DNA of 64,000 nt from positions 1 to 64,000 of the IMG/VR virus record IMGVR_UViG_3300017987_000085; one strand, written 5' to 3'. The notes below the pieces were generated by a model. The model saw nothing but the letters and a program-made list of their open reading frames with translations, searched no databases and was not told the origin of the DNA. This document shows, one piece after another, positions 1 to 64,000 of the stretch; position 1 is the stretch's first letter; every line of letters begins with the position of its first letter. The DNA comes from a virus. Made by a program: the position numbers and the translations under genes.

Positions 1-34
1 ACACGCAGTAACGGGGCAATCGAGGCAGTGCATC

Positions 35-544
35 ATGGCGCGGAAATGCAGCGTGTGTCAACATCCCGAGGTAGACAAGATTAACCGGTGCATCGCTTCG
101 GGTGAATCACACCGAAGCATAGCGCGGCGGTTTGGGTTTTCGTCGTCAACAGTGGATCGACATGTAAATAACTGCCTCTCGAAACAGTTGCTCGCAGCCG
201 AAGAAGCCAAGGTGCAGGCGGGCGAAGCGACGCATGGAGAGCGCCTTCTTCAACGTGCGGAGGCCTACGAAGGAAAGGCATGGCACTTGATGAAGAAGGC
301 GGAGAAGGATGGTGACATCCGCGCGGCGATTGCGGCGCTTCGTGAGACACGGGAGTGCATGAAAACCTTGGCACAACTGCTCGGAGAGCTCAAGACGGGC
401 GATACGTACAACATCGTCCAGTCGCCGGTGTTTATCCAGATCAAGGTGATGATGATGCAGGAATTGGCGCCGTATCCAGAGGCGGCACGGGCACTACAGC
501 AGGGCTTGGAGAGGATCGCGAATGACGCAGGAGGCGCTGGCTGA
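35..544 (+). CDS. terminase small subunit-like DNA-binding protein
   Basis: This 169-residue protein starts with a Cys/His cluster (C5, C8, H10, C19) and then a helix-turn-helix-like stretch at about residues 25-45 (SIARRFGFSSSTVDRHV). The rest is helical and charged. It sits directly before the large terminase and overlaps it by 23 nt, the usual place for the small subunit that recognises packaging sites and recruits the motor. The role is inferred from the HTH and position; sequence alone does not identify a small-terminase family. The ATG at 35 is the first in the window, with little sequence upstream to test it. Confidence 0.7.
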   Translation: MARKCSVCQHPEVDKINRCIASGESHRSIARRFGFSSSTVDRHVNNCLSKQLLAAEEAKVQAGEATHGERLLQRAEAYEGKAWHLMKKAEKDGDIRAAIAALRETRECMKTLAQLLGELKTGDTYNIVQSPVFIQIKVMMMQELAPYPEAARALQQGLERIANDAGGAG

Positions 545-2264
545 GGCGGCACGCGAACTAGCCAAGGTGTCGGAGTTGATTGCGCATCCGGCACGTCATC
601 ACCTCGTCGATTACTGCGAATATGCCAATCCATCCTGGCAGCGAGCGCCGCACCTTGAGCTCCTCTGCTTGGCGCTCGAGGCGGTCGAGCGGTACATCCG
701 CGGCGAGGCCCCAGCGACAGATTTTCCTTCTGATGAACTGATCGACGCGTTGCGTGCGGGGGAGCCGCTCGGGATTGATCGATTGATGGTCTTGATGCCG
801 CCGCAGCATGGAAAAACGGAAGTGACTTCTCGACTCTTCCCCGGGTGGTTCGCAGGGCGCAATCCACAGCTCAAAACGCTTCTCACGGCGTATAACGCAA
901 CCTGGGCGCGCGAGATCTCGATCGACGCCCGCCGCTACTTTGAGTGGGCGGTGCCGCAGTTGTTCGGTGTGGACATTTCTCCCGAAACGGAGGCGGCGAA
1001 TAACTGGCACATCGGCCACGCAGGCACGGAGAAGTACCATGGTCGCTTTCACGCGACGGGATTCGGTGGTGATGTTACGGGACGCCCGGCGGATCTGTTC
1101 CTCATTGACGATCCGGAGAAGAATGCGGAGGAGGCAGAATCGCCGGCGTATCAGCGCAAGAAGATCAACTGGTTTCGCTCGGTCAGCAAGACGCGACTCT
1201 CCGAACACGGCGCCATCGTCATTTGCGTGACGTGGTGGGCGCAGCGCGACCTCGTGGGGCGTCTGCTCGAGGAGATGGCGCAAGGCGGCGAGCACTGGAC
1301 CGTTCTCCGCCTGCCGGCGATTGCGTGGGACCATGATCCGATCGAGGATCGTCTGCCAGACATCGCTCAGCACAAGGACCCCATTGGCCGCAGAACTGGC
1401 GAGGCTCTGTGGCCGACGATGAAGTCGCTCGAGTTCTTGCTTCGTCAGAAGCGCGACTTGCACCGTTATTGGGATGCGTTGTACCAGCAGTGCCCGACCG
1501 GTGCGCTCGAAGGAGCATTGTGGAATTTGGACACGATGATTGAGCCGTATCGTATTCATCCGAAGCGCGCACCGGAATTCGACCGCGCGGTGGTCGCTGT
1601 GGATCCTTCCGGTGGTGGAGAAGACGACGTTGGGATTGGTGTTGCGGGTCGAGCGTGGGTGTGGTCGGAGGAGGATCGCACGCAGTTGCGTCACGGGTAT
1701 CCGCTGGTTGACTTGTCGGGTCCGTACGGAGATGACCCTCTTCGCTGGGCGCGGATTGTGGTCGAAGCGTATTACGACTATGGCGCGGATTGCGTGATAG
1801 CGGAGCAGAACTTCGGCGGCGAGCTTGTGCGGTCGAACATCCACACGATTGATCCTGATGTGCCGGTAGTGATTGTGCATGCGTCTAAGGGCAAAGCACA
1901 AAGAGCGGCGCCGGTTGCCAACTTGTACCAGCAGGGTCGTGTACATCATGTCGGGCGATTGGCCGAACTCGAAGAGGAGTTGACCACGTGGGTTGCTGGT
2001 CCAGATGGATCGGGTTGGTCGCCGAACCGCCTCGATTGGGTCGTGTGGGCGTTGACGGATCTACTGCTCGAGAAACATTCTGGCGGCTTCGCGGCTCGGT
2101 ACGGCTTCGGTCCGAAGGGTCCGCGTCGACGTGAAGGCGGTGTCCGGCATCCGTTGTCGCCAACGCAAGCAGCCCGGATTGTGGCGGCGGTGTGCTACGT
2201 AGCCGCGATGACCGCGCGCCGACGCCGGGGGATCTGGAGGTATCGACACCGGTTGAGTAGATAG
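522..2264 (+). CDS. terL: terminase large subunit (packaging ATPase/nuclease)
   Basis: The protein has 580 residues, normal for a TerL. An N-terminal ATPase carries a Walker A-like PPQHGKTE at residues 93-100 and a Walker B-like LFLIDDPEKN near 192-201. A C-terminal RNase H-fold nuclease begins near residue 350 with AVVAVDPSGGGEDD, whose first Asp is expected to bind metal. The enzyme pumps DNA into proheads at the portal and cuts concatemers. The last roughly 50 residues are very basic (TARRRRGIWRYRHRL). It overlaps the small subunit and is followed at 357 nt by the portal, a standard packaging module. Confidence 0.95.
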   Translation: MTQEALAEAARELAKVSELIAHPARHHLVDYCEYANPSWQRAPHLELLCLALEAVERYIRGEAPATDFPSDELIDALRAGEPLGIDRLMVLMPPQHGKTEVTSRLFPGWFAGRNPQLKTLLTAYNATWAREISIDARRYFEWAVPQLFGVDISPETEAANNWHIGHAGTEKYHGRFHATGFGGDVTGRPADLFLIDDPEKNAEEAESPAYQRKKINWFRSVSKTRLSEHGAIVICVTWWAQRDLVGRLLEEMAQGGEHWTVLRLPAIAWDHDPIEDRLPDIAQHKDPIGRRTGEALWPTMKSLEFLLRQKRDLHRYWDALYQQCPTGALEGALWNLDTMIEPYRIHPKRAPEFDRAVVAVDPSGGGEDDVGIGVAGRAWVWSEEDRTQLRHGYPLVDLSGPYGDDPLRWARIVVEAYYDYGADCVIAEQNFGGELVRSNIHTIDPDVPVVIVHASKGKAQRAAPVANLYQQGRVHHVGRLAELEEELTTWVAGPDGSGWSPNRLDWVVWALTDLLLEKHSGGFAARYGFGPKGPRRREGGVRHPLSPTQAARIVAAVCYVAAMTARRRRGIWRYRHRLSR

Positions 2265-2303
2265 CAGGGGAGAAAGAGCAGAAGTCTGGAATGGGAGGCC
2301 GAA

Positions 2304-2531
2304 ATGAAGCGCTGTTCGATCTGTGGGGCTTGCATGCCACGAGGTGCCGTGCGGAAGGGATGGCGAATCGTTCGTTTGTTCCAGCCGAAACTGGGTACTC
2401 GCTGGTATCGCCATTGTGGGTACTGCTGTTCCGCGAATGTGTTTTACGACGTGATCGACGAATTGCATGACCGTGGTCGTGATCACTCTTGGCAGTCGTT
2501 ACGCATTGAGCGGATGCTGCTGTTTCGCTAG
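2304..2531 (+). CDS. small Cys-rich, probably zinc-binding protein
   Basis: The product has 75 residues with two CxxC-type pairs (CSIC near the N-terminus, CGYC near residue 38) plus an extra Cys on each side, typical of a zinc ribbon. A GGAGG Shine-Dalgarno lies 5 nt before the ATG. It lies between terminase and portal on the same strand. No family is recognised; a packaging-accessory or DNA-binding role is only a guess. Confidence 0.65.
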   Translation: MKRCSICGACMPRGAVRKGWRIVRLFQPKLGTRWYRHCGYCCSANVFYDVIDELHDRGRDHSWQSLRIERMLLFR

Positions 2532-2620
2532 ACACGCGCAGCAAGCCGCTGTTGTTAGATACATCGCACCAATGCTATCCGCGTAACGCCTGACAGCCGG
2601 GGAAAAGGGGACAGGAACAC

Positions 2621-4015
2621 GTGAGCAGAAAATCACTACTCGCACAGGTTGCAAGCCGCACCGATGCCGGCATTCACGTGCCGGATGGAAGCCAAGGGAG
2701 CTCTAATACAGATCCTTTGGCGAAGCAGCGACCCATGGCGCCGCCGGCGTGGTTGTTCGATCCGATTCGTTTGACGGATCTCGATGAATCGAGCTGGTTG
2801 TACCACCTGATCAACGACGTGATGAGCGAGGATCCGTGCCGCAATTGGTTTCACGTGGAATTCCTCGACGCTGCCGGCAAGCCGATTGTGGACGACAAGC
2901 GTTCTCGTGATGTGCAGGATTACCTTGAAGAGATCGATGCGCAGGCGATCATCCAAACGGGGCTCCGCCATGAATCGGCGTACGGCGACGGCCTTGTTGC
3001 GGTAGGGTTGAGGGGAAACACGTCCTACAGCAAACCGATCAAGGATCCTGCGAAGCAGATTCAGGAGATTCAGTACCTCGACCCGAAGGTACGCGATGGC
3101 GAATTCTCCGAGATCGTGACTGATACGGATCCGAACAGCGAGACGTATGGTTTGCCACGTGCATTCAAGGTGAAGCTCGGTGACAAGTCCCAACATCAAC
3201 CACTCGATGCGACGCGTGCGATTCACTTCCAGACACGGCCGCGAGCTCGAGACACCATGGGTCTGCCAATGGCGGTGCTGCAGTGGTCGACGCTCCAGCT
3301 TGAGCAGAATGTGGAATGGTCGGTTGGTCAGATTGCCTACCGCATGGCCACGACGGTGATCCAGTCCGCAGAGCTCGCCAAAGACATGGAACAGCGGATT
3401 GCTTTCTGGCGTGAGATGGAAAACACGCTCAACACACTTTCGGTTCTCGTGCTTGACAAGGACGAAGAACTCAAGATGGCTTCGAACAACCCAGGCAATC
3501 TCAAGTGGTTGATCGACTACATGTGGGATCTGATCGCTGCTGCGACGCGGATCAACCGTTCACGCTTGCTCGGCGCCCAGTCTGGCCGGCTGGCTTCGGC
3601 TGAATCGGATGACAAGCGGTATTGGGAGTGGATCCGTTCACGACAGGAAACTCAGCTCCGCAAGCCGCTCCGGCAGCTGGTGACGCTGTGTTTGGCAACG
3701 GATTCACTCGGCACGCAAGCTGGCGGACAGAAGTTACAGTTGTCGCTACGACGTCGACGGAAGAAGCGGCGCGTGGTCTCCGATATGCGTTTCCGTTTGG
3801 TGTTCAATGCGCCAGAGTCTCAGACCGAGCGCGAGCGAACCGAAGCGGAGGACAAGGTTGCACAAACGCGGCTTGCCAAGGCACAGACGATTCAGGCGTT
3901 CGCCTCAGGGTTGCAGACACTCTACGACATCGGTTTGGCCGATCAGTTGCTATCCCTTGGTTCCGAAGGGGACGGCATCAACCTGATGGCGGAGCTGTTC
4001 GAAGGGGATGCATGA
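2621..4015 (+). CDS. portal protein (DUF1073/Acb1-N-like)
   Basis: This 464-residue protein has the pattern of the DUF1073-type portals: an early domain with LYHLINDVMSEDPCRN, then the AQAIIQTGLRHESAYGDGLV segment, and a core with INRSRLLGAQSGRLASAESD at about residues 305-330. Portals form the dodecameric DNA gate at one capsid vertex. The start is GTG, chosen for the upstream leader GGGGACAGGAACAC, which recurs before many genes here. It overlaps the next small gene by 4 nt (ATGA). Confidence 0.85.
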   Translation: MSRKSLLAQVASRTDAGIHVPDGSQGSSNTDPLAKQRPMAPPAWLFDPIRLTDLDESSWLYHLINDVMSEDPCRNWFHVEFLDAAGKPIVDDKRSRDVQDYLEEIDAQAIIQTGLRHESAYGDGLVAVGLRGNTSYSKPIKDPAKQIQEIQYLDPKVRDGEFSEIVTDTDPNSETYGLPRAFKVKLGDKSQHQPLDATRAIHFQTRPRARDTMGLPMAVLQWSTLQLEQNVEWSVGQIAYRMATTVIQSAELAKDMEQRIAFWREMENTLNTLSVLVLDKDEELKMASNNPGNLKWLIDYMWDLIAAATRINRSRLLGAQSGRLASAESDDKRYWEWIRSRQETQLRKPLRQLVTLCLATDSLGTQAGGQKLQLSLRRRRKKRRVVSDMRFRLVFNAPESQTERERTEAEDKVAQTRLAKAQTIQAFASGLQTLYDIGLADQLLSLGSEGDGINLMAELFEGDA

Positions 4016-4116
4016 CGCTCCGGCAAATTGGCGCAATTGCCGTGTATATCCTTGTGGTCTTCTTCATCGGGGTGGCAATGGCTCTAATGGAGAATCGAAA
4101 CCGAGGTCGAAAGTGA
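4012..4116 (+). CDS. 34-residue single-span membrane protein
   Basis: The start overlaps the portal stop as ATGA and the stop overlaps the next start as GTGA, so translational coupling on both sides supports it. The peptide has one strong hydrophobic helix (IGAIAVYILVVFFIGVAMAL) and then a basic tail, NRNRGRK. The topology is probably N-out/C-in. Such mini-proteins in phages can be spanins, holin partners or exclusion proteins, but nothing here decides between them. Confidence 0.6.
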   Translation: MTLRQIGAIAVYILVVFFIGVAMALMENRNRGRK

Positions 4117-4346
4117 GCCTCCGGCCGGCGCTTGGTCAGGTCATTCGTGAGGAGAGGCTACGCCAAGGCCTCACCCACGAAGCGTTGGGAGACAGCGGGG
4201 GCTTGGCTCGTGAGACTGTGCTCCGGACCGAAACAGGCACAGAAGGGTTGAGGCTCGACACAGTGGAGAGCCTCGCAAGCGGTCTTGGTTTGCCGGTGTC
4301 GTTTCTGATTGCCAGAGCGGAAGCAAAAAGGGGTAGCCATGGATAG
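4113..4346 (+). CDS. XRE-family helix-turn-helix regulator
   Basis: From the GTG at 4113 the protein has 77 residues. It shows the compact lambda-Cro/XRE plan: IREERLRQGLTHEALGDSGG, an ETVLRTETG turn and LRLDTVESLASGLGLPVSFL. The GTG overlaps the previous stop by 4 nt. It opens the accessory island after the portal, so it may control that island (inference). A second XRE-like gene lies at 14.25 kb and a decayed copy near 13.2 kb. Confidence 0.75.
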   Translation: MSLRPALGQVIREERLRQGLTHEALGDSGGLARETVLRTETGTEGLRLDTVESLASGLGLPVSFLIARAEAKRGSHG

Positions 4347-4509
4347 AAGCGCCGAAGTATCAGTTCCGCGGCTCATGAAGGAGATGTCGATCCAGGTGAC
4401 AGTGAAGGGGCGACGAAGGGCTTTGTTGAGATTGCGGATTGCGCGACCGGTCTTCTGCTTGGCAGCGCATCTCGCCGGCTTGGCGCATGCTGAGTTGGTG
4501 AAGGAATGA
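4339..4509 (+). CDS. 56-residue hypothetical basic protein
   Basis: It starts at the ATG at 4339 after GGGGTAG, overlapping the end of the XRE gene by 8 nt, and its stop overlaps the glycosyltransferase start (4506). The N-terminal half is polar; the C-terminal half has a basic/hydrophobic segment RRRALLRLRIARPVFCLAAH that could be amphipathic and membrane-associating. No family is recognised. Confidence 0.55.
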   Translation: MDRSAEVSVPRLMKEMSIQVTVKGRRRALLRLRIARPVFCLAAHLAGLAHAELVKE

Positions 4510-5522
4510 AGGTAGCAATTATCGCCGACGTCCGGGGTTGGGCGTTGGACCACATCGCCCAGGGTATCCAAAAGCACAATCCAGACCCAGGCTTGACGAT
4601 TGATATCTTCTATGAGCGTGAGCTTCGGGCTCGGCGTTCAGAGATTGAGATGGTTGCCACGTACGATGTGCTCTATCCCTTCAGCCTCTTCCAGGCAAAT
4701 TTTCTTCGTCGACAGCTGCCAGAGATCGATGGGCAGTACATCACGACGGTGCATATGGGGCCGCTGGGGGGCAATGGCCGACCGGGTACGACGCCACCGG
4801 TAGATTGCTATGATCGCATCCTTTACGACGCTGTCAAAGCAGCCAAACGATTGTCGACCGTTTCGCCACAGTTGCAGACCATCTGGCAGGCAGCCCGGCC
4901 GGAGACGGCATATCTCTGTGTTGGCGTTGAAGCATCAATCTTCTATCCAGTAGCGCGCAAGCCACAACACCGCGGAGCCCGGCCGCTGCGTATCGGTTGG
5001 GTTGGCAATCCTGGCAAGCCATACAAGCGCTTCGAGCTGGTAGAAGCCGCATCCGATCTGCCTGGCGTGGAGCTATGTCTCGCGGCATGGAGCAGCGGCT
5101 GGGGCAAACCACAGACGGCGGTGCCGCGCACCCTCGAGCAAATGGGGGATTTCTACCGGGGAATCGATGTGCTGTTGTGCATGAGTGACCACGAAGGGCT
5201 TCCGACACCAGCGGTCGAAGCAACAGCATGCGCAGTACCGATTGTGTCAGTTGACGTTGGGATCATCCGAGATCTTGTCGATGACAGTGTGACGGGCTTT
5301 GTCGTTGAGCAAGACGCTGAGGTGGCGCGCGATCGTTTGGCTTGGCTGCGCGATCACGAAGCCGAGCGTTGTGCAATGGGGCAACGCATCTACGAACGCG
5401 GCAAGGCTCGCTATTGGCCAAACGTTGTGAGCGATTGGATTGAGTTCATCAAAGGGGGGGAGGTGCAACATGCTCGGTGTCCTATGTCAAGCGTGGCCGC
5501 CACCGACGTGGCAAGGGGCTAA
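4506..5522 (+). CDS. GT4-like (GT-B fold) glycosyltransferase
   Basis: This 338-residue protein has GT-B features: an N-terminal Rossmann start (MKVAIIADVRGWALDHIAQG), a second Rossmann entry near residue 165 (LRIGWVGNPGKPYKRFEL), and the GT4 donor-site signature EGLPTPAVEATACAVPIVS near 235 with its conserved Glu residues. It should move a sugar from a nucleotide donor to a glycan or other acceptor in the cytoplasm. The acceptor cannot be told. It overlaps the next gene by 53 nt and leads a run of sugar genes that suggests modification of a host surface polymer. Confidence 0.85.
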   Translation: MKVAIIADVRGWALDHIAQGIQKHNPDPGLTIDIFYERELRARRSEIEMVATYDVLYPFSLFQANFLRRQLPEIDGQYITTVHMGPLGGNGRPGTTPPVDCYDRILYDAVKAAKRLSTVSPQLQTIWQAARPETAYLCVGVEASIFYPVARKPQHRGARPLRIGWVGNPGKPYKRFELVEAASDLPGVELCLAAWSSGWGKPQTAVPRTLEQMGDFYRGIDVLLCMSDHEGLPTPAVEATACAVPIVSVDVGIIRDLVDDSVTGFVVEQDAEVARDRLAWLRDHEAERCAMGQRIYERGKARYWPNVVSDWIEFIKGGEVQHARCPMSSVAATDVARG

Positions 5523-6486
5523 GGGTTGGCAGGCGGTTGTCACATACGAGCTCGTCAAAGCATTCTGTGATCTGGGGGTCGATGCGCAGCCGGTAGTCTG
5601 GGATGCAACATTGCCTGGGCGGCGGTATGCGTTGCCGGTGATGGACCATGCGATCGTCGTCACGGAACTGGCGCGAAAGGCTATTCAGGCCGATGGCGAG
5701 TATCGAGACGCTCTCCGGGCGAATGTTGACGGGAAGCTCTGCCTGTACATCGATGCACCGTTTGGCAAGTGGGATGGGTTCGATCTTGCCTTCACCGGCG
5801 AGAATTGGGGGCGGAATGAAGACGAGGGCTATCGTCGAGCACATTCCGAATTCGTGTGGGCTGGTTTTGGCTCGGACGAAGTGTTCCACCCAGCAAGACA
5901 CCATGACGGTATTCGCCGGATCATCTCGCAGTACCCAGACATCACATTGCTTGGTCATTTCGAGAAAGAGTGGGAGATGGCTCAGCGGGTGATGATGCGT
6001 GTAGCCGAGGAAGACTGGGAGCATATTACGCTGTCGTATGTGGCGCCGTGGTCGGCAGGGGGATGGGTTGTTGCGCGTAAGACTGAAGATGCGCGTTCCG
6101 GCCAAGAGGGCGATCTGTGGACGCCAGTTGTCGGAGAGGGATGTACCAAGGAAATCTGGCGCAAGTGGGAGGGCGTTGGCCGCTATGAGCCGTACGGGGT
6201 GCTCCCGGAGATCTTTGCACAGGCCGATGTCTACCTTGACCTCCGTGGTGGCGCGCTGGATTTAACACGAATCGATGCAGCCTATGCTGGTCTGTCGGTT
6301 GTGGCCCATGCCAAGAACTGGCGAGATAGCATGCATGGGCAGATTCCCGCGGTGGAGTGGAAGACGGAAGATGACCTGTACGACGTGCTGCAGGGACCGT
6401 TTGACCGCTGGCAGATTGCCACCGATGCCCGCGAGCACACGTGGACGAAGGTAGCTCTGCGAATGATCGAGGCGCTGGAGGAGTAG
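5470..6486 (+). CDS. probable GT-B glycosyltransferase
   Basis: The start ATG at 5470 follows GGGGGGGAGGTG; an earlier in-frame ATG at 5440 lacks such a site. The 338 residues look like a divergent GT-B enzyme: N-terminal WQGAKGWQAVVTYELVKAF, a middle LYIDAPFGKWDGFDLAFTGENWG, and a late YEPYGVLPEIFAQADVYLDLRGG that resembles the donor-binding end of such enzymes. The match is weaker than for the upstream gene. It is one nucleotide out of phase with the acyltransferase gene that follows (TAGTG overlap). Confidence 0.65.
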   Translation: MLGVLCQAWPPPTWQGAKGWQAVVTYELVKAFCDLGVDAQPVVWDATLPGRRYALPVMDHAIVVTELARKAIQADGEYRDALRANVDGKLCLYIDAPFGKWDGFDLAFTGENWGRNEDEGYRRAHSEFVWAGFGSDEVFHPARHHDGIRRIISQYPDITLLGHFEKEWEMAQRVMMRVAEEDWEHITLSYVAPWSAGGWVVARKTEDARSGQEGDLWTPVVGEGCTKEIWRKWEGVGRYEPYGVLPEIFAQADVYLDLRGGALDLTRIDAAYAGLSVVAHAKNWRDSMHGQIPAVEWKTEDDLYDVLQGPFDRWQIATDAREHTWTKVALRMIEALEE

Positions 6487-6911
6487 TGGGTGCATTCGCG
6501 GCGGCGGAGAAAGCACGCACGAAAGGCGTGAGCATTGGCGCGGGAACGTTGCTGTTCGGCACACTTGACAGCAACGTGCATCCCGAACTGATCACCATTG
6601 GCAAGGGCACGCTGATTGCCTCCAACGCTAATGTGCTTTGCCACGGCAGTGTCGAAGGATGGTTGCCTGTTACGGTCGGCGACTACTGTCACATTGGATG
6701 GGGAGCTCTGATCCTGCCAGGCGCTGTGATCGGCAACAACTGTGTTATTGGTGCGCGCGCCGTGGTACCCAGAGCTCGGCCGATACCCGACAACTCTGTT
6801 GCAGTAGGGAATCCAGCGACGGTAGTCAAACAACGGGACCCTGAGGAGCTGGCGCGATTCAAGCGCAGGATGGAACAGCGGATCAAAGACGACGGAACCG
6901 GCGATGGATAG
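6486..6911 (+). CDS. hexapeptide-repeat (left-handed beta-helix) acyltransferase
   Basis: From the GTG at 6486, which overlaps the previous stop and has GGAGGAG upstream, the protein has 141 residues. It contains the isoleucine-patch hexapeptides of acetyltransferase trimers: VTVGDYCHIGWGALILPGAV, then IGNNCVIGARAVV, closing with NSVAVGNPATVV. The family transfers acetyl or acyl groups from CoA to sugars. A candidate catalytic His lies in ANVLCHGSVEG. It is a tandem paralogue of the next gene. Confidence 0.85.
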   Translation: MGAFAAAEKARTKGVSIGAGTLLFGTLDSNVHPELITIGKGTLIASNANVLCHGSVEGWLPVTVGDYCHIGWGALILPGAVIGNNCVIGARAVVPRARPIPDNSVAVGNPATVVKQRDPEELARFKRRMEQRIKDDGTGDG

Positions 6912-7374
6912 ACCATGGCTGGACGGTTGCCATGACGGGCGGATGATCACGATGAAACAGGAGAAGCTGCGGGAAGCGGTTCGCGCCGAAGCGGAGAAAC
7001 GTCGCCGGCGCGGTTCGCATATTGGCGAGAACACTCGATGCTGGGGCTACACCGACATTGTGTTCCCCGGCAAGGTGACGATCGGGCGGAACTGTGTCCT
7101 TGCCACGCGCTCGGCGGTGCTGACTCATGGCGTATTCGCCACGCTCGAGCGGGGTAAGCCGGTAATGATTGGCGACAACTGTTATCTCGGCTATGGTGCG
7201 ATCGTCGTACCCGGGGTCATCATCGGTGACAACTGCGTCATCGGTGCTGGGGCGGTTGTGACGTCGGACATTCCATCGAACTCGATTGCTGTAGGGAATC
7301 CGGCACGGGTGATTGGCCAGCGGGATCCGGAGGAGCTCGCACTGTACATCGAAACCCGAGAAAGAGGAGACTGA
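6904..7374 (+). CDS. hexapeptide-repeat acyltransferase, tandem paralogue
   Basis: This 156-residue product overlaps the previous gene by 8 nt and shares its plan: a basic helical N-terminus (EAEKRRRRGSHIGENTRCWG), hexapeptides VMIGDNCYLGYGAIVVPGVI and IGDNCVIGAGAVV, and the same ending NSIAVGNPARVIGQRDPEELA. A likely catalytic His sits in AVLTHGVFAT. The matching C-terminal QRDPEELA in both proteins points to gene duplication. It probably O-acetylates a sugar made or attached by neighbours. Confidence 0.85.
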   Translation: MDRPWLDGCHDGRMITMKQEKLREAVRAEAEKRRRRGSHIGENTRCWGYTDIVFPGKVTIGRNCVLATRSAVLTHGVFATLERGKPVMIGDNCYLGYGAIVVPGVIIGDNCVIGAGAVVTSDIPSNSIAVGNPARVIGQRDPEELALYIETRERGD

Positions 7375-8036
7375 TGGTTACCAATGCAGATTGCAGAGAA
7401 CGGATGAAGGATGTTGAGGCTGTCCGAGCAATAGCGGAGAAGCTGGTCGTGACGTTCGCCGGGCGACTGCCGGTAGCTGGTTGGTGTATGCATGGTGGCA
7501 CAGCGCTCTCGGCTTATCTCGGCCGAGATAAGCCGGAAGGCGGCGTGGTGTTGCCCGGAGACAACGATATTGACGTCGGAATCCTCGCTGAGACGGTCTC
7601 TCCGGCGGCGCTGGTCGAGGCATTCGACGCAGCGGGATTCAGGCACGGCTACTTCTTTCACGACAAGCTATTCCCGCAGGTTGGTGTGGTCCTTCGCTTC
7701 TTCTTCGACGGTGTTCCGGTCGATTGCTACTGGTTGTACAAGCGCGGACGGAAGCGCTGGTGGGTCACGGCGCCACGGGTGGCGCACGTACTTCCGGCGT
7801 ATCTGTTTGAGCGGCTCGGGACGGCGACGTTCCTCGGCGTCGAGATGTCGGCGCCGGATCCGCTTGAGGCGTACGTCCACAACAAGTGGAAGCGCGTCGG
7901 CAATCGCTTCCCCGGTAAGAGCCAGGGTGGTGAATGCCTCGACTTTGATTGGGAGTGGCCGATCTACGATGACCAGGCAGCATTTCGTGAGGCGTACGAG
8001 CAACGAACAGGAGAGCCGTATCTGAGGAAGTTTTGA
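7374..8036 (+). CDS. LicD-like nucleotidyltransferase-fold protein
   Basis: The protein has 220 residues and carries the LicD/fukutin type signature: a GWCMHGGTALSAYL segment at about residue 40 and then DNDIDVGI at about residues 63-70, where the acidic residues should bind metal. Family members attach phosphocholine or similar groups to teichoic acids or lipopolysaccharide. The remainder (VDCYWLYKRGRKRWWV, a Trp-rich basic patch) is typical in style. Its start overlaps the acyltransferase stop by one nucleotide. The substrate is unknown. Confidence 0.75.
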   Translation: MVTNADCRERMKDVEAVRAIAEKLVVTFAGRLPVAGWCMHGGTALSAYLGRDKPEGGVVLPGDNDIDVGILAETVSPAALVEAFDAAGFRHGYFFHDKLFPQVGVVLRFFFDGVPVDCYWLYKRGRKRWWVTAPRVAHVLPAYLFERLGTATFLGVEMSAPDPLEAYVHNKWKRVGNRFPGKSQGGECLDFDWEWPIYDDQAAFREAYEQRTGEPYLRKF

Positions 8037-8048
8037 TAGGGGGTAGAG

Positions 8049-8387
8049 ATGGCAAGGTACTGGGCAGACGTGAAACAGCCGGCGAGTGGGATTCTGGGTA
8101 GCGCATCGGTCTGCGGGCCAGGTGAGGTAGATGAAAGTTCCGAAAGACATGTGTTCAAGACCTTTGTGGAGGCTCGTGGCGAGGACCATAATCTCGACCC
8201 GACTGCTGCAATGAGAAGAGCTTTGGCCGATGCGCAGGAACTCGCTGCGCAGATGAACGTTGCATTCTGCCGTGGATTGAACGGTGAGGGTGAGCCGGAG
8301 GAGTTGCCCCTCTTCGAACAGAATGCCTTTCAGGACGGGAAGCTGGCCCGAGAACAGGGGGTGATGAACAGAGCCCAGACGAACTGA
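8049..8387 (+). CDS. 112-residue hypothetical protein
   Basis: A GGGGGTAGAG sequence precedes the ATG. The protein is polar and probably helical in its middle (AAMRRALADAQELAAQMNVAF), without Cys motif, signal peptide or membrane segment. It lies between the LicD-like gene and the transporter genes. No family is recognised. Confidence 0.55.
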   Translation: MARYWADVKQPASGILGSASVCGPGEVDESSERHVFKTFVEARGEDHNLDPTAAMRRALADAQELAAQMNVAFCRGLNGEGEPEELPLFEQNAFQDGKLAREQGVMNRAQTN

Positions 8388-8467
8388 CGCACATGGCGGC
8401 TTGCTCGCGATGCCAACGATAGACCAAGACGCTGAAACCTAGACACACACTGTATGGGGAGGAACGA

Positions 8468-9325
8468 ATGAGCAAGCGACTTGGTTTGCTGTTGGCTGTT
8501 TTCTTGATGGGCTTTGCGGTGTTCGCCGTGGCGACGCCCGCGGAGCTCGTGTTTGTGAACGTACCTTCCGGATCGGCGGAGGATGATGTCCTCAAGTTCC
8601 AGCCGATTCTCGACCATCTCTCTGAAGAACTTGGAATCCCAATTCAGTACATCGTGGCAACGGACTATGCCTCGGTCCTTCAGGCAATGCTCTATGGCCA
8701 TGCGGACATGGCGCGCGTCGGAGGATTCACCGCTATTCAAGGTGAAGTGCTGTTCGGCGCATTCCCGATTGCCCGCGACATCAAGACCAACACGGGTCAG
8801 CCATATGACTACGCCTACGTATTGGCGCGCCCAGAGCTCGGCCTCGATCCTGAAACACTGACGCCAGAGGATCTGGTCGGTCTCACGATTGCCTATGTGA
8901 GTCCAACGTCGACCAGCGGATGCTTGGTGCCGAAGTGGGCGCTGATGGAGTTCGGGGTCGATGAAGCCGACTTTGCCGAGATCTTCTATGCAGGGTCGCA
9001 TGATGCAGCGCTCCTAGCGCTCGCGAATGGTACGGTTGACCTGGCATGCTGCAACGGCTTCCGTCTTGGGAAGAACCTCGCAGCGGGAAACATCACGGAG
9101 AGCCAGTATGTGACTGTGCTGCAGTCGCTCCCAATGCCGACGAACCCGATCATTGTGCGCCCGGGGCTCGGTGAGGATTTCATTGCAGCGTTGACTGGTG
9201 CGTGGTTGACGGTGCCAGCGGAGGCTTGTGCTCCGTTCAAACTGGATGGATTTGCATCAGTGACACCCACGAGCTACGACATGATCCGCGAGCTGATCGA
9301 GACGTTTGACCTGGCGCCCGAGTAG
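8468..9325 (+). CDS. phnD: PhnD-type ABC transporter substrate-binding protein
   Basis: The protein has 285 residues with a clear Sec signal peptide (residues 1 to about 23, SKRLGLLLAVFLMGFAVFAV). The mature part follows the phosphate/phosphite/phosphonate-binding family: DDVLKFQPILDHLSEELGIP, DYASVLQAMLYGHADMARVGG, then YVSPTSTSGCLVPKWAL near residue 140. It should capture a phosphorus compound outside the membrane and deliver it to a permease, here encoded next with an overlap. PhnD-like proteins also bind other anions, so the ligand is open. The leader GGGGAGGAACG matches the recurrent 5' motif. Confidence 0.85.
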   Translation: MSKRLGLLLAVFLMGFAVFAVATPAELVFVNVPSGSAEDDVLKFQPILDHLSEELGIPIQYIVATDYASVLQAMLYGHADMARVGGFTAIQGEVLFGAFPIARDIKTNTGQPYDYAYVLARPELGLDPETLTPEDLVGLTIAYVSPTSTSGCLVPKWALMEFGVDEADFAEIFYAGSHDAALLALANGTVDLACCNGFRLGKNLAAGNITESQYVTVLQSLPMPTNPIIVRPGLGEDFIAALTGAWLTVPAEACAPFKLDGFASVTPTSYDMIRELIETFDLAPE

Positions 9326-10127
9326 CGGCCTTGTCCGCTGGGTAGTTATCGTAGCGCTGATGGTCGCTGTCGGGCTCTGCATGGTCGAAACGCAGACCAG
9401 CCCCGCAGCGGCCGTCCGCGGCTTGCCGAACATGCTGCGGTATGTCCGCGGGATGTGGCCGCCGGCATGGGCTGCAATTCCGGGGCTGCTTAAGCCACTC
9501 CTCGAAAGCGTCGAGATCGCAGTCGTAGCAATTGCCTGGGCATCGCTAGGCGCGCTGATCCTAGGATTGCTTGCCGCCCGGAACATCAACTCGATCGGAT
9601 GGCTCTACCAGTCGGTTCGGATCCTTCTGAATACCCTACGCGGCATCCCAGCGCTTCTGTATGCGCTGATCTTCGTGGCAATGGTTGGGCTGGGTCCGTT
9701 TCCCGGGGTGTTGGGGTTGGCGTGCCACTGCACGGGCTCTCTCGGTCGCTACTTCGCCGAGGCCTTCGAAACCTCGGATCCTGGATTGATTGAAGCAGGC
9801 AAGTCTGTTGGCGCACGGAAGGCACAGATCATCCTGCATTTTGTGCTACCGGATGTGTTGCCCTTGCTGATTGGCTACATCCTGTACTACTTCGAGTATT
9901 GCATCCGTACGTCGACGCTGCTTGGATTTGTCGGAGCCGGCGGCATCGGCGTGCCGCTCTTGGTGGCCTTGCGGCTATTCCGCACGCGTGAGGTAGCAGC
10001 AATCCTGATGTTGATCTTGGCGGCGGTGTTCACGCTGGACCGGGCCAGCGCGTTCATCCGAAGGCAAATCCTTGGGGGAGACCACACGTTGCATCGGCTC
10101 TCTCGATCCCGAAAGAAGGTGACGTGA
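9306..10127 (+). CDS. phnE: PhnE-type ABC transporter permease
   Basis: Starting from the TTG at 9306, which overlaps phnD by 20 nt, the protein has 273 residues with about five or six membrane spans. Its cytoplasmic EAA loop, the contact with the ATPase, is visible in YFAEAFETSDPGLIEAGKSV followed by GARKAQII. The end (GGIGVPLLVALRLFRTREVA) resembles PhnE. The start is uncertain; the first in-frame ATG is at 9360. No PhnC ATPase gene lies beside it, so a host ATPase would be needed. Confidence 0.8.
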   Translation: MTWRPSSGLVRWVVIVALMVAVGLCMVETQTSPAAAVRGLPNMLRYVRGMWPPAWAAIPGLLKPLLESVEIAVVAIAWASLGALILGLLAARNINSIGWLYQSVRILLNTLRGIPALLYALIFVAMVGLGPFPGVLGLACHCTGSLGRYFAEAFETSDPGLIEAGKSVGARKAQIILHFVLPDVLPLLIGYILYYFEYCIRTSTLLGFVGAGGIGVPLLVALRLFRTREVAAILMLILAAVFTLDRASAFIRRQILGGDHTLHRLSRSRKKVT

Positions 10128-10603
10128 TGTTAGAGCTTCTTGTGGGGCTTCCCGGTAGCGGGAAGTCGACCTATGCACGGCAAAAGCTGGCCGAAGCAGT
10201 GGCCAACGATCGGCCAGGCAGTGTCGCCGTCGTCTCGTTTGACGCCATCCGGCGCGAGGTGTTCGGCTGCGGATACGTGCCAGAAGTTCAAGAGTCGGTG
10301 TGCGTCCTCTTCAAGCAACAGCTTTCTCTCTTACTGGCTGGCCGACGGCGAGTGCTTGTCGACAACATGAACTTGCGTCGGGCGTTTCGCGATCGATGGG
10401 CGCAGATTGCCCGGCAGTATGGACATCAGGTCATCGTGACGGAGTTTCGGGGCGACCCCGAGGAATGTTGGCACCGGGTGCTTGTACGCGGGTTGCCGTT
10501 TCGCGGTGGTCGAGACGCTTTCGATCTGTTGGTTCAACGCAGGGAAGAGGACCGCGCAGAACACGGAGCAAATGGTTCGGATCAGTGGTTTGAGGAGACC
10601 TAA
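10127..10603 (+). CDS. AAA_33-type P-loop kinase (polynucleotide-kinase-like)
   Basis: This 158-residue protein starts with a textbook Walker A (LLVGLPGSGKSTYARQ). It then shows SFDAIRREVFG, which fits the substrate Asp of this family, the strand VLVDNMNLRRAFRDRW, and a lid-like DPEECWHRVLVRG. This layout is shared by bacterial PNK-like and zeta-toxin-like kinases that phosphorylate nucleic-acid ends, sugars or other small molecules. Within this sugar-gene operon a small-molecule kinase role is equally possible. It overlaps both neighbours (TGATG, TAATG). Confidence 0.75.
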   Translation: MLELLVGLPGSGKSTYARQKLAEAVANDRPGSVAVVSFDAIRREVFGCGYVPEVQESVCVLFKQQLSLLLAGRRRVLVDNMNLRRAFRDRWAQIARQYGHQVIVTEFRGDPEECWHRVLVRGLPFRGGRDAFDLLVQRREEDRAEHGANGSDQWFEET

Positions 10604-11301
10604 TGGATGCCGTAATCGTAGACGGGGGAGAGGCAAATCGGCTGGTGGGGTATGCCCCGCCGAAGGGGCTTGTTCCGGCAGGTCCGAATGGCGAGACGCT
10701 CCTCGAGCTGTTGCTCGATCGAATGGCGGCCATCGGTGTGCGGCGCAAGCCGACGCTCATCCTTGGCTATCCATCGGCGAAGCGATTCTTGAGACATCCA
10801 TCGGCGAAGCGCGTTGACGTGATGCTTGACTATGAAATGGCCGGACCGTTGCCGGCGCTGGCGCAGGCGGCGAAGCGATTCGAATCGGCAGACGTGGTGA
10901 TCACGACTGGCGATGCGTGGTTTTCATCGTTGGCTCAGCTTGGGATGACATCACTTCATGAAACGGAGGCCGAAGAAACGGTGCGCGTATTGACGGCGCC
11001 CGCGCAGTTGGGTCGGCCGCAGATCCTTTCTGCCGGCCAACGCAAGCCAATTCCGTACATCGGTCGGTTTGCCAAGGATGGGACCGTGTCGTATGCCGGC
11101 GCGCTACGTGTTGTGCGTTGTCCGGCGTACTGGCGGGGTGTCCGGGCTGGCGTCAACGCAGGGATGAAATGGATTGTCCGGCCGCTGCTCTACCTGCCGG
11201 CGGGGACGGTGAAGCTGTTGCCGGTGACAGGGGAGTGGGGACATGTCAATACGCCGGCAGATCTCGATCGGGTACGAGAGATGTGTAACGGGAGGAGGTG
11301 A
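10603..11301 (+). CDS. sugar-phosphate nucleotidyltransferase-like protein
   Basis: The 232-residue protein resembles GT-A-fold NTP transferases. The first loop, VDGGEANRLVGYAPPKGLVPAG, keeps the spacing of the GxGxR...PK nucleotide-binding motif, though the usual AAG is replaced by VDGG. Later come VITTGDAWFSS (metal/substrate region), GALRVVRCPAYW and a final EWGHVNTPADLDRV typical of these enzymes. It would activate a sugar phosphate as an NDP-sugar for the nearby glycosyltransferases. The altered first motif leaves activity uncertain. Confidence 0.7.
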   Translation: MDAVIVDGGEANRLVGYAPPKGLVPAGPNGETLLELLLDRMAAIGVRRKPTLILGYPSAKRFLRHPSAKRVDVMLDYEMAGPLPALAQAAKRFESADVVITTGDAWFSSLAQLGMTSLHETEAEETVRVLTAPAQLGRPQILSAGQRKPIPYIGRFAKDGTVSYAGALRVVRCPAYWRGVRAGVNAGMKWIVRPLLYLPAGTVKLLPVTGEWGHVNTPADLDRVREMCNGRR

Positions 11302-11303
11302 AC

Positions 11304-11408
11304 ATGGCGACGAAATGTCCAGGAGGCAAGATTCGCAGTGGCGGAAAAGGTCGCGGCCTTGGAAAAGGTGGCGGTAGGGGACCAATCGGTCAACCGGGAC
11401 CGAAGTAG
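11304..11408 (+). CDS. 34-residue Gly/Lys/Arg-rich basic protein
   Basis: The peptide follows the nucleotidyltransferase by 2 nt with an excellent GGAGGAGGTG ribosome site. It is almost entirely Gly, Lys and Arg after a CPGGK start, with a low-complexity centre (GGKGRGLGKGGGRGP). It could bind nucleic acid or polyanions. A terminator follows 41 nt later, so it ends this operon. Confidence 0.55.
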   Translation: MATKCPGGKIRSGGKGRGLGKGGGRGPIGQPGPK

Positions 11409-11449
11409 CGTTGTTGTGTGAATACGCAGCATTCTACCTCTGGATGGAC

Positions 11450-11485
11450 AAAGGGCTCGCCTTCGGGTGAGCCCTTTGTTGTTGT
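11450..11485 (+). terminator. rho-independent terminator
   Basis: A hairpin with arms AAAGGGCTC and GAGCCCTTT around a CGCC-TTCG-GGT top is followed by GTTGTTGTGT. It closes the transcription unit that runs from the portal side to the Gly-rich gene; the epimerase gene starts 29 nt after it. Confidence 0.85.
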
Positions 11486-11513
11486 GTCCCTCGAGACAGA
11501 AGGGGGCCACACC

Positions 11514-12425
11514 ATGCGGATTCTCGTCACCGGCGGTGCCGGTTTCATCGGATCACACATTGTCGATGCCTATACCCGTGCAGGACACGAAGTGGCTGTG
11601 CTCGATGACCACTCCACTGGCAAGCCAGCCAATCTGAAGAAGGCAGCACAAAGCGGGTTGCTGACCGTGTTCGAAGGCGATGTCTGCGATGCAGGATTCG
11701 TCCGTGAGATCTTCGAAGCTTATCAACCCGAGGTTGTCAACCACCATGCAGCGCGTGTCGACGTTGCGTGGTGCGAAGAACACCCGGAGGAGACGCAAGC
11801 GACCAACGTCGACAGCATGGGCGTGCTTCTCTCTGCGGCGTCGACAGCGCCGGTGAAACGGTTCATCTTCGCAGGTTCAGTTGGGGCATACGGTGAATGC
11901 GATAAGCCAGCTATCGAGGATTGGCCATTGATGCCGGAAGGTGTCTACGGTTGTTCGAAAGCTGGCGCCGAAAGACGACTGACCGATGCAAGCATGCAGC
12001 AGACGCCCACTCGAATCATCCTCCGCTACGCCAACGTTTATGGTCCGCGTGCATCGAACGGTGTCGTGCTGGCTTTCGTGCGAAACTGGATGACGCAAGA
12101 GCGTCCGACGATCTATGGTGACGGTGAGCAGGTTCGTGACTTCGTCCATGTACGCGACGTGGCTCGCGCCAACCTGCTTGTGCTGGATCACCCGGAGTTG
12201 CCGGAAGGATCGCTCCGGATCTTCAACATCGCCTCGGGCCGTCCAGTAACGGTCAATAAGCTTTGGGCAATGGTCTCGGCGGAGCTCAAGGTAGCGAGAT
12301 CGGCAGACATCGTGACCAGTCGCATCGATGCATCCCGCGCGGCCGAGGAGCTCGGATTCGAGCCGAGCGAGACGTTGCATTCAGGTGTGATTGAGTTGCT
12401 TGCACATTTCGCTGAGGATTTGTAG
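11514..12425 (+). CDS. NAD-dependent nucleotide-sugar epimerase/dehydratase
   Basis: From the ATG at 11514 the protein has 303 residues, close to the family norm. It opens with the Rossmann dinucleotide motif VTGGAGFIGSHIVDAY (residues 4-19), keeps a catalytic Ser in IFAGSVGAYGE near residue 122, and a YxxxK pair in VYGCSKAGAE near 145. It ends with the usual FNIASGRPVTVNKLW substrate domain. Relatives are UDP-glucose 4-epimerases and dTDP-sugar dehydratases; the substrate is unknown. It starts a new unit after the terminator and supports sugar-donor synthesis. Confidence 0.9.
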   Translation: MRILVTGGAGFIGSHIVDAYTRAGHEVAVLDDHSTGKPANLKKAAQSGLLTVFEGDVCDAGFVREIFEAYQPEVVNHHAARVDVAWCEEHPEETQATNVDSMGVLLSAASTAPVKRFIFAGSVGAYGECDKPAIEDWPLMPEGVYGCSKAGAERRLTDASMQQTPTRIILRYANVYGPRASNGVVLAFVRNWMTQERPTIYGDGEQVRDFVHVRDVARANLLVLDHPELPEGSLRIFNIASGRPVTVNKLWAMVSAELKVARSADIVTSRIDASRAAEELGFEPSETLHSGVIELLAHFAEDL

Positions 12426-12434
12426 GGTGCATCC

Positions 12435-12827
12435 ATGAGGCAGGTCACGACAGAAGTCTGCGATCGCTGCAACCGGAAGCACGTTGTCGAGGAAAGGATC
12501 CTCTGTGATGCATGTAATGGGCTGATCTGTGCTACTGAACCGAAGGCAGTGGAATGGTTTGGGACTGGTCTGTACTCCGAGGTTCATGAGTACATGCCGC
12601 AACTTGACAGTCTTCCGCGGACGCCGATTACCGTGACGTACGATCCGAAGCAATCCAATGCCATCTTCCAGTTCCATTTCTGCTGTCTCTCGCATATGCT
12701 GCTCTGGCTGCGCCATCTCCCTGAGGGCTACCTACCGGTAGACGAGATTCGGATCGAAGGCGTAGTCAATGCGTTTGCGCAGTTGCCTGTTCAAGAGATC
12801 CCCGATGTAGCCGTTGACGAAGAGTAG
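12435..12827 (+). CDS. zinc-ribbon hypothetical protein
   Basis: The protein has 130 residues. Two CxxC pairs near the N-terminus (CDRCNRKHVVEERILCDAC, about residues 9-27) form a classic zinc ribbon. A later FHFCCLSHMLLWLRHL could supply more ligands. It resembles phage proteins that carry a Zn-ribbon and a Cys/His patch, but no function is known. It is the last gene before the strong promoter at 12.86 kb. Confidence 0.65.
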   Translation: MRQVTTEVCDRCNRKHVVEERILCDACNGLICATEPKAVEWFGTGLYSEVHEYMPQLDSLPRTPITVTYDPKQSNAIFQFHFCCLSHMLLWLRHLPEGYLPVDEIRIEGVVNAFAQLPVQEIPDVAVDEE

Positions 12828-12854
12828 GCTGTGTTTGGCCTGCGGAATGCCCTC

Positions 12855-12884
12855 TTGACAAACATCAAACCTTTGATGTAGGAT
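12855..12884 (+). promoter_or_regulatory. sigma70-type promoter with palindromic operator
   Basis: A perfect -35 box TTGACA (12855-12860), an 18-nt spacer and -10 TAGGAT (12879-12884). The spacer holds a perfect palindrome CATCAAACCTTTGATG (12863-12878), the expected place for a repressor that blocks RNA polymerase. The first gene downstream starts at 12928 with the recurrent GGGGAGAAAGGGAACAG leader. Confidence 0.75.
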
Positions 12885-12927
12885 GCGTTGCGCTCTTGGG
12901 CGTGGAGCAAGGGGAGAAAGGGAACAG

Positions 12928-13035
12928 ATGGGCAAGATGGCCTCACAAGCCGCAGCGAACCTGCGGGCGGAAATCACGCAGATCCTCGACACGGAACCCG
13001 ACACACTGCATGCCTGGGTGTTGCGCGGTGTCTGA
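12928..13035 (+). CDS. 35-residue hypothetical protein
   Basis: The ATG lies after the recurrent leader GGGGAGAAAGGGAACAG and 44 nt past the -10 box, so it is the first reading frame of this transcript. The peptide (MGKMASQAAANLRAEITQIL at its start) is helical and uncharged overall, with no motif. Support comes from promoter and leader rather than from sequence conservation. Confidence 0.5.
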   Translation: MGKMASQAAANLRAEITQILDTEPDTLHAWVLRGV

Positions 13036-13059
13036 GGAGACGCACAGGGGGGGGATTGG

Positions 13060-13191
13060 GTGGCCCGGGACTTGCTTCTAGCAGCAGCGATCGCATGTTG
13101 TGCCATTACGGCAGTGGCAGTGCTTGCGATCGTGGGGCGTGCTTGGCGTCGACATAGGGGTACGGAATCGTTCGAGGATTGGTGGTACTAG
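13060..13191 (+). CDS. 43-residue single-span membrane protein
   Basis: A GTG start follows a run of nine Gs. The peptide has a hydrophobic helix (LLLAAAIACCAITAVAVLAI) and then a basic stretch WRRHRG and an aromatic end EDWWY. It would be a type-III-like inner-membrane mini-protein. The role is unknown. Confidence 0.5.
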   Translation: MARDLLLAAAIACCAITAVAVLAIVGRAWRRHRGTESFEDWWY

Positions 13192-13194
13192 CGA

Positions 13195-13338
13195 TGTCCG
13201 TAGCAACGGCAGGCCAAACCTACAGCGAACGCATCGAGGTCGCGCGTTGAGCTCGACCGACAGCTCCTGGTCGAAGCGTTGATCCGTGGGCGGTTGCGGA
13301 TGGGGAGGGTTTATGACGAGAACTGAAATTCTGAAGTG
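13195..13338 (+). pseudogene. frameshifted remnant of an XRE-type gene
   Basis: From 13195 the DNA encodes TYSERIEVAR and then a stop; in the next frame it continues VELDRQLLVEALIRGRLRM. Both pieces align in order with the intact XRE gene at 14253 (TYGERIEAARKEKGWSRVELGRRV), with about 27 nt missing between them. The stretch is therefore probably a decayed copy. An alternative is two overlapping short peptides. Confidence 0.45.
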
Positions 13339-13711
13339 GTTGCGGACAGACTATGACCCTGAGGATTCGCCTCTGGCGGAGAAGGAGAATGCATTCCGGC
13401 AGGGCTTGGCATTGATTCTCGAAGCTGTGTGCCCCAAAGCAGAGCCCGCGCTGTTGGAAAGGGTTAGGAATAAAGTACAGCCTACGTGGCCTGCGCCGTA
13501 CAGGCTGCTGTGTCCTCCTCCAGCGGACTTGGAGAATGCACTTCATGAGGCGCTGGCATTAATGATTGAGAGGTTGGACGGGAGCGATGGGTTGAATGGT
13601 ACGGATACGTCCTTTTACTATTGCTTTGAGACGATTCACCATATTCGAACGAGCGGAACAAGGGCGGAAGAGCAGAAAAGAACAGGAAAGCACAATGAAG
13701 AAGATGCCTGA
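13313..13711 (+). CDS. 132-residue hypothetical protein
   Basis: The ATG at 13313 follows GGGGAGGGTTT. The protein is mostly helical and acidic (TEILKWLRTDYDPEDSPLAE, then LENALHEALALMIERL) and ends in a charged tail. No motif, signal or membrane span. It overlaps the next gene by 17 nt. Confidence 0.6.
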   Translation: MTRTEILKWLRTDYDPEDSPLAEKENAFRQGLALILEAVCPKAEPALLERVRNKVQPTWPAPYRLLCPPPADLENALHEALALMIERLDGSDGLNGTDTSFYYCFETIHHIRTSGTRAEEQKRTGKHNEEDA

Positions 13712-13877
13712 GGGGACGTCTGATACGAGCCGGATCCGTGTTGAAATCATCGCTACTGGCAAAGCAATCTACCCACAATCGTGGCCGAGAGAGTTGTTGC
13801 TGTGGACGACTGCCAACCATAGGATCCGTGCTTTTGCAAGGGGGCTTGAAAAGCGATTGAGGTGGTTGTGGTGGTAG
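13695..13877 (+). CDS. 60-residue hypothetical basic protein
   Basis: The frame starts at the ATG at 13695 with AGGAAAG upstream. It contains a polar N-terminus and a Trp/Arg-rich C-terminus (SWPRELLLWTTANHRIRAF, then RLRWLWW). Overlaps of 17 nt with the previous gene and 16 nt with the next fit a packed operon. Function unknown. Confidence 0.5.
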   Translation: MKKMPEGTSDTSRIRVEIIATGKAIYPQSWPRELLLWTTANHRIRAFARGLEKRLRWLWW

Positions 13878-14260
13878 AGAAATTCGATCCGGAGAGATTT
13901 CAGCTCAACGTTGGTGGTGAGGTAACGCCTGGATGGACTGAAGTAGATCCTTCGGCATGGGAAGACCAGTGCGAGGCATGCGGAGCCAAGAGCGTATTCT
14001 TTGAGGCTTCGCTTCCCCTAGCTCTTCTCGAGGTTGCCCAGGAGGGCAGGGTCCGGGATCTTGTGATGGATGTACTGACAGACATGCTCGCTGATCAAGC
14101 TAAGGTACCGTGTTCCGAAGCATCAGTCAGAACCGTTGCTGAGAAACTCAATGAACGATTCAAGATCGAAGGAGTCTGGGCCATGGTGCCTTGGCGAATT
14201 CAGCTCTGTCCTGAATGCGGCGTAGTGTTTCACAAGCGTATTGAGGAACTGTATGACTAA
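13862..14260 (+). CDS. zinc-binding hypothetical protein
   Basis: The start is one of several GTG codons (13862, 13868 or 13871); the first is used here. The roughly 132-residue protein has CEAC near residue 38 and CPEC near 119, spaced as the two halves of one zinc site around a helical core. No family is recognised. It overlaps the XRE gene start by 8 nt. Confidence 0.6.
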   Translation: MVVVVEKFDPERFQLNVGGEVTPGWTEVDPSAWEDQCEACGAKSVFFEASLPLALLEVAQEGRVRDLVMDVLTDMLADQAKVPCSEASVRTVAEKLNERFKIEGVWAMVPWRIQLCPECGVVFHKRIEELYD

Positions 14261-14444
14261 CTCGACCTACGGTGAACGCATCGAGGCCGCACGCAAGGAG
14301 AAGGGCTGGTCGCGTGTTGAGCTCGGCCGACGCGTCGACCGAACGCCGCAGGCGATCCACATGTGGGAACGCCAAGGCCGCATGCCCCACGTTGCAGTCC
14401 GGAGGAAGCTCGAGGAATTGCTGGGGGTGAAGCCTCCGAAGTAG
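14253..14444 (+). CDS. XRE-family helix-turn-helix protein
   Basis: The 63-residue protein is little more than one HTH domain: YGERIEAARKEKGWSRVELG, RRVDRTPQAIHMWER, then MPHVAVRRKLEELLGV. This is the standard XRE fold used in phage repressors and antitoxins. It overlaps the upstream gene by 8 nt. The frameshifted copy at 13.2 kb shows a past duplication. Confidence 0.8.
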   Translation: MTNSTYGERIEAARKEKGWSRVELGRRVDRTPQAIHMWERQGRMPHVAVRRKLEELLGVKPPK

Positions 14445-14485
14445 GATGGTTCGTGGCGCCATACGCCACGGGGGAGATGGAACAT

Positions 14486-15298
14486 ATGGGCACGAACGCC
14501 GGGATTGTCATCAACGTTTCGATTCCTTTGACGCTGTTCCCACAACGACTTGATCACCTGAAATGTGTTGTTGATGCTGTCTTGCCGCAAATGCAGCGCA
14601 CGGATCGTCTTGTGTTTGTCGATGATAGAAGTTGCAAAGAGGTCCAGGAGTACCTGGCGTCCGTTGCGGCTGAGAGCCCGTTGCGGATCCAGGTGATCCA
14701 TCGAGACCTCGCCTCCTTGCCCGAACGGTTGAGCGAGGATGGTCGACCCTGGCGGTTGGCCTCCTCGCGCAACCTGGGCGTTGCTAAGCTCGGAGATTGC
14801 GCGTTCTACGTGTTCCTCGATGCGGATTGCGTGCCGATAGAAGGCTGGCTCGAAGCGTATCGGGAGATGCGAATGGCGCACCTCTTTAAGCTCCCGCGAG
14901 TAACGTTCGGTCAAACCCAACACCAAGGACTGACACATTCGGAAGGTTCTTACTTGGATCCGCGGCTTTGCGGCCGGGATCCCGGTGACATGGTCCGACG
15001 TTTGGTGGCGCTGTTTGAGCGTGGCGGCGGCGGAAACATGGCGATTTGTCATTACGCTTGGGAGCAGACAGGTGGGTTCGATGAAGCATTTGACGGCGGG
15101 TTTGGCTATGAGGAGACGGAACTTGCGTGCCGAGCATATGAACATGGCGGAGAGGTGCTGTACGTGCCGGATGCGAAGGTGCTGCATCTCTACCACTCTC
15201 GGACCAAGACACACTTCCACAACATGGAACGAAACCGGCGGTTATTCATGGTCAGGACGGGGTTGTCGGCGTTCGCACGGAACGTGACTCAAGCATGA
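14486..15298 (+). CDS. GT2-like (GT-A fold) glycosyltransferase
   Basis: The ATG at 14486 follows GGGGGAGATGGAACAT, another copy of the recurrent leader. The 270-residue protein is a family-2-type enzyme: N-terminal IPLTLFPQRLDHLKCVVDAV, DRLVFVDDRS near residue 40, the DxD metal motif YVFLDADCVPIEGWL near 108, and a C-terminal GGFDEAFDGGFGYEETELAC with the catalytic-type ED/EE region. It lies apart from the 4.5-kb sugar genes but probably serves the same surface modification. Confidence 0.85.
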   Translation: MGTNAGIVINVSIPLTLFPQRLDHLKCVVDAVLPQMQRTDRLVFVDDRSCKEVQEYLASVAAESPLRIQVIHRDLASLPERLSEDGRPWRLASSRNLGVAKLGDCAFYVFLDADCVPIEGWLEAYREMRMAHLFKLPRVTFGQTQHQGLTHSEGSYLDPRLCGRDPGDMVRRLVALFERGGGGNMAICHYAWEQTGGFDEAFDGGFGYEETELACRAYEHGGEVLYVPDAKVLHLYHSRTKTHFHNMERNRRLFMVRTGLSAFARNVTQA

Positions 15299-15546
15299 CG
15301 CTCGAAGTCGGCTCGAGGGTTCTGACACCGAAAGGGCTTGGTGAGATCGTCGGGAAGGATCTTCCGGAGAGCGAGAGACTGTGGCGTTGGACCGTTCTCT
15401 TGGATGTGCCGTGGTGGGGCCGGCGGAAACTGTGTTTCTGGCCGAGAGAACTGAGACTGGAGGAAGTCAAGGAGGGGCGGCATGAACATCACGAAGGTGA
15501 AAGTGAAGGGCGCTCGGATCCACATCACGTGGATAACGCCTTGTGA
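15295..15546 (+). CDS. small KOW-like beta-barrel protein (tentative)
   Basis: It overlaps the glycosyltransferase stop by ATGA. The 83-residue protein begins LEVGSRVLTPKGLGEIVGKD and continues WRWTVLLDVPWWGRRKLCFW, the pattern of short beta-barrel domains that regulate or bind nucleic acid. Its last third overlaps the next gene for 65 nt and is low in information. Function unknown. Confidence 0.5.
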   Translation: MTLEVGSRVLTPKGLGEIVGKDLPESERLWRWTVLLDVPWWGRRKLCFWPRELRLEEVKEGRHEHHEGESEGRSDPHHVDNAL

Positions 15547-16153
15547 GGGGTCAGGCGAACCGGACGAACACGAACTGCGTTCGAACGAAAGGCCAGCACA
15601 GCCATTCATCGATGCGATGCTTGGTCTGAGACAGGCGATCGTCGAAGAGGCGGAACTCCCAGAAGAGATGACAGAACAGATCACTCCGGTAGGCCTTAGC
15701 ATCAAGCACTACGACGATGGGCGTATGGGCGCAGTGATCTCGGGCACTCGGAAGCTGACCAACAGCAATTCGCCCTTGGTTCTCAACACGCCGCACAAAC
15801 CAAGCGAAGGAGCCAATGAGACGGATCAGACCCCATTGCTTGGTGAAGACACGACGGCCGCGGTCGACAAGGTCATCCATGAGGCGGTGAAGTACATCCA
15901 GGGGGAACGGGCGCCAAAGGATCAACAGTCGTTGCCTTTTGAAGAGAAGGCTTCGCCGAAGGATGAGATTCCGACGGTCGAAATCGATTTGGCTGCGAAC
16001 TGTTCGGAGTGCGGTAAGCCAGGCGCAACACCGAGTGGCCTCTGTCTCGCATGCCTGGCAAAGAGGGTTGAAGCTCCATCAGAAGAGCCAGTTGGGGCGG
16101 CTGCGGCGTGGAAAGCAGACACGCTAATCAGTAGAACGGGAGCGTTGCGGTGA
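15482..16153 (+). CDS. 223-residue protein with C-terminal zinc ribbon
   Basis: A GGAGG site lies before the ATG. The first two-thirds contain a beta-rich start (MNITKVKVKGARIHITWITP) and a polar linker. Near residue 178 a zinc ribbon follows: CSECGKPGATPSGLCLAC. The beginning resembles phage proteins of unknown role that start with MNITKVKV-type strands. It may pair with the DNA-metabolism genes downstream. Confidence 0.65.
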   Translation: MNITKVKVKGARIHITWITPCEGSGEPDEHELRSNERPAQPFIDAMLGLRQAIVEEAELPEEMTEQITPVGLSIKHYDDGRMGAVISGTRKLTNSNSPLVLNTPHKPSEGANETDQTPLLGEDTTAAVDKVIHEAVKYIQGERAPKDQQSLPFEEKASPKDEIPTVEIDLAANCSECGKPGATPSGLCLACLAKRVEAPSEEPVGAAAAWKADTLISRTGALR

Positions 16154-16362
16154 GACCGCGTAACGCATATGCAATCCGAGACAGCGAGAGGAACCCCCTC
16201 TACGGAGGCCCGGAAGGGTGCGTCTTGTCATCCAGCAAGTGCGGTGGTATGAGAGGTTCCCCCATTGAGATTGCCGCTGTAAAACGAGGCGTCGGTACAC
16301 GCCTACCGTTCTACGCAGCCGGAGTAGCGCCCGGCCAGCCGCCCCACAAACAAGGAGAAACC

Positions 16363-16449
16363 ATGAAGGTACTGAGCGAACAACAGAGAGTTAGCTTTCG
16401 GAAAGTAGCGGATCGAAGAGTACATGCGGGACTAGGAGGAGGACTATGA
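16363..16449 (+). CDS. 28-residue hypothetical peptide
   Basis: The ATG has a good site, AAGGAGAAACC. The peptide is polar and basic. The same frame is open back to a GTG at 16150 that overlaps the previous stop, giving a possible 99-residue protein, but that extension has odd composition and no motif. The 209-nt stretch before 16363 otherwise shows no clear gene. Confidence 0.35.
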   Translation: MKVLSEQQRVSFRKVADRRVHAGLGGGL

Positions 16450-16901
16450 AGACGCTCGATCTTAAGCGGTGTGTGATGTGCGGATGGGTTGGGACAAGCG
16501 AACAGATGGCTAGTGGCAGTACATCGGAGTCGAAGGGGTATGATTTCTGCCCGGGTTGTGGGGCAGACGATTTCGAGGAGGTTATTGCTACCGGGACGCC
16601 AATCATCATTGAAACACGTTGCGGTGAAGCCAAGAGTGATTGGGGTGTATCTCTGAGCGGCAGCAGCCATCCAGACAAAGCAGATTATCTGGCGTGCGCA
16701 GACGCTACCCAGGCTCACTACTTTGCGGAACTGCTGTTGATCGCTCGGGGGGAACTCCTTGCAGAACGAGTGCTGCTGCACCTGCTATCTGCGACAACTC
16801 TGCTTGGTGAAGAGTCGGTAAAGATTCCAGTGCGTTTCAAGGATAAGCAGTTCGTTGTCTCAATGTTCGCGGAGTTGGCCAGTGAGGACGACGCGAGATG
16901 A
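16446..16901 (+). CDS. zinc-ribbon hypothetical protein
   Basis: A GGAGGAGGACT leader precedes the ATG. In 151 residues the N-terminal CVMCGW and CPGCGADDF pairs (residues 9 to about 39) form a zinc ribbon, followed by an alpha-helical domain (AHYFAELLLIARGELLAERV). The layout occurs in phage proteins of unknown role near DNA-modification genes. Confidence 0.65.
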   Translation: MKTLDLKRCVMCGWVGTSEQMASGSTSESKGYDFCPGCGADDFEEVIATGTPIIIETRCGEAKSDWGVSLSGSSHPDKADYLACADATQAHYFAELLLIARGELLAERVLLHLLSATTLLGEESVKIPVRFKDKQFVVSMFAELASEDDAR

Positions 16902-16920
16902 CCAACGGGGCGGCTGCGGC

Positions 16921-17100
16921 ATGAACAAGCAAGCCCAACGCAAGGTGAAGACGTGGTGCAGTCTGACGTTCACACCTAGCGCAATGCAGACATTCGGCAC
17001 ACGGTGGATGTATGCACGCTACGTCCGACGATTCCTTGCACGGCATCATCGCTATCCGTTGCCGCAGGACTGGCCTGGGAAGCGGCGGCGGGGGAAATGA
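16921..17100 (+). CDS. 59-residue basic hypothetical protein
   Basis: The frame starts right after a stop at 16920-16922 and is rich in Arg/Lys (MYARYVRRFLARHHRYPLPQ). Its charge suggests nucleic-acid binding. No family is recognised. Confidence 0.45.
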   Translation: MNKQAQRKVKTWCSLTFTPSAMQTFGTRWMYARYVRRFLARHHRYPLPQDWPGKRRRGK

Positions 17101-17148
17101 AGGCGAGGAGCACGATTCGCTCCATGTTGAGTAAGTAGCGCCAAAAGG

Positions 17149-17298
17149 GTGGCTGTGGTGTGGAAGGACATGCAAGGGACGATGTTTGGTTGCCCACGAG
17201 CCAAACGGACCTGGCGAATCGTGGAAGGCCGTGCACGGCAGTGCGTTAGCCGGGGCAGAGTCGGCCAGCCACCTAACGGCGCCGAAGGGAAGCAATGA
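17149..17298 (+). CDS. 49-residue basic hypothetical protein
   Basis: A GTG start is used after AAAAGG; the stop overlaps the ATG of the head morphogenesis gene as ATGA, which favours a real gene. The peptide is basic (CPRAKRTWRIVEGRARQCVS). The start codon is uncertain. Confidence 0.4.
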   Translation: MAVVWKDMQGTMFGCPRAKRTWRIVEGRARQCVSRGRVGQPPNGAEGKQ

Positions 17299-18953
17299 AG
17301 CGAACGACAACCCTTGACCATCTTGTAGACTGCCTCTTCGAGGCGTTCGATCCCCGATGGGTGGAGTCCTCAGCCCGACCGGATGTCCAGGCCGTGGTGG
17401 ATGGCTTGCTTGATCTTGAGGTCAAGCAGATCTGGGATGCGTCGAAGGGCGTCATCCGGACGCGACGGAAGCGCCGTCTCGGAATCCGCTTTCCCACGAG
17501 CTACGCGGTCAAGTACAAGCGGTGGATTCAGAGTCATGTGGACGGTGTTCACGAGATTGCCCAGACATGGGTCGAGAACGATCTGGTGCCGGCACTCGAG
17601 GCTCATTTGCAGGAGCGTGGCGACGCACAGTCAAACGTTGCTTCCTCACAAGTCGCGAAGCGAGACGCAGTAGACAAGATCAGCGACAAGCTCGATGAAC
17701 TGAAGAATCTCTTCTATTCGTTGGCAACGGTAGATGCGCTACAGCAGCAGGTCGAGGACTACTCGCGGATGATGCTCGAGTACTCCAAGCGTAGCTGGGC
17801 TCGATCGATTCATCAGATTCGCAAGCTTGATCCGCTGACCAACGACGCGGCGCTTGAGGAGATTCTGAAAGCCCATGTCCATGAGAACGTCCGGCTGATC
17901 AAGTCGATCCCCGAGAAGTACTTCGGTGACGTCGAACGTGTCGTGATGGATGGTGTCCGTAAGGGCAAGGGCATCAAGGAAATCACCGATGAGATTACGA
18001 AGGTGTATCCGTCGAAGACTGCCGGACTGATTGCCCGCGACCAATGCGGGTCGTTCTGTGGCGCATTGTCTCGGGAGCAGTTCAACCAGGCAGGGCTGAA
18101 GACCTACATCTGGCGGAACATGCAGGATGAGCGTGTTCGCGGTAACCCCATGGGGCGTTTTCCGAATGCGAAGCCAAGTCACTGGGACCGCGAGGGGAAG
18201 GTCTTCGCCTGGGATGAAGCAAACGGCGAAATTCCCAGCGATGGACATCCTGGCTTTCCGATTGCCTGCAGATGCTGGGCACAGGTCCAGGAGGAGGAAG
18301 CGCTTTACGATCCTGAGAACACTGTTCAGCCTGGGGAGTTCTACGATGAGCTGCCAGAATCGAAACTTCTCGTGCAACCTGGTAGGCCAACGCCGTCGAA
18401 ACCGAAGAGCTCGGCGAGCCCTCGTTCAAAACCTGTTGAGAAAGATTCGCTCGAAACGGCAATTGCGCAAGCAACAGCTGATCTGCACCGGCCCAGCAAG
18501 CCGCGTGTACGGGAGAAGTGCTGGGTGATTGGTTCGGGAGGAGAGGTTCGCCTGACTAAGATCGGAGGAAAACACTCCATTGAGCATACGGCAGATGAAG
18601 TGCGCGTGATGAGGGATGCTATCTACGTGCATAATCATCCGAGTGGTGTCTCTTTGTCGATTCAGGATGTCTATTTCGCGCAACGTGCTGGCATACGCGA
18701 GATTCGGGCAATCGGAAGCAAGTACAGCTACTCTGCCTGTTGGGAAGGGGAGATGCCATCGAAGTTCACCTGGGTAGCAACTGCGCAAGATATTGACCAC
18801 GCACTGTACCGGAAATACCGAGTTTTGGTGAATAGCGGCAAGCTGCCGCCGGTGGAGGCGAGCATGCAACACCAACACGAACTGTGGACAGAGTTCGCAG
18901 AGAAGATGAAGGATCTAGGGCACAAGTTTGTCTACAGGAGGTGGCTGACATGA
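17295..18953 (+). CDS. MuF/SPP1-gp7-like head protein with C-terminal JAB-like domain
   Basis: This 552-residue protein has an alpha-helical N-terminus and then the head-morphogenesis domain at about residues 210-335: LIARDQCGSFCGALSREQF, the MQDERVRGNPMG turn and the closing GHPGFPIACRCWAQV. After a polar linker comes a second domain with IYVHNHPSGVSLSIQDVYFA (His446, His448, Asp458), close to the JAB/JAMM metalloprotease motif but one residue shorter between the second His and Asp. MuF proteins sit inside the virion on the portal and often carry enzymatic or toxin C-termini that may enter the host with DNA. Confidence 0.85.
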   Translation: MKRTTTLDHLVDCLFEAFDPRWVESSARPDVQAVVDGLLDLEVKQIWDASKGVIRTRRKRRLGIRFPTSYAVKYKRWIQSHVDGVHEIAQTWVENDLVPALEAHLQERGDAQSNVASSQVAKRDAVDKISDKLDELKNLFYSLATVDALQQQVEDYSRMMLEYSKRSWARSIHQIRKLDPLTNDAALEEILKAHVHENVRLIKSIPEKYFGDVERVVMDGVRKGKGIKEITDEITKVYPSKTAGLIARDQCGSFCGALSREQFNQAGLKTYIWRNMQDERVRGNPMGRFPNAKPSHWDREGKVFAWDEANGEIPSDGHPGFPIACRCWAQVQEEEALYDPENTVQPGEFYDELPESKLLVQPGRPTPSKPKSSASPRSKPVEKDSLETAIAQATADLHRPSKPRVREKCWVIGSGGEVRLTKIGGKHSIEHTADEVRVMRDAIYVHNHPSGVSLSIQDVYFAQRAGIREIRAIGSKYSYSACWEGEMPSKFTWVATAQDIDHALYRKYRVLVNSGKLPPVEASMQHQHELWTEFAEKMKDLGHKFVYRRWLT

Positions 18954-19156
18954 ACGAAGGGTTTGCGCTCGACGATCAAGAAGTCAGTCGGTTGAAGTAC
19001 AGCAGCGTGTGTTCGAAATGCAAACATTTGCGCGAGCTGTGGAGCTGCAAGGCATTCGATGAGATCCCTCTTGAGATCTGGAATGGCGAGAACGACCACA
19101 CTGAGCCATACCCGGGAGACCACGGGATCCAGTTCGAGAAAGCGGAGAGTGAGTAA
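18950..19156 (+). CDS. small Cys-containing phage protein (CKAF...GDxGI family)
   Basis: The start overlaps the MuF stop by 4 nt. The 68 residues match a recurring family of small proteins near phage head genes: CSKCKHLRELWSCKAFDEIP, then EIWNGENDHTEPYPGDHGI and a Phe/Glu end. The Cys residues may bind metal. The function of the family is not known. Confidence 0.75.
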   Translation: MNEGFALDDQEVSRLKYSSVCSKCKHLRELWSCKAFDEIPLEIWNGENDHTEPYPGDHGIQFEKAESE

Positions 19157-19332
19157 TGGATGCGTGGCTTCTTTTCCTGTGGGCGACTCCTGAGAGGGGT
19201 GCACGCCGCCGTGGCCAGGGGAAGCGATTCGATCCAGCCTACCGTTCGTCAAGGCATGTGGCGACGAAGGCCAAGAAGCAGAAGCGCAAGGCGGGGCAGG
19301 CTTCGAAACGACGGAATCGGAGGCGGAAGTGA
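19156..19332 (+). CDS. 58-residue hydrophobic-start, basic-tail protein
   Basis: The reading frame starts in the stop region of the upstream gene (TAATGG) and its own stop overlaps the next GTG (GTGA). It begins MDAWLLFLWATPE and becomes strongly basic (KAKKQKRKAGQASKRRNRRR). The tail suggests nucleic-acid contact. No family is recognised. Confidence 0.5.
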   Translation: MDAWLLFLWATPERGARRRGQGKRFDPAYRSSRHVATKAKKQKRKAGQASKRRNRRRK

Positions 19333-19520
19333 ATGCCACGGAGCAACTGTGTCGGCTGAGGCTCAGCCCCAGCGGCAACGAATCATGCGATCGCATCACG
19401 CTGGCTTGCGTCATCTGCGTGTGGAAGCTTGCTCGAGCGATGGGATTTACTCCGCTGGTACCGGATCCGTCCCCGCGGCTTGATCCTGTTCCCTGCGCGG
19501 AGTGGGTCGATGACGCGTGA
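19329..19520 (+). CDS. 63-residue hypothetical protein
   Basis: The GTG start overlaps the previous stop and the stop overlaps the next GTG. The four Cys (CRL, SCD, ACVICVW) could bind metal. Otherwise nothing is recognised. Confidence 0.5.
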   Translation: MNATEQLCRLRLSPSGNESCDRITLACVICVWKLARAMGFTPLVPDPSPRLDPVPCAEWVDDA

Positions 19521-20023
19521 AAGCCAAGGGCTACATCGAGCAGATGCGCGGTGCTGAGCGGAAGGTAGGCTTCAGCGGGGCGGCTCATCAGTTGGTCTGC
19601 GACCTACTCTACGAAGTGAATGAGATTCGCCTTCAGCGCAATGCACGATCGCGTGATGCTATCGGCGCGATCTTCCGCGAGCAGGATCAGAAGTGGACGG
19701 CAATCTGCCGGTTGGACAAACGGCTGGATCCGGAGGGCTTCCGCCGACTGCTGAAACGCGAGTTTCTTGAGGTATGGGATCTGTGGCGCAGTTCGTCGCG
19801 GCCGCCAAAGGAGCCGACATTGCGAGAGGAGGAGAATGGCCATCCAAGACCTGAAGAAGCTACTGAGGAGATACCGGTTCCGATACACGAGCGAGCGGGA
19901 GCTGCAAGACGGGATCGAGACAATGCTGACGCAGGAAGGGCTTCCATTCCAACGCGAAGCAAGCGTCGTCGGCGGGGCAATCGATTTCTTAGTTGGCTCC
20001 GTCGGGGTCGAAGTGAAGATTGA
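19517..20023 (+). CDS. 168-residue hypothetical protein
   Basis: The first 85 residues are helical and charged (AHQLVCDLLYEVNEIRLQRN, then RLLKREFLEVWDLWR). The second half is low-complexity, acidic and then basic, and its DNA overlaps the nuclease-like gene at 19836. The true C-terminus may be less important than the N-terminal domain. No family is recognised. Confidence 0.5.
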   Translation: MKAKGYIEQMRGAERKVGFSGAAHQLVCDLLYEVNEIRLQRNARSRDAIGAIFREQDQKWTAICRLDKRLDPEGFRRLLKREFLEVWDLWRSSSRPPKEPTLREEENGHPRPEEATEEIPVPIHERAGAARRDRDNADAGRASIPTRSKRRRRGNRFLSWLRRGRSED

Positions 20024-20057
20024 TGGCAGCACTGCAGATCTCATTCGACTACGATGA
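19836..20057 (+). CDS. PD-(D/E)XK nuclease-like fragment
   Basis: A strong site, GAGGAGGAG, precedes the ATG. The 73-residue protein holds an N-terminal helix pair (RYRFRYTSERELQDGIETML) and the nuclease core GGAIDFLVGSVGVEVKIDGS, matching the D-(x)n-ExK strand-turn-strand of restriction-endonuclease-like enzymes. Family members continue with a helix carrying a conserved Gln/Arg, but here a stop follows ten residues after the ExK. It may be truncated or decayed. Confidence 0.55.
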   Translation: MAIQDLKKLLRRYRFRYTSERELQDGIETMLTQEGLPFQREASVVGGAIDFLVGSVGVEVKIDGSTADLIRLR

Positions 20058-20107
20058 GACCTTCGCTTCAATCCTCAAGGGGTTGTGGTGAAGCGCTGAG
20101 TGAACTC

Positions 20108-20135
20108 TCGCAACAGAAGGATTCTTTTGTTGCGA
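20108..20135 (+). other. hairpin in a gene-poor stretch
   Basis: Arms TCGCAACA and TGTTGCGA form an 8-bp stem with a 12-nt loop. No T-run follows, so it is not a clear terminator. It sits in the 200-nt gap between the nuclease-like gene and the promoter at 20.21 kb. Apart from one possible 22-codon frame (20023-20091), nothing else is seen there. Confidence 0.45.
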
Positions 20136-20209
20136 AAGACCCAAGGCGCGAGACACGTGATAGGGACAGGGTTTCCAGGTGATTCAATGGGCCAAACTGC
20201 AGCGATGGC

Positions 20210-20251
20210 TTGACCTCTTCGTGTGTATCTGTATACTAATCTTAGTGTATA
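20210..20251 (+). promoter_or_regulatory. sigma70-type promoter with inverted repeat over -10
   Basis: TTGACC (20210-20215), a 16-nt spacer and TATACT (20232-20237). The -10 is part of an imperfect inverted repeat, TATACTAATCTTAGTGTATA (20232-20251). The half-site ATACTA also forms the operator-like repeat at 51.61 kb. It should drive the gene at 20273. Confidence 0.7.
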
Positions 20252-20272
20252 GAACCACAGAAGGGGGATGTC

Positions 20273-20488
20273 ATGACCACAGCAACGGTCGACCGCACGG
20301 AAACGCTTCGAGATCTCTATGTGCAACATCGACTCGACGAGTTGTGTCATGGTGGCATTTCGCCGGCGGGATGTTTCTGGTGCGGTGGGCGGCACCCGAG
20401 TGACTGCTGTCCTCAGCAACGTGGGGAGATAACAGAGCTCTCCGATGCGCCGGGCATGCTGGTTGTGAGGCAACGCAGTTTCTTGTAG
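20273..20488 (+). CDS. 71-residue protein with zinc-knuckle-like motif
   Basis: First gene after the promoter, with AAGGGGGATG as ribosome site. The centre CFWCGGRHPSDCC resembles a CCHC zinc knuckle, which in other proteins binds single-stranded nucleic acid. It is followed in the same frame, just after its stop, by the AbrB-like gene. Confidence 0.6.
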   Translation: MTTATVDRTETLRDLYVQHRLDELCHGGISPAGCFWCGGRHPSDCCPQQRGEITELSDAPGMLVVRQRSFL

Positions 20489-20503
20489 CGAGGGAGGTCA
20501 GGG

Positions 20504-20695
20504 CTGAACGCAAGGGCGAACGAGACCAAGGTACAGAAGCGCCGGGATGGCCAATGCTTTACAGCCGTGCCGGCGTTTGTGCGTGATGACATGCGCCTTG
20601 AGGGCGGATCGCTCCTCAAGTGGACCCCCGTCGGACCGGGGCGGTGGCAGATTGAGGTGTCGGGGTTTGAGGAGCCGAAGAGGGGGGGAGAATGA
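20504..20695 (+). CDS. AbrB/SpoVT-like transcription regulator
   Basis: The 63-residue frame reads ETKVQKRRDGQCFTAVPAFV, RDDMRLEGGSLLKWTP and GPGRWQIEVSGF, the swapped-hairpin AbrB pattern (short strand, P-x-x-V/F-R, L-x-x-G-x-x-L-x-W). The only start before the domain is CTG at 20504, with GGGAGG six bases upstream; the stop of the previous gene lies in the same frame just before it. Small AbrB proteins act as DNA-binding dimers, often as antitoxins. The rare start codon should be tested. Confidence 0.65.
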   Translation: MNARANETKVQKRRDGQCFTAVPAFVRDDMRLEGGSLLKWTPVGPGRWQIEVSGFEEPKRGGE

Positions 20696-20853
20696 ATCGT
20701 CGAAGGCGTAACCAGGTGCTACCTCTCAGTACGCCATGGTGGTGGAGGGCGTGGCGAAGAAGCTGGTTTCGTAGCTTATGGTGGAGACATTGGGGCATCA
20801 GGAAGTATCGATTCACTCCCAGCATGGATCTAAGAACACGCCACGATAACTAG
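20692..20853 (+). CDS. 53-residue Trp/Arg-rich peptide
   Basis: It overlaps the AbrB-like stop (AATGA) and has GGGGGGGAG as ribosome site. The middle is extraordinary: STPWWWRAWRRSWFRSLWW, an alternating aromatic/basic stretch like membrane-active cationic peptides. It could insert into or bind the membrane or cell wall, for example in lysis. This is inference from composition only. Confidence 0.5.
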   Translation: MNRRRRNQVLPLSTPWWWRAWRRSWFRSLWWRHWGIRKYRFTPSMDLRTRHDN

Positions 20854-20875
20854 AGAATCAGGGGAGGAGGAACAA

Positions 20876-21703
20876 GTGGGCAAGTATCCAGTAGGCACAC
20901 TAACGCCAGCAGCCGAGCATCCCATCATCTATCGCGGCGACATGGTCCGGGCAATACGTGAGGATCGGAAGACGCAGACGCGGCGGCTCCGTGGGCTTCG
21001 CAAGATCAACGCGAGGCCAGACGAGTGGATGCTGGTAGAGGTTCGATCCGATGGTTCGTCAGCTGTGTTCGCGTGGAAGGGGTCCACGGCGGGGAATGTC
21101 GACGTCGCTGAGATCCGCTGCCCGTGGCACATCGGAGATCACTTGTGGGTCCGGGAGGCATGCCGCGCTGAGGAGCTAGAAACCGGGCAAGATGGAGTAC
21201 GGTATCTGGCGGACGACCAATTCATCCCAATCCCCAACAGTAAGGCTATAGCCGACGTCTGGGGTGACCTCTACTGGTACAGGGCAAAGAAACGTGAGGA
21301 TGGTCTAGGCAAGGTTGTCCCTTCTATCCACATGCCCCGTTGGGCATCGCGAATCGATCTTGAGGTAACGGGCTTCTGGTATGAGCGGGTTCAGGACATC
21401 CATAAATTAGAGGCGGTTGAAGAGGGCGTGGAGTATCGAGACGGATACTGGCTGGGTGGTATCCATCCTGTCAAGGGATCTCTGCAGCGTTGGTCAACAG
21501 CGCGACAGGCGTTTGCGAAGCTCAGGGATTCCATCCACGAAACCCCACGTCCAATCAAGAAGCGCCGAGTGATCACCCACTACGTCTCCCATCCCTGGGA
21601 GAGCATCCAGGAGGACCGCACGTATCGGGGCAAGCCGTGGTACGTACGCGGGAACCCGTGGGTGTTGGCAACGACGTTCCGGCGGATTGAGGGAGGAGCA
21701 TGA
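20876..21703 (+). CDS. ASCH-domain-like phage protein
   Basis: A GTG start follows the recurrent leader GGGGAGGAGGAACAA. In 275 residues one sees VRAIREDRKTQTRRLRGL, PWHIGDHLWVREACR, IHMPRWASRIDLEVTGFWYE and VQDIHKLEAVEEGVEYRDG, the ordered motifs of a widespread phage ASCH/PUA-like protein that probably binds RNA or modified bases. It overlaps the next gene by 4 nt. The activity is not known. Confidence 0.75.
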   Translation: MGKYPVGTLTPAAEHPIIYRGDMVRAIREDRKTQTRRLRGLRKINARPDEWMLVEVRSDGSSAVFAWKGSTAGNVDVAEIRCPWHIGDHLWVREACRAEELETGQDGVRYLADDQFIPIPNSKAIADVWGDLYWYRAKKREDGLGKVVPSIHMPRWASRIDLEVTGFWYERVQDIHKLEAVEEGVEYRDGYWLGGIHPVKGSLQRWSTARQAFAKLRDSIHETPRPIKKRRVITHYVSHPWESIQEDRTYRGKPWYVRGNPWVLATTFRRIEGGA

Positions 21704-22131
21704 TCAAGACAAGTGGAGTCGTGAGGCAAGAGATTACCTTGCAGACGCAGCCCGACATGAAGACATGCGGTCATGCATGCCTAGCCATGGTCCTGGCCGT
21801 ACCGGTGGAGAGCATCATCGATCGCTACGGCGGGGAGGTGTTGTCTGTTCAAGAGATGTGCTCAGCGTTGGAGGAATGCGGCGTTACATGGGATCGGCTT
21901 GTGTTCGGTACGATCATGCACGCCGGTTGGTACATTTTGTCAGCGCCTAGCCTCAACATCCGTGCCGGTATGCACTATCTGATCATTCGCTTTGAACAAG
22001 ACGGCACAATCGTGGTCTTCGATCCGGCGATGGGGACGAAGTACCAGCCGGACGGTGGAGACCTAATCAGTTGGTCCGATGTGTTTCCATTCTTACCTGG
22101 AGGGCAACTTCCAGGAGGTGACGGAGAGTGA
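21700..22131 (+). CDS. C39-like papain-fold peptidase
   Basis: The protein has 143 residues. PDMKTCGHACLAMVLAVPVE (Cys23 as nucleophile), HYLIIRF (His near residue 92) and VVFDPAMGT (Asp near 107) form the Cys-His-Asp triad in C39 order. C39 peptidases trim double-glycine leaders; lone phage members may instead cut cell-wall or other peptides. No transporter domain is attached. It sits between ASCH and Gp37/Gp68 genes with ATGA-type overlaps on both sides. Confidence 0.7.
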   Translation: MIKTSGVVRQEITLQTQPDMKTCGHACLAMVLAVPVESIIDRYGGEVLSVQEMCSALEECGVTWDRLVFGTIMHAGWYILSAPSLNIRAGMHYLIIRFEQDGTIVVFDPAMGTKYQPDGGDLISWSDVFPFLPGGQLPGGDGE

Positions 22132-23510
22132 GTCTTACCACGATCGAATGGGCAGACCGTACATGGAATCCAATCACAGGCTGCACGCCTGTCTCAGAGG
22201 GCTGTGCGCATTGCTATGCCGAGAGGATGGCGAAGCGGCTGAGAGGACGATACGGGTACCCGGCAGACGATCCGTTTCGAGTGACGCTACATCCTGATCG
22301 ACTCGACGAGCCGTTACGCTGGCGAAAGCCATCGATGGTATTTGTGTGCTCGATGGGGGATCTGTTCCACGAGGATGTGCCGGATGAGTTCATCGAGCAG
22401 GTCTTTGGCGTCATGGCGGCGATGTCCGAGCATGTCTTTCTTGTGCTAACCAAGCGACCCTTGCGCATGGCGGCATTCATGGAACGAGGATTCTCCTCAG
22501 AGATGGCAGTCGCCTACGAGGAGATCGGGCAGCGTGATCTCCCGGAGACGATGCGAGAATACGCGCCGGGCGATTCGACGTTCCCGCTGGATCCAGAGCT
22601 TCCACTCCCGAACGTCTGGGCCGGGACATCGGTTGAGAACCAGGCGGCGGCTGACGAGCGGATACCTCATCTACTCCGGACACCTGCGGCAAAGCGGTTT
22701 CTGAGCTGCGAGCCGTTGCTGGGAGAGGTGGATATCGTCGCACCAATTGGCCGTGCGTTTGCGAGGGAATGTGGGATCGATCTTGTTTCGGCACGCCCTG
22801 TTGGTATGGCGGGGCATCACGGCATCGATGGGGCCATCGTCGGCGGAGAATCCGGTCCAGGCGCACGTCCGATGCACCCTGACTGGCCGCGCAGGATAAG
22901 GGACGACTGCGTTGCAGCTGGCGTGCCCTTCTTCTTCAAGCAGTGGGGGGACAACCAAGGCCCCGGGTCGGGGCTCAAAGGACATCCATCATTCGAGGCT
23001 GGTTATCGCCCCGGCGCAAAAAAGGGAGGCCGTCTCCTCGACGGCCGCGAGTGGAACGAGATGCCGAGCCCTACTCGAATCGAAGGAGGAAGCGTGAAGA
23101 CTACGGACCTACAGCGCGAGATGACCCCAAGTGAGAAAGAGATCTCTGCCGAGAAGAAGCGGATCGCGGAGTTGGAGGGGGCGTTGAAGAAGGCGGTGCA
23201 GGTTATCAAACAGTGGCACAACTTGCATGATCAGAACGGGTTCGCTGCAATAAAAGCCCGGATCGCGGAGTTGGAGACGGCCTTACGCGGAATCGGGATC
23301 ATCGCTCTCGACACCAACCAGAGCATAGAGACACAGTTGGACGCCATTGTGGATACGACGGAATCCGCTCTTGCCACAACAAGAGGGAAGGTCGCGATCG
23401 ATCGGGAATTGCTGCATGAGGCATGGCTCTTCCTGGTATCTGGTGTCCCGTGTGATTCAGATGTGCGGGTCACGTGTAACCAGCTCGCGGCGCTGCTGAA
23501 GGAGGAGTGA
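22128..23510 (+). CDS. Gp37/Gp68 (DUF5131) protein fused to a coiled-coil C-terminal part
   Basis: Residues 1 to about 310 are a standard Gp37/Gp68 protein: TIEWADRTWNPITGCTPVSE, GCAHCYAERMA, FVCSMGDLFHEDVP, FLVLTKRP and a closing KGGRLLDGREWNEMP. These normally end there. Here the frame runs on through EGGS and a further 139 residues with coiled coil (KKRIAELEGALKKAVQVIKQ). A GTG at 23094 with AAGGAGGAAGC just upstream could start that second part on its own, so the frame may encode both a fusion and a separate product. Confidence 0.8.
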   Translation: MSLTTIEWADRTWNPITGCTPVSEGCAHCYAERMAKRLRGRYGYPADDPFRVTLHPDRLDEPLRWRKPSMVFVCSMGDLFHEDVPDEFIEQVFGVMAAMSEHVFLVLTKRPLRMAAFMERGFSSEMAVAYEEIGQRDLPETMREYAPGDSTFPLDPELPLPNVWAGTSVENQAAADERIPHLLRTPAAKRFLSCEPLLGEVDIVAPIGRAFARECGIDLVSARPVGMAGHHGIDGAIVGGESGPGARPMHPDWPRRIRDDCVAAGVPFFFKQWGDNQGPGSGLKGHPSFEAGYRPGAKKGGRLLDGREWNEMPSPTRIEGGSVKTTDLQREMTPSEKEISAEKKRIAELEGALKKAVQVIKQWHNLHDQNGFAAIKARIAELETALRGIGIIALDTNQSIETQLDAIVDTTESALATTRGKVAIDRELLHEAWLFLVSGVPCDSDVRVTCNQLAALLKEE

Positions 23511-23577
23511 CATGGAGACCAACCGGAAGATCGCGCAGCGCTGGCGCTGTTCAAGAGCGGACCGAAGGAGGACAGCG

Positions 23578-23949
23578 ATGAATGACATGGTAAACGAGGA
23601 GATCAAGACGTGCCCAACATGCGGCAGGGGTGACGTATGGCAAGAGGCGGTGAATCGAACGCAATACGCCTACGGCAAGGACTGCGAGGCGATTGACTAT
23701 CTGTTGGCAGAGGTATCCGTATTGTTGCTGCCAGGACAGAGCCGGCGACTGACAATCGAGGAATTGATCCGCACCAAGGATGCCCGCATCACGGAGCTGG
23801 AGGGCGAGAATGCGAGGCTGCGAGAGATGTTCAGACCAGTGTCCGGCTCATGGTTTTGGAGAAACTGTCGTGCGAATCGCCGTCGCGAAGGTACGAAATG
23901 CTGTGCCACATGTCCGTTCCGAGAAGAGATTGAGAGGAGTGAGCGATGA
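23578..23949 (+). CDS. zinc-binding, coiled-coil hypothetical protein
   Basis: The ATG at 23578 has AAGGAGGACAGCG upstream; the frame is open from 23512, so a longer form is possible. The 123-residue product has an N-terminal CPTCGRGDVW, a helical middle (RTKDARITELEGENARLREM) and a final CCATCPF. The two Cys pairs probably share a zinc. Function unknown. Confidence 0.6.
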   Translation: MNDMVNEEIKTCPTCGRGDVWQEAVNRTQYAYGKDCEAIDYLLAEVSVLLLPGQSRRLTIEELIRTKDARITELEGENARLREMFRPVSGSWFWRNCRANRRREGTKCCATCPFREEIERSER

Positions 23950-24149
23950 ACGAGATGATTCCTGTTGTGCGAATCACTCCAGGTTATGACCTGGAGGGGA
24001 GTCCGTACATCGTCGCGCTGTCACCACAACATTCGATGGATCTACTGGCTCTGTTTGACGGCGCAGAGACAGGCGAATGGTACCGCTTCGAGTATGTACA
24101 GATGGCGAAGGATGAATATGATGCCCTGCCGGAGTTCACGGGGTTCTAG
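23946..24149 (+). CDS. 67-residue hypothetical protein
   Basis: The start overlaps the upstream stop (ATGA). The acidic sequence includes VRITPGYDLEGSPYIVALSP. No motif is recognised. Confidence 0.55.
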   Translation: MNEMIPVVRITPGYDLEGSPYIVALSPQHSMDLLALFDGAETGEWYRFEYVQMAKDEYDALPEFTGF

Positions 24150-24161
24150 AAGGAGTGAGCG

Positions 24162-24314
24162 ATGGAAGACGACTACCACTCAGACAGCACAGGCGCGATC
24201 TATTGTGACGGGTGCGGCCGTGTGATTGGATGCGTATCTGTATCCCTGGACGGGCATTGCTACTGCCCTCAATGTGCGGAACGAATAGCCCCCGCCGAGG
24301 CAGGAGAGGAGTGA
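24162..24314 (+). CDS. 50-residue zinc-ribbon protein
   Basis: AAGGAGTGAGCG precedes the ATG. The peptide contains CDGCGRVIGC and CYCPQC, a compact zinc ribbon, and ends in AGEE. Its end and leader resemble those of the next genes. Confidence 0.55.
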   Translation: MEDDYHSDSTGAIYCDGCGRVIGCVSVSLDGHCYCPQCAERIAPAEAGEE

Positions 24315-24317
24315 GCT

Positions 24318-24551
24318 ATGGCGAGCGAGAAGATCGAGCGAGGCAGAGAAATGGATCCAGAAATGAAGGCCCGGATAGACAGGATGGACTATGAGGCGAT
24401 GCTGCGTTTGTGGCGAAATGCAGCGGCCGGGCATCCGATGTTCCAAGGTAAGGCGGGTCAGTACTTTGAGCAGCAAATGGCTGAGAAACGCGCTGAAGTC
24501 GGGAACGCTGCTCACGTAACTGCGAGCAAGAACATAGGATGGAGCGGATGA
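24318..24551 (+). CDS. 77-residue phage protein (MDPEMKARID family)
   Basis: It starts 3 nt after the previous stop with GAGGAGTGAGCT. The core MDPEMKARIDRMDYEAMLRL, then GHPMFQGKAGQYFEQQMAEK, recurs in phages as a small helical protein without known function. It overlaps the next start. Confidence 0.6.
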   Translation: MASEKIERGREMDPEMKARIDRMDYEAMLRLWRNAAAGHPMFQGKAGQYFEQQMAEKRAEVGNAAHVTASKNIGWSG

Positions 24552-24706
24552 GACAATGGTGGCGCAAGCAGGTAGGCAGGCCATTCTGGTTGTGGTTGTG
24601 GGAAGCGGAATGGATTCCCCTGGGCCGATTGGCACCGCATGTGCTGGGATTCTACCTCGGTTCCAAAGGACAGAGGATTAAGACCGCTGAACCAGGGGAG
24701 GAGTGA
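24539..24706 (+). CDS. 55-residue Trp-rich hypothetical protein
   Basis: The frame could start at 24539 or at the second ATG at 24548. It is aromatic and partly basic (RQWWRKQVGRPFWLWLWEAE) and ends in PGEE. It might associate with membranes. No family is recognised. Confidence 0.5.
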   Translation: MERMRQWWRKQVGRPFWLWLWEAEWIPLGRLAPHVLGFYLGSKGQRIKTAEPGEE

Positions 24707-24709
24707 GCG

Positions 24710-24874
24710 ATGAAGACATTCTACTGTTCTGCGTGCGGAGAAATCTCGCGAATTGAGAACGCGAAAGACGTTGTGTATACGCCAGGAGCACGGCACGCAA
24801 CCAATTGCGAGCACTGCGACACTCGCTGGCTCTTGGGTATGGAATGCTGGGAAGAGGAGCCAGGAGAGGAGTGA
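24710..24874 (+). CDS. 54-residue zinc-ribbon protein
   Basis: GGGGAGGAGTGAGCG precedes the ATG. CSACGEISR and CEHCDTRW form a zinc ribbon; the end is again PGEE. It is the last gene before the terminator at 24.95 kb. Confidence 0.55.
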   Translation: MKTFYCSACGEISRIENAKDVVYTPGARHATNCEHCDTRWLLGMECWEEEPGEE

Positions 24875-24952
24875 GGGAAAGTGCCATAGGGATCGACTGA
24901 ACACCCTCACAAATCCCCGCTGACGCCTCCGCCGGATCTCAGCACAGCTCCA

Positions 24953-24980
24953 AACGCCTCTTTCGGGGCGTTTTCTTGTT
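24953..24980 (+). terminator. rho-independent terminator
   Basis: Arms AACGCCTC and GGGGCGTT pair across a TTTC loop (one G-T pair), followed by TTCTTGTT. It separates the small-gene operon from the capsid module. Confidence 0.85.
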
Positions 24981-25001
24981 GGATGCATCGGAGGCGATCC
25001 G

Positions 25002-26945
25002 ATGCTCACATCCATTGATCAGGTCGAACAGTTGCGCGCGGGCTTGGATCCGTCGCAGAAAGAGCTGGCATTTGATGCCTACCGTCGTGCTCGAGCAGCA
25101 CATGAAGCCGCCGGTTTCTCCGAAGCGGAGTGTGATGAACGCGCAGGCACCATTGCGTTGTCGCGCATCGATGCGCGGCAAGAAGTAGTCGCAATCTGTG
25201 ATTCGTTGTACGACGGCGAGTGGCCGCGGCCGGGAAAGGGCGCGCCGCACAATCCCTATGGCGGCTATGCATCGGTTGAGTATCCTGGCGGATGGCAGGG
25301 CTGGTCTGATGCGTGGCGTGTCTATATCGCAGGGATCGAAGACGCAAAGGCTTTCCTTGATGTCAGTGAATGGATCTGGGCACTGCATGGGGCTCTGAAC
25401 TACCAGACACCGCTTTGGGATCTTCCTGAGGTTGAGGCGCGTGAGGGCGCGCTTCCCGAGACACAGGTGCTCTCTACGCCAGCGGACCATGGCCTGAAGG
25501 CATGGAAAGACGTACCGGAGGGCGAGTCGCAGATCCGCTATGCCGCGCCGTCGGAGAACGATCTTGAAACGCTGTACCGCATCTACCAAGAAGAACGCAA
25601 GCGCAAGGAGATCGACAGCCTACTGGATTTCAGCCCTGAGGCGCTTCGCAAGCTGCTTGGCCATGAGGCACGTGCCGACGGCCGCGAAGTCCGGATTGAT
25701 ACGATCAGTGAGTTCAAGGTAGTTCGACACGACGCAGAAACCGGCTTGCTGACGCTCGATATTCCGATCATCCAATTCAAGGCATTGCCGTACCTCGATA
25801 CCTCCGGCCAGGTGGTCTGGGAGGCGAAGCTTGCAAAGGACTTTGCCACGCCAGCGTATCTCTCGACGATTCCTGGCCGTCCCATCACGCGCACACACCC
25901 GACGGGCCGCGTGTTCGATGGTCTTGGTGTGCTTGAGGAGATGACGCCGGAGGAATCTGCCCAGCGAACCTTGGGGCTCCATCACCGTGACGATCGTGCC
26001 CACTGGGTCGAGGACGGGAAGGTTTGGTCGCGAGTGACGTTGTTCGAGCCGAGCCTTGTGCAAGACGTGTTGTTGCGTAAGGAGCGCGAAGTATCCGTTG
26101 GCGTTCTAGCGGTGCCGGCTGACGAAGAAGGAGATGACGCCTTTGGCCAGCACTACACGAAGCGCCAGACGCTGCCGGTTCATGATCACACAGCGTTCGT
26201 CCCGCGGGGACGATGCGGTCCGGAGTGTGCCGTAGTGCTCGACGGTGCGGTCCAAGTGAAGCCGAACAGGAGCACAGGAGGAACGATGGAGAAGAGCAAG
26301 CAGGACGGAGGACAGACGCCTCCGGGATCTTCGGCCGAAGAGCCCCGCGTGCTGCAGATTGCTGATGCAGCGGACGAGACCAAGAGTCTGACCATCACGC
26401 TCTGCCCGGATGTCAAAGAAGACGACGCGGCAACCTGGCAGACACGGATTGACGAGATTCTCCAGGCACGGATTGATGCCGAAGCAAAGATCGTCGACCT
26501 GAACAAGCAGATCGAACAGCTGACCGGAGCCAAGGACGGTGCTGATAGTGAGCTCGAGACCCTTCGGCAGAAGGTGTCCGATCTGGAGACGGCACAAACG
26601 ACACTCGACGACGGTCTCGACGAGCGAATGATTGCGTTGGCCGATGAGCGTGCCGTGATGATTGCGTTCATGGCTGACGCAGTGCCCGACTACGCCCATC
26701 AGGGCAAGTCGATCGCGCAGATGCGTCGCGATGCGCTCGAGGCGTACTTCGATGATCTTGACCTCAAAGGCAAGTCAGACGACTACATCGCTGGCCGATT
26801 CGAACAGCTGAAGGACTCATTGGCTGAGCCGGTTGGCGATCGCCAAATGCGTTCGACGAATGACGGAGACGACACGAAGGATGTGGATCCTCGCCAGAAC
26901 CTGCACCGGGACCCGTCCAAGGCCGCCGCGCAGTCGACGGGTTAG
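25002..26945 (+). CDS. prohead protease (DUF2213-like) fused to scaffold
   Basis: The 647-residue protein has three parts. Residues 1 to about 190 are a helical domain (ELAFDAYRRARAAHEAAGFS) not usual for this family. Residues about 225-425 match DUF2213-type proteases (GLLTLDIPIIQFKALPYLD, IPGRPITRTHPTGRVFDGLG, HWVEDGKVWSRVTLFEPSLV, EVSVGVLAV). Residues 429-647 are a coiled-coil scaffold. An internal ATG at 26286 with AGGAGGAAC gives the scaffold alone, as in lambda C/Nu3. Proteolysis would mature the prohead. Confidence 0.8.
   Translation: MLTSIDQVEQLRAGLDPSQKELAFDAYRRARAAHEAAGFSEAECDERAGTIALSRIDARQEVVAICDSLYDGEWPRPGKGAPHNPYGGYASVEYPGGWQGWSDAWRVYIAGIEDAKAFLDVSEWIWALHGALNYQTPLWDLPEVEAREGALPETQVLSTPADHGLKAWKDVPEGESQIRYAAPSENDLETLYRIYQEERKRKEIDSLLDFSPEALRKLLGHEARADGREVRIDTISEFKVVRHDAETGLLTLDIPIIQFKALPYLDTSGQVVWEAKLAKDFATPAYLSTIPGRPITRTHPTGRVFDGLGVLEEMTPEESAQRTLGLHHRDDRAHWVEDGKVWSRVTLFEPSLVQDVLLRKEREVSVGVLAVPADEEGDDAFGQHYTKRQTLPVHDHTAFVPRGRCGPECAVVLDGAVQVKPNRSTGGTMEKSKQDGGQTPPGSSAEEPRVLQIADAADETKSLTITLCPDVKEDDAATWQTRIDEILQARIDAEAKIVDLNKQIEQLTGAKDGADSELETLRQKVSDLETAQTTLDDGLDERMIALADERAVMIAFMADAVPDYAHQGKSIAQMRRDALEAYFDDLDLKGKSDDYIAGRFEQLKDSLAEPVGDRQMRSTNDGDDTKDVDPRQNLHRDPSKAAAQSTG
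26286..26945 (+). CDS. nested scaffolding protein (internal in-frame start)
   Basis: From ATG 26286, preceded by CAGGAGGAACG, the same frame gives 219 residues. It is acidic and coiled-coil (DLNKQIEQLTGAKDGADSEL, then TLRQKVSDLETAQTTLDDGL) with a basic/polar tail, as scaffolds usually are. The internal ribosome site is as good as those of independent genes here. Confidence 0.65.
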   Translation: MEKSKQDGGQTPPGSSAEEPRVLQIADAADETKSLTITLCPDVKEDDAATWQTRIDEILQARIDAEAKIVDLNKQIEQLTGAKDGADSELETLRQKVSDLETAQTTLDDGLDERMIALADERAVMIAFMADAVPDYAHQGKSIAQMRRDALEAYFDDLDLKGKSDDYIAGRFEQLKDSLAEPVGDRQMRSTNDGDDTKDVDPRQNLHRDPSKAAAQSTG

Positions 26946-26971
26946 CGCGCCAGTAGAGGGGGATAGGAACG

Positions 26972-27448
26972 ATGAGCACGGGAGAGCGAATTCTCAAGAA
27001 AGGACGAATCCCGACAGGCAGCGCGGCCGGCGGCCTTACGTGGGGCCGATTCGCGGCTGAAGACACCGTTGAGTTCGGCGCACCGGTGGAGTATGGAACC
27101 GACACTGAACGCCAGATGAAGGCGTACGCCGGCCAAACCTTTGCCGGGGTCGCAGTGTGGGACGAACTCCAACGCTTGCGATCGCGTGATGGTTCCGGCA
27201 ATCCGGTGTGGCTCGAGAAGTATTACGACGGTGATTCAATCGCCGTTCGCCGGAAGGGGCCCGTTGTGGTCGAAGTTGGAGAAGCGATCGTTGCCGGAAC
27301 TGATTCGGTGTACGTCTCGACAGACGGCAAGTTCTACAAACAGGCCGGAGACGGCCGAACGCAGGTTACGAACGCCTCGTGGGGTTCGGACTCGCAGTCG
27401 GCTGATGACTTAACCCTGGCCGAGCTGATTCTTGATCTGCCGGGATAG
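26972..27448 (+). CDS. capsid decoration/structural protein (DUF2190-like)
   Basis: The leader GGGGGATAGGAACG precedes the ATG. The 158 residues are beta-rich with Gly (AAEDTVEFGAPVEYGTDTER, YAGQTFAGVAVWDEL, VVVEVGEAIVAGTDSVYV), like capsid-associated proteins encoded between scaffold and major capsid gene. A decoration or stabilising role is inferred mainly from this position. Confidence 0.7.
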   Translation: MSTGERILKKGRIPTGSAAGGLTWGRFAAEDTVEFGAPVEYGTDTERQMKAYAGQTFAGVAVWDELQRLRSRDGSGNPVWLEKYYDGDSIAVRRKGPVVVEVGEAIVAGTDSVYVSTDGKFYKQAGDGRTQVTNASWGSDSQSADDLTLAELILDLPG

Positions 27449-27464
27449 GGGGAGGACAGACACA

Positions 27465-28379
27465 ATGCGAAACCTCAATACAGGAATTGCTCGACGCGCT
27501 GATTCTTTGGTCCTCCCGGAGGAGCTCCGCGCCATCGACACAACGCTTCGCGAAGGCGTCGACCTCGAGGCGATGATCGCGCGGCAGGTGCTGGGTCTGG
27601 AGACCAAGTACCATCCCGCGATTCAGGAAATCGAGTTCCAACGAGTCACTCGTGAAGGCGCGGCGCGCGTGTTCAATGCGCTGATGACAGACGACGTGCC
27701 CTACGTCGACCTGCACACCACGCCGCACACACACAAGATCAAGTCGCTCGTGATTGGCTTCCCGATCTACAAGCACGAGCGTGACGCGGCAGATCTGACC
27801 GGTAGGGACATCGTCGGCTCGAAGACCGTTGGCGTGCACCGCGCGGCGACGATTCTCGAGAACGACATCTTCTGGAACGGTCTTGACGCGAACAACATCC
27901 TGGGCGTGCTGTCCTACCCAGGCATCCAGACCTTCACGGTGGCGCTGAATGCCGGAGCGACGTCTCGGAAGTGGGCTGACAAGACCGCAGCCGAGATCCT
28001 AACCGACATCACCGACGTGTGGGCGCTGGTGAATCTGCAGGACAACTACCACGCGTCGATGGCGGTGTTCAACACGACCGACACGAAGTACTTGCATCTG
28101 CCGTATTCGGCAACCGTGCCGACAACCGTGTGGCAGATCGTCCAGAACGCAGGCTGGTTCTCGGCCGGTATGCTGACCTCGGAGAAGGTCCCATCGGGGA
28201 CGTTCGTGGTGCTGCAGAACACGCGCGACGTGGGTGTCAACGCCCTGCCGCAGGATCTCACGCGGCAAACGCCGGTCCGGTTGGGATCGTTCAAGGAAGA
28301 GGTGGCGTTCGAGGAACGCTACGGTGGCGCGTTGGTGTATCGCCCGCTCGGGATCTGCGTTGCGACCGGTATCGCCTAG
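27465..28379 (+). CDS. major capsid protein (DUF2184-like)
   Basis: The start at 27465 follows GGGGGAGGACAGACACA. The 304-residue protein has the order expected of DUF2184-type HK97-fold capsids: ADSLVLPEELRAIDTTLREG, YVDLHTTPHTHKIKSLVIGF, AATILENDIFWNGLDANN, and a late VVLQNTRDVGVNALPQDLT, FKEEVAFEERYGGALVYRP. It directly follows scaffold and decoration genes. Confidence 0.85.
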   Translation: MRNLNTGIARRADSLVLPEELRAIDTTLREGVDLEAMIARQVLGLETKYHPAIQEIEFQRVTREGAARVFNALMTDDVPYVDLHTTPHTHKIKSLVIGFPIYKHERDAADLTGRDIVGSKTVGVHRAATILENDIFWNGLDANNILGVLSYPGIQTFTVALNAGATSRKWADKTAAEILTDITDVWALVNLQDNYHASMAVFNTTDTKYLHLPYSATVPTTVWQIVQNAGWFSAGMLTSEKVPSGTFVVLQNTRDVGVNALPQDLTRQTPVRLGSFKEEVAFEERYGGALVYRPLGICVATGIA

Positions 28380-28429
28380 ACCAGAGGATTGCAATAGCAC
28401 GCCTCAATCGGCAATGAGGGAGACGAGAC

Positions 28430-28639
28430 ATGTCGAAGGTCAAGGTGCACAGTGAGCACCATCAGATTCTCCGGTACGCAACAGGCCTCGATCTTACTCC
28501 GGGTGAGAATGAGGTCGAAGAGGAGCTCCTGAAGGCGACGGTTCAATCGACAGAAGACGCACCACTGTCGGTCCGAACGCTCTGCAAGCAGGGACTCCTC
28601 GAAATCCGGAGGCCACAGATGAGTGTGTCGAGACGCTAG
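28430..28639 (+). CDS. 69-residue capsid-module hypothetical protein
   Basis: GGGAGACGAGAC precedes the ATG. The protein (VKVHSEHHQILRYATGLDLT, then PGENEVEEELLK) resembles in style the tail-module protein at 30622, which also has LVPGINRVEEELLD; the two may share a fold. It is the last gene before the hairpin at 28.67 kb. Confidence 0.55.
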   Translation: MSKVKVHSEHHQILRYATGLDLTPGENEVEEELLKATVQSTEDAPLSVRTLCKQGLLEIRRPQMSVSRR

Positions 28640-28669
28640 ATTGGCTGATGAACCCAAAGATCTAACGAC

Positions 28670-28700
28670 GGGGCGGGTCCTGAACCCGCCCCGCTTCATT
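28670..28700 (+). terminator. strong hairpin, probable terminator
   Basis: Perfect 9-bp arms GGGGCGGGT and ACCCGCCCC with a 5-nt loop, followed by GCTTCATT. The T-run is weak, so it may be a partial terminator or an RNA end between capsid and connector genes. Confidence 0.65.
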
Positions 28701-28711
28701 GGGAGGCACCC

Positions 28712-29077
28712 GTGAGCTATACGTTCTGTCCAACAGCCTCCGACGTTCGCAATGTCCGGGCGTTTAAGATGAATGACACGGCGCTCGAGTATTACATCGA
28801 TCTCGCCGAGACCTCGTCGTTTAACTTCTTGACTAGTTCGGCGATCCCTTCCGACACGGCACGCAAGCATCTCTGGGCACTGATGGCGGCGCATCTAGCC
28901 ACGGTGATGCGAGAGCCGGAGCCGACAGCGGCGAAGTTCGGGAAGGTATCCGTTGAATGGCAGGGTATTCGTGGAGCCAGTGCTGCTGTTAGCGAGGATG
29001 AGTTGTCCTTCTCCTCTCCCGGGAAGGAATTCCTCCGGCGCTGGAAACGCTACAACCGCGGGAGAGTCTTGCGGTGA
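28712..29077 (+). CDS. head-tail connector protein (DUF4054-like)
   Basis: The GTG start follows GGGAGGCACCC. In 121 residues, ALEYYIDLAETSSFNFL, ARKHLWALMAAHLATVM and VSVEWQGIRGASAAVSEDEL, FLRRWKRY fit the small helical DUF4054-type adaptor encoded after the capsid gene in contractile-tailed phages. It overlaps the next gene by 4 nt. Confidence 0.75.
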   Translation: MSYTFCPTASDVRNVRAFKMNDTALEYYIDLAETSSFNFLTSSAIPSDTARKHLWALMAAHLATVMREPEPTAAKFGKVSVEWQGIRGASAAVSEDELSFSSPGKEFLRRWKRYNRGRVLR

Positions 29078-29631
29078 AGGTGACCGATACGAACTCCTTG
29101 CCCAAGATTGTGGCTTCGTTGCGCAGCATGGCCGAACACGAAGTCGAGATTGGCATCTTCGGCGACCGGGCCGAGCAGCCCGTCGGCGATTCCAAGATCA
29201 CCATGCGTGATCTTGCGGTGATCCTTCACGAGGGTTGCGATATCCGTGTGACGCCGAAGATGCGTGCGTACCTACACTACATGGGGTTGCACTTGAGCCC
29301 CGACACAACGCACATTCACATTCCACCACGGCCGTTCGTCGATCCGATTCTCGAGGATATTGAGATCGCGGGGGTGCGAATCATTCAAGCGGGGATCGAC
29401 CAAGCAATTGCCAATCCTGGCATGAATCTTACCCAAGAGACATGGCACCGGGTTGGTCAGACTGTTATTGGCATGATGCGCAAGTCGATGATCGATCTGC
29501 GCGAACCGGCCAATCATCCGTTCACGATTCAGCAGAAGAAGTCAACGAATCCGTTGGTCGACCATGGCCACCTGCAACGCTCGGTCGTTGAAGAAGTGCG
29601 ACACAAAGGTGTCGCGGCGGTGTCCCAATGA
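29074..29631 (+). CDS. tail completion/neck protein (HK97 gp10-like)
   Basis: The 185-residue protein starts with a strand-helix pattern (SMAEHEVEIGIFGDRAE), has a conserved PPRPFVDPILEDIE segment near residue 90 and ends PLVDHGHLQRSVVEEVRH. This fits virion morphogenesis proteins that cap the tail or neck. Overlaps on both sides join it to the connector operon. Confidence 0.75.
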   Translation: MKVTDTNSLPKIVASLRSMAEHEVEIGIFGDRAEQPVGDSKITMRDLAVILHEGCDIRVTPKMRAYLHYMGLHLSPDTTHIHIPPRPFVDPILEDIEIAGVRIIQAGIDQAIANPGMNLTQETWHRVGQTVIGMMRKSMIDLREPANHPFTIQQKKSTNPLVDHGHLQRSVVEEVRHKGVAAVSQ

Positions 29632-30005
29632 GCGGTGGATTTCTCGGTTCTGCGATGCAAGCCGCGCTACTCCCATTCGAGGAGACCTTGACGCTTGATG
29701 CGACAACGAAACAGCGCAGTGGTGGCTACACCACAGAGGTAGCCGCGGATCCTGTGGCGTTCGATGGCGTGATTGTTGAGGCTGCGGTGTGGCAACAAAT
29801 GATTGCCAGTGGTGGTGTGCTTTCCGCAACGCAGCCATTGCTGGTCGTTGGCGCAGACACGCTCGATGCCAACGGAGACGCGCTTTCAATCACCAAGGAT
29901 GCTCATATCACCAACGGCGCCGGCGAAGTCTACAAAGTGCTTCGGCGCGAGGTTGAGTCTGAGCGTTTCGGCCTGATGGTGTTCGAACTGACGGAGGAGC
30001 TGTGA
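29628..30005 (+). CDS. head-tail joining protein (tentative)
   Basis: The 125 residues are beta-rich (FEETLTLDATTKQRSGGYTT, then AHITNGAGEVYKVLRREVES). Length and location between gp10-like and neck genes suggest a stopper or tail-terminator-side protein, but the family is not clear. Confidence 0.6.
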   Translation: MSGGFLGSAMQAALLPFEETLTLDATTKQRSGGYTTEVAADPVAFDGVIVEAAVWQQMIASGGVLSATQPLLVVGADTLDANGDALSITKDAHITNGAGEVYKVLRREVESERFGLMVFELTEEL

Positions 30006-30625
30006 GCTTCGACCTGGTGGACTTGACCCCACTGGTACAGCAGTTACTGTACGGCCGCACCGACCCCGCCGAGGATGCCTCTGGCGGGATCATGGGTGCA
30101 TGCAGCTTGACTGAAGCACAGGTTGTGGCCGAGGACGATATCGGTGACCGGCCGGAGGGGCTGTTCTTGACGTTTGCTCTACCCGAGGCCGGCGGTACGC
30201 CGTTGCGCGACCATCCTCACAATCCATATAAGCGCGTAGACCTGGATCCTGATGACGAGAATGGCTGTTTGCTTGTCCGCGAGAAAGTCTCGCGTCACAC
30301 ATTGCGTCTCTCGGTGCATGCCCCGGCGCGGACACATGCATCCGAAGAGGTGTTTGCCGTGGCCAAACGTGCCCAACGCTACCTTGGAGCACAAGCCCAA
30401 GGGGAATTGAACTTGTTGGGTATGGACGCGCTGATTGTGGATCCAGGACAAGTCAGGGACGCCACGACACGCCTCAATCGCTCGATCGAACGAGTGGCCC
30501 GCTTTGAGGTACGCCTGCATGTCGGCGAGACCACTCAAACCGCGGCTGGGACGTTCGACAAGGTGACGTTCACATTGCAGAAGGGGAACGACGACGGGAC
30601 GCAGGAATCGAAGGAGATCCCATGA
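30002..30625 (+). CDS. neck/tail terminator protein (LIC_12616-like)
   Basis: In 207 residues the protein shows HTLRLSVHAPARTHASEEVF, AKRAQRYLGAQAQGELNLLG and TTRLNRSIERVARFEVRLHV, close to the family that ends contractile tails. It lies just before the sheath-side genes and overlaps both neighbours. Confidence 0.7.
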   Translation: MSFDLVDLTPLVQQLLYGRTDPAEDASGGIMGACSLTEAQVVAEDDIGDRPEGLFLTFALPEAGGTPLRDHPHNPYKRVDLDPDDENGCLLVREKVSRHTLRLSVHAPARTHASEEVFAVAKRAQRYLGAQAQGELNLLGMDALIVDPGQVRDATTRLNRSIERVARFEVRLHVGETTQTAAGTFDKVTFTLQKGNDDGTQESKEIP

Positions 30626-31005
30626 GTTGGAAACGACGTATCAGATCGACCTATCCCCACCCGACGAAGTATGGCGATCGCCTTCGTTTGGTGCCGGGGA
30701 TCAACCGGGTAGAGGAAGAGCTCCTCGACACCTTGAGAAAAGAGGATCCGCGTTTCGCCAATCAGTTCGTCGCTGGCAAGCTCGTGGATGACGGATATCA
30801 GGTGGCGTGGATTAGCGGCTGCCTGTCAGAGGATCCCGATGGCCTCACAACGCTCGAAGTCAATGCCATTGGTGTTGAAGAAGCGCTGGCCTTGGTGGGG
30901 GAGTTCAAGAACGACAAAGCAGCCCTCTCTCAGTTGGCGACGTTGGCTGAAAAGGGCGGGATCTCGCGGGTGTTCCGTGAGGCGCTTGAGGGGGTGACGG
31001 CATGA
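30622..31005 (+). CDS. tail-module hypothetical protein
   Basis: The 127-residue protein contains RLRLVPGINRVEEELLDTLR and a C-terminal helical part (ALALVGEFKNDKAALSQLAT). It is encoded immediately before the sheath. No family is recognised; the N-terminal pattern recalls the 28430 product. Confidence 0.6.
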   Translation: MSWKRRIRSTYPHPTKYGDRLRLVPGINRVEEELLDTLRKEDPRFANQFVAGKLVDDGYQVAWISGCLSEDPDGLTTLEVNAIGVEEALALVGEFKNDKAALSQLATLAEKGGISRVFREALEGVTA

Positions 31006-32108
31006 GCTTCGAACGCATTCATGTCTCTGTTGTCGATCGAACCCGGCCGCTTGCGGAGACGCCGTTCAACATTCCGTTGATCCTCGGTACTTCCACTGAC
31101 GAGGAAGCGGTCAAAGATACGCTGAAGGCCTACAGCTCAGACGATCTGACGGCGATTGCAGCGCACTTCCCGACAACCACGCCAGAGTACAAGTCGGCGG
31201 TTACGTTGCTGGCGCAGGATCCGCATCCGGAGACGTTCTACATCTACTCCAAGACGCGATCTGCGACGCCATTGGTGACAGATCTCTCTGACGCGCTGAC
31301 CGAGGTCGTTGCTGCGTGTGAAGCCGGCGGGTACTCCTTGCCCTATTTCGTTGGACTGACAGAACACGAAGAAGTCGAAGGAGACCAAGCCGAGCTCGCA
31401 GATTCGGTATCAGCACGGATGATGTACCTGTTGCTCGCCAACCAAAGCGGGTTGACGTCTGCGGAATGCGTAGCCCAGTCACTCGCGATCAATTCCGATC
31501 GCGTGTTGCTCGTGGCGCACGATGATCCCGATAACGAACTGCCAGACGCGGGCCTGATGGGCCTGTGGGCCGGGAGTGAAGTCGGCAGCCTAACGCTGAC
31601 CCACAAGCCGCTCAACTCTGTTGCTACGGCATATTGGAGCTCCGGAGATATGGTGACGTTCACTGCCAAGATGCACGCCGCCGGCGCGTGTATCCCGTAC
31701 ATCACCCAAGCCGGCGTGCCAATGACCATCGGTTCAGAAGGCACGAACGGAACCTTTGCCGATCTTCGTCGCTGCAAGGATTGGCTGAAGGTTCGGATGG
31801 AAGAGTCGATCCTCGGTCTACTTGTTCGCAATGCCAAGATCCCGCAGACCACCCATGGCCTGAACATGGTCCAAGGAGCGCTTGAGGGGGTCCTGAACCG
31901 CGCGCTTGAGAAGCAAATTGTGCAGCCGCGTGGTGGCTCCGGCGGACGCTGGGAGATCAGCATTCCAACGATGGAATGGCTCGCGGCGAACGATCCCAAC
32001 GCTCTGGCCAACCGACACCTGAGAACGATTCGCGTGCGGGTGTGGCCGGTCGGTGCGTGGGAAGAGTTCACGGTCATCGTCTATCTGAGCTGGGAGCTCG
32101 CGAGCTAG
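31002..32108 (+). CDS. contractile tail sheath protein (DUF3383-like)
   Basis: This 368-residue protein matches DUF3383 sheath proteins: RPLAETPFNIPLILGTSTDE, ALTEVVAACEAGGYSLPYFV, VASAYWSS-type middle (NSVATAYWSSGDMVTFTAKM), RCKDWLKVRMEESILGLLVR and a terminal RHLRTIRVRVWPVGAWEEFT. The sheath contracts to drive the tube through the envelope. It is followed by the tube gene, which supports the call. Confidence 0.85.
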   Translation: MSFERIHVSVVDRTRPLAETPFNIPLILGTSTDEEAVKDTLKAYSSDDLTAIAAHFPTTTPEYKSAVTLLAQDPHPETFYIYSKTRSATPLVTDLSDALTEVVAACEAGGYSLPYFVGLTEHEEVEGDQAELADSVSARMMYLLLANQSGLTSAECVAQSLAINSDRVLLVAHDDPDNELPDAGLMGLWAGSEVGSLTLTHKPLNSVATAYWSSGDMVTFTAKMHAAGACIPYITQAGVPMTIGSEGTNGTFADLRRCKDWLKVRMEESILGLLVRNAKIPQTTHGLNMVQGALEGVLNRALEKQIVQPRGGSGGRWEISIPTMEWLAANDPNALANRHLRTIRVRVWPVGAWEEFTVIVYLSWELAS

Positions 32109-32119
32109 GAGGCTGAGCC

Positions 32120-32566
32120 ATGAGTGACATCTATGATCCGCAGAAATTCACCTTCGTTGTCAACGGCCGGCACATCACGAAGTGGAAGAAGCTCCGTGGC
32201 GGCCGATCGCAGGATCGCGTCCATGGCTTTTCTACGGCCGATGGTCAATCCTATGCTGGTATTGACAGTTCGCAACTTGGATTCTTCGAATTGACGCTGC
32301 CGCATGTCAATCCTCACGCGGCATTCTTGACGAACCTCGAAGCGATGAAGGATCCGTTCCCGGTAGCGGCGATTGACAAGTCGCCCGGATCACCCAGAGG
32401 TGCACGAGGATCGCAATGCTTGGTGCGCAAGCTTGCCGACATGGAGCGCGGCAAGGCCGAGGAAGACACCGACGAGTCGTGGGAATTCTTGGTGCTTGAC
32501 TTCACGTCTGGCTACCACGGAGACCCGACCGATGATGAGACACCGCTGCCAACCACTGAAGGCTAG
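32120..32566 (+). CDS. tail tube protein (DUF3277-like)
   Basis: The 148-residue protein begins YDPQKFTFVVNGRHITKWKK and contains SSQLGFFELTLPHVNPHAAF, typical of small tube proteins of DUF3383-type phages. It directly follows the sheath. Confidence 0.8.
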   Translation: MSDIYDPQKFTFVVNGRHITKWKKLRGGRSQDRVHGFSTADGQSYAGIDSSQLGFFELTLPHVNPHAAFLTNLEAMKDPFPVAAIDKSPGSPRGARGSQCLVRKLADMERGKAEEDTDESWEFLVLDFTSGYHGDPTDDETPLPTTEG

Positions 32567-32642
32567 GTAGCACAACGTAAGTGATTGATGCAGCCCGTCT
32601 CCACGGTGAGGGAGGCGGGTTGCTTCTCAATAGGAGGGGACC

Positions 32643-33032
32643 ATGACCGAGAACGAGAAGGCGCCAGTCACGCAGCCCGCAGTACAACCGAAACCCCCAG
32701 CACCCGCGCCTGACAACGACGTGTGGTACACCGATCTTGGAATGACGGCTGTCAAAGTCGGACCGAAGCACTGGGCGTTTCAGCAGGTGAATGGCGATTA
32801 CCTGAAGACGGCACAGCACAAAGCTCGCAACCCGCGGACCGGCCAGACCGATGATCGACGGCTGTTCCGCGTGTGGTACGACGACGTTGTGCTTGGCGAG
32901 GCTGTGCTCGACGGCAAAGAGAACTGCACTGGCGTGAAGCCAGGAACAAGGATCCCGATCGAGCAACTCAATGCACCAGCATACAACGCCTTCGAGGCGG
33001 CCTTGACGTCGTTTCTGGGCTACCTCGACTGA
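32643..33032 (+). CDS. tail assembly chaperone, short form
   Basis: The 129-residue product starts with a Pro-rich tail and continues WYTDLGMTAVKVGPKHWAFQ and a helical end AYNAFEAALTSFLGYLD. It sits between tube and tape measure, where phages encode a chaperone made in two lengths by frameshifting. Downstream coding sequence without a start codon (33007-33297) lies in the +1 frame. Confidence 0.75.
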   Translation: MTENEKAPVTQPAVQPKPPAPAPDNDVWYTDLGMTAVKVGPKHWAFQQVNGDYLKTAQHKARNPRTGQTDDRRLFRVWYDDVVLGEAVLDGKENCTGVKPGTRIPIEQLNAPAYNAFEAALTSFLGYLD

Positions 33033-33297
33033 GCGGCTTCTCCGGGTTGGCATCATTGAATGCCTTGAACGGTGGGCACTCCTCTTCTCCGGTTATCTGA
33101 CCTACGAATCACTGTGGGGGGCGCCGGAGGGGGGCATGGTGCCGCTCGAGGCCGATGAGGTGCATCTCGCCTACGACGAGTGGGAGAGATTCCGCAATGC
33201 GGAGAAGGCGTGGAAGGAAAACGACGACAACGCAGGCATCACGTTTGATCCGGCACTCTACCGGATGCAGCGGTTAGAGGAGCTGGATGACGCATAG
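33007..33297 (+). CDS. tail assembly chaperone extension, expressed by +1/-2 frameshift
   Basis: This frame opens after a stop at 33004-33006 and has no ATG, GTG or TTG before 33136, yet it encodes a plausible domain: RVGIIECLERWALLFSGYLT, YESLWGAPEGGMVPLEADEV, YDEWERFRNAEKAWKE. It is in the +1 frame relative to the upstream gene, whose stop is at 33030. A possible slip site is TTT-C at 33012-33015. The fused product would be about 217 residues. Confidence 0.7.
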   Translation, partial: RRFWATSTERLLRVGIIECLERWALLFSGYLTYESLWGAPEGGMVPLEADEVHLAYDEWERFRNAEKAWKENDDNAGITFDPALYRMQRLEELDDA

Positions 33298-33325
33298 GCC
33301 GTAGCTGGCCAGGGGAGAGGAACAC

Positions 33326-35617
33326 ATGAGCCGCCGCATCTCTGTCATCGTCGATGAACGCGGTGTCAACAAAGTCGCCAATTCCCTCAATCGCCTGAAC
33401 ACTATTGGCAACAAGACGGTCGGTGTTCTGCATCGGGTGATGTCCGGAGTGAAGAGCGTCGGCCAGTGGATCTATCGGTATCGCTATCGGATCACCGCGG
33501 CGTTCTCCGCTGCGATGTACGCCATTGGCCGGACGTACATGTCCTTTGAGGACACGATGGTCCGAACCAAGGTGGCACTGCGTACCACCGACGCGGACCT
33601 CAAGTTGCTCGAAGAGACTGCTCTCAACATCGGCAAGACGACATCCTATTCAGCAGGGGAAGCCGCCGAGGGAATGAAGATCCTCGGCCGTGCTGGCATG
33701 GCCACGAAGGACATCATTGCGTCCATCGCGCCGGTACTCGATCTCTCCTACGTCGCAGAGATTGATCTCGGTGAAGCAGCTGAGAAGACGGCCCACATCC
33801 TCCAGATGTGGAACATGGAGGCCTCTGAAGCGACACGCATTGCTGATGTGCTTGCAATGTCGGAGCAGGTTGCCACCGGTTCGATTCTCGAAACGGCAGA
33901 CGCTCTCAAGTTTGCAGGTATCGGTGCTGCCAAAGCGGGCATTTCCTTCGAAGAGACCACGGGAATGATTCTCGAGCTTGCCAAGGGCGGAATCCTCGGT
34001 TCAATGGCCGGCCGATCGTTGCGAATGAGCTTCATCCGGTTCGAGCGGATCAAGACTGGCCAGACCGCGAAGTTGATGACCCAGACATTTGAGCGCCTTG
34101 GTCCGGCAGTCAATCAGGCTGTGCGGGCTGTTCAGAAGGGGCAGATGGGTTTCGTCGAGTTCGTTGGTGTACTGACTAGGGCTGGTGCCACGCTCGGCGA
34201 TATGGCGAACATCTTCGAGGCGCAGGCAGCCCCGGCGATGCTGCAGCTCGGCCAAGCCACTGGAGAGAGCTACCAGAAAGTCGTCAACGTACTTGTCGAA
34301 TCCGGCGGCTACGCGAAGGATGCTGCAGCTGAGATCGCCGGCACGTTGACGGCAACGGTCAAGAAAATCAAGGCTTCGCTTGGTGTGATAGCAATCGAGC
34401 TCGGTTCGACCGTTGCGCCGGATCTTAAGGATTGGCTGAACAACACACTGCACCCGTGGATCAATGATGTGACCGAAGCCTGGAACACCGGTGGCGACAC
34501 GTGGCAGGAGAAGCTACGTAGTGTCTGGGATGGCAAACTGAAGCCGGAGTTTGAGCGCGGGCTCGCATCGCTTGGCGACTTGATCGCAAAATGGACACCG
34601 AAGCTTGCTGAGGGTATCGGTAATCTAGCTGCAGATCTTGTTCCTTCATTGGTTAAGGGAACGGCTGCGGGTATTGGGAAACTGACTGCGCAATCATGGT
34701 CTGGCTGGAGCGCACTCGGTGATTGGATGATGGCGCACACGACCGGCTTCTTCGCCACGACGATTCCGAACGCGGCCAAGGGGGCTGCACGTGCTGTAGC
34801 CAACGGAGTGATCGGTGACTTAAATGCCTTGCCTGGCGTGAATATTCCCTCTTTGGGCAAAGACCCCAAGGCGGGTCATGCAGGTCAGGGCACTGCAGGG
34901 ACGCTCGCCGGTATGGGCATTCTCCCGCCGGGCTGGACGCCGACACTAACCTCTCAACCTAGGGAAAGTGTTACCGAACACGCGCGTGGCCAAATGGAGT
35001 TCTTCAACGTCTCCGAGATGGTCAGCATGTTTTCTCAAGAATTCGGACCGAGTGAGCAACTCGATGCGCTTCTCAAAATTGCTGACAATACAGAGGGGGA
35101 TGCGGCCTCTGGAGGGTCTTCCCCAGCTTGGTTAAGTAGTTTGGTGGACAAGATGGGGCTTTCAGATCCACTAGGAAGCGTCCTTGGCCCAATTGGTGAC
35201 ACGCTCCTGTCATATGTAACGGATCCCATTGTCAGCGCGCTTGACAAGCATCTGGGTCCTACTACAACACGACTGCAGAAGCTTGCCGATCGAGCGCTCC
35301 GCGTGTTGGATGTGCCGCTAGGGGCGCTGAACATGGCGTTGGATGGGATCCTAATGTTACTCGGTCAGGACTACACCTCCGGCCGTCTGACGAACGAAGG
35401 TGCCTACCAGTACGCCTACGCGCCAGCCGGTGGTGGAAGTCTCTCTGCAAGCAGTGCGCTGCAGGTTGGCAGCATGCATTTCCACGGTGTGTCTGGTGGA
35501 GAGGATGCTGGACATCAAGCTGTTCATGAGATTGCCCAGTACGAAGGCCTCGCCTCGCGCCAACAGGCTCGCAGCCTTCGGCGAGGCATGGTGAAGAGCG
35601 AAGCCCAGGAGCGCTGA
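33326..35617 (+). CDS. tail tape measure protein
   Basis: The leader GGGGAGAGGAACAC precedes the ATG. The 763-residue protein has the phage tape-measure core near residues 70-300 (FEDTMVRTKVALRTTDADLK, YSAGEAAEGMKILGRAGMAT, MSEQVATGSILETADALKFA). A hydrophobic stretch and a Gly/Ala region follow (VKGTAAGIGKLTAQSW), then a polar C-terminus. It sets tail length and may help form a membrane channel. 763 residues is moderate, predicting a fairly short contractile tail. Confidence 0.85.
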   Translation: MSRRISVIVDERGVNKVANSLNRLNTIGNKTVGVLHRVMSGVKSVGQWIYRYRYRITAAFSAAMYAIGRTYMSFEDTMVRTKVALRTTDADLKLLEETALNIGKTTSYSAGEAAEGMKILGRAGMATKDIIASIAPVLDLSYVAEIDLGEAAEKTAHILQMWNMEASEATRIADVLAMSEQVATGSILETADALKFAGIGAAKAGISFEETTGMILELAKGGILGSMAGRSLRMSFIRFERIKTGQTAKLMTQTFERLGPAVNQAVRAVQKGQMGFVEFVGVLTRAGATLGDMANIFEAQAAPAMLQLGQATGESYQKVVNVLVESGGYAKDAAAEIAGTLTATVKKIKASLGVIAIELGSTVAPDLKDWLNNTLHPWINDVTEAWNTGGDTWQEKLRSVWDGKLKPEFERGLASLGDLIAKWTPKLAEGIGNLAADLVPSLVKGTAAGIGKLTAQSWSGWSALGDWMMAHTTGFFATTIPNAAKGAARAVANGVIGDLNALPGVNIPSLGKDPKAGHAGQGTAGTLAGMGILPPGWTPTLTSQPRESVTEHARGQMEFFNVSEMVSMFSQEFGPSEQLDALLKIADNTEGDAASGGSSPAWLSSLVDKMGLSDPLGSVLGPIGDTLLSYVTDPIVSALDKHLGPTTTRLQKLADRALRVLDVPLGALNMALDGILMLLGQDYTSGRLTNEGAYQYAYAPAGGGSLSASSALQVGSMHFHGVSGGEDAGHQAVHEIAQYEGLASRQQARSLRRGMVKSEAQER

Positions 35618-36603
35618 TGCCACACAACGCAATGATTCGAGATGAACAAAGCGGTGAAACGTTGCTTCTGTGGGCGGTGACGTCGGAATCGCCTCGGTTC
35701 ACTAACCAGATTACCGGTGAGCCGATCGACACGAAGAAGACGGGAGGTCACCTCAATGCTCGCGTACTTGCCGATCACATTCACCACGAACCACTTGAAT
35801 TCACAGCCATTGTCGATCTTACTGGCGGGCCGGGCGGTGTAGAAGGTGCCGTCGGTGGCCCCGGCTACGACGTGGAGCAGCTTAACAAACTGACAGACTT
35901 CTCCAACCGGCATACGACCTTTTCCTATACTTCCTACACTCTAATTGGCGACTCCCCACGAGGGGAGAATGTGCGGCCGGGACTGACGTACCCGTTTCTT
36001 GGATTGGCCGAATTTCGTGCAATCAAAGCAGCTGGCGGCAAAGGCGAAAACATCATCGGGGCAACGGTCAAGTTCCAGTCGGTGGTTATCACCTATGGCG
36101 GCCAAGCAATCACGGATCCAGACGTCGCATACGGCAACACCGATGAAAGAGACCTCTCAATAGAGTTTGGACTAGAGCGTGGGTACGGTCGTCTTGGTGC
36201 TCTGCTGGGAGCGTTTGTCGGGTCCTCGATTGGCGGTCCAATCGGCACATTGATTGGTGCCGCAATTGGCACAGCGGTAGGCACTGTTGTAGGGGCGTTG
36301 GTTGTTCAAACCGGTTCTGTTCCCCGACAGCTGTTCACTACAGAGATCGATGGGATCCCGTTCGATTTCGAACTCCGTTCGAACCCGGATCACGGCATCG
36401 TGACGTTCTCAATGAGCTACGAAGGCACGGACTTGGTCCGTGAGCAGCGCGTGATGTACGGGATGAACCTGCTTTCTGGTGTGACACATCGCATCGTTCA
36501 TGGTCTCCATATCGTGCCGCTCGATCCCTCCGGAAGTACTGACGAAGTGACCTGCGAGAACCTCGGCCGAACTGTACATCTGCTGGTCTTCCAGGAGGAC
36601 TAG
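35617..36603 (+). CDS. baseplate protein with inserted glycine-zipper segment
   Basis: In 328 residues, two beta-rich parts flank a stretch at about residues 190-230 made of GALLGAFVGSSIGGPIGTLI and GAAIGTAVGTVVGALV, a glycine-zipper membrane hairpin. The N-terminal part (LLLWAVTSESPRFTNQITGE) and the C-terminal IDGIPFDFELRSNPDHGIVT fit baseplate or tail-tip proteins. The zipper is unusual and may insert in a membrane during injection. Confidence 0.65.
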   Translation: MPHNAMIRDEQSGETLLLWAVTSESPRFTNQITGEPIDTKKTGGHLNARVLADHIHHEPLEFTAIVDLTGGPGGVEGAVGGPGYDVEQLNKLTDFSNRHTTFSYTSYTLIGDSPRGENVRPGLTYPFLGLAEFRAIKAAGGKGENIIGATVKFQSVVITYGGQAITDPDVAYGNTDERDLSIEFGLERGYGRLGALLGAFVGSSIGGPIGTLIGAAIGTAVGTVVGALVVQTGSVPRQLFTTEIDGIPFDFELRSNPDHGIVTFSMSYEGTDLVREQRVMYGMNLLSGVTHRIVHGLHIVPLDPSGSTDEVTCENLGRTVHLLVFQED

Positions 36604-36604
36604 G

Positions 36605-37519
36605 GTGGCCAAGAAAATTGCAGAGTTTCAATCTGAGGGTGGTGGCTGGCGGATTAAGGTGACAACGGCTGGCGGCACGGAGTTCTATTCTCGCGATGAA
36701 CGCCAGCCAAACCGTGGCTATGGTACTCCGGAAGGACGTTACCTGATTCGATTTCGCATTCCGTTTGACATCTCTCCCGACAACGACCTCGGCGAGATTC
36801 GCTTGTACAACTTGGACAAGGCCTCCGTGAAGCAGTTCAAGCGTGGCGAGCTATTGAAGCTCGAGGCGGGCTATCACCCATTCGAGAAGCACAAAGAGCT
36901 CGTGCTCAACGGCACGATCGAGGACCTCGTGGTTGAGGAGCTTTCGAAGACAACGCGCATGCTGACGGTCTACGTTGGCGACACCACCGACATCTGGCCC
37001 GTGGCGACAGCCACGAAGGGCTATGCGCCGGGGATCAAGCCGAGCGTGATTGCGGCAGACTTGGCGAACACCATCGGTCTCGACATTGGCAAGATCGACC
37101 CCAAGGTTGACCCACCGTATGCCAAACGAGGCCTGGCGTTGGTCGGCGCGACACGCCCGATGTTCGAACTGCTAGCACGAGACATGCAGTCTGTGGTTTA
37201 CGTGGCCCGCCGGAAGCTCTACGTGTTGCCGCCGGATCAGGGCGTGTGCTCTGGCGTGGTGCTCTCCGGAGACAACGGACTTCTCTCCGCCAAACCAGCG
37301 ATGGAGGTCTCGGCTGATATGCGATACGTCCACTCGATCGAGTCGGGCGAGAAGCCACAGGTGCATCAGGTGCAGGCGCTGTTGACTCCGAAGCTATGGT
37401 CCAATCGAACCTTCGAAATCGATGCGGATGATCTGCCCGGGACATGGCGTACGATTGCCGGCGATCACTCAGCCGATGGTCGCTCGTTCTTGACCACGGT
37501 CCGGGTGGCAAAGGGATAG
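36605..37519 (+). CDS. baseplate hub protein (gpD-like)
   Basis: The start is GTG just after the previous stop. The 304 residues include EGRYLIRFRIPFDISPDNDL, GEIRLYNLDKASVKQFKRGE (the split-barrel pattern of hub proteins) and LELLAR-type FELLARDMQSVVYVARRKLY. The hub caps the tube and carries the spike, encoded next. Confidence 0.7.
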   Translation: MAKKIAEFQSEGGGWRIKVTTAGGTEFYSRDERQPNRGYGTPEGRYLIRFRIPFDISPDNDLGEIRLYNLDKASVKQFKRGELLKLEAGYHPFEKHKELVLNGTIEDLVVEELSKTTRMLTVYVGDTTDIWPVATATKGYAPGIKPSVIAADLANTIGLDIGKIDPKVDPPYAKRGLALVGATRPMFELLARDMQSVVYVARRKLYVLPPDQGVCSGVVLSGDNGLLSAKPAMEVSADMRYVHSIESGEKPQVHQVQALLTPKLWSNRTFEIDADDLPGTWRTIAGDHSADGRSFLTTVRVAKG

Positions 37520-37522
37520 ACA

Positions 37523-38242
37523 ATGTCCACACACGAGGAAAACACTGCAGTCTTGCTTCGCCAGTTGCTGGAGGCCCGTCTTGAGCAGGTTCATACGTGG
37601 TTGCCGGCCAAGCTGATTGAGTTCGACCACACGACGCTTCGCGCGACAGTCCAGGCAACACTACTCAAGGTGATGGGGCCGCCGGAGAATCAGACGAAGC
37701 TTGAGTTCCCGACGATCTTCGAAGCCGATGTGCTGACAATCAAGACGCACACCTTCGGCATGCGTGCTCCGTATGAGGTAGACGATCCAATCTGTCTTGG
37801 CTTCTACGAACGTTCGACCGAGGAGATTCTGACCGACATCGAGCAACGTGATCCGAAGTTCTCGCGCAAGCACCATCTCACGGATGCATTGGTCGTACGT
37901 GGTCGGATGACAGATGACGAAGGCACAGACCGACCCTTCCCCGATTGTTGGCTAGACGAGTGGATTTTCTTCCACCGGGACAAGCCGGGAACGTGCATCC
38001 GGATGCTGCCGGATGGTGCGGTGGTTGTGCAAGTCGACGACTCCGCGAAATGCTACATCGGATCAGGGACGGAGGGTTGTGAGCCCGGCGACGTAGCCGT
38101 CGACTACGCGATTCTTGGCACACGCCACCGCGCGTGGGCTGAGGCTCATGTGCACGGTGATGTAGAGCCTGGCGGTGGTGTGAGTGGACCGCCAACAGTA
38201 GCCCCGCCGGCAACAAGCGAGCATGTGCTGATCGGAGAATAG
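37523..38242 (+). CDS. baseplate spike protein (gp138/gpV-like)
   Basis: The 239-residue protein starts with a helix, then an OB-like domain (HTWLPAKLIEFDHTTLRATV, FPTIFEADVLTIKTHTFGMR, VDDPICLGFYERSTEEIL) and a C-terminal beta strand region (TCIRMLPDGAVVVQVDDSAK) before a GPP-rich tail. This is the Gp138-N/spike arrangement of a puncturing device. Confidence 0.75.
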   Translation: MSTHEENTAVLLRQLLEARLEQVHTWLPAKLIEFDHTTLRATVQATLLKVMGPPENQTKLEFPTIFEADVLTIKTHTFGMRAPYEVDDPICLGFYERSTEEILTDIEQRDPKFSRKHHLTDALVVRGRMTDDEGTDRPFPDCWLDEWIFFHRDKPGTCIRMLPDGAVVVQVDDSAKCYIGSGTEGCEPGDVAVDYAILGTRHRAWAEAHVHGDVEPGGGVSGPPTVAPPATSEHVLIGE

Positions 38243-38641
38243 ATGCCGACAACCTATCCAACGACTTCGTTCAAACTGATGACGCTCACGCAGCCCGGCA
38301 CGTTGGGGCCGGTGTACGACCTGGACCTCGGAGAGGACGGCGGCCCTCAGCTGGTGGAGGACTCCCAGGAACTCGCTCAATCGATTGCGCTGCGTCTACG
38401 CATGATCCGTGGCGAGGCATGGGAAGAACCGGATTGCGGTCTACCGTGGTTCGATTTCCTCGGCGCCAAGCCGGGCAACCTCAGCCTCCTTCGGCACGAG
38501 ATTCTCCTCGAGCTCCGCAAGGATGAGCGCATTGTACAGGTTGATTCGCTGATCATTACAGAGGATCCGCAGCAGCGCGCAGTGACCATCAAGGCGGCAG
38601 TCCGCGGTGTTGACGGTTCGACGATTCGGGTGGAGGTATAG
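38243..38641 (+). CDS. baseplate wedge protein (gp25/gpW-like)
   Basis: The 132 residues contain LAQSIALRLRMIRGEAWEEP, DCGLPWFDFLGAKPGNLSLL and a final strand pair, which fits gp25/lysozyme-like wedge proteins. It lies between spike and gpJ-like genes, the normal order. Confidence 0.75.
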   Translation: MPTTYPTTSFKLMTLTQPGTLGPVYDLDLGEDGGPQLVEDSQELAQSIALRLRMIRGEAWEEPDCGLPWFDFLGAKPGNLSLLRHEILLELRKDERIVQVDSLIITEDPQQRAVTIKAAVRGVDGSTIRVEV

Positions 38642-40354
38642 ATGAGCGACCTTACGGCAACAATCAATGATGAGACGTTTGGCATCCTCGAGACAGGCTT
38701 CCGCCGACCGAGCGTAGTCGATCTCCTCCAACAGCTTCGCATTGATGCCGCTGATGAGTCGTTCTCGTTTGGCCCGAATGCTGATCTCCGTGCGCATTCT
38801 CCGCTTGGACGATTTCTGGCCGCGATTTCCAAGCAGGAAGACCGTGATTGGAAACAGCTTGAGGCTTACTACTACGCCGGCTTCATTCCAACGGGGACCG
38901 GCGCTTCTTTGTCGAGCAAATGTGCCGAGATGGGTATCGCCAAGACCGCAGCCACCAAGGCGTGGACTGTTCTCACCATTCTCGGCAGCGCCGGTACGGT
39001 GATTCCGGCGGAGGATCGTTGGCAGGCATCGAGCGGCGTACTGTTTGAAACGCTGAGCCAGGTCGTGATCGGTGCCCGCGGAATCGCTGATGTGAAGGTC
39101 GAAGCAGTCGTTGCCGGCGCCGACGGGAACGTTGCAGCCGAAACGATTGCCACACAGGTCAATCCAATCTCCGGCGTAACCTCTGGATCGAATACCTACG
39201 ATCCAGGCACAACACGGATTCTTGGATCGAATGACCAAGGCCGGATTGCGTTGGCCGCCGATGGTAGCAAGAACGACTACCAGCTCGTGCGGGTGGCGGA
39301 TATTGCCCATCCGTACTGCTTGGACGATCTGATTGTGAAGGTGGCCAACGACGCCGAACCGACACCGTTCACTGCGCTGTTCAACTTCCATCTCGAGGTG
39401 CTCGATCACGCAACGGGAGAACTGCTGGGTCGGACCGAGACGCAGACGTTCGAACTTGAGGCTGGCGTATCCCAGACCTGTCAATTCACTAGTGAAGCGA
39501 TCGACATCTCTGGATGCAGCAGCACCTACATCCGGATTGTGTTTGCCAATGAACAGACGAGCGAGGCGATCCTCGGTCTGTCCTACGATGACGCCAACCA
39601 GTATCAGTCTGGCGCGCTGTATCTGAACGTAGTCGAGCAGTCAGGATATGACGTTGTGATGTCGTTGATCTCGCGGCTTCCCGGCGCAGCAACCGGTGGT
39701 GATGACGGCGAGACAGACACCGAACTTCGGGTCCGGTATCTGTTGTCTTCGGCCACGTTTGGTGATGCCACAGCCGAAGCAGTTCGGTCGCAGCTCTACC
39801 GGGTGACTGGCGTCAAGGCGGTCACGATCCGGCAAAACCGGATGGATTCCGAAGTCGACGGCATGAATCCTCACTCGATCGAAGCGACGGTGTACGGCGG
39901 GGATCCAGACGACATTGGTGCAGCGCTCGAAGCCTCGGTGCCTGTTGGCTGTGAGACGCTTGGGGATTCAGCGGTCACGATCCGCGATACTGTTGGCCAA
40001 GCCCACGTATATCGCTACAACAAGACGACGCGGGTGCCAATCTACGTCGACATCACGCTTACCGTCGATGGTTCATTCTCGCACGCGCTAGGATTGGCCG
40101 AGATTCGCGATGCTTTGGCCGGCTACATCGGCGGGGTGGACTCCGATGGGACGTTCCACATTGGGCTTGTCCCGGCAGATGATGTGATCTATCGACGTGT
40201 CATTGCGTTGGTCATGGCCACGGCCGGCGTGGTTGACGCTTCGGTGACGATTGACACCGCTGACGATCCGGTTGGCACAGCGAACCTGACGATTGATCCG
40301 GGAGAGATTGCTGAGACGAAGCTTGAGTACATTGACATTGAGGTTTCCGCATGA
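38642..40354 (+). CDS. baseplate J-like protein with inserted beta domain
   Basis: At 570 residues it is longer than a standard gpJ. The N-terminal part (GFRRPSVVDLLQQLRIDAAD, RFLAAISKQEDRDWKQLEAY) and the core (GDDGETDTELRVRYLLSSAT, AVRSQLYRVTGVKAVTIRQN) are gpJ-like. Between them, around residues 220-340, lies an extra beta domain (FNFHLEVLDHATGELLGRTE, CSSTYIRIVFANEQ) that looks like a sugar-binding jelly-roll insertion. Confidence 0.75.
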   Translation: MSDLTATINDETFGILETGFRRPSVVDLLQQLRIDAADESFSFGPNADLRAHSPLGRFLAAISKQEDRDWKQLEAYYYAGFIPTGTGASLSSKCAEMGIAKTAATKAWTVLTILGSAGTVIPAEDRWQASSGVLFETLSQVVIGARGIADVKVEAVVAGADGNVAAETIATQVNPISGVTSGSNTYDPGTTRILGSNDQGRIALAADGSKNDYQLVRVADIAHPYCLDDLIVKVANDAEPTPFTALFNFHLEVLDHATGELLGRTETQTFELEAGVSQTCQFTSEAIDISGCSSTYIRIVFANEQTSEAILGLSYDDANQYQSGALYLNVVEQSGYDVVMSLISRLPGAATGGDDGETDTELRVRYLLSSATFGDATAEAVRSQLYRVTGVKAVTIRQNRMDSEVDGMNPHSIEATVYGGDPDDIGAALEASVPVGCETLGDSAVTIRDTVGQAHVYRYNKTTRVPIYVDITLTVDGSFSHALGLAEIRDALAGYIGGVDSDGTFHIGLVPADDVIYRRVIALVMATAGVVDASVTIDTADDPVGTANLTIDPGEIAETKLEYIDIEVSA

Positions 40355-41076
40355 GCGGGACGCTCGATCGACTGCTGACACAGGATTCGCTCTGTCACTA
40401 CTACAACACCGAGCGCTCTGGCGGGGTGGCGAAACTGTTCTATCCCTACGCTCAAGCGGCCGACCGCCGACAATCGATTCTCGAGGCTATTTACGAACAG
40501 CACTATCTTGAGACCGCTGTGGGTTATTCGTTGGATCTAATCGGGCGAGCCATAGCCCTGGGACGGCTTGAAGACGAGATCGACACCGCCTATCGTCGAC
40601 GCCTCCGCCTTGAGTACATGATCCTCACAAGCTCGGGCACGCTGGAGCAGGTCCGGGCGATTCTTGCGGAAGCGCTGGGAATTGAGCCGGGAACGATCCT
40701 GATCTACTACAACGAGTCACCATCACAGGTGCTTTCTGATCTGCCGTATTTCGTCGAGATCTCGATCGTCCATTCCGCTCTGTTGTTGGATGAAGACCGG
40801 CCATGGTTCAAGTTCTCCGATGATTCAGAGACGCGCGCCGAAGCCAGCGAACAAGGATTCAATACGGGCCAATGGCTGGGGCGATCGACCACCAAGGCAG
40901 AGTGGCTCGTTGAGCTGAATGCACTACTAGAGCGTATTCTCGCAACAGGCGTGCAGTACGTTATCGCCGGCCACGGTGGTTTCCGATTCAGCCTGGAATC
41001 CGCCGCACGAACCGATGATTCCGATCGCGGCTTCGACCGTGGTTCATGGCGTGGCGTGTTCAAAGACGACGAGTAG
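40351..41076 (+). CDS. tail protein I-like (DUF2612-type) baseplate component
   Basis: In 241 residues, ETAVGYSLDLIGRAIALGRL, DTAYRRRLRLEYMILTSSGT and LEQVRAILAEALGIEPGTIL fit baseplate-fibre connectors that follow gpJ. A later repeat-like end reads FRFSLESAARTDDSDRGFDR. Confidence 0.7.
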   Translation: MSGTLDRLLTQDSLCHYYNTERSGGVAKLFYPYAQAADRRQSILEAIYEQHYLETAVGYSLDLIGRAIALGRLEDEIDTAYRRRLRLEYMILTSSGTLEQVRAILAEALGIEPGTILIYYNESPSQVLSDLPYFVEISIVHSALLLDEDRPWFKFSDDSETRAEASEQGFNTGQWLGRSTTKAEWLVELNALLERILATGVQYVIAGHGGFRFSLESAARTDDSDRGFDRGSWRGVFKDDE

Positions 41077-41106
41077 TAAGGGGACCTCGCAGATGAGGGG
41101 GACAAC

Positions 41107-41760
41107 GTGAGCAATCATCCGTTCGGTTTTATGGAACACCATTTCTCAGAATGGGCGGCCATCGGGACAGAGACCCCGGAAGGTTCCCGCGATTTCCTCG
41201 CCGGCCAAGAGCCGACGGAGAAGGAATTCGACTACCTGTTTGACCAGATTCACAAGTTCGCTGACGAAATCCTAACGAAGATTCGTGACTATGTCATGCC
41301 GCAGCGCTTCTTCCCGGAGTCGATCTCGCTGGTTGGGGCAGATTCCGGAACCGAGAATGTGTTGACCACGGCGGATAGCCGACGGCTGGCAGTCGTCAAG
41401 CTGGCTGCGGCCAGCTACGAACAGTGCCGGGTGACGGCTCGTGTGCTGAAGGACAACACGATCTCGACGCCAGAGGAAACCAAGGTGGTGTTGTACTGGT
41501 CAACAGCTGCCACGGCATCGAAGACCGCTGAGCTGCGCGTGAAGTACAAGGCGCTCGGCGCCGGAGATGTTGTCACTGGAAGCGCTTCGACGATTTCGAA
41601 GCAAGCAGCAGACTCCGCTGTACAGAACGGCCTCGTAACTACAACGATCGACCTTCCAGTCCTAACGCTCGGCGATCTGTTGTTGCTCGAGATCGGGCAC
41701 GACGGTACGGCTGACGACATCGATAACGACATCTGCATCCACATGATCGAGGTGATCTAG
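41107..41760 (+). CDS. tail fibre/baseplate-attached protein
   Basis: A GTG start follows GGGGGACAAC. The protein (217 residues) starts with a helical part (TEKEFDYLFDQIHKFADEIL) and ends with beta-rich trimer-like sequence. It begins the fibre locus. No known receptor-binding domain is recognised. Confidence 0.6.
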   Translation: MSNHPFGFMEHHFSEWAAIGTETPEGSRDFLAGQEPTEKEFDYLFDQIHKFADEILTKIRDYVMPQRFFPESISLVGADSGTENVLTTADSRRLAVVKLAAASYEQCRVTARVLKDNTISTPEETKVVLYWSTAATASKTAELRVKYKALGAGDVVTGSASTISKQAADSAVQNGLVTTTIDLPVLTLGDLLLLEIGHDGTADDIDNDICIHMIEVI

Positions 41761-41761
41761 C

Positions 41762-42181
41762 ATGGGATCCGAATGGCGTGATCGTATGAATCTGATCATC
41801 GATGGTACCTACGGGGATCGACCAGAGGCCTCTGCCGATCTTGAAGGCGTGTTCTACTACGTGACCAGCGGCGAGACGCACCTCGGGAAGTTCTACCGCT
41901 GCAAAAGCAGTGCCTGGGTGCTGATTCCATTGCATGAATGGCTCGCAACGGCTGACCATGATCATGATTCGGACTACGCGCCAACACCTCACAACAACGA
42001 GCATCACAGCGAGGCCTACATCACAGCGTATGACGATGACGATACGGACCGTGCATCAGCTGTCGGTGCGGAGCACAGCGTCAAGGCCAAGACGGCCGCT
42101 CTTGCTGACAACTCAACACTACTTAGTAGCTACACCGCTATGCAGCTGATGCTGATGGGCGGCTTGGTCTTCGGAAACTAG
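41762..42181 (+). CDS. tail fibre-like protein
   Basis: The 139-residue protein shows GVFYYVTSGETHLGKFYRCK and an Asp/His-rich DHDHDSDYAPTPHNNEHHSE, resembling metal-binding loops in trimeric fibres. It is co-encoded with other fibre genes. Confidence 0.55.
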   Translation: MGSEWRDRMNLIIDGTYGDRPEASADLEGVFYYVTSGETHLGKFYRCKSSAWVLIPLHEWLATADHDHDSDYAPTPHNNEHHSEAYITAYDDDDTDRASAVGAEHSVKAKTAALADNSTLLSSYTAMQLMLMGGLVFGN

Positions 42182-42189
42182 GGGGAGCC

Positions 42190-42498
42190 ATGAGCTTTGG
42201 CAATTTCGTACAGGGTCACAATGTAGTCGCGAATGGGAATTCCCTCGCGATCAAACCGGCCGGAGACGAGAAGTGGATGATCCAGGGCGTCTATTTTGGA
42301 ACTAACGGTGTAGCTGGCGACGTCAAAGTCATCCGGACAGATGGTTCGAATGAGATCGAAGTCGAATCGTCTGATGCGGACGCCACGGGCTACCTTGGCA
42401 TGCGGTGGATTGCCTCAGCCACGTACTGGTGGTTGATCAAGAATGAATCCGGTGTGTCGTTGAAGTTTGCCTACGACGCCGTCGTTGTTGAGGTCTAG
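42190..42498 (+). CDS. 102-residue tail-associated beta protein
   Basis: GGGGGAGCC precedes the ATG. The sequence (VQGHNVVANGNSLAIKPAGD, then YWWLIKNESGVSLKFAYD) is a small beta sandwich by appearance. Similar genes sit among phage fibre modules. Confidence 0.55.
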   Translation: MSFGNFVQGHNVVANGNSLAIKPAGDEKWMIQGVYFGTNGVAGDVKVIRTDGSNEIEVESSDADATGYLGMRWIASATYWWLIKNESGVSLKFAYDAVVVEV

Positions 42499-42507
42499 GG
42501 CGATCTC

Positions 42508-43278
42508 ATGACGCAACGAAATCTACGCAGTCCGCAGGTCCAAATCGAGAATACGGCGGTTTCCGGCTGGGCAGTACGCGCTGAGCTCGACACAACGTGG
42601 GCCACTGGTTCGACGTACTCGTTGTCCGTAAACGCTGACGAGCTGTGCATTGTCTGCGCTATCGGGCAATACGGTGACAGCGATCCTCGTTTCGTTCTGC
42701 CGTACTGCGATGATGGGTGTTATGCCCAAATCGTTGCTACCGGGAAATCGATGGGGGCATCTATACCAGGATACTGGCGCCCTCAAGCAATACACATTCT
42801 CGCTGCAGGAGAGTTGAAGTTCCTGAACTTCGGGAGTGGCTCCGGAAAACTGGTTGGCTGCATCCTGACGCCTACACTAACTGGAGGATCAACGAGCCAG
42901 TGCTTGACGCAGGAACAGATGCCCGCAAATGAGTTGAGCATTACCGGAGCGGCTATCGCTTACGAGCTTGTCGAGGGAGCAAATCTTGTCAATGATTCTC
43001 TGGTCTCTCTCCCGGCCCATGCGTTGATCGTTGCAGAAGGCACAGACGAGCTGACGCACATCCCGGCAGGAAGTGCGCTGTCTCTTGATCCCGGGAATAC
43101 TGCAGCCTATACCGTGCTGTGGGGTGTCCGGACAAGTGTTGGAAATCCATCTCAATATCGTGAGGCATGTGTAGCGAAGGTCACCACGGCAGGTTTATTC
43201 AACATCAACCAAGGGGCTCAGCAGTCGCCGTACTTTGCTCTCAAGACACGAGCCAGCTCACTGTTGCTTAGCGGATAA
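42508..43278 (+). CDS. 256-residue putative fibre protein
   Basis: The protein is beta-rich with two similar halves (VILTPTLTGG-type and VAKVTTAGLFNINQG). No signal peptide. It lies within the fibre cluster. Function is inferred only from place. Confidence 0.5.
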   Translation: MTQRNLRSPQVQIENTAVSGWAVRAELDTTWATGSTYSLSVNADELCIVCAIGQYGDSDPRFVLPYCDDGCYAQIVATGKSMGASIPGYWRPQAIHILAAGELKFLNFGSGSGKLVGCILTPTLTGGSTSQCLTQEQMPANELSITGAAIAYELVEGANLVNDSLVSLPAHALIVAEGTDELTHIPAGSALSLDPGNTAAYTVLWGVRTSVGNPSQYREACVAKVTTAGLFNINQGAQQSPYFALKTRASSLLLSG

Positions 43279-43288
43279 GGGCTAGCCG

Positions 43289-45181
43289 ATGTCTGTTATC
43301 GACATTGGTCCTGCGTGTATAAACAGAGCTAGCGACTTCTCTGGCAATAACACATACATTCAGACTGACAATCCAGCCAATGCAGCTGGGACCATCACCT
43401 CGGTTGAGATCTATGTCAACGCAAACATGTTCGGTGTCAAAGTTGCTATCTTTTCTGAGGGTGCGACTGGCTACTTCACTGCTCAGGACAGCGAATCAAT
43501 CGGTAATCTGGTGGCTGGCAAGCAAACGGTCGAAGTCTCGCTTTCTGTCAATGAAGGGGAATTCATTGGCCTCTATTTTGGAAACGGGAAGATAGAGCGG
43601 ACGCTGGGTGCGGTTCTGTCTGGTTACTACCTTAGCGGCGACGAGACAGCGTGCTCCAACAAGAAGTTCAACGCGTATACTTCAGTGCTCAGTATCTATG
43701 GCACTGGGACTACTCCGAATATCGCCCCTACGGCTCCAACATCTCTTTGTTGTGAAGGCGAGACTGATCCAACTAGCGTCACTGATCTAACGCCGGAATT
43801 GGACGCGATTCTCAATGATCCAGATTCTGGCGATTACCTCGATGCTGTCGAGATCCACGTGGGTACGACCAACGACCCGGAGAATTCTCCAAACAAGTGG
43901 GATTCCGGAACGATTACGCTGGATCCGGACATCGAGGAGGGCAACCGCTGCAGCAGTATCCCCTACGCTGGGAGCGCCATCTCGCAACTCGGCGAGACGT
44001 TCTACTGGTGCATTCGGGCTCGCGATGACGATGGGGAGTGGGGACCGTTCTCTGCTGCAGCTCAGTTCACGATGGCGCCGAAAGAAGTTGGTGTCTCTGA
44101 TACCGGCTCTGGCATGGAAGCCGTGTCTGCCCAGGTTGCGCTAACGGTAGCCGAAACGGGAACGGGGGCAGATGCTATTGCGACCTTGTTAGGTCGTATT
44201 GCGATCGCTGAAACAGGATCCGGCGCGGATGCAGTTTCTGCAATCAATGCGTTCATCTCTGCCGTGGATGCAGGTTCTGGATCGGAGTCTCTCGTCGCAG
44301 TGGTTACCGTATCGATCGCTGAAACAGGATCCGGCGCGGACACCGTTTCTCATTACCGCCTTCTTCTCGAGCAGGACAATGCCTCTGGCGCAGATATCGT
44401 GGCCGCAGTCAGGGCTTTGCTTTCCATTGCTGATGTGGCTGCAGGCAACGATGTGTCTACCATCAAGGCAACGATCTCCATCGCTGACACGGCCGAAGGG
44501 GCTGACGTTGTGTCCCTTCGGGCGCAACTCGTGATCGCTGACACGGCAACCGGTGTTGATGCGTTCGCCGCGCAGGCAACGATCTCCATCGCTGACACGG
44601 CAACCGGTGTTGATGCGTTCCATGCCATCCAGGCATTGCTGGCTATCACTGACGTTGCTGTCGGCACCGATGCGCTCGCCGGAGTACAAGTCCGCGTCGG
44701 CATTGCTGACACGGCCGAAGGGGCTGACGTTGTCCAACCGCCCCGCGTGGAACTCACCATCTCTGATAGTGGGGAGGGAAGCGAGATTACAACTGTCACG
44801 GTGCGCATGACGCTCATCGATACAGGCGCCGGAGATGAATCCCTGTCTGTCACAGCTCGCGTCCAGTTGTTGGATTCTGGTGTCGGGGTTGACGCGATCG
44901 CAGAGCTGCTTTCGGCGGTCACGATCGCCGATGCAGGTGTTGCTGGGGAGATCCTTGAGATCCTTGTTGGCCTTGGAATTGCCGATGCAGGCGCCGGGAC
45001 GGACTTGCTGAGCCTTGTCCAAAGCGCGATTGCGATCGCCGACGCAGGAACAGGAGCTGATGCAGTCACTACTAAGGAGTGGTCACCGACAGTCTCGATC
45101 GAGATTGAGTACGCCAAGGGGATAACTGACGTCGCCTACGACGAAGGAGACAGCGAAGCAACCTACAAACTGAACGAGTAA
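43289..45181 (+). CDS. repeat-rich tail fibre protein
   Basis: In 630 residues, the first 160 form a beta domain. Residues about 165-265 form a fibronectin-like domain (TAPTSLCCEGETDPTS, YWCIRARDDDGEWGPFS). From about residue 265 to 600 come about 18 tandem repeats of 18-20 residues with the core IAETGSGADAV / IADTATGVDAF. The DNA repeats too: an identical 28-bp block lies at 44202-44229 and 44313-44340. The repeats probably form a beta-solenoid or stalk; expansion could vary fibre length. Confidence 0.75.
   Translation: MSVIDIGPACINRASDFSGNNTYIQTDNPANAAGTITSVEIYVNANMFGVKVAIFSEGATGYFTAQDSESIGNLVAGKQTVEVSLSVNEGEFIGLYFGNGKIERTLGAVLSGYYLSGDETACSNKKFNAYTSVLSIYGTGTTPNIAPTAPTSLCCEGETDPTSVTDLTPELDAILNDPDSGDYLDAVEIHVGTTNDPENSPNKWDSGTITLDPDIEEGNRCSSIPYAGSAISQLGETFYWCIRARDDDGEWGPFSAAAQFTMAPKEVGVSDTGSGMEAVSAQVALTVAETGTGADAIATLLGRIAIAETGSGADAVSAINAFISAVDAGSGSESLVAVVTVSIAETGSGADTVSHYRLLLEQDNASGADIVAAVRALLSIADVAAGNDVSTIKATISIADTAEGADVVSLRAQLVIADTATGVDAFAAQATISIADTATGVDAFHAIQALLAITDVAVGTDALAGVQVRVGIADTAEGADVVQPPRVELTISDSGEGSEITTVTVRMTLIDTGAGDESLSVTARVQLLDSGVGVDAIAELLSAVTIADAGVAGEILEILVGLGIADAGAGTDLLSLVQSAIAIADAGTGADAVTTKEWSPTVSIEIEYAKGITDVAYDEGDSEATYKLNE
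44080..45080 (+). repeat. coding tandem repeats (18-20 residue units)
   Basis: About 18 units of 54-60 bp encode the IADTGxGxDAV motif. Several neighbouring units are nearly identical at DNA level (28 bp at 44202 and 44313; a shared 24-bp block near 44469 and 44579), which favours slippage or recombination. Confidence 0.85.
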
Positions 45182-45202
45182 ATGCAGTAGGGGAGGGAAC
45201 AG

Positions 45203-45895
45203 ATGAGCATTGAGACACCGCAGACCAGAACCGTTGCCGATGCTGTCCGCTGGTCGCCACGTTGGTCGACCCAGAAATTCGAGAACTCCGAAGCGCGCAG
45301 ACGAAACACAGTGTCCTTGGCTGGGCAGTTCAAGCAGTTCGAGGACGGTCGAATCACCTGGCGAGGTCAGCTGATGCGCTGGGGCGACCTGGTTTCCGCG
45401 TGGGCCAAACGCCATGGCTGTACGATCGAGCAAGCAGCCTATGCGTGGCTTCCTCGAGAGTTTAAACTCGACTTCGCCCGCAGAATGCGCTTCGCCTACG
45501 CCGTGGACGAGTTTGCACCGAACTCGCTTGTCAACGCTGGCATCAACGAGTTCTGGACATTGATCGCTGGATCTGGCGGCACGGCATTCACCAATGCCAA
45601 TGCAGCGATCGGTGTGGGGATCTCGAGCGATGCCACTACTGCAGGCATGACCGATCTCCAAGGCGGTTCGAAAACACGTTCTGGCATGGAGGCAGGCTAC
45701 CCGACCTACGGCACAAGCCAAAAGGCCACGTGGGAAGCGGAATTCACTGGCGACGAGGCCAATCATGCCTGGGCCGAACACGCAGTGTTCAACGCGACCG
45801 AAAACGGTGACATGGCCAACCGCAAAGTCGAGGATGAGGGCACGAAGACCTCCGGCCAAGTCTGGGTCGAGGATCACGAGATTACGCTTTCCTAG
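45203..45895 (+). CDS. 230-residue tail/fibre-associated protein
   Basis: The leader GGGGAGGGAACAG precedes the ATG. The N-terminus is basic and polar (RWSPRWSTQKFENSEARRRN); the later part is a beta domain (AIGVGISSDATTAGMTDLQG, AEHAVFNATENGDMANRKVE), like small virion proteins that follow fibres. No family is named. Confidence 0.6.
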   Translation: MSIETPQTRTVADAVRWSPRWSTQKFENSEARRRNTVSLAGQFKQFEDGRITWRGQLMRWGDLVSAWAKRHGCTIEQAAYAWLPREFKLDFARRMRFAYAVDEFAPNSLVNAGINEFWTLIAGSGGTAFTNANAAIGVGISSDATTAGMTDLQGGSKTRSGMEAGYPTYGTSQKATWEAEFTGDEANHAWAEHAVFNATENGDMANRKVEDEGTKTSGQVWVEDHEITLS

Positions 45896-45903
45896 GAGGA
45901 TTC

Positions 45904-46140
45904 ATGCCCAAGGACAAGAACCGTGCACCGGGATATGCAGACTGTCCGGGTTGTGTCGGGGTCGACCGCGATGGCAAGACTTGCGCTCCGGGCAATCTCT
46001 CTTATTGTACGGCCTGCCAGGCGAATGTGTCGGGGTGGTCTCCAGGCGAATGTGTCGGGTGCCTGCAGCTTGTCGATGACAAACCGTGCGCCTCTGGCAA
46101 TGCAAAAAGATGTGCTGTGGCGTGGTTTCGCAATCGGTAG
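45904..46140 (+). CDS. 78-residue Cys-rich protein with duplicated motif
   Basis: AGGAGGATTC precedes the ATG. Eleven Cys are spread through the protein, and a motif CxGC...D-K-x-C-A-x-G-N occurs twice (near residues 14-31 and 50-66). The Cys could bind several zinc ions. An 18-bp DNA repeat lies inside the gene. No family is recognised. Confidence 0.55.
   Translation: MPKDKNRAPGYADCPGCVGVDRDGKTCAPGNLSYCTACQANVSGWSPGECVGCLQLVDDKPCASGNAKRCAVAWFRNR
46017..46059 (+). repeat. 18-bp direct repeat inside the Cys-rich gene
   Basis: CCAGGCGAATGTGTCGGG occurs at 46017-46034 and 46042-46059. The two copies are read in different frames, so selection on the protein does not explain them. Confidence 0.75.
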
Positions 46141-46143
46141 CTC

Positions 46144-46611
46144 ATGAGCTCGGAAACGATTGCACCGAAACAACCAAGCGAGATCAAACCAGTGACCGTC
46201 GACTTCTCCGAGATCATTGGAGAAGGCGACGCCTTGTCGAGCGTTGGGGCGACGGTCTACGCATGGGACGATCGGGATCAAGTCTCGCTTTCGCTCGATC
46301 TCGACAGTACCTATTCCACTGCGGCTACAGCTGTGGTGCAACTGCTGGACACCGATGGCGAGCAACTGGTCTCTCAAGAGCTCAGTCTCCATGCAGCCCT
46401 GACGCTTCTGCAGATCATCGCCGACAATGAATCCGCATGGGTCGAGAGTGAGGATCTGGTGGTCTCCGGGCTTGGCTGGGCCGACGGTAGTTGCTACTTC
46501 AAGATCTCCGGTGGTGTCACGGGCCATACATACAAGATCACCTTGCTCGGCGCAACAGACGACGGCTACAAGCCGGAGCAGGAAGTGATCGTTTCGGTGG
46601 TGAGTCTATGA
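46144..46611 (+). CDS. 155-residue structural-type protein
   Basis: The protein is beta-rich (PVTVDFSEIIGEGDALSSVG, GHTYKITLLGATDDGYKPEQ) like bacterial Ig-type or fibre-attached domains of phages. It overlaps the next start by 4 nt. Confidence 0.55.
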   Translation: MSSETIAPKQPSEIKPVTVDFSEIIGEGDALSSVGATVYAWDDRDQVSLSLDLDSTYSTAATAVVQLLDTDGEQLVSQELSLHAALTLLQIIADNESAWVESEDLVVSGLGWADGSCYFKISGGVTGHTYKITLLGATDDGYKPEQEVIVSVVSL

Positions 46612-46961
46612 CCGGCCAGCCCTCGATTGAGGATATCCCTGGATTCGGTCTACTCAAGGACTTCCTTGATGTACGTTTCGGCCGTTTGGACGATCGGATC
46701 TCCACTGTTGCCAATGAAACGCATGAGCTCAAGGAGTCCGTCGACGGCCTTGTGGAATGCGTTTCCACTGGCAATGGTCAGCCGGCGCTCAAGATGCAGG
46801 TCAGCGAGAATACTGAGTTCCGCATCGAATTCGAGCAGGAGAGGAAACGCACCCGCAATCAGCGGCGAACCGCGTTCTACAGCTTCGTCGTCTCCGCATT
46901 GTTGCTTGGTGTGAGCATTGGCCTCGCTTACGCGCGCAGCATTCCTATGAGCGGCGGCTGA
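46608..46961 (+). CDS. 117-residue C-terminal-anchored membrane protein
   Basis: The product has a coiled-coil-like N-terminal half (FGRLDDRISTVANETHELKE) and one C-terminal span (AFYSFVVSALLLGVSIGLAY) after a basic EQERKRTRNQRRT. The shape recalls phage membrane proteins encoded near holins. A lysis or exclusion role is possible. Confidence 0.55.
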   Translation: MTGQPSIEDIPGFGLLKDFLDVRFGRLDDRISTVANETHELKESVDGLVECVSTGNGQPALKMQVSENTEFRIEFEQERKRTRNQRRTAFYSFVVSALLLGVSIGLAYARSIPMSGG

Positions 46962-47025
46962 TAAGCACCTGAGACTAGCGCTTGCTTCTGGCTTCTCAAA
47001 GGCTTGCGCGGGGGGAGAGGAACAA

Positions 47026-47892
47026 ATGAAGACAAAGGTTGCAATTCTAGGCCTTGTGCTGTTTTTGACCATCAGTGGATGTTCTCTTCTGCATCAACCG
47101 CCAGACCCGATTCAGTTTGTCTTCTCAGCCTATGGCCAGGCTTGGGGAACTGTGATTACAGCACGCCCGGCTTTGGAGGATGGCGGGCTGGCTGTTGCAA
47201 TTGCGGTCAATGAAACATGCTGGATTGACTGGGGCGATGGATCTGCGCGCGAGAACCTATCCACCACTCGCGGGCAACACGTCTACCGCTACGAAGGCTC
47301 CTATACCGTGACGGTATCGGCTGACGATCGCCAATCGACAGGCACCATTGTGGTCGAGAATCATCATCCTGTCTCATACGGTCCATTCGTTCTCCAGGCG
47401 TCTGAGGGGTGGGGGCTTGGATGGCGGGAGATCGTCACGTTCGATTTCCGCGAGCAAGACAAAGGGTGCCTCGGCTCCGGTACTGCGCCCGAGCACTACG
47501 GCATAAGAGATCCTGATGGAGACCCTGTGCTGATTCGCTTGACAGTTTCTGGACCAGATGGTCACGGCAACATCGTCGACTACTCCGTCTACACGCAATG
47601 GGGAGATTATGTCTCGGGTGCATTCGTCAAAGCTGACTTCCTTTATCCCTGGATTGGATGGTGGGCAGTTGATCCGTTGGCGCCGGTGTTCCCGCGGGGT
47701 CCTGGATATGGCTTCCTGGCGTTTGTGAGACCTCAGGGCTGCGGTGATCCGCCCCCAGTGATTCCGCCGGGCACAGAGAGCTTTGGCACGCTGGTATACA
47801 CAATTGAACTGATCGACCTATGGATGCGCGAAGAAGATGCCGTAACCACAACATGGAGTGGATATCTCTCTTCTTCGCCAATCTGTCATTAA
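47026..47892 (+). CDS. PKD-domain lipoprotein
   Basis: The leader GGGGGGAGAGGAACAA precedes the ATG. Residues 1-20 are a lipoprotein signal with lipobox ISGC (LGLVLFLTISGCSLL). The next domain (VNETCWIDWGDGSARENLST, then HVYRYEGSYTVTVSADD) is a PKD domain. The C-terminal 150 residues are unknown. It should be attached to a membrane surface of the host. Such phage lipoproteins sometimes block superinfection. Confidence 0.75.
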   Translation: MKTKVAILGLVLFLTISGCSLLHQPPDPIQFVFSAYGQAWGTVITARPALEDGGLAVAIAVNETCWIDWGDGSARENLSTTRGQHVYRYEGSYTVTVSADDRQSTGTIVVENHHPVSYGPFVLQASEGWGLGWREIVTFDFREQDKGCLGSGTAPEHYGIRDPDGDPVLIRLTVSGPDGHGNIVDYSVYTQWGDYVSGAFVKADFLYPWIGWWAVDPLAPVFPRGPGYGFLAFVRPQGCGDPPPVIPPGTESFGTLVYTIELIDLWMREEDAVTTTWSGYLSSSPICH

Positions 47893-47914
47893 ACCAAGCA
47901 AAGGAGGATGTACT

Positions 47915-48490
47915 ATGAAGAGAGCACTTGTTTTGTCGCTAGTGATTCTGATTGGCCTTGCGATCGCTGGCTTCTGCCAGGTTGGAGCATGGAGCGCTGG
48001 TCAACTCTACGGCGGTCCGGGAGGATTGTTTTTCAACGGTGATGCCACCGTGGTGGACGGTCATCCGGACTTCGATCTATGCCTCGGCGGCAACGGCCGG
48101 TATCTTGATCTTGGTGTAAGCGTTCGTGATTGCCTGACCGCTCCATATCTGCATGGGTTCGCTATCTACAGTGACCGGTGGGGTAATAGCCGGTCCATTG
48201 GATTTGCGGCGGGTTTATTGACAACGTTCACCCCGTTCGCCGATGTTCAAACAGCTGGTCTGACCTGGTCACCGCCCTTCCGTCTCGCCGACTTCGAACT
48301 GTTCACTCGACTCGAGATGGAACTCGCCGCATGGCTTGATCTTGTCTCAGATCTGAGCGTCTATGCCGAGTTCAGCATCGTTCCGGTGTGGAACGGTGAT
48401 GCGTTTACCACGGGGACACGCTGGGCGTTTGGATTCAGCTATCAATGGACCGACGCTTTCGTTCCGCGGGAACCAACGACCGAGTTCTAG
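47915..48490 (+). CDS. secreted 191-residue protein
   Basis: The ATG at 47915 has AAGGAGGATGT upstream. A clear Sec signal covers residues 1 to about 22 (KRALVLSLVILIGLAIAGFC). The rest is rich in aromatic and alternating residues (TWSPPFRLADFELFTRLEME, then WAFGFSYQWTDAF), perhaps a small beta-barrel or outer-surface protein. No family is recognised. Confidence 0.6.
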   Translation: MKRALVLSLVILIGLAIAGFCQVGAWSAGQLYGGPGGLFFNGDATVVDGHPDFDLCLGGNGRYLDLGVSVRDCLTAPYLHGFAIYSDRWGNSRSIGFAAGLLTTFTPFADVQTAGLTWSPPFRLADFELFTRLEMELAAWLDLVSDLSVYAEFSIVPVWNGDAFTTGTRWAFGFSYQWTDAFVPREPTTEF

Positions 48491-48503
48491 CGCAGAGGAA
48501 GTG

Positions 48504-48537
48504 GGGGCATGGGCGCATTCCGTGCCCCTTCTTCTTT
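48504..48537 (+). terminator. rho-independent terminator
   Basis: GGGGCATGG and CCGTGCCCC form a stem (one T-G pair) followed by TTCTTCTTT. It closes the lipoprotein/secreted-protein unit. Confidence 0.85.
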
Positions 48538-48554
48538 GAGCAGAGGAGGTAACG

Positions 48555-48851
48555 ATGAAGCCCACGATGCTCAAGGGGGTTGTGAATCTGATTCGTTTGG
48601 CGATCGATCGGATCAAGCAACCAGCTACTCAAACGACGGCCAAGGCAATCGAAGCAGCAGGCGGGCGGAAGTTCTTCTACGGCGGATGGTTGATTCCTGT
48701 CTGGATTCTCGCAACGTTCCTGCTGCACATGCCGGACGTACTGATCCTCGCCGGCGCTGGAGGGATTGGTTTTGCTATCGGCTGGGAAGGGGCTCGAGAT
48801 CTTCGTGCTGTTGGACATGCTGAGGCCGAGATTCAAGATGAGGCGGGGTAG
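48555..48851 (+). CDS. small membrane protein, holin-like by shape
   Basis: AGAGGAGGTAACG precedes the ATG. In 98 residues there is an amphipathic N-terminus and a hydrophobic region at about 45-80 (WLIPVWILATFLLHMPDVLI, LAGAGGIGFAIGW) that could form one or two spans, then an acidic tail. Size and hydropathy fit a holin, but no endolysin is recognised next to it. Confidence 0.5.
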   Translation: MKPTMLKGVVNLIRLAIDRIKQPATQTTAKAIEAAGGRKFFYGGWLIPVWILATFLLHMPDVLILAGAGGIGFAIGWEGARDLRAVGHAEAEIQDEAG

Positions 48852-48923
48852 CATGTCTCACCGGACGTGTTTAGTACGTCGTAACGGTTCCCTCGCTACC
48901 CCGCTTTGACCTGGAGGGCGTTC

Positions 48924-49433
48924 ATGACCTACCAACAAGCATATGAGGAGCATGGCAGCATCAAACGCGCTGCGGCTGCTTTCAACATTCCCTATACCAC
49001 GTTCCACAATCGTCTCAAGAAAGAGAAAGCAGGACAACAGGTGCCTCCTATAGAACGTGGGGCCTTGACGCCAAAGCAAACACACCGTTCCAAACGTCCG
49101 CGTGTAGCCGCGCTTTCAGAGCGCGAGTTGCTGGCCACGCATGATCCGTACGAGAAGGCTCGTGTGAACATGGAGCAGGTTCCCTCCTTCATCGATTCAG
49201 GCGCGTTCGTCAAGGATTACGAGATGCGCAAGGCGATCGGGCTATCTGGAGATTCTCAACTCTTCCGTGAACTCGCGGAAGATCCAGAGATGGGGCTACT
49301 TTGCTATCAGTTTGTCATGGGTAAAGGGAACAAGGAAACGATCTACTGGACAGACCCAGAGACGAAGACCCGCGTGCTTGAGGAACGCCCGCTGATCGCA
49401 CGCGACATCCTGCCGAGCATGGAGGAGGATTAG
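48924..49433 (+). CDS. Psq-type helix-turn-helix protein
   Basis: The ATG at 48924 follows CTGGAGGGCG. In 169 residues the N-terminus YQQAYEEHGSIKRAAAAFNI, PYTTFHNRLKKEK is a clear HTH (pipsqueak/Fis-like). The C-terminal part (IDSGAFVKDYEMRKAIGLSG) is unknown. It precedes the metallophosphoesterase by one nucleotide, an arrangement seen in other phages. Confidence 0.7.
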   Translation: MTYQQAYEEHGSIKRAAAAFNIPYTTFHNRLKKEKAGQQVPPIERGALTPKQTHRSKRPRVAALSERELLATHDPYEKARVNMEQVPSFIDSGAFVKDYEMRKAIGLSGDSQLFRELAEDPEMGLLCYQFVMGKGNKETIYWTDPETKTRVLEERPLIARDILPSMEED

Positions 49434-49434
49434 T

Positions 49435-50499
49435 ATGCCCGCGAAAAGAACCACATCGGAATCGGAGGCGGACATCCTCGAACAGCACGATCCTAGCCCG
49501 TCTACCGTCTCGCTACGCAAGCAACTTCAAGCAGCCCTTCGTGACAACAACCGATTGAAGAAGCAAGTTGGCGATGACGAACGCCTATTCGAAGCGATTC
49601 GGGATTCCATTCCGCTGCTCGATCCCTATCGGCATGTCCCGATCCGGACGCCAAAGAACGCCAAGAATCGCCTTGAGGCCACGCTTGTCCTCTGCGATGC
49701 ACATTCAGAGGAGACCGTTGATCCGGAAGAGATCGAAGGGTTGGCGGAGTACGATTGGGCAACGTTCGAACACCGGATGAAGCTCGCCGGTGACAAGGTT
49801 GTTCGCCTCATTCGAGATCTCCGGCACACAGCGCAGATTGACGTACTGCACGTATGGTTGCTTGGCGATTGGTTCCTCGGGCAGATTCATCCTGACGAAA
49901 TGGCGTGGGGGTCAAGCATGCCGTTGCCTTCAGCGTTGCCCCGTGCGTCCATCGTGGTAGGCGATGCGCTCCTCCGGCTGGCACCGCATTTTGGCGAGAT
50001 GCACGTGGTGGGGTTGTGTGGCAACCACGGCCGTTCGACCACGAAGCCCGTGACCAAGATGAGCGCTGACCGTAACTGGGACTACTCGTTGTACCTGATT
50101 GCCGAAGCCCTGACCCAGCGCGAGAGCCGCATTGACTGGACTATCCCCCGATCCCGCGCGAAAGTGGTCGACGTGTTCGGTTGGAAGAATCTGTTGACGC
50201 ATGGAGACATTTGTAAGCGCACCCATACCGTGAGCTACTTCGGGATTATCAACGGCATACTGAAGGAGCACGACACCCGTCGGCGAACCGACGAGGACTT
50301 TGACTATGCCTGGATGGGCCACTGGCATCACCGGGGGTTGCTCGAGAATACCGTGAGGATCTGCCCGCCGATCATCGGGCACAATCAGTTCGCACAGTAT
50401 GAGATGCACCAACGCTCGCCTGCTGGTGCGTTGTTGACGCTGTTTTCAAAGCGGCACGGTCCCGTGAGTGAGTGGCCAATCAATCTCGAGACGAACTGA
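49435..50499 (+). CDS. calcineurin-like metallophosphoesterase
   Basis: The 354-residue protein carries metallophosphoesterase motifs in order: ATLVLCDAHSEE near residue 85, LLGDWFLGQIHPDE near 142, GLCGNHGRSTTKP near 194, LLTHGDICKRTHT near 258 and WMGHWHHRG near 286. These bind two metals. The N-terminal 70 residues contain a coiled coil. It may cleave DNA ends, nucleotides or phosphoesters. It ends against a terminator shared with the opposing operon. Confidence 0.8.
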   Translation: MPAKRTTSESEADILEQHDPSPSTVSLRKQLQAALRDNNRLKKQVGDDERLFEAIRDSIPLLDPYRHVPIRTPKNAKNRLEATLVLCDAHSEETVDPEEIEGLAEYDWATFEHRMKLAGDKVVRLIRDLRHTAQIDVLHVWLLGDWFLGQIHPDEMAWGSSMPLPSALPRASIVVGDALLRLAPHFGEMHVVGLCGNHGRSTTKPVTKMSADRNWDYSLYLIAEALTQRESRIDWTIPRSRAKVVDVFGWKNLLTHGDICKRTHTVSYFGIINGILKEHDTRRRTDEDFDYAWMGHWHHRGLLENTVRICPPIIGHNQFAQYEMHQRSPAGALLTLFSKRHGPVSEWPINLETN

Positions 50500-50591
50500 T
50501 CTGTAGTTGTTGAGTGGCGTATACCTTCTTCTTGGTTGCGGAAGAGTGCTTTCCGCCCGCAGGCTCGTACGCGAGCCATGACCGACCTCAA

Positions 50592-50627
50592 GGGGGACGG
50601 ACGGTCCGCCCAGCCGCTCCGTCCCCC
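50592..50627. terminator. bidirectional terminator hairpin between converging genes
   Basis: Perfect 10-bp arms GGGGGACGGA and TCCGTCCCCC enclose a 16-nt loop. It lies between the + metallophosphoesterase and the - RHH gene that end toward each other. No T-run is strong on either strand, but the stem is very stable. Confidence 0.65.
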
Positions 50628-50642
50628 GACGCAGGACAATCC

Positions 50643-50795
50643 CTAATCACCTTTGTCTCCATCCTTTTCCATCCGTGCTTTGAGCGCCTGTCGAATCGCG
50701 TCGGTCTTGTTGGACTGAGCCTCCAGGTACTCGATAACCGCGGCGTCGGTGTCGGTGTTGAGCATGATACTGAATTGCCTGCGATCGGCGGGCAT
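50643..50795 (-). CDS. ribbon-helix-helix DNA-binding protein (ParR/CopG-like)
   Basis: The start ATG at 50795 (minus) overlaps the upstream stop as TAATG and has GGAGGTGTCC before it. The 50 residues, PADRRQFSIMLNTDTDAAVI, EYLEAQSNKTDAIRQALKA, follow the RHH pattern of plasmid partition/ParR-like and copy-control proteins. It is the last gene of the minus operon. Confidence 0.65.
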   Translation of the reverse strand: MPADRRQFSIMLNTDTDAAVIEYLEAQSNKTDAIRQALKARMEKDGDKGD

Positions 50796-51289
50796 TAGGA
50801 CACCTCCTTCAATGCTGCCTGCAGCGCTTCGCGAAACCCGAACCAATCAACCGGCTCGCGAGGCGTATCCCAATTTGGATCCTCGTCCGGTCCCGCGACG
50901 AAATGCTGAGGCCACTCCTCGATGGAGCCGTCAGTGCCGAGCCTGATGCTCTCCAGATTCGCGCAGTGTTCTGCGACCATTTCGCCCAACGTGCCGCATG
51001 GGGAACCGTCGCATCCTGTAACCTCCAACCTATCCCATGTTAGGGCGTCGTCAGTCCCAACATAGGATCCGCCGTGACTGTCAACGATGTAGTAGACGTG
51101 ATCGGGCTCAATGTGGATCAAGCCTCGGATATCCTCAACGCCCTCCGGTAGCTCATCGACACCCAGTTCGTAAATCTCGTCATACTCCCACACGTCGGAG
51201 ACATCATCATAAATCTCGTCTCCACGCACCGCATCCCATTCGCCGAAGCCGCGTTCGCCTCGCCCGCTCAGATACACTGGTCGGATCAT
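50795..51289 (-). CDS. 164-residue acidic hypothetical protein
   Basis: The ATG at 51289 follows GGAGGCAGCC. The protein is very acidic (WDAVRGDEIYDDVSDVWEYD, then EIYELGVDELPEGVE), of the kind found in DNA-mimic or anti-restriction-like proteins, though no family is recognised. It is coupled to both operon neighbours. Confidence 0.6.
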   Translation of the reverse strand: MIRPVYLSGRGERGFGEWDAVRGDEIYDDVSDVWEYDEIYELGVDELPEGVEDIRGLIHIEPDHVYYIVDSHGGSYVGTDDALTWDRLEVTGCDGSPCGTLGEMVAEHCANLESIRLGTDGSIEEWPQHFVAGPDEDPNWDTPREPVDWFGFREALQAALKEVS

Positions 51290-51582
51290 TTGGCTGCCTC
51301 CTTGCTGTGTGTGTACGCCAGAGCCCACTGCTCGACATCGGCAGGGTCCAATTCGATCGGGCCATAAAATGCCCCCATGCAGGGTTCCGTTTTGGCTACA
51401 TACTGCTTATGGTATGCCACGATCGCGTGTGCGAGAACCTGATTTTTGCAGGCTTCCTCTGCCGTAATTCGGCAATCAATATAGTCGTCCTTGCTCATTG
51501 GCTGGACGGCTTGAGTCAAAGCTACGTCGAATACGTCTCCTGTTCGGGTAGCACTGGCAAGCTGGTATTCTTGGGTCTGCAT
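51286..51582 (-). CDS. 98-residue hypothetical protein, first gene of minus operon
   Basis: It follows the minus-strand promoter directly, with AAGGAGGCAAACG before the ATG. The 98 residues (YIDCRITAEEACKNQVLAHA, YHKQYVAKTEPCMG) show no known motif. Confidence 0.6.
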   Translation of the reverse strand: MQTQEYQLASATRTGDVFDVALTQAVQPMSKDDYIDCRITAEEACKNQVLAHAIVAYHKQYVAKTEPCMGAFYGPIELDPADVEQWALAYTHSKEAAK

Positions 51583-51613
51583 CGTTTGCCTCCTTGTGGC
51601 TATCTGATATCGT

Positions 51614-51642
51614 ATACTACACTACTAGTATCGTATTGTCAA
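51614..51642 (-). promoter_or_regulatory. strong minus-strand promoter with inverted repeat
   Basis: Minus strand: TTGACA (51642-51637), 17-nt spacer, TAGTAT (51619-51614). Arms ATACTA and TAGTAT separated by CACTAC (51614-51631 as read on +) overlap the -10 and spacer, a probable operator. It drives the three minus-strand genes. Confidence 0.75.
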
Positions 51643-51659
51643 GAAGGGCGAGAGGAGAC

Positions 51660-51686
51660 ATCCGTCACGTTTTCGAGTGATCGGAT
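51660..51686. promoter_or_regulatory. operator-like inverted repeat between divergent promoters
   Basis: ATCCGTCAC and GTGATCGGAT pair except for one extra base, with an 8-nt spacer. The 9-mer ATCCGTCAC is also part of the inverted repeat at 57.93 kb, so one regulator may use both. Confidence 0.5.
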
Positions 51687-51711
51687 ATTCTGACATTCTG
51701 GCTTTCTAACG

Positions 51712-51739
51712 TTGTTCTGTTCCGCCTTTTCGCTATACT
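51712..51739 (+). promoter_or_regulatory. parA promoter, near-leaderless
   Basis: TTGTTC (51712-51717), 16-nt spacer, TATACT (51734-51739). Only 7 nt separate the -10 from the ATG at 51747, so the transcript likely starts at or just before the start codon. Confidence 0.6.
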
Positions 51740-51746
51740 GCTGTCC

Positions 51747-52532
51747 ATGGGCATGCAGGTCATTGCGGTGGCGAATCAGAAAGGCGGGGTGGCAAAGACG
51801 ACAACCGTTGCATCGTTGGCGGCAGCCTGGGCGGCGATGGGTCACCGTGTGCTGGCGATCGATCTGGATCCTCAGACTTCACTTACGGCAGCCACGCTTG
51901 GGGAAAGCTACGCAACGGGCCGCGAAGCCACACCAACGGCCTTCGATGCCCTCCAGGGCACAGAGTCGCTTCAATCGTGCCTGTGTGCTGCCTCAGAGGG
52001 GTTCTCCGTCACTATCGGGTCTTACAATCTGGTCGGCGCAGAGAAACTCTTCGGGGAGGATCACCCCGAGATGCGTCTCCGTGACGTGCTCGACCCGGTC
52101 CAGAGTGAATTCGATCTCGTGTTGATTGATTGCCCGCCAGGCCTCGGGATCCTAATGCTCAACGCCCTCACGGCAGCCAATCATGTGCTGATCCCCGTGG
52201 CGCCGCGCTACTTCGACATGCGCGGTCTGGCTTTCCTCCTTGACACGATTGACCGTGTGCGAGAGGCGTTCAACCCAGAGCTCGCGATCCTTGGGATCCT
52301 TCCGACCATCGTTCGCCGGCGATCGCGGCACAAGCGTCAGGTGATCGGCATCCTCCAAGATAGGTTCGGTGACTTACTCCTCGATCCCTCGATCCCAGAA
52401 ACGGTCCGCTTCTGGGAAGCGCCAAGTTCACTCTCCTCAATCCTCACGTACGAACCCGACTCACTCGGCGCCCGGGCGTATCGCCAGGTAGCTAAGGAGG
52501 TGCTCGAGCGTGTCTCAGTCGTCACGAGATGA
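51747..52532 (+). CDS. parA: ParA-family partition ATPase
   Basis: The protein has 261 residues, starting MGMQVIAVANQKGGVAKTTT with the deviant Walker A KGGVAKTT (residues 12-19) and its signature Lys. VLAIDLDPQTSLTAATLG and LVLIDCPPGLGILMLNAL complete the ATPase. ParA positions plasmid copies before division. No N-terminal HTH is present, so it is a small type-Ib-like ParA, which often pairs with an RHH-type partner. A small downstream gene overlaps it. Confidence 0.9.
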   Translation: MGMQVIAVANQKGGVAKTTTVASLAAAWAAMGHRVLAIDLDPQTSLTAATLGESYATGREATPTAFDALQGTESLQSCLCAASEGFSVTIGSYNLVGAEKLFGEDHPEMRLRDVLDPVQSEFDLVLIDCPPGLGILMLNALTAANHVLIPVAPRYFDMRGLAFLLDTIDRVREAFNPELAILGILPTIVRRRSRHKRQVIGILQDRFGDLLLDPSIPETVRFWEAPSSLSSILTYEPDSLGARAYRQVAKEVLERVSVVTR

Positions 52533-52863
52533 CACCGTGAATCGTAAGGGCGTCGACGTCCTGTTTGGTACTCGACAAGACGGAATATCTGAATCCCGAT
52601 CTGTTCGAAAAGCTGAACCCCCCTCTACCCGAAAAACAGAATCTCCGAATGTGCGAAAAGCTGAAAAGGAGAAAGACGCCTTCTACCTACTCAGCTCGAC
52701 GATCGACACGATCGAGACACTCCGGCAAGCACTTCGCCGTGAGCATGGTCTATCTCGTCGTGCAGCCTCCAAGTCTTCCGTCGTCGACGCGGCAATCCAT
52801 CTGATTGCCAACCAATCTGCCGCACTGGCTGCCTGGCTCAAAGATCATTCCACGGCTGATTGA
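52510..52863 (+). CDS. probable ParB-like centromere-binding partner
   Basis: The GTG at 52510 overlaps parA by 23 nt. The 117-residue protein has an N-terminal low-complexity part with three copies of an RKxE octapeptide (VRKAEPPSTRKTESP, NVRKAE) and a C-terminal helical domain (TIETLRQALRREHGLSRRAA, VVDAAIHLIANQSAAL). The place after parA and the size fit small ParB partners. The family is not certain. Confidence 0.6.
   Translation: MSQSSRDDTVNRKGVDVLFGTRQDGISESRSVRKAEPPSTRKTESPNVRKAEKEKDAFYLLSSTIDTIETLRQALRREHGLSRRAASKSSVVDAAIHLIANQSAALAAWLKDHSTAD
52595..52670 (+). repeat. 24-bp repeats in the parB-like gene
   Basis: Three units, about 24 bp apart, share the core CGAAAAgCtGAA near 52605-52672. 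Upstream of parA, at 51682-51735, lie similar ATTCTG/TTTCG words in the other orientation. These could be binding sites (a centromere) as well as coding sequence. Confidence 0.45.
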
Positions 52864-52888
52864 CTGGCTGTTCCTACTGTCCTATACT
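52860..52888 (+). promoter_or_regulatory. sigma70-type promoter
   Basis: TTGACT (52860-52865), 17-nt spacer, TATACT (52883-52888). It would drive the gene at 52904 with a leader of about 9 to 21 nt. The -35 begins inside the end of the parB-like gene. Confidence 0.65.
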
Positions 52889-52903
52889 CCATGAGCTTCG
52901 AAA

Positions 52904-53464
52904 GTGAGCCTGGGCATGGTGGCGGACAAACTGAAGGATCTCATCAACGACGACGACCAGCTCCGTATGTCGTATTGGGAACTACAGAAACGTGTCAAGC
53001 TCATCACGACTGATCCTCGATTCGATACCCTTGCTCCTCGTTGGTTCGATCGCAGCGGAGCACACGGCGCATGGCAAGTCTACGCCGCCGGCCGCACGAT
53101 CCTGCTCCGATTGCAGGAGATTGAGAGTGATGGCTGTTCAATCAATGCGGCACTCCAGCAACTTCTTGCAGAGATCCTCGAGTCTGCTTCCGCGGAAGAG
53201 GAGATCCCAGAATCATCTTCCCCGCAGTCCTCCGGCCCTGCTGCAGTCATGCTACAAGTGGAGCTTGACACGCTCCGGAGCGAACGGGATGACCTGCGCG
53301 GGCAACGCGACGATCTTCGCTTCGAACGCGATCGTCTCCTTGGGGTTATCGAATCGATGACGTTGGCGCTTCCGCGACCAAAGGATGTTTCTTCGATCGA
53401 CGCAGAATCCGAGCCCACAAGACCCAAGCGCCGTCTGTTTGATCGTCTCCTCCACCGTGACTAG
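52904..53464 (+). CDS. MerR-like/coiled-coil protein
   Basis: Start GTG at 52904 (or ATG at 52916). The 186-residue protein has a folded N-terminal part (YWELQKRVKLITTDPRFDTL, WQVYAAGRTILLRLQEIE) that looks like a MerR-type or partition-type HTH, then a coiled coil (LDTLRSERDDLRGQRDDLRF) and a basic tail. It may bind DNA as a dimer. The family is uncertain. Confidence 0.5.
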   Translation: MSLGMVADKLKDLINDDDQLRMSYWELQKRVKLITTDPRFDTLAPRWFDRSGAHGAWQVYAAGRTILLRLQEIESDGCSINAALQQLLAEILESASAEEEIPESSSPQSSGPAAVMLQVELDTLRSERDDLRGQRDDLRFERDRLLGVIESMTLALPRPKDVSSIDAESEPTRPKRRLFDRLLHRD

Positions 53465-53518
53465 CATGCAGTAGTCCTCCCGAGCTATACTCACTTCCCG
53501 GAAACTAGGAGGTGGGTC

Positions 53519-53812
53519 ATGAACGACAAGGACATGGTACGGCAAGCATCGACCCCTACAGAAGCTAGTGGGTTCAGCGTTGGCTCTTTCTTCACCGCCA
53601 TTGCATCCCTCTTGGTCTTGTTTTCCCAGCCTACGCTGGGTCTCGTGCTGGCTGTTTTGGCAATCACTCTCGCAGCCTTTGGTCTACGCCATCCCAACGG
53701 TAGATGGATGGCGGGAGTTGGATTGTCTCTGGGCTTGGTACATGTCGTGTTGTGGGTCTTTTTTGTAGGCGGGTTGATGCTGACAATGATCAATTGGGAG
53801 ACTCTAGGCTGA
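53519..53812 (+). CDS. small multi-span membrane protein (DUF4190-like)
   Basis: AGGAGGTGGGTC precedes the ATG. The 97 residues contain three hydrophobic segments: SFFTAIASLLVLFSQPTLGL, LAVLAITLAAFGL and GVGLSLGLVHVVLWVFFVGG. DUF4190-type proteins occur in bacteria and phages without known activity. A TATACT lies upstream (53485-53490 region) but has no clear -35. Confidence 0.6.
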   Translation: MNDKDMVRQASTPTEASGFSVGSFFTAIASLLVLFSQPTLGLVLAVLAITLAAFGLRHPNGRWMAGVGLSLGLVHVVLWVFFVGGLMLTMINWETLG

Positions 53813-53855
53813 AGTCGCCATATCTACACTTCTTGTCTAGGCTTTGGCGCCATTG

Positions 53856-53890
53856 TTGACATTTGGTCGTCTACATGTATACTGGTAGAC
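53856..53890 (+). promoter_or_regulatory. leaderless promoter with perfect inverted repeat
   Basis: TTGACA (53856-53861), 16-nt spacer, TATACT (53878-53883), ATG at 53891. Arms GTCTAC (53869-53874) and GTAGAC (53885-53890) flank the -10, a likely operator for autoregulation by the RHH protein that follows. Confidence 0.75.
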
Positions 53891-54103
53891 ATGCCTCAAG
53901 GGGAGAATGGAACGAATGAGCAACAGGCGAGGAGCACCACTATCCGTGTATCGCGCGATGTCCACGATGTGCTTTGGGACTTCGCGCGTTCTCGCAGGCT
54001 TCCACTGAAAGCGGTTGCGGAGACGGCAATCCTCACGTACGTAGAGTCTAATGAATCCTCTGTAGTACTTTCCAAGCAATCATCGCCCTGTTCGGGGAGA
54101 TGA
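53891..54103 (+). CDS. RHH-type repressor, leaderless
   Basis: The ATG lies 7 nt after the -10, so there is no room for a Shine-Dalgarno. The 70-residue product contains TTIRVSRDVHDVLWDFARSR, RLPLKAVAETAILTYVE, a ribbon-helix-helix like CopG/Arc repressors. It likely binds the inverted repeat over its own promoter. Confidence 0.7.
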   Translation: MPQGENGTNEQQARSTTIRVSRDVHDVLWDFARSRRLPLKAVAETAILTYVESNESSVVLSKQSSPCSGR

Positions 54104-54149
54104 GGGGGCAAAGGAAGACTGCAGATGGCCAAGCAAGGAAGGAGAGTCT

Positions 54150-55196
54150 ATGGGCGAGCAAGATCGAATACCCCCCTCAGTAGTGACACCAGAGGCACAG
54201 GACATGGCGCAACGACACGGGGCCCCGCCGGAGGAACCATCCCGAGAACCCTCTGCTGAGGTTATGCGAGAGGAGAATCAGGCGGATGAGGAAAGGGTAC
54301 AGCAACCTGAGGCAGCGCAACCCGGGACTGAACTAGACGAGTCAGCCCTTACGCCGACGTCAACAGATGGTGAAGTCGTGCCGGAGCCATCACGGTCGCT
54401 ACCTGCAAACCAACAGGGACCTACCGGCACTGCGGTTGCCACGGAGGCACCGCCTCCGCCGAAGGGTACCCAGTTCATCGACGAAGGGGATGTGTGGCTC
54501 GCTCGGGTTACTTTCTCCGGCAAGCTAGGCCGTTTCATTGATGAACTCACCGGGGAAGAGGAGAAAGAGTTCGCTGTTGTCCCCCTGCTCGTTTCGAAGT
54601 CTCGTGTCTACTTCTACGACGCGAGGCGCGATCCGGACGAATTCGGCGAGGCGGTAATCCTCTGCAAGAGCTCCAACGCGATGGAGCCAACAGATAGCCA
54701 TCCAAAGCTCTGGACAGTTCATGGCGTATCACCGGCGACGGTCTGCATGGATTGTCCTTTCTCGCAATGGGGTCCGAACAAAGAACGCCCGAAGTGTCGG
54801 CTAAGCTACAACTTCCTGTGCGTGAAGCCGGGAGAGACGGAGCCGTTCCGGATCTCTTTCCACAGCACTTCGACTCGAGCCGTTCGTCAGTTGCTTTCGC
54901 AGATCAAGCGATCCCGTCGGCCGATGTTTTCCTATATCCAGCGCTTACGCGCCGAAGAGCAAAAAGGCCCAGAGGGTACGTACTACTCGTTGGCTCTCGG
55001 GACACCAGAATGGATTCCCGACACCGATCTTGGGCTGTACGACGATCTCTACGACGAGATCATGCGGTATGGCGATGCAGATGTTATTGATCTGCTAGGT
55101 GGGGGGCGCACGATTCAAGCATCAGCAGGCACGTCATCCAACGGCAAGTCTTCACCGGCCCCACAACCGCGCAGCACCGAAGAGGTGCCCTTCTAG
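54150..55196 (+). CDS. SSB-like protein with acidic C-terminal tip
   Basis: The 348-residue protein has a disordered acidic N-terminus (about 110 residues), then a beta-rich central domain (GDVWLARVTFSGKLGRFIDE, SKSRVYFYDARRDPDEFGEA, VCMDCPFSQWGPNKERPKCR with a CxxC..C site) and a disordered end finishing STEEVPF. The tip EEVPF resembles the DDIPF tip that bacterial SSB uses to recruit partners. A phage ssDNA-binding role is likely but the family is not certain. Confidence 0.6.
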   Translation: MGEQDRIPPSVVTPEAQDMAQRHGAPPEEPSREPSAEVMREENQADEERVQQPEAAQPGTELDESALTPTSTDGEVVPEPSRSLPANQQGPTGTAVATEAPPPPKGTQFIDEGDVWLARVTFSGKLGRFIDELTGEEEKEFAVVPLLVSKSRVYFYDARRDPDEFGEAVILCKSSNAMEPTDSHPKLWTVHGVSPATVCMDCPFSQWGPNKERPKCRLSYNFLCVKPGETEPFRISFHSTSTRAVRQLLSQIKRSRRPMFSYIQRLRAEEQKGPEGTYYSLALGTPEWIPDTDLGLYDDLYDEIMRYGDADVIDLLGGGRTIQASAGTSSNGKSSPAPQPRSTEEVPF

Positions 55197-55227
55197 GCGA
55201 CTATAGGCATCAGGGGAGGAGGAACAG

Positions 55228-55575
55228 ATGGGCAATGCAACCTGCTGCAACGAAGCGGTGGTTTCTTTTGGCGATCCAGGGATTGAGCTTGGTCTGTTCA
55301 AGGGCACCGTCACAGCGTTACTGCATTCTCGGCGTATTGTCGGCCCCGGAGATCGGATTCATGCATCTCAGTTGGGGTTGAACCTAATCGTGGATCATGT
55401 CACGCCTATGACTGTAGCTGACGCTTCAAAGCATCATTGCTCAATGGGGTTCGCAACGGCAGAAGCCTTTCTCTTGGATTGGCGAGCTCGTCATCCACAC
55501 CGATCAAGTCTTGAGCGCATTGCCTACCTGATTGCTTTCCATCGTGCACCATCGATCGAGGAGCTTCCTGCATGA
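55228..55575 (+). CDS. small ASCH-domain-like protein
   Basis: The recurrent leader GGGGAGGAGGAACAG precedes the ATG. In 115 residues, LFKGTVTALLHSRRIVGPGD, IVDHVTPMTVADASKHHCSM and FATAEAFLLDWRARHP follow the ASCH fold, which binds RNA or modified nucleotides. It overlaps the next gene by 4 nt. Confidence 0.65.
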   Translation: MGNATCCNEAVVSFGDPGIELGLFKGTVTALLHSRRIVGPGDRIHASQLGLNLIVDHVTPMTVADASKHHCSMGFATAEAFLLDWRARHPHRSSLERIAYLIAFHRAPSIEELPA

Positions 55576-55799
55576 CCATCACCTACAAAGTCTACTATGT
55601 CGACCGCGCGCAACAGGAGCACGATCTGGCGCGCTACATTGCCAATCGAGAACTCGATCCACATCGTGATGAAGATCGTGAAGAGATCGTGACGTTCATC
55701 GAATCGACGATTGGGCAGCGCGAAGCGGAGGCATGGCTGCACTACGCGCCAGCCTTGGACGACAACGGCCTCGCAGAGACCGGAAGAGAGGAGGACTGA
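55572..55799 (+). CDS. 75-residue hypothetical protein
   Basis: Coupled to both neighbours. The acidic sequence (TITYKVYYVDRAQQEHDLAR, then REEIVTFIESTIGQREAEAW) is alpha/beta. No family is recognised. Confidence 0.55.
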   Translation: MTITYKVYYVDRAQQEHDLARYIANRELDPHRDEDREEIVTFIESTIGQREAEAWLHYAPALDDNGLAETGREED

Positions 55800-56149
55800 T
55801 GGGCTACCGACGAATCACGACTGAGGTCGACGTCTACTCGTGCGAACACTGCGGGTGGGTTGGCCCGGATCCAAACGCAAAGAAGGTTCCGAAGCTAGAA
55901 GAAGGCCAGATGGGACGATTGGCGCTAGGATCTCGCGAGGGGCGAGCATACCTGCGCTATGATTGTCCTCTGTGCAAGGCACCGATTCGGCCGTCTCCAC
56001 CGGTTGAGCTTCTTCGGGTAGCGTCGGTCGACGAGCTGCTCAACAGCAACGGATCGTCCTCACGGCGACATGCGCCGCAGGGCTCAGCGAACACCGACCC
56101 TGCGCCTGAGCCGGTTAGTAGTCCAGGCGTAGAGGACGGCGAGGACTAG
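55799..56149 (+). CDS. zinc-ribbon protein
   Basis: GAGGAGGACTG precedes the ATG. The 116 residues have CEHCGWVGPDPN and CPLCKAP (zinc ribbon), then a disordered tail. It is the last gene before the structured noncoding stretch. Confidence 0.6.
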   Translation: MGYRRITTEVDVYSCEHCGWVGPDPNAKKVPKLEEGQMGRLALGSREGRAYLRYDCPLCKAPIRPSPPVELLRVASVDELLNSNGSSSRRHAPQGSANTDPAPEPVSSPGVEDGED

Positions 56150-56156
56150 ACTATGG

Positions 56157-56219
56157 GAGCCGCAAGCCACCTACTCTACACCCGTCGAGCAGGGCTCCGA
56201 TCGAATGGTTTTGCGGCTC
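56157..56219 (+). ncRNA. long-range stem in structured intergenic RNA
   Basis: Perfect 9-bp arms GAGCCGCAA (56157-56165) and TTGCGGCTC (56211-56219) enclose 45 nt with an inner GAGC-AGG-GCTC hairpin. It is the 5' part of a 320-nt stretch with no convincing gene before 56471. A long frame (56153 on) crosses it but looks like chance before the HTH domain. Confidence 0.5.
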
Positions 56220-56223
56220 TTCT

Positions 56224-56301
56224 GCAGGGGAAGGATTTCAGGCTGAACGGAATCGAACCCCATGTTCAGCTTCCGGAGTTCGATTCTCCGGCTCTGCACC
56301 A
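56224..56301 (+). ncRNA. tRNA-like RNA (noncanonical or decayed)
   Basis: 78 nt of tRNA size. A perfect T-arm CGGAG-TTCGATT-CTCCG lies at 56274-56290 followed by GCTCTGC, A and CCA. The 5' end GCAGGGG pairs with GCTCTGC at six of seven positions (one G-U, one mismatch). The D and anticodon arms are not normal: GATT/AATC could be a D stem, but no loop with T33 and a clear anticodon forms. It may be a degraded tRNA, a tRNA mimic or a captured tRNA 3' end. Confidence 0.5.
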
Positions 56302-56396
56302 GCGACCCACCGTATTTCAGAACCAAAGGAAGGTGATACGAGCTACCAGATCTCGCGAAAAGGCTAGACGTTGCAGCGGTGGGTCGCTTTGCAACG
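56301..56396 (+). ncRNA. RNA element with two competing stems
   Basis: A perfect 12-bp stem joins AGCGACCCACCG (56301-56312) to CGGTGGGTCGCT (56377-56388). An alternative stem joins CGTTGCA (56369-56375) to TGCAACG (56390-56396). The two share no arm, but the second would enclose the right arm of the first, so both cannot fold simply together. This is the layout of a switch or processing signal. Confidence 0.55.
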
Positions 56397-56435
56397 CCTC
56401 AGTCAATGGAGCCAGACATCGGCAAAGCAGGCCTC

Positions 56436-56464
56436 TTGTTTTGATGCAATTCTGCAACTATACT
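56436..56464 (+). promoter_or_regulatory. leaderless promoter for the XRE gene
   Basis: TTGTTT (56436-56441), 17-nt spacer, TATACT (56459-56464), ATG at 56471. The 6-nt gap leaves no room for a ribosome site. Confidence 0.6.
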
Positions 56465-56470
56465 AAGGCC

Positions 56471-56740
56471 ATGGTTTTTGGAAAGGACTTGCAGAAAGCA
56501 CGCCAAGCATGTCAGTTGTCCGTCGGTCAAGTTGCTCGATCGATCGGCAAAGACAGGACGACCATTTGGCGATGGGAGAATGGAGTCACGTCTCCAACGC
56601 TGGATGATTTATCCGCATTGCTGAAGGCGTTCCCTGCCATCGCGTTTACTCCATTGCGAATCACACGAGGACTACACATCTGCTCGCTTGAGACATGTCC
56701 GGGGTATGTTCCCGACCAACGCGCACATGAGTTGAACTAG
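56471..56740 (+). CDS. XRE-family regulator, leaderless
   Basis: Starting at ATG 56471, the 89 residues contain a full XRE HTH: FGKDLQKARQACQLSVGQVA, RSIGKDRTTIWRWENGVTSP, TLDDLSALLKAFPAIAF. The rest has CSLETCPG and a polar tail. The frame is open far upstream, but the promoter and the domain border both favour this start. It may control early genes or lysogeny. Confidence 0.7.
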   Translation: MVFGKDLQKARQACQLSVGQVARSIGKDRTTIWRWENGVTSPTLDDLSALLKAFPAIAFTPLRITRGLHICSLETCPGYVPDQRAHELN

Positions 56741-56748
56741 GGGAGCAA

Positions 56749-57099
56749 TTGGAGAACATCAGATTGGAAGTGCCCGTCCTAGCACCCAAGGCACAGCAGG
56801 CAATTTCGGATTTGGCTAATGCGTGCAACTGCCAACCAGAGCTGGTGGAGCACTGGCTCCGCCCGCTGCTTACAGGCCTGACGCTAGATGACGTTGCGTT
56901 CATGGCTGCAGTCAATACATCGTTCCAAGGCAAGGTCTCAATCACACTCAACGGCGTGGGCCACATCGAGCACTTTGGCACAACCATTGATGGCCCCCGA
57001 GTCTTGGCTCTGATGGGGTGGCAGGACTGTGTACCTCAAAGCACTGGAGAGAAAGCTCGCTGCATCCGCCTTGTTGGAAAGCGAGCACAACTACTGTAG
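56749..57099 (+). CDS. 116-residue hypothetical protein
   Basis: TTG start at 56749 with AGGGGAGCAA upstream. The sequence is alpha/beta (APKAQQAISDLANACNCQPE, then FQGKVSITLNGVGHIEHFGT). No family is recognised. The next promoter overlaps its end. Confidence 0.5.
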   Translation: MENIRLEVPVLAPKAQQAISDLANACNCQPELVEHWLRPLLTGLTLDDVAFMAAVNTSFQGKVSITLNGVGHIEHFGTTIDGPRVLALMGWQDCVPQSTGEKARCIRLVGKRAQLL

Positions 57100-57102
57100 A
57101 AT
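57074..57102 (+). promoter_or_regulatory. probable promoter
   Basis: TTGGAA (57074-57079), 17-nt spacer, TAGAAT (57097-57102). The start site would be about 57109, just before the tandem repeats. Confidence 0.5.
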
Positions 57103-57113
57103 GCGTTGATTCT

Positions 57114-57198
57114 GAGGGTCACGAAACTCGTCTCTCACCGAGAGGGTCACGAAACTCGTCTCTCACCGAGCAACAACGGTGAGGGCGTTTTGCTTGAA
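57114..57198 (+). repeat. 28-bp tandem repeat and hairpin in a leader
   Basis: Two exact 28-bp units at 57114-57141 and 57142-57169, each holding CTCTCACC. They are followed by the stem CTCACCG (57163-57169 region) with CGGTGAG (57177-57183) and GGCGTTTT. CTCTC-ACC-GAGAG can also pair across the unit border, so two folds compete before the gene at 57208. This looks like an attenuator. Confidence 0.6.
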
Positions 57199-57207
57199 GG
57201 AGGAACA

Positions 57208-57768
57208 ATGAGAAACGTCATAGTGGCAATTCTACTGGTTGGATTGATCAGTTGCATGGCTGTGGCTACCATCCCTGGCTGGAATCGATCTGAGCTCATA
57301 CAGTTTATCCGTGATGAGATGACCCCACTCGAACACCTTCTTAAGCCAGGCGATGTCTTTGACTATGATCACCTGATCTTTGGCTCGTGCTATCTGAACG
57401 ATACCTGGGAAGAAGTCGTCTGCGTGCCATTGACCAATGAATCCACGTCCTACAAGGAAGCCATCGCACTGGGAGATCAGTACCTGTGGTCAGAGGTGGC
57501 CCCACTCATGCTGTACGGGTTCTACGTTCTGCCCCCAGTGGAAGCATTCCACAGCTTTGAAGCGAACACGCCATATCTTGCACGCGCAAGTGGTTGGGGA
57601 GAGGCAGAGTATGTGGACCAGAACGGCGCGTTTGTGCGAACACTACAAATCACGTGGGCTCGCCCGACAGGCTCGTACGCCTACGTCACCATGATGCCTC
57701 ACGGCGGCATGTCCAATATCGTGTTCCACATGACAACGAGCGGATGCGCAACGACGAACCAGAATTAG
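57208..57768 (+). CDS. secreted 186-residue protein
   Basis: GAAGGAGGAACA precedes the ATG. The first ~21 residues are a Sec signal (RNVIVAILLVGLISCMAVAT); the Cys at 16 does not give a perfect lipobox. The mature protein (SELIQFIRDEMTPLEHLLKP, GDVFDYDHLIFGSCYLNDTW, SYAYVTMMPHGGMSNIVFHM) has no known domain. It is a monocistronic unit with its own leader and a strong 3' hairpin pair, suggesting an accessory (moron) gene. Confidence 0.65.
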   Translation: MRNVIVAILLVGLISCMAVATIPGWNRSELIQFIRDEMTPLEHLLKPGDVFDYDHLIFGSCYLNDTWEEVVCVPLTNESTSYKEAIALGDQYLWSEVAPLMLYGFYVLPPVEAFHSFEANTPYLARASGWGEAEYVDQNGAFVRTLQITWARPTGSYAYVTMMPHGGMSNIVFHMTTSGCATTNQN

Positions 57769-57811
57769 CCCCAGCAAAGCTGGGGAGACCGGGTGCTGCC
57801 AACACCCGGTC
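57769..57811 (+). terminator. tandem hairpins, probable terminator
   Basis: CCCCAGC-AAA-GCTGGGG (57769-57785) is followed one base later by GACCGGGTG / CACCCGGTC with a 7-nt loop (57787-57811). No T-run follows. They sit directly at the stop of the secreted-protein gene and probably end or protect its mRNA. Confidence 0.6.
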
Positions 57812-57898
57812 GGAACAAATGAGCACAGTGACTCGAAAGTCACCATACCGGCACGGGCAGTATACCGACATGCTCTGCGGGCGACAAGAGACCAACAC

Positions 57899-57944
57899 TT
57901 GACGCCCGCGGGGTGTGTCGAGTAGAGTGTGATATCCGTCACAC
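57899..57944 (+). promoter_or_regulatory. promoter with inverted repeat past -10
   Basis: TTGACG (57899-57904), 18-nt spacer, TAGAGT (57923-57928). GTGTGA (57927-57932) and TCACAC (57939-57944) form an inverted repeat around TATCCG, where the transcript would start. It includes ATCCGTCAC, shared with the 51.66-kb element. Confidence 0.65.
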
Positions 57945-57976
57945 TGGACGGTACGCAACAGGGGAAAAGGAACAAT

Positions 57977-58147
57977 ATGGGCATGCGGCATTCTTTGCTA
58001 GGGATGACAGCAGGTTGGCACCTGCATGAAGACAAAGACTCCCTGGCAGAGGGAGAAGTTGGGGAAGGTTCTCTCGGGCAGCAACTGAGAGGCCCGGTTG
58101 CTTTGAGAGTGTCAGCTCGGTTGGCGACCGAGGAGACGTGTCCATGA
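57977..58147 (+). CDS. 56-residue hypothetical protein
   Basis: The recurrent leader GGGGAAAAGGAACAAT precedes the ATG. The polar peptide (RHSLLGMTAGWHLHEDKDSL) has no motif. It is the first gene after a regulated promoter and lies just before the initiator. Confidence 0.45.
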   Translation: MGMRHSLLGMTAGWHLHEDKDSLAEGEVGEGSLGQQLRGPVALRVSARLATEETCP

Positions 58148-58187
58148 TAGGTCACGTCCCGGGCAATGTCAAGTAGAGGAGGTCCGG

Positions 58188-59393
58188 GTGGGTGAGTACG
58201 AGGGCGCGCGCGTCACAGATGGTCGTATGCCTCCTTTTGCATGGCAGGAGAAAGAAGCCTTGCGTCTAATGCGGGATTTCCTGGCAGGAAAAGCGCTAGC
58301 TGCCACACGACTGCTCTACGATGTCCTCACAGAGATCGTCAGTGATCATAAGTGGAACGATACCGTCAACACCACCCAGCTTCCCGGCGGAGCAAAAACC
58401 ATTCTTAGCTACTCCGGTCTTACGCACGAAGCGTACCGAGCCGGCCGCAACGGCCTACGGATCCTTCGCCTTGTCGAGGTTACTGAGAACCGCAATGATC
58501 AAGGACACCGCACAGGACACACCATTCGTCTCCTACGTTGCCCGATGCGACCAGAGAAGACAAAGGGCGTCAAAACCCAGTCCCTAAAGGAGCTTTCCCT
58601 AATGTTTGATTTCCTAATTGGGGAATCCCTAATTGAGCCTTCCCCAATTGCGGAAGTCCCAATTGGGGTTTCGGACATTCAAGTAGTAGAAGAAGTTGGG
58701 GTTGTAGAAGAATCTCAACCTGTAGAAGAAGTACTTCTTTCCTCGGGCGGGAGCCCGAGGCCTAAGCGCGAACCCGCCAAACGAATGAAGAAAGAAGACC
58801 TCAATCGCCTCACCGAACACTACGCAGCCATTCGCGGAGCTCGACCGCAGGGTAACGCGTGGAAACCGATTCAGCAGGGGTTCCGGCAAATGGTGGCTGT
58901 TGAGGGCTACACGGTTGAGCAGGTCATCGGCTGCATGGACCGGATCGTCAAACTGGGCTGGACGTGGACGATCAACACGGTGCGCACCTGGATTGCGGAT
59001 TTCGCCGCTGGAACGATGCCGACAAAGGGTCTCGAGGCACACCACGAACCATCGCAACTGCAGCCGGGCACCAGCCGCGGGCACGATTACTACCTCGGCA
59101 CGGGAGGGTGCCGTCTATCGCCGCCGGGTCCCCCGCCGACACGGGACGAAGCGGCCGGAGTGATCTGGGATCAGGCAATGGAGGCAGCTCGAGATGAGCT
59201 ATCGTTCTCCGAGTACGAGACGTGGTTCAACGAGGTGACACCGGTTGGCGTGGAGAACGGGCACCTACGGGTAGCGGTGCCGGATCCGTTTACGAAGGGT
59301 GGTATCGAGCGACGATATCGGGGACTGGTCGAAGAGCTTGTCACGAAGGTTCGTGGTGAGCCGACAGAGCTGATAATCGAGGTGGCGGAATGA
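58188..59393 (+). CDS. replication initiator with C-terminal DnaA-domain-I-like fusion
   Basis: GTG start with AGAGGAGGTCCGG. The 401-residue protein has an N-terminal winged-helix-like region (RLLYDVLTEIVSDHKWNDTV, HTIRLLRCP), a hinge coded by the iterons (about residues 130-165), a helical middle (KKEDLNRLTEHYAAIRGARP, GWTWTINTVRTWIADFAAG) and a C-terminal part from about residue 325: WDQAMEAARDELSFSEYETW, FNEVTPVGVENGHLRVAVPD, a pattern of DnaA domain I, which recruits helicase. It is predicted to bind the iterons and load host DnaB. Confidence 0.75.
   Translation: MGEYEGARVTDGRMPPFAWQEKEALRLMRDFLAGKALAATRLLYDVLTEIVSDHKWNDTVNTTQLPGGAKTILSYSGLTHEAYRAGRNGLRILRLVEVTENRNDQGHRTGHTIRLLRCPMRPEKTKGVKTQSLKELSLMFDFLIGESLIEPSPIAEVPIGVSDIQVVEEVGVVEESQPVEEVLLSSGGSPRPKREPAKRMKKEDLNRLTEHYAAIRGARPQGNAWKPIQQGFRQMVAVEGYTVEQVIGCMDRIVKLGWTWTINTVRTWIADFAAGTMPTKGLEAHHEPSQLQPGTSRGHDYYLGTGGCRLSPPGPPPTRDEAAGVIWDQAMEAARDELSFSEYETWFNEVTPVGVENGHLRVAVPDPFTKGGIERRYRGLVEELVTKVRGEPTELIIEVAE
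58581..58672 (+). repeat. iterons: probable replication origin inside the initiator gene
   Basis: Six consecutive units of 14-16 bp begin TCC(C)(T/C)AA: at 58581, 58596, 58612, 58626, 58641 and 58657. The best four share TCCCTAATTG-type cores. An A/G-rich stretch with three GTAGAAGAA words (58683-58735) follows, like a melting region. Iterons within an initiator gene recall lambda O. Confidence 0.8.
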
Positions 59394-59587
59394 GCCGACG
59401 ACGGAAAGCCATGACGGCCACGGCACAGGTTTTCGAGTTCATGGCGACGCGGTTGAACTACACGACGGAGCAGATTACCGAGGCAGCGAAGATCTGGAAC
59501 GCGCGGATTCAAGCAGGCAAGGCAAAGCAAGCAGTCACGCAGCTCGACATGATCGAGGCGTTGGAGGGAATCATTGAAGGTTTTTGA
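59390..59587 (+). CDS. 65-residue hypothetical protein
   Basis: The start overlaps the initiator stop (ATGA). The helical sequence (VFEFMATRLNYTTEQITEAA) has no known domain. Its coupling suggests a replication accessory. Confidence 0.55.
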   Translation: MSRRRKAMTATAQVFEFMATRLNYTTEQITEAAKIWNARIQAGKAKQAVTQLDMIEALEGIIEGF

Positions 59588-59795
59588 TGGGTTGAGTGCG
59601 CGAGGGGAAAAGTGGCTTGAGAGCGTGATCAATGATTCAGAAGCAAGAAGGGAAGCTTTGAGTGAGTTTAGGGATATTATGGAGCAAGGCGGGGACATCA
59701 GGGATCTCGCGCTATGTCGGAATCCGGAATGGGTTCTCTTACATACGTATCTACTACTCAAAGAGATTGCCGAGTTGGAGAAGTGTCAGTCATGA
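59574..59795 (+). CDS. 73-residue hypothetical protein
   Basis: TTG start at 59574, overlapping the previous gene by 14 nt, with TTGGAGGGAATCA upstream. The sequence (WLESVINDSEARREALSEFR) is helical and its DNA is poorer in GC than the neighbours. No family is recognised. Confidence 0.5.
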   Translation: MKVFDGLSARGEKWLESVINDSEARREALSEFRDIMEQGGDIRDLALCRNPEWVLLHTYLLLKEIAELEKCQS

Positions 59796-59857
59796 GAGGA
59801 GACAACTACGGAACATCGGTAACGCGCCAACCGTAAGGCGCGGGGGGACAGGAACAG

Positions 59858-59938
59858 ATGGGCAGGATCGATATCCCTGCTCAAGGTCTAACAAGCCAAA
59901 GGAGGACCGATGAGCGAACAATCCGCAGCCGTGGTTGA
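59858..59938 (+). CDS. 26-residue possible leader peptide
   Basis: The full recurrent leader GGGGGGACAGGAACAG precedes this ATG, and the frame overlaps the next gene (59910) by 29 nt. It could be a leader peptide, or the leader motif may have a role other than translation. Confidence 0.3.
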   Translation: MGRIDIPAQGLTSQRRTDERTIRSRG

Positions 59939-61049
59939 TCGATCAGCAACGGCAACCAGCCAACTTGTCAAGTCTGTTGACGAACTGTTGGGGCTCATTC
60001 CACAACTGGAGAAGACAGACGAGTTTCATGTACTGTCAGTGGCGGAAGAATCGGATTTGGCGCGGTTCGATCTTCAGTGCCGGATCTTCGCCAAGCATGG
60101 ACGAAAGCATGAACTGAAAGACTACCTGTCCGAGTACAACCGCCTCGCGGCGCGCAACGGATGGCGGACGATTGAGTACACCAGTCATGCGCACCACATG
60201 GCGGACGTCGGCAAACGCTTCCTCGAATCGGAGAACTGCACACGAGCCAATCAGAAACGGGCCGGTAAGTCGGCACGGATGACGGAGGACTTCTGGGCAC
60301 TACCCAAGTCCTACTTCACCGAGGCGTTGGCTGCGGGTGACAAGTTCTTCGTGGCGCTCGACATGGCGCAGGAGAAGCTTGAGGCACACGTTCGGGATCC
60401 GAAGGTGCCGCGGTACACCATCTCGGAGTTCCGCGCAGCTATTTCCCCGCCGACGAAGTCGTCTTCTCAGACAACGAAGAACGGGCCCCAAACTGTCCGA
60501 CGCTCGGACAATTCTAGCGAATCTTCGCAGAATTCCCCAGAGCCGCCAGAATCGGTCGATGACTCTCAGACCCCTTCAGAGCCCATCGATCCTGTAACGG
60601 AGCTCTTCGGCCGCGCGCGCGAGGAGCTTGGCGAAGAACGTCTACAGGAGACGCTCGAGAGGGCTATAACAGGAGTGGGAGAGCCGGAGCCGGCAATTGA
60701 TGTAGAGGGCGGCGAAGTGGAGGAAGAAGAACTGCCGACGTCGCAACGAACGTGCTATGGCTGCAGACAGTGCCACGAGGTGCCGATCGGCCAGCGGTTG
60801 TCTCTGGCAGAAGTTGATGCAGAAGAGCAGGTCACTGAAATGCTCGGTCTGTTCGTGCCGTGCCCGGCGTGGTACTGCGCGAAGACACGGCAACTGCTCT
60901 CCGTCCATGTTCAACGGCACACGTATGCGCAGTCGGTTGCGGCGGATTGCGGAGCCTTCGAACTACGCGAGACCGATGAGGACCCCGACGAGCAAACCGA
61001 AGGCGGCGAAGAACACGTATCGGTGGACGCGCTCATGGGAGAGGGGTGA
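59910..61049 (+). CDS. 379-residue hypothetical protein with Cys/His C-terminal part
   Basis: AAAGGAGGACCG precedes the ATG. Residues 1-180 are helical and charged (CRIFAKHGRKHELKDYLSEY, FWALPKSYFTEALAAGDKFF), followed by a Ser/Pro linker and a Cys-rich end (CYGCRQCHEVPIGQRLSLAE, WYCAKTRQLL). It lies in the replication region; a DNA-binding role is possible. No family is recognised. Confidence 0.6.
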   Translation: MSEQSAAVVDRSATATSQLVKSVDELLGLIPQLEKTDEFHVLSVAEESDLARFDLQCRIFAKHGRKHELKDYLSEYNRLAARNGWRTIEYTSHAHHMADVGKRFLESENCTRANQKRAGKSARMTEDFWALPKSYFTEALAAGDKFFVALDMAQEKLEAHVRDPKVPRYTISEFRAAISPPTKSSSQTTKNGPQTVRRSDNSSESSQNSPEPPESVDDSQTPSEPIDPVTELFGRAREELGEERLQETLERAITGVGEPEPAIDVEGGEVEEEELPTSQRTCYGCRQCHEVPIGQRLSLAEVDAEEQVTEMLGLFVPCPAWYCAKTRQLLSVHVQRHTYAQSVAADCGAFELRETDEDPDEQTEGGEEHVSVDALMGEG

Positions 61050-61056
61050 GCCTGCG

Positions 61057-61530
61057 ATGGGCGCCGCATCTACATTCGCAACGATACCGAAACCAAAGAG
61101 CCCGCTCGAGGCGCTGTTTCTGCTTGCCGTCCGTGCGCATCGAGTGCCACAGCCTGTGGAGGAGTACCGGTTTGCGGCCATGCAGGTTGGGGGGCCTGGC
61201 CGAGGCCTGCGTAGGCGTCTTGCGGCAGCGAGGCTTCGGGATTGGCGGTTTGACTTCGCTTGGCCGTCGGTCAAGGTCGCTGTGGAATGTGAAGGTGGCA
61301 TCTGGAACCGAGGGCGACACACTCGCGCCCTCGGATACACCGGCGACTGTGAAAAGTACAACGCCGCGGCAGCGCTCGGATGGACTGTGATCCGCGTGAC
61401 GAGTTCGATGCTCGCCAGGGATCCGCATAGCGTGTGTAAGACTCTGCGGCAGATGCTCAAGGAAAGGGGCTATTGTGACCAAAGCAAAAGGGTTGGTGTT
61501 GCGGGAGAGACCTACGGAGACGCCGCTTGA
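61057..61530 (+). CDS. VSR/DUF559-like nuclease
   Basis: From ATG 61057, 157 residues. The core RRRLAAARLRDWRFDFAWPS, VKVAVECEGGIWNRGRHTRA, then GYTGDCEKYNAAAALGWTVI, RVTSSML has the D...E-x-E pattern and the trailing Tyr/Arg elements of VSR-type PD-(D/E)XK nucleases. Phages often use such enzymes instead of RusA to resolve junctions. It stands next to replication genes. Confidence 0.75.
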   Translation: MGAASTFATIPKPKSPLEALFLLAVRAHRVPQPVEEYRFAAMQVGGPGRGLRRRLAAARLRDWRFDFAWPSVKVAVECEGGIWNRGRHTRALGYTGDCEKYNAAAALGWTVIRVTSSMLARDPHSVCKTLRQMLKERGYCDQSKRVGVAGETYGDAA

Positions 61531-61699
61531 TCTTCGACGCATTGCGCCTGAAGTGGTTCACAGCGCAGAGAGAGAGTTGCTAGATGGCGACGAAGAGGTC
61601 GTGCAGACCAAGGAACCGAAGGGAATCCGTGCCCCCGCGCGGGCACGAAGAAAGCGCGCCGTGTTCAGGTTCTCCACACCCGGACGGGTGTGTGGGTGA
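61475..61699 (+). CDS. 74-residue basic hypothetical protein
   Basis: GTG start at 61475 overlapping the nuclease by 56 nt, with AAGGAAAGGGG upstream. The tail is basic (RAPARARRKRAVFRFSTPGR). The long overlap lowers confidence. Confidence 0.4.
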   Translation: MTKAKGLVLRERPTETPLDLRRIAPEVVHSAERELLDGDEEVVQTKEPKGIRAPARARRKRAVFRFSTPGRVCG

Positions 61700-61732
61700 G
61701 AGGGTGAATCTCGTCATGGAGGAGGCGCGGAA

Positions 61733-61931
61733 ATGACAAAGGGTTTGCCGATTCGAATTCGCCGTGTTTCCAATGATGGGTTTGTGGTTGAGGTGGATAC
61801 AACAGGGGGTCACGTTGGGTTCGCTGGCGCTAGCGTCTTGGGCGAGATCGCAGGAAGCAGCGTTCGAAACGATAGAGCCGTTGCTGGATTACCTTCGACA
61901 GTACTTCGGTGATGAGGAGGCAAGCGAATGA
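61733..61931 (+). pseudogene. gene with probable frameshift
   Basis: From ATG 61733 the frame reads LPIRIRRVSNDGFVVEVDTT, typical of a small phage protein, then turns into an unlikely end (stop 61912). In the +1 frame, an ATG at 61776 leads to a plausible C-terminus (SQEAAFETIEPLLDYLRQYF) that stops at 61931 in an ATGA overlap with the next gene. A shift near 61815-61840 would join them into one normal protein. It may be a true mutation, a sequence error or programmed. Confidence 0.5.
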
Positions 61932-62935
61932 ATCTCGTCATCGCAACGCCGATTCGGGACCGTGCATGGGCATTGCCGTCATGGTGGACGCATGTGGTGG
62001 CTGCGAGTAGCAACGCAGTCAGGAGTGGAGACGACATCCAGTTCCTCTTCCTCGAGAATGATTCCGTAGACGGAACATTGGAAAAGCTCCAAGAGATTGG
62101 CGAAGACGATCCGGACGTACGGGTGCTCAAGCACGACTTCGGCTACGCGCACTACCGCGCGCCGCGGGGATCCGATCCGGTGAACACCAAGAATGACAAG
62201 AGCGAGCTGGCGCAGCTTCGGAATATGCTTGTCGATGCGTTCCTCGAGACCGATGCGGACTATCTCGTGATGTGGGACTCCGATGTTTGGATGCCGCTTG
62301 ATGCGATCTCGGCGCATCCACGATCGCTCGTGTCAGTGATGGAAGCTCATCCGGAGATCGGCACGCTCTGTGCTGATGTTCAGCACCCACATTGCGGAGG
62401 CCGGTATCACAACGGGATGGTGCTGAACAGCCTGGGCCAGCTCAATCATCCCGATCGAACGCGATCGATCCCACCAAACGCTGCGCTTGATGTGTGGTGT
62501 GAGAAGAAGGGGGCTCTCTTCCGGCCACAGCGGTCCCTGCTTCTTTGCTGGGATCAGCGCGCCGCGCGCTATAGTGATCTCATTCCCGAAACGCTTTACC
62601 TCGCTGAAGTAGCGACTACTGGCGGCGGCGGCGCAGCGATTCTCCGGAGATCGGTCTTTGAGGAACCAATTGGTGCGCGGTATGCGGCACACATTCTTGG
62701 CGAGGATGTCAATCTCTGCCGGACGATTCACAACGCGGGCCAGAAGGTGGCCTTGTACTCGGGTATTCGCGGCTTGCACCTCTCGCGCAAGCTCTTTGAC
62801 GAAGTAGGTGGAGAGATCGGGCTTGAACCGGAAGAACCGGACCTGCCATCGCCTTACATATCGGGCAAAACTCTCTTCGGTGTGTGGGTCGAGGATTGGA
62901 AGAGGGAGAGAAGATGCGCTCAGAGCATAAGCTAA
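61928..62935 (+). CDS. GT-A glycosyltransferase (Anp1/GT2-like)
   Basis: In 335 residues, IATPIRDRAWALPSWWTHVV, FLFLENDSVDGTLEKLQEIG, then LRNMLVDAFLETDADYLVMW, DSDVWMPLDAISAH show the GT-A core with the DxD motif DSD near residue 118. GGGGAAILRRSVFEEP and GEDVNLCRTIHNAGQ near 235-270 match the acceptor/donor end. It is a fifth sugar-transfer gene, distant from the others, in the replication/early region. The substrate is unknown. Confidence 0.75.
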   Translation: MNLVIATPIRDRAWALPSWWTHVVAASSNAVRSGDDIQFLFLENDSVDGTLEKLQEIGEDDPDVRVLKHDFGYAHYRAPRGSDPVNTKNDKSELAQLRNMLVDAFLETDADYLVMWDSDVWMPLDAISAHPRSLVSVMEAHPEIGTLCADVQHPHCGGRYHNGMVLNSLGQLNHPDRTRSIPPNAALDVWCEKKGALFRPQRSLLLCWDQRAARYSDLIPETLYLAEVATTGGGGAAILRRSVFEEPIGARYAAHILGEDVNLCRTIHNAGQKVALYSGIRGLHLSRKLFDEVGGEIGLEPEEPDLPSPYISGKTLFGVWVEDWKRERRCAQSIS

Positions 62936-62969
62936 AAAGGAAGGGGGTCGCCATGTGACGCACTCAAAG

Positions 62970-62983
62970 GGATAGCGCTATCC
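62970..62983. promoter_or_regulatory. 14-bp perfect palindrome
   Basis: GGATAGCGCTATCC lies 34 nt after the glycosyltransferase stop. Two GCCGGC words follow at about 62984 and 63013. It may be an operator; the promoter at 63.02 kb is close. Confidence 0.45.
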
Positions 62984-63021
62984 GCCGGCTGCTGCTTTTG
63001 AGCTTGCGCGGTGGCCGGCAG

Positions 63022-63083
63022 TTGACACGCGGCCAAACGATGGCTAAGGTGGGGCACAGCGACAAGGAAGCATCTCCGGGTGG
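63022..63083 (+). promoter_or_regulatory. promoter and leader hairpin for sigma-like gene
   Basis: TTGACA (63022-63027), 17-nt spacer, TAAGGT (63045-63050). In the leader CATCTCC and GGAGATG (about 63071-63089) form a hairpin that would sit just before the GGGGAGAGGAACAC ribosome site and could control translation. Confidence 0.6.
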
Positions 63084-63104
63084 GAGATGGGGGGAGAGGA
63101 ACAC

Positions 63105-63626
63105 GTGAGCACCGGCGATCCCGTTCGCCATGGGCGCTTTCATCGTTCAGTCCGTGATCTCATCGCGGCTGCTGGTGCGTGTGATGAGAGGGCAATGGTC
63201 GATCTTCTCCGGATGATCGATGATGATCTGAAGCGTGTTCTTGCGGCGAATCTCAACAACGTAGGGTTGCTCGAGGAAACGCTGCAGGATGTGCATGTCC
63301 GGATCTTCATCTATCTGCGCCACCAACGCTTTTCCCTTCCAGACGATGCGACCGATGCAACCTGCCGTGAGTTCCTGCGCCGTTGGGCAACCAATGGGGC
63401 ACGGAACTGGGCTCGGCATGTGAATCGTTATGGCTTAGTCACAACACAAGGGCGTTACACGGTGCCCGGATGGGCGATGCCGACGCCACCTCCACGTCGA
63501 CCGATTGCACCTGTGATGTCGATCGAGGGCGACTTCGAAGGTCTTGAAGGTGAAGGGTCTGAGGATCGCCTCGACCGTATGGCGTTCCGTGCTAGGCGGG
63601 CACATGGGTCGGCGAAGGTGACGTAA
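63105..63626 (+). CDS. sigma-70-like (ECF-type) regulator, tentative
   Basis: GTG start at 63105 after the recurrent leader. The 173 residues include RSVRDLIAAAGACDERAMVD, LLRMIDDDLKRVLAANLNNV, LLEETLQDVHVRIFIYLRHQ, CREFLRRWATNGARNWARHV, closely like sigma region 2 (the QDVxxRxxxxL motif). Region 4 is not clear. It may direct RNA polymerase to phage late genes. A small gene follows by overlap. Confidence 0.55.
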   Translation: MSTGDPVRHGRFHRSVRDLIAAAGACDERAMVDLLRMIDDDLKRVLAANLNNVGLLEETLQDVHVRIFIYLRHQRFSLPDDATDATCREFLRRWATNGARNWARHVNRYGLVTTQGRYTVPGWAMPTPPPRRPIAPVMSIEGDFEGLEGEGSEDRLDRMAFRARRAHGSAKVT

Positions 63627-64000
63627 TGCGATCGACGGTCGAAAGCAGTGCAGCACGCGAGGAATTCAGGCGAGAACTACACCAGATGATCGACGAGGAG
63701 GGCCCAGACTACGCCGAGCTCTGCGGTATTCCGCTTTCAGATGTGTTTGATGCTTTGATCGAGACGTATACGCCACAGGGCAATGAGGGGGCGCTGGCCG
63801 AGCTGTGGGGATGCACACCGATGGTTGCATTCGAAAGGATCCGGGTGGATCTGCCGCGGTTGCTCAATCGCCTGCCGCGGTTACTGAGCGCATTGACTCG
63901 GGCAGCAGGAGTGCCACCCGAGGTGCTGATGAAGGGGGCAACAACGATGAATGAAACACAGCGCAACGATCTCGTTCGCAGTGCGCTGACGAAGATCGAC
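63626..64000 (+). CDS. hypothetical protein, truncated by window end
   Basis: The ATG overlaps the previous stop (TAATG). 125 codons are open to the right edge without a stop. The start EFRRELHQMIDEEGPDYAEL and middle LAELWGCTPMVAFERIRVDL, LPRLLNRLPRLLSALTRAAG are helical; coupling to the sigma-like gene suggests an anti-sigma or regulator partner (inference). Confidence 0.55.
   Translation, partial: MRSTVESSAAREEFRRELHQMIDEEGPDYAELCGIPLSDVFDALIETYTPQGNEGALAELWGCTPMVAFERIRVDLPRLLNRLPRLLSALTRAAGVPPEVLMKGATTMNETQRNDLVRSALTKID

Follow-up and report, generated by a model that had tools for sequence, protein, structure and literature searches.

The gene at 58188-59393 probably (at a rough estimate, 0.7) encodes a lambda-O-like replication initiator whose origin lies inside its own gene and which would recruit the host helicase, or a host partner, through a borrowed DnaA domain I. 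The analysis covered a window of 64,000 bases, i.e. bases 1-64000 of an IMG/VR virus record of 67,936 bases, and the features that bear on the proposal are collected in Table 1. The lambda-O-like layout is itself present: direct iterons and an adjoining unstable tract lie within the initiator gene. This upholds the sequence-only reading, which had described six direct repeats and an A/G-rich stretch embedded in an initiator gene after the manner of lambda O; the array, the shuffles and the stability minimum given below all agree with it.

Table 1. Features of the candidate initiator gene and of the region upstream of it (positions in the window)
Feature	Position	Strand	Remarks
Promoter-like site, candidate initiator mRNA promoter	57899-57928	+	TTGACG-18-TAGAGT; consensus match only
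Candidate antisense RNA over initiator leader	58039-58172	-	promoter-like site, structured RNA, terminator-like hairpin
Partial iteron 5, inverted (CCTTCCCCAA)	58059-58071	-	upstream of gene
Initiator gene, 401 aa	58188-59393	+	GTG start; Shine-Dalgarno AGGAGG at 58177-58182
N-terminal domain, residues ~18-117	58239-58538	+	predicted helices, then beta hairpin; low confidence
Six 15-nt direct repeats, candidate iterons	58581-58670	+	consensus TCCCYAATTGNGGAT; in frame inside gene
Three exact GTAGAAGAA repeats, candidate unwinding element	58686-58730	+	starts 58686, 58704, 58722; 18-nt spacing
Perfect stem-loop, 8-bp stem, 4-nt loop	58741-58760	+	CCTCGGGC-GGGA-GCCCGAGG; adjoins candidate unwinding element
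Middle helical domain, residues ~202-285	58791-59042	+	pLDDT ~75-93; possibly DnaD C-terminal-like
DnaA domain I, residues 326-386	59163-59345	+	PF11638 DnaA_N and fold match

The six repeat units read, in order, TCCCTAAAGGAGCTT, TCCCTAATGTTTGAT, TTCCTAATTGGGGAA, TCCCTAATTGAGCCT, TCCCCAATTGCGGAA and GTCCCAATTGGGGTT, and encode the peptides SLKEL, SLMFD, FLIGE, SLIEP, SPIAE and VPIGV. Units 3-6 are well conserved and units 1-2 degenerate, and AATT is the centre of several units that form imperfect palindromes. The array is the best 15-nt array of the 64 kb, 10 sd over the mean, and TRF independently reports a period of 15 at 58613-58668. Mean pairwise identity among the six units is 0.627, against maxima of 0.47 in 1000 codon-order shuffles and 0.53 in synonymous shuffles with the protein held fixed; since the shuffles never reach the observed value, the repetition has been selected, or copied, at the level of the DNA. 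The + strand of the window carries no copy of GTAGAAGAA beyond the three listed, and three copies arise in none of 20,000 synonymous shuffles, so that the triplet, like the 15-nt units, goes beyond what codon usage or the encoded peptide explains. Nearest-neighbour energies place the stability minimum of the 64 kb here, at 58681-58740 for stretches of 60 bp and at 58570-58739, which covers the repeats, for stretches of 170 bp. The stem-loop beside it (z -3.25) is one of six such stems in the 64 kb. A TAGTAGAAGAAG run resembles the DnaA-trio motifs of bacterial oriC; the DnaA-trio reading of this run was not adopted because neither a DnaA box nor an AAA+ domain is nearby.

Some features of the candidate origin count against its use as such. 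The 15-bp spacing is short in comparison to the iterons of lambda (19-bp sites) and of plasmids (17-23 bp), and at that distance two adjacent sites do not share a face of the helix. There is no DnaA box with one mismatch or fewer within 1.5 kb of the repeats, the nearest one-mismatch box being at 56609, and the window as a whole shows neither an above-chance excess nor a clustering of such boxes. GC skew does not switch at the candidate origin.

By its sequence and its predicted fold the C-terminus is a genuine DnaA domain I. PF11638 (DnaA_N) matches residues 326-386 with 35.0 bits against a curated cut-off of 24.6, and the PDB sequence matches of the C-terminus are DnaA domain I in every case. 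The modelled C-terminal 83 residues superimpose on domain I of B. subtilis DnaA (4tps) with Z 12.1 at 1.9 A (TM 0.78 by target), further fold matches being domain I of Helicobacter and E. coli DnaA and the helicase loader DciA. The sequence-only reading had likened this end of the protein to DnaA domain I and had named a profile or structure search as the check, and a failure to model as domain I as the refutation; the profile score and the modelled fold both bear the likeness out. In E. coli DnaA, Trp6 of domain I serves dimerization and Glu21 and Phe46 touch DnaB (PMC5448010, PMC6127211); the aligned counterparts here are W327, E342 and F368. The remainder of DnaA is missing: Pfam gives no match in the initiator to the AAA+ domain or to Bac_DnaA_C (the box-binding domain IV), and the full-length DnaA model TIGR00362 scores 28.2 bits of the 343.9 needed, matching at model positions 1-73 only.

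The N-terminal domain is presumed, from the order of low-confidence predicted elements, to be a winged-helix DNA-binding domain. It has no match in Pfam, PHROG, NCBIfam or the PDB, and hhalign and separate folding of the domain gave nothing usable. Within the initiator neither the PF04492 Phage_rep_O family (at E<=1 for the full protein or E<=10 for the isolated region), nor the O-like PHROG families, nor HTH_36 (full protein and isolated region) is matched. The domain shows no detectable similarity to the other initiators compared; hhalign against one pBS72-type initiator gives a probability of 0.2%, and alignments to pBS72-type initiators are mostly no better than those of shuffled sequence. 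The whole-protein AlphaFold2 model, made from the single sequence, has a mean pLDDT of 51, i.e. low overall confidence, and the family-less and poorly modelled N-terminus was counted against the reading of the protein as a DNA-binding initiator. The middle helical domain may resemble the DnaD C-terminal domain, its best VIA-align likeness being to DnaD residues 127-207 (Z 8.8, rmsd 4.5, 4% identity); this is suggestive only, and the likeness is kept as a lead because the PF07261 (DnaD/DnaB_2) profile finds no match in the domain.

The region upstream of the gene holds candidate control elements on both strands. The antisense promoter-like site at 58172-58144 (TTGACA-17-TATCAT) agrees with 11 of the 12 consensus positions and is joint-best in 46-64 kb, and a terminator-like hairpin lies at 58055-58039. 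The implied antisense RNA of ~100 nt at 58137-58039 (z -3.2 vs shuffles) overlaps the initiator leader, which is structured too (z -3.4) and has its Shine-Dalgarno sequence within a hairpin. Plasmids that control their copy number by antisense RNA have this arrangement of an RNA over an initiator leader; Rfam gives no match around this leader. The inverted CCTTCCCCAA copy at 58059-58071 is possibly an autoregulatory site, or else due to chance, two copies of its 9-mer being found in 7 of 100 window shuffles. Farther upstream two GC-rich hairpins (CCCCAGCAAAGCTGGGG and GACCGGGTGCTGCCAACACCCGGTC), seen by eye, follow one another at 57774-57827, 3' of the ORF at 57106-57768.

The favored mechanism would run as follows. 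The N-terminal domain, as dimers or oligomers, would bind the six iterons in mid-gene, and the bound initiator would strain or melt the weak duplex at 58681-58740 that holds the three GTAGAAGAA repeats. Flexible linkers would thereby hold out several domain I copies to the host replicative helicase, or alternatively to a partner of it in the host (DnaD, for instance, or a different loader), much as oriC-bound DnaA presents its own domain I to the helicase or loader (PMC6127211). The phage would thus use the helicase-recruiting domain of DnaA without the DnaA ATPase or box-binding domains. The host helicase (or its partner) is taken as the target because the record has no recognizable DnaB, family searches of the whole 67.9 kb having found no DnaB_C domain where control genomes gave matches. 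In this scheme the site would also be the origin used during infection.

Among known systems lambda O is alike in that iterons and an unstable tract lie midway along its gene; in lambdoid origins the iterons are imperfect palindromes and the mid-O tract is AT-rich (PMC7466680). It differs in that O has no DnaA domain I, lambda recruiting DnaB through the separate protein P, and in its 19-bp iterons. Bacterial DnaA shares the sequence and fold of domain I; however, it carries the domain at its N-terminus instead of its C-terminus, together with the AAA+ domain III and domain IV that are missing here.

Initiators that end in a predicted DnaA domain I are already found on several unrelated plasmids and on at least one cultured phage. 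A tblastn search of plasmids with the C-terminal domain finds initiators with terminal DnaA_N, confirmed by Pfam on RPA, TrfA and Rep3 proteins of Rubrobacter, a Rep3_C protein of Hymenobacter, a 232-aa protein of Sulfitobacter, and Bacillus and Paenibacillus proteins with HTH_36. The combination had been thought uncommon when the sequence was first read, a judgment that is not sustained by this recurrence or by phage Jenst, described below. Of all plasmid and phage records that were searched, the Rubrobacter initiators have the closest domain I (34% identity, E 3e-7), likewise C-terminal, but their DNA-binding domains are of Rep3/TrfA type and their 22-23-bp iterons lie upstream of the gene. 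With an HTH_36-type initiator as query, 37 plasmid records were matched, 35 of them over most of the query length; examples are NZ_KX711616 (126-1160), WP_025810484 of pCR3/pSX01705, and Paenibacillus plasmids. The pBS72 replicon underlies common Bacillus vectors. Its plasmid carries at the map start a 344-aa protein, 61.7% identical to the query and with a DnaA_N of 49.4 bits, that is presumably the RepA of the literature, also of the pHT vectors; pBS72 is a B. subtilis plasmid with a studied replication module (PMC8708921). Initiators of this type, from Bacillus-group plasmids, resemble the phage protein in joining a DNA-binding domain to a C-terminal DnaA_N, with parA adjacent in some; unlike it, they have their own HTH_36 N-terminal domain, and the iteron-like repeats (in Paenibacillus and pBS72) are 3' of the gene. 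The alignment of Bacillus phage PJN02 gp030 with pBS72-type proteins extends as far as the C-terminus of the latter; gp030 was not counted as a carrier of domain I because no DnaA_N in it scores above threshold.

The closest parallel is gp004 of Brevibacillus phage Jenst (NC_028805; phrog_26369, which also holds the SecTim467 replication initiation protein). It has a C-terminal DnaA_N (37.6 bits) and a plasmid-type partition gene beside the initiator, and its iterons occupy the stretch of the gene that separates the DNA-binding part from domain I; the combination thus already exists in a sequenced phage. Its iterons are seven, TCAAAATCTGA-like, where shuffles reach at most 4 (codon) or 6 (synonymous), and near-tandem TTATCCACA DnaA boxes lie among them at 2507-2542 of the Jenst record. 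The differences are an HTH_36 N-terminus, an iteron spacing of ~22 bp and the DnaA boxes within the gene. The N-terminal half of gp004 matches O-like initiators, and it has no detectable sequence similarity to the N-terminal half of the 58188-59393 protein. Compared with the viral structure library, the model has as its top match the initiator of SecTim467, the Jenst twin. The Jenst paper reports a ParM partition gene, and the terms searched in it give no mention of an origin inside the gp004 gene (PMC4909266). The full-text literature searched, in which coverage of subscription papers is small, gave no discussion of initiators with a C-terminal DnaA domain I. The present gene is new in that its N-terminal domain falls outside the searched families, its iterons are of 15 bp, its middle domain may be DnaD-like, and a candidate antisense RNA covers its leader.

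Close relatives of the whole protein were not found in phages, IMG/VR or GTDB genomes, the phage search matching only the DnaA_N part of a complete DnaA encoded by a faecal contig. Terminase-based relatives are four weak IMG/VR contigs, with none in genomes; no DnaA_N was found on these four, and a separate search for the initiator, run without a positive control, gave no match. The neighboring gene at 54150-55193 likewise gave no relatives.

The lambda-O-like reading must be weighed against others that take the same domains or repeats differently. That the protein is an initiator whose domain I serves mainly self-association, or binding of host DnaA or of a DnaA regulator, the helicase being loaded by host DnaA or by a phage loader outside the recognized families, is rather unlikely, although it draws on the facts that domain I of DnaA is also a dimerization and regulator-binding module (PMC5448010) and that the dimer residue Trp6 has a retained counterpart in W327. 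Many phage genes here are family-less, and therefore an unrecognized loader could exist. Recruitment of the helicase is nevertheless indicated by retention of the helicase-contact counterparts of Glu21 and Phe46 as well, loading through host DnaA is disfavored by the lack of DnaA boxes near the repeats, and the IstB/DnaC-type loader family is absent from the whole 67.9-kb record (control genomes gave matches).

Two other explanations deny the gene its origin. If the five-residue units were a linker repeat of the protein, or due to chance, the origin would lie elsewhere; their period does fall in a region modelled with very low confidence and probably disordered, but the identity of the DNA is above what the peptide demands (0/5000 synonymous shuffles), and this part of the gene also contains the three GTAGAAGAA copies and the minimum of duplex stability. 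This account is improbable. Even less credit is given to a DNA-binding regulator or anti-host factor in which a domain I mimic titrates the helicase or loader off oriC and the repeats are an operator or a coding repeat. Phage-encoded proteins that target binding by DnaA domain I do exist, e.g. YfdR (PMC5448010, PMC6127211); against such a role, phage Jenst offers a parallel for a gene whose linker region holds both the iterons and the least stable DNA, and families of plasmid initiators repeatedly carry a DnaA_N tail.

The genome around the initiator includes terminase and portal-type genes within the window, and tape-measure-like and baseplate-like ORFs as judged from translations. A ParA ATPase gene lies at 51747-52532, and neither tyrosine integrase nor resolvase families were found in the 67.9-kb record, which is possibly incomplete (controls were positive). 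ParA and a plasmid-type initiator, in a possibly incomplete record without integrase, hint at a phage-plasmid lifestyle. Mycobacteriophages are known with extrachromosomal prophages that carry RepA and ParABS, some with a presumed origin in or beside repA (PMC7157519). The stretch 51747-54103 is a candidate partition module of ParA, an ORF at 52904-53464 and a small ORF at 53891-54103 that, from its translation, resembles a ribbon-helix-helix protein; strong promoter-like sites at 52860 and 53856 stand ahead of the latter two ORFs, respectively. A phosphonate-type ABC transporter pair at 8468-10127, of a substrate-binding protein (PF12974, 155 bits) and a permease (PF00528), represents unusual auxiliary genes for a phage genome, and ORFs like glycosyltransferases, acetyltransferases, nucleotidyltransferases and NAD-epimerases, by their translations, occupy 4506-12425 in the structural half of the phage.

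A broader proposal, less likely than not as a whole, is that the gene encodes a phage-plasmid initiator that unites origin binding, a DnaD-like primosome domain and domain I with an in-gene origin and an antisense leader RNA, so as to bypass host DnaA entirely. Work on DnaA domain I usually treats it solely as part of the four-domain DnaA protein. Its occurrence, to judge from profile matches, on HTH_36, on Rep3/TrfA/RPA and on orphan phage initiators suggests that it was captured repeatedly and independently for helicase recruitment, and this spread over unrelated initiators of mobile elements outweighs the single gene at 58188-59393 in importance. Whether domain I suffices for recruitment without an AAA+ domain becomes testable in small replicons, including pBS72. 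If the phage-plasmid proposal is true, DnaA domain I would act as a portable part for helicase recruitment, acquired again and again by mobile replicons.
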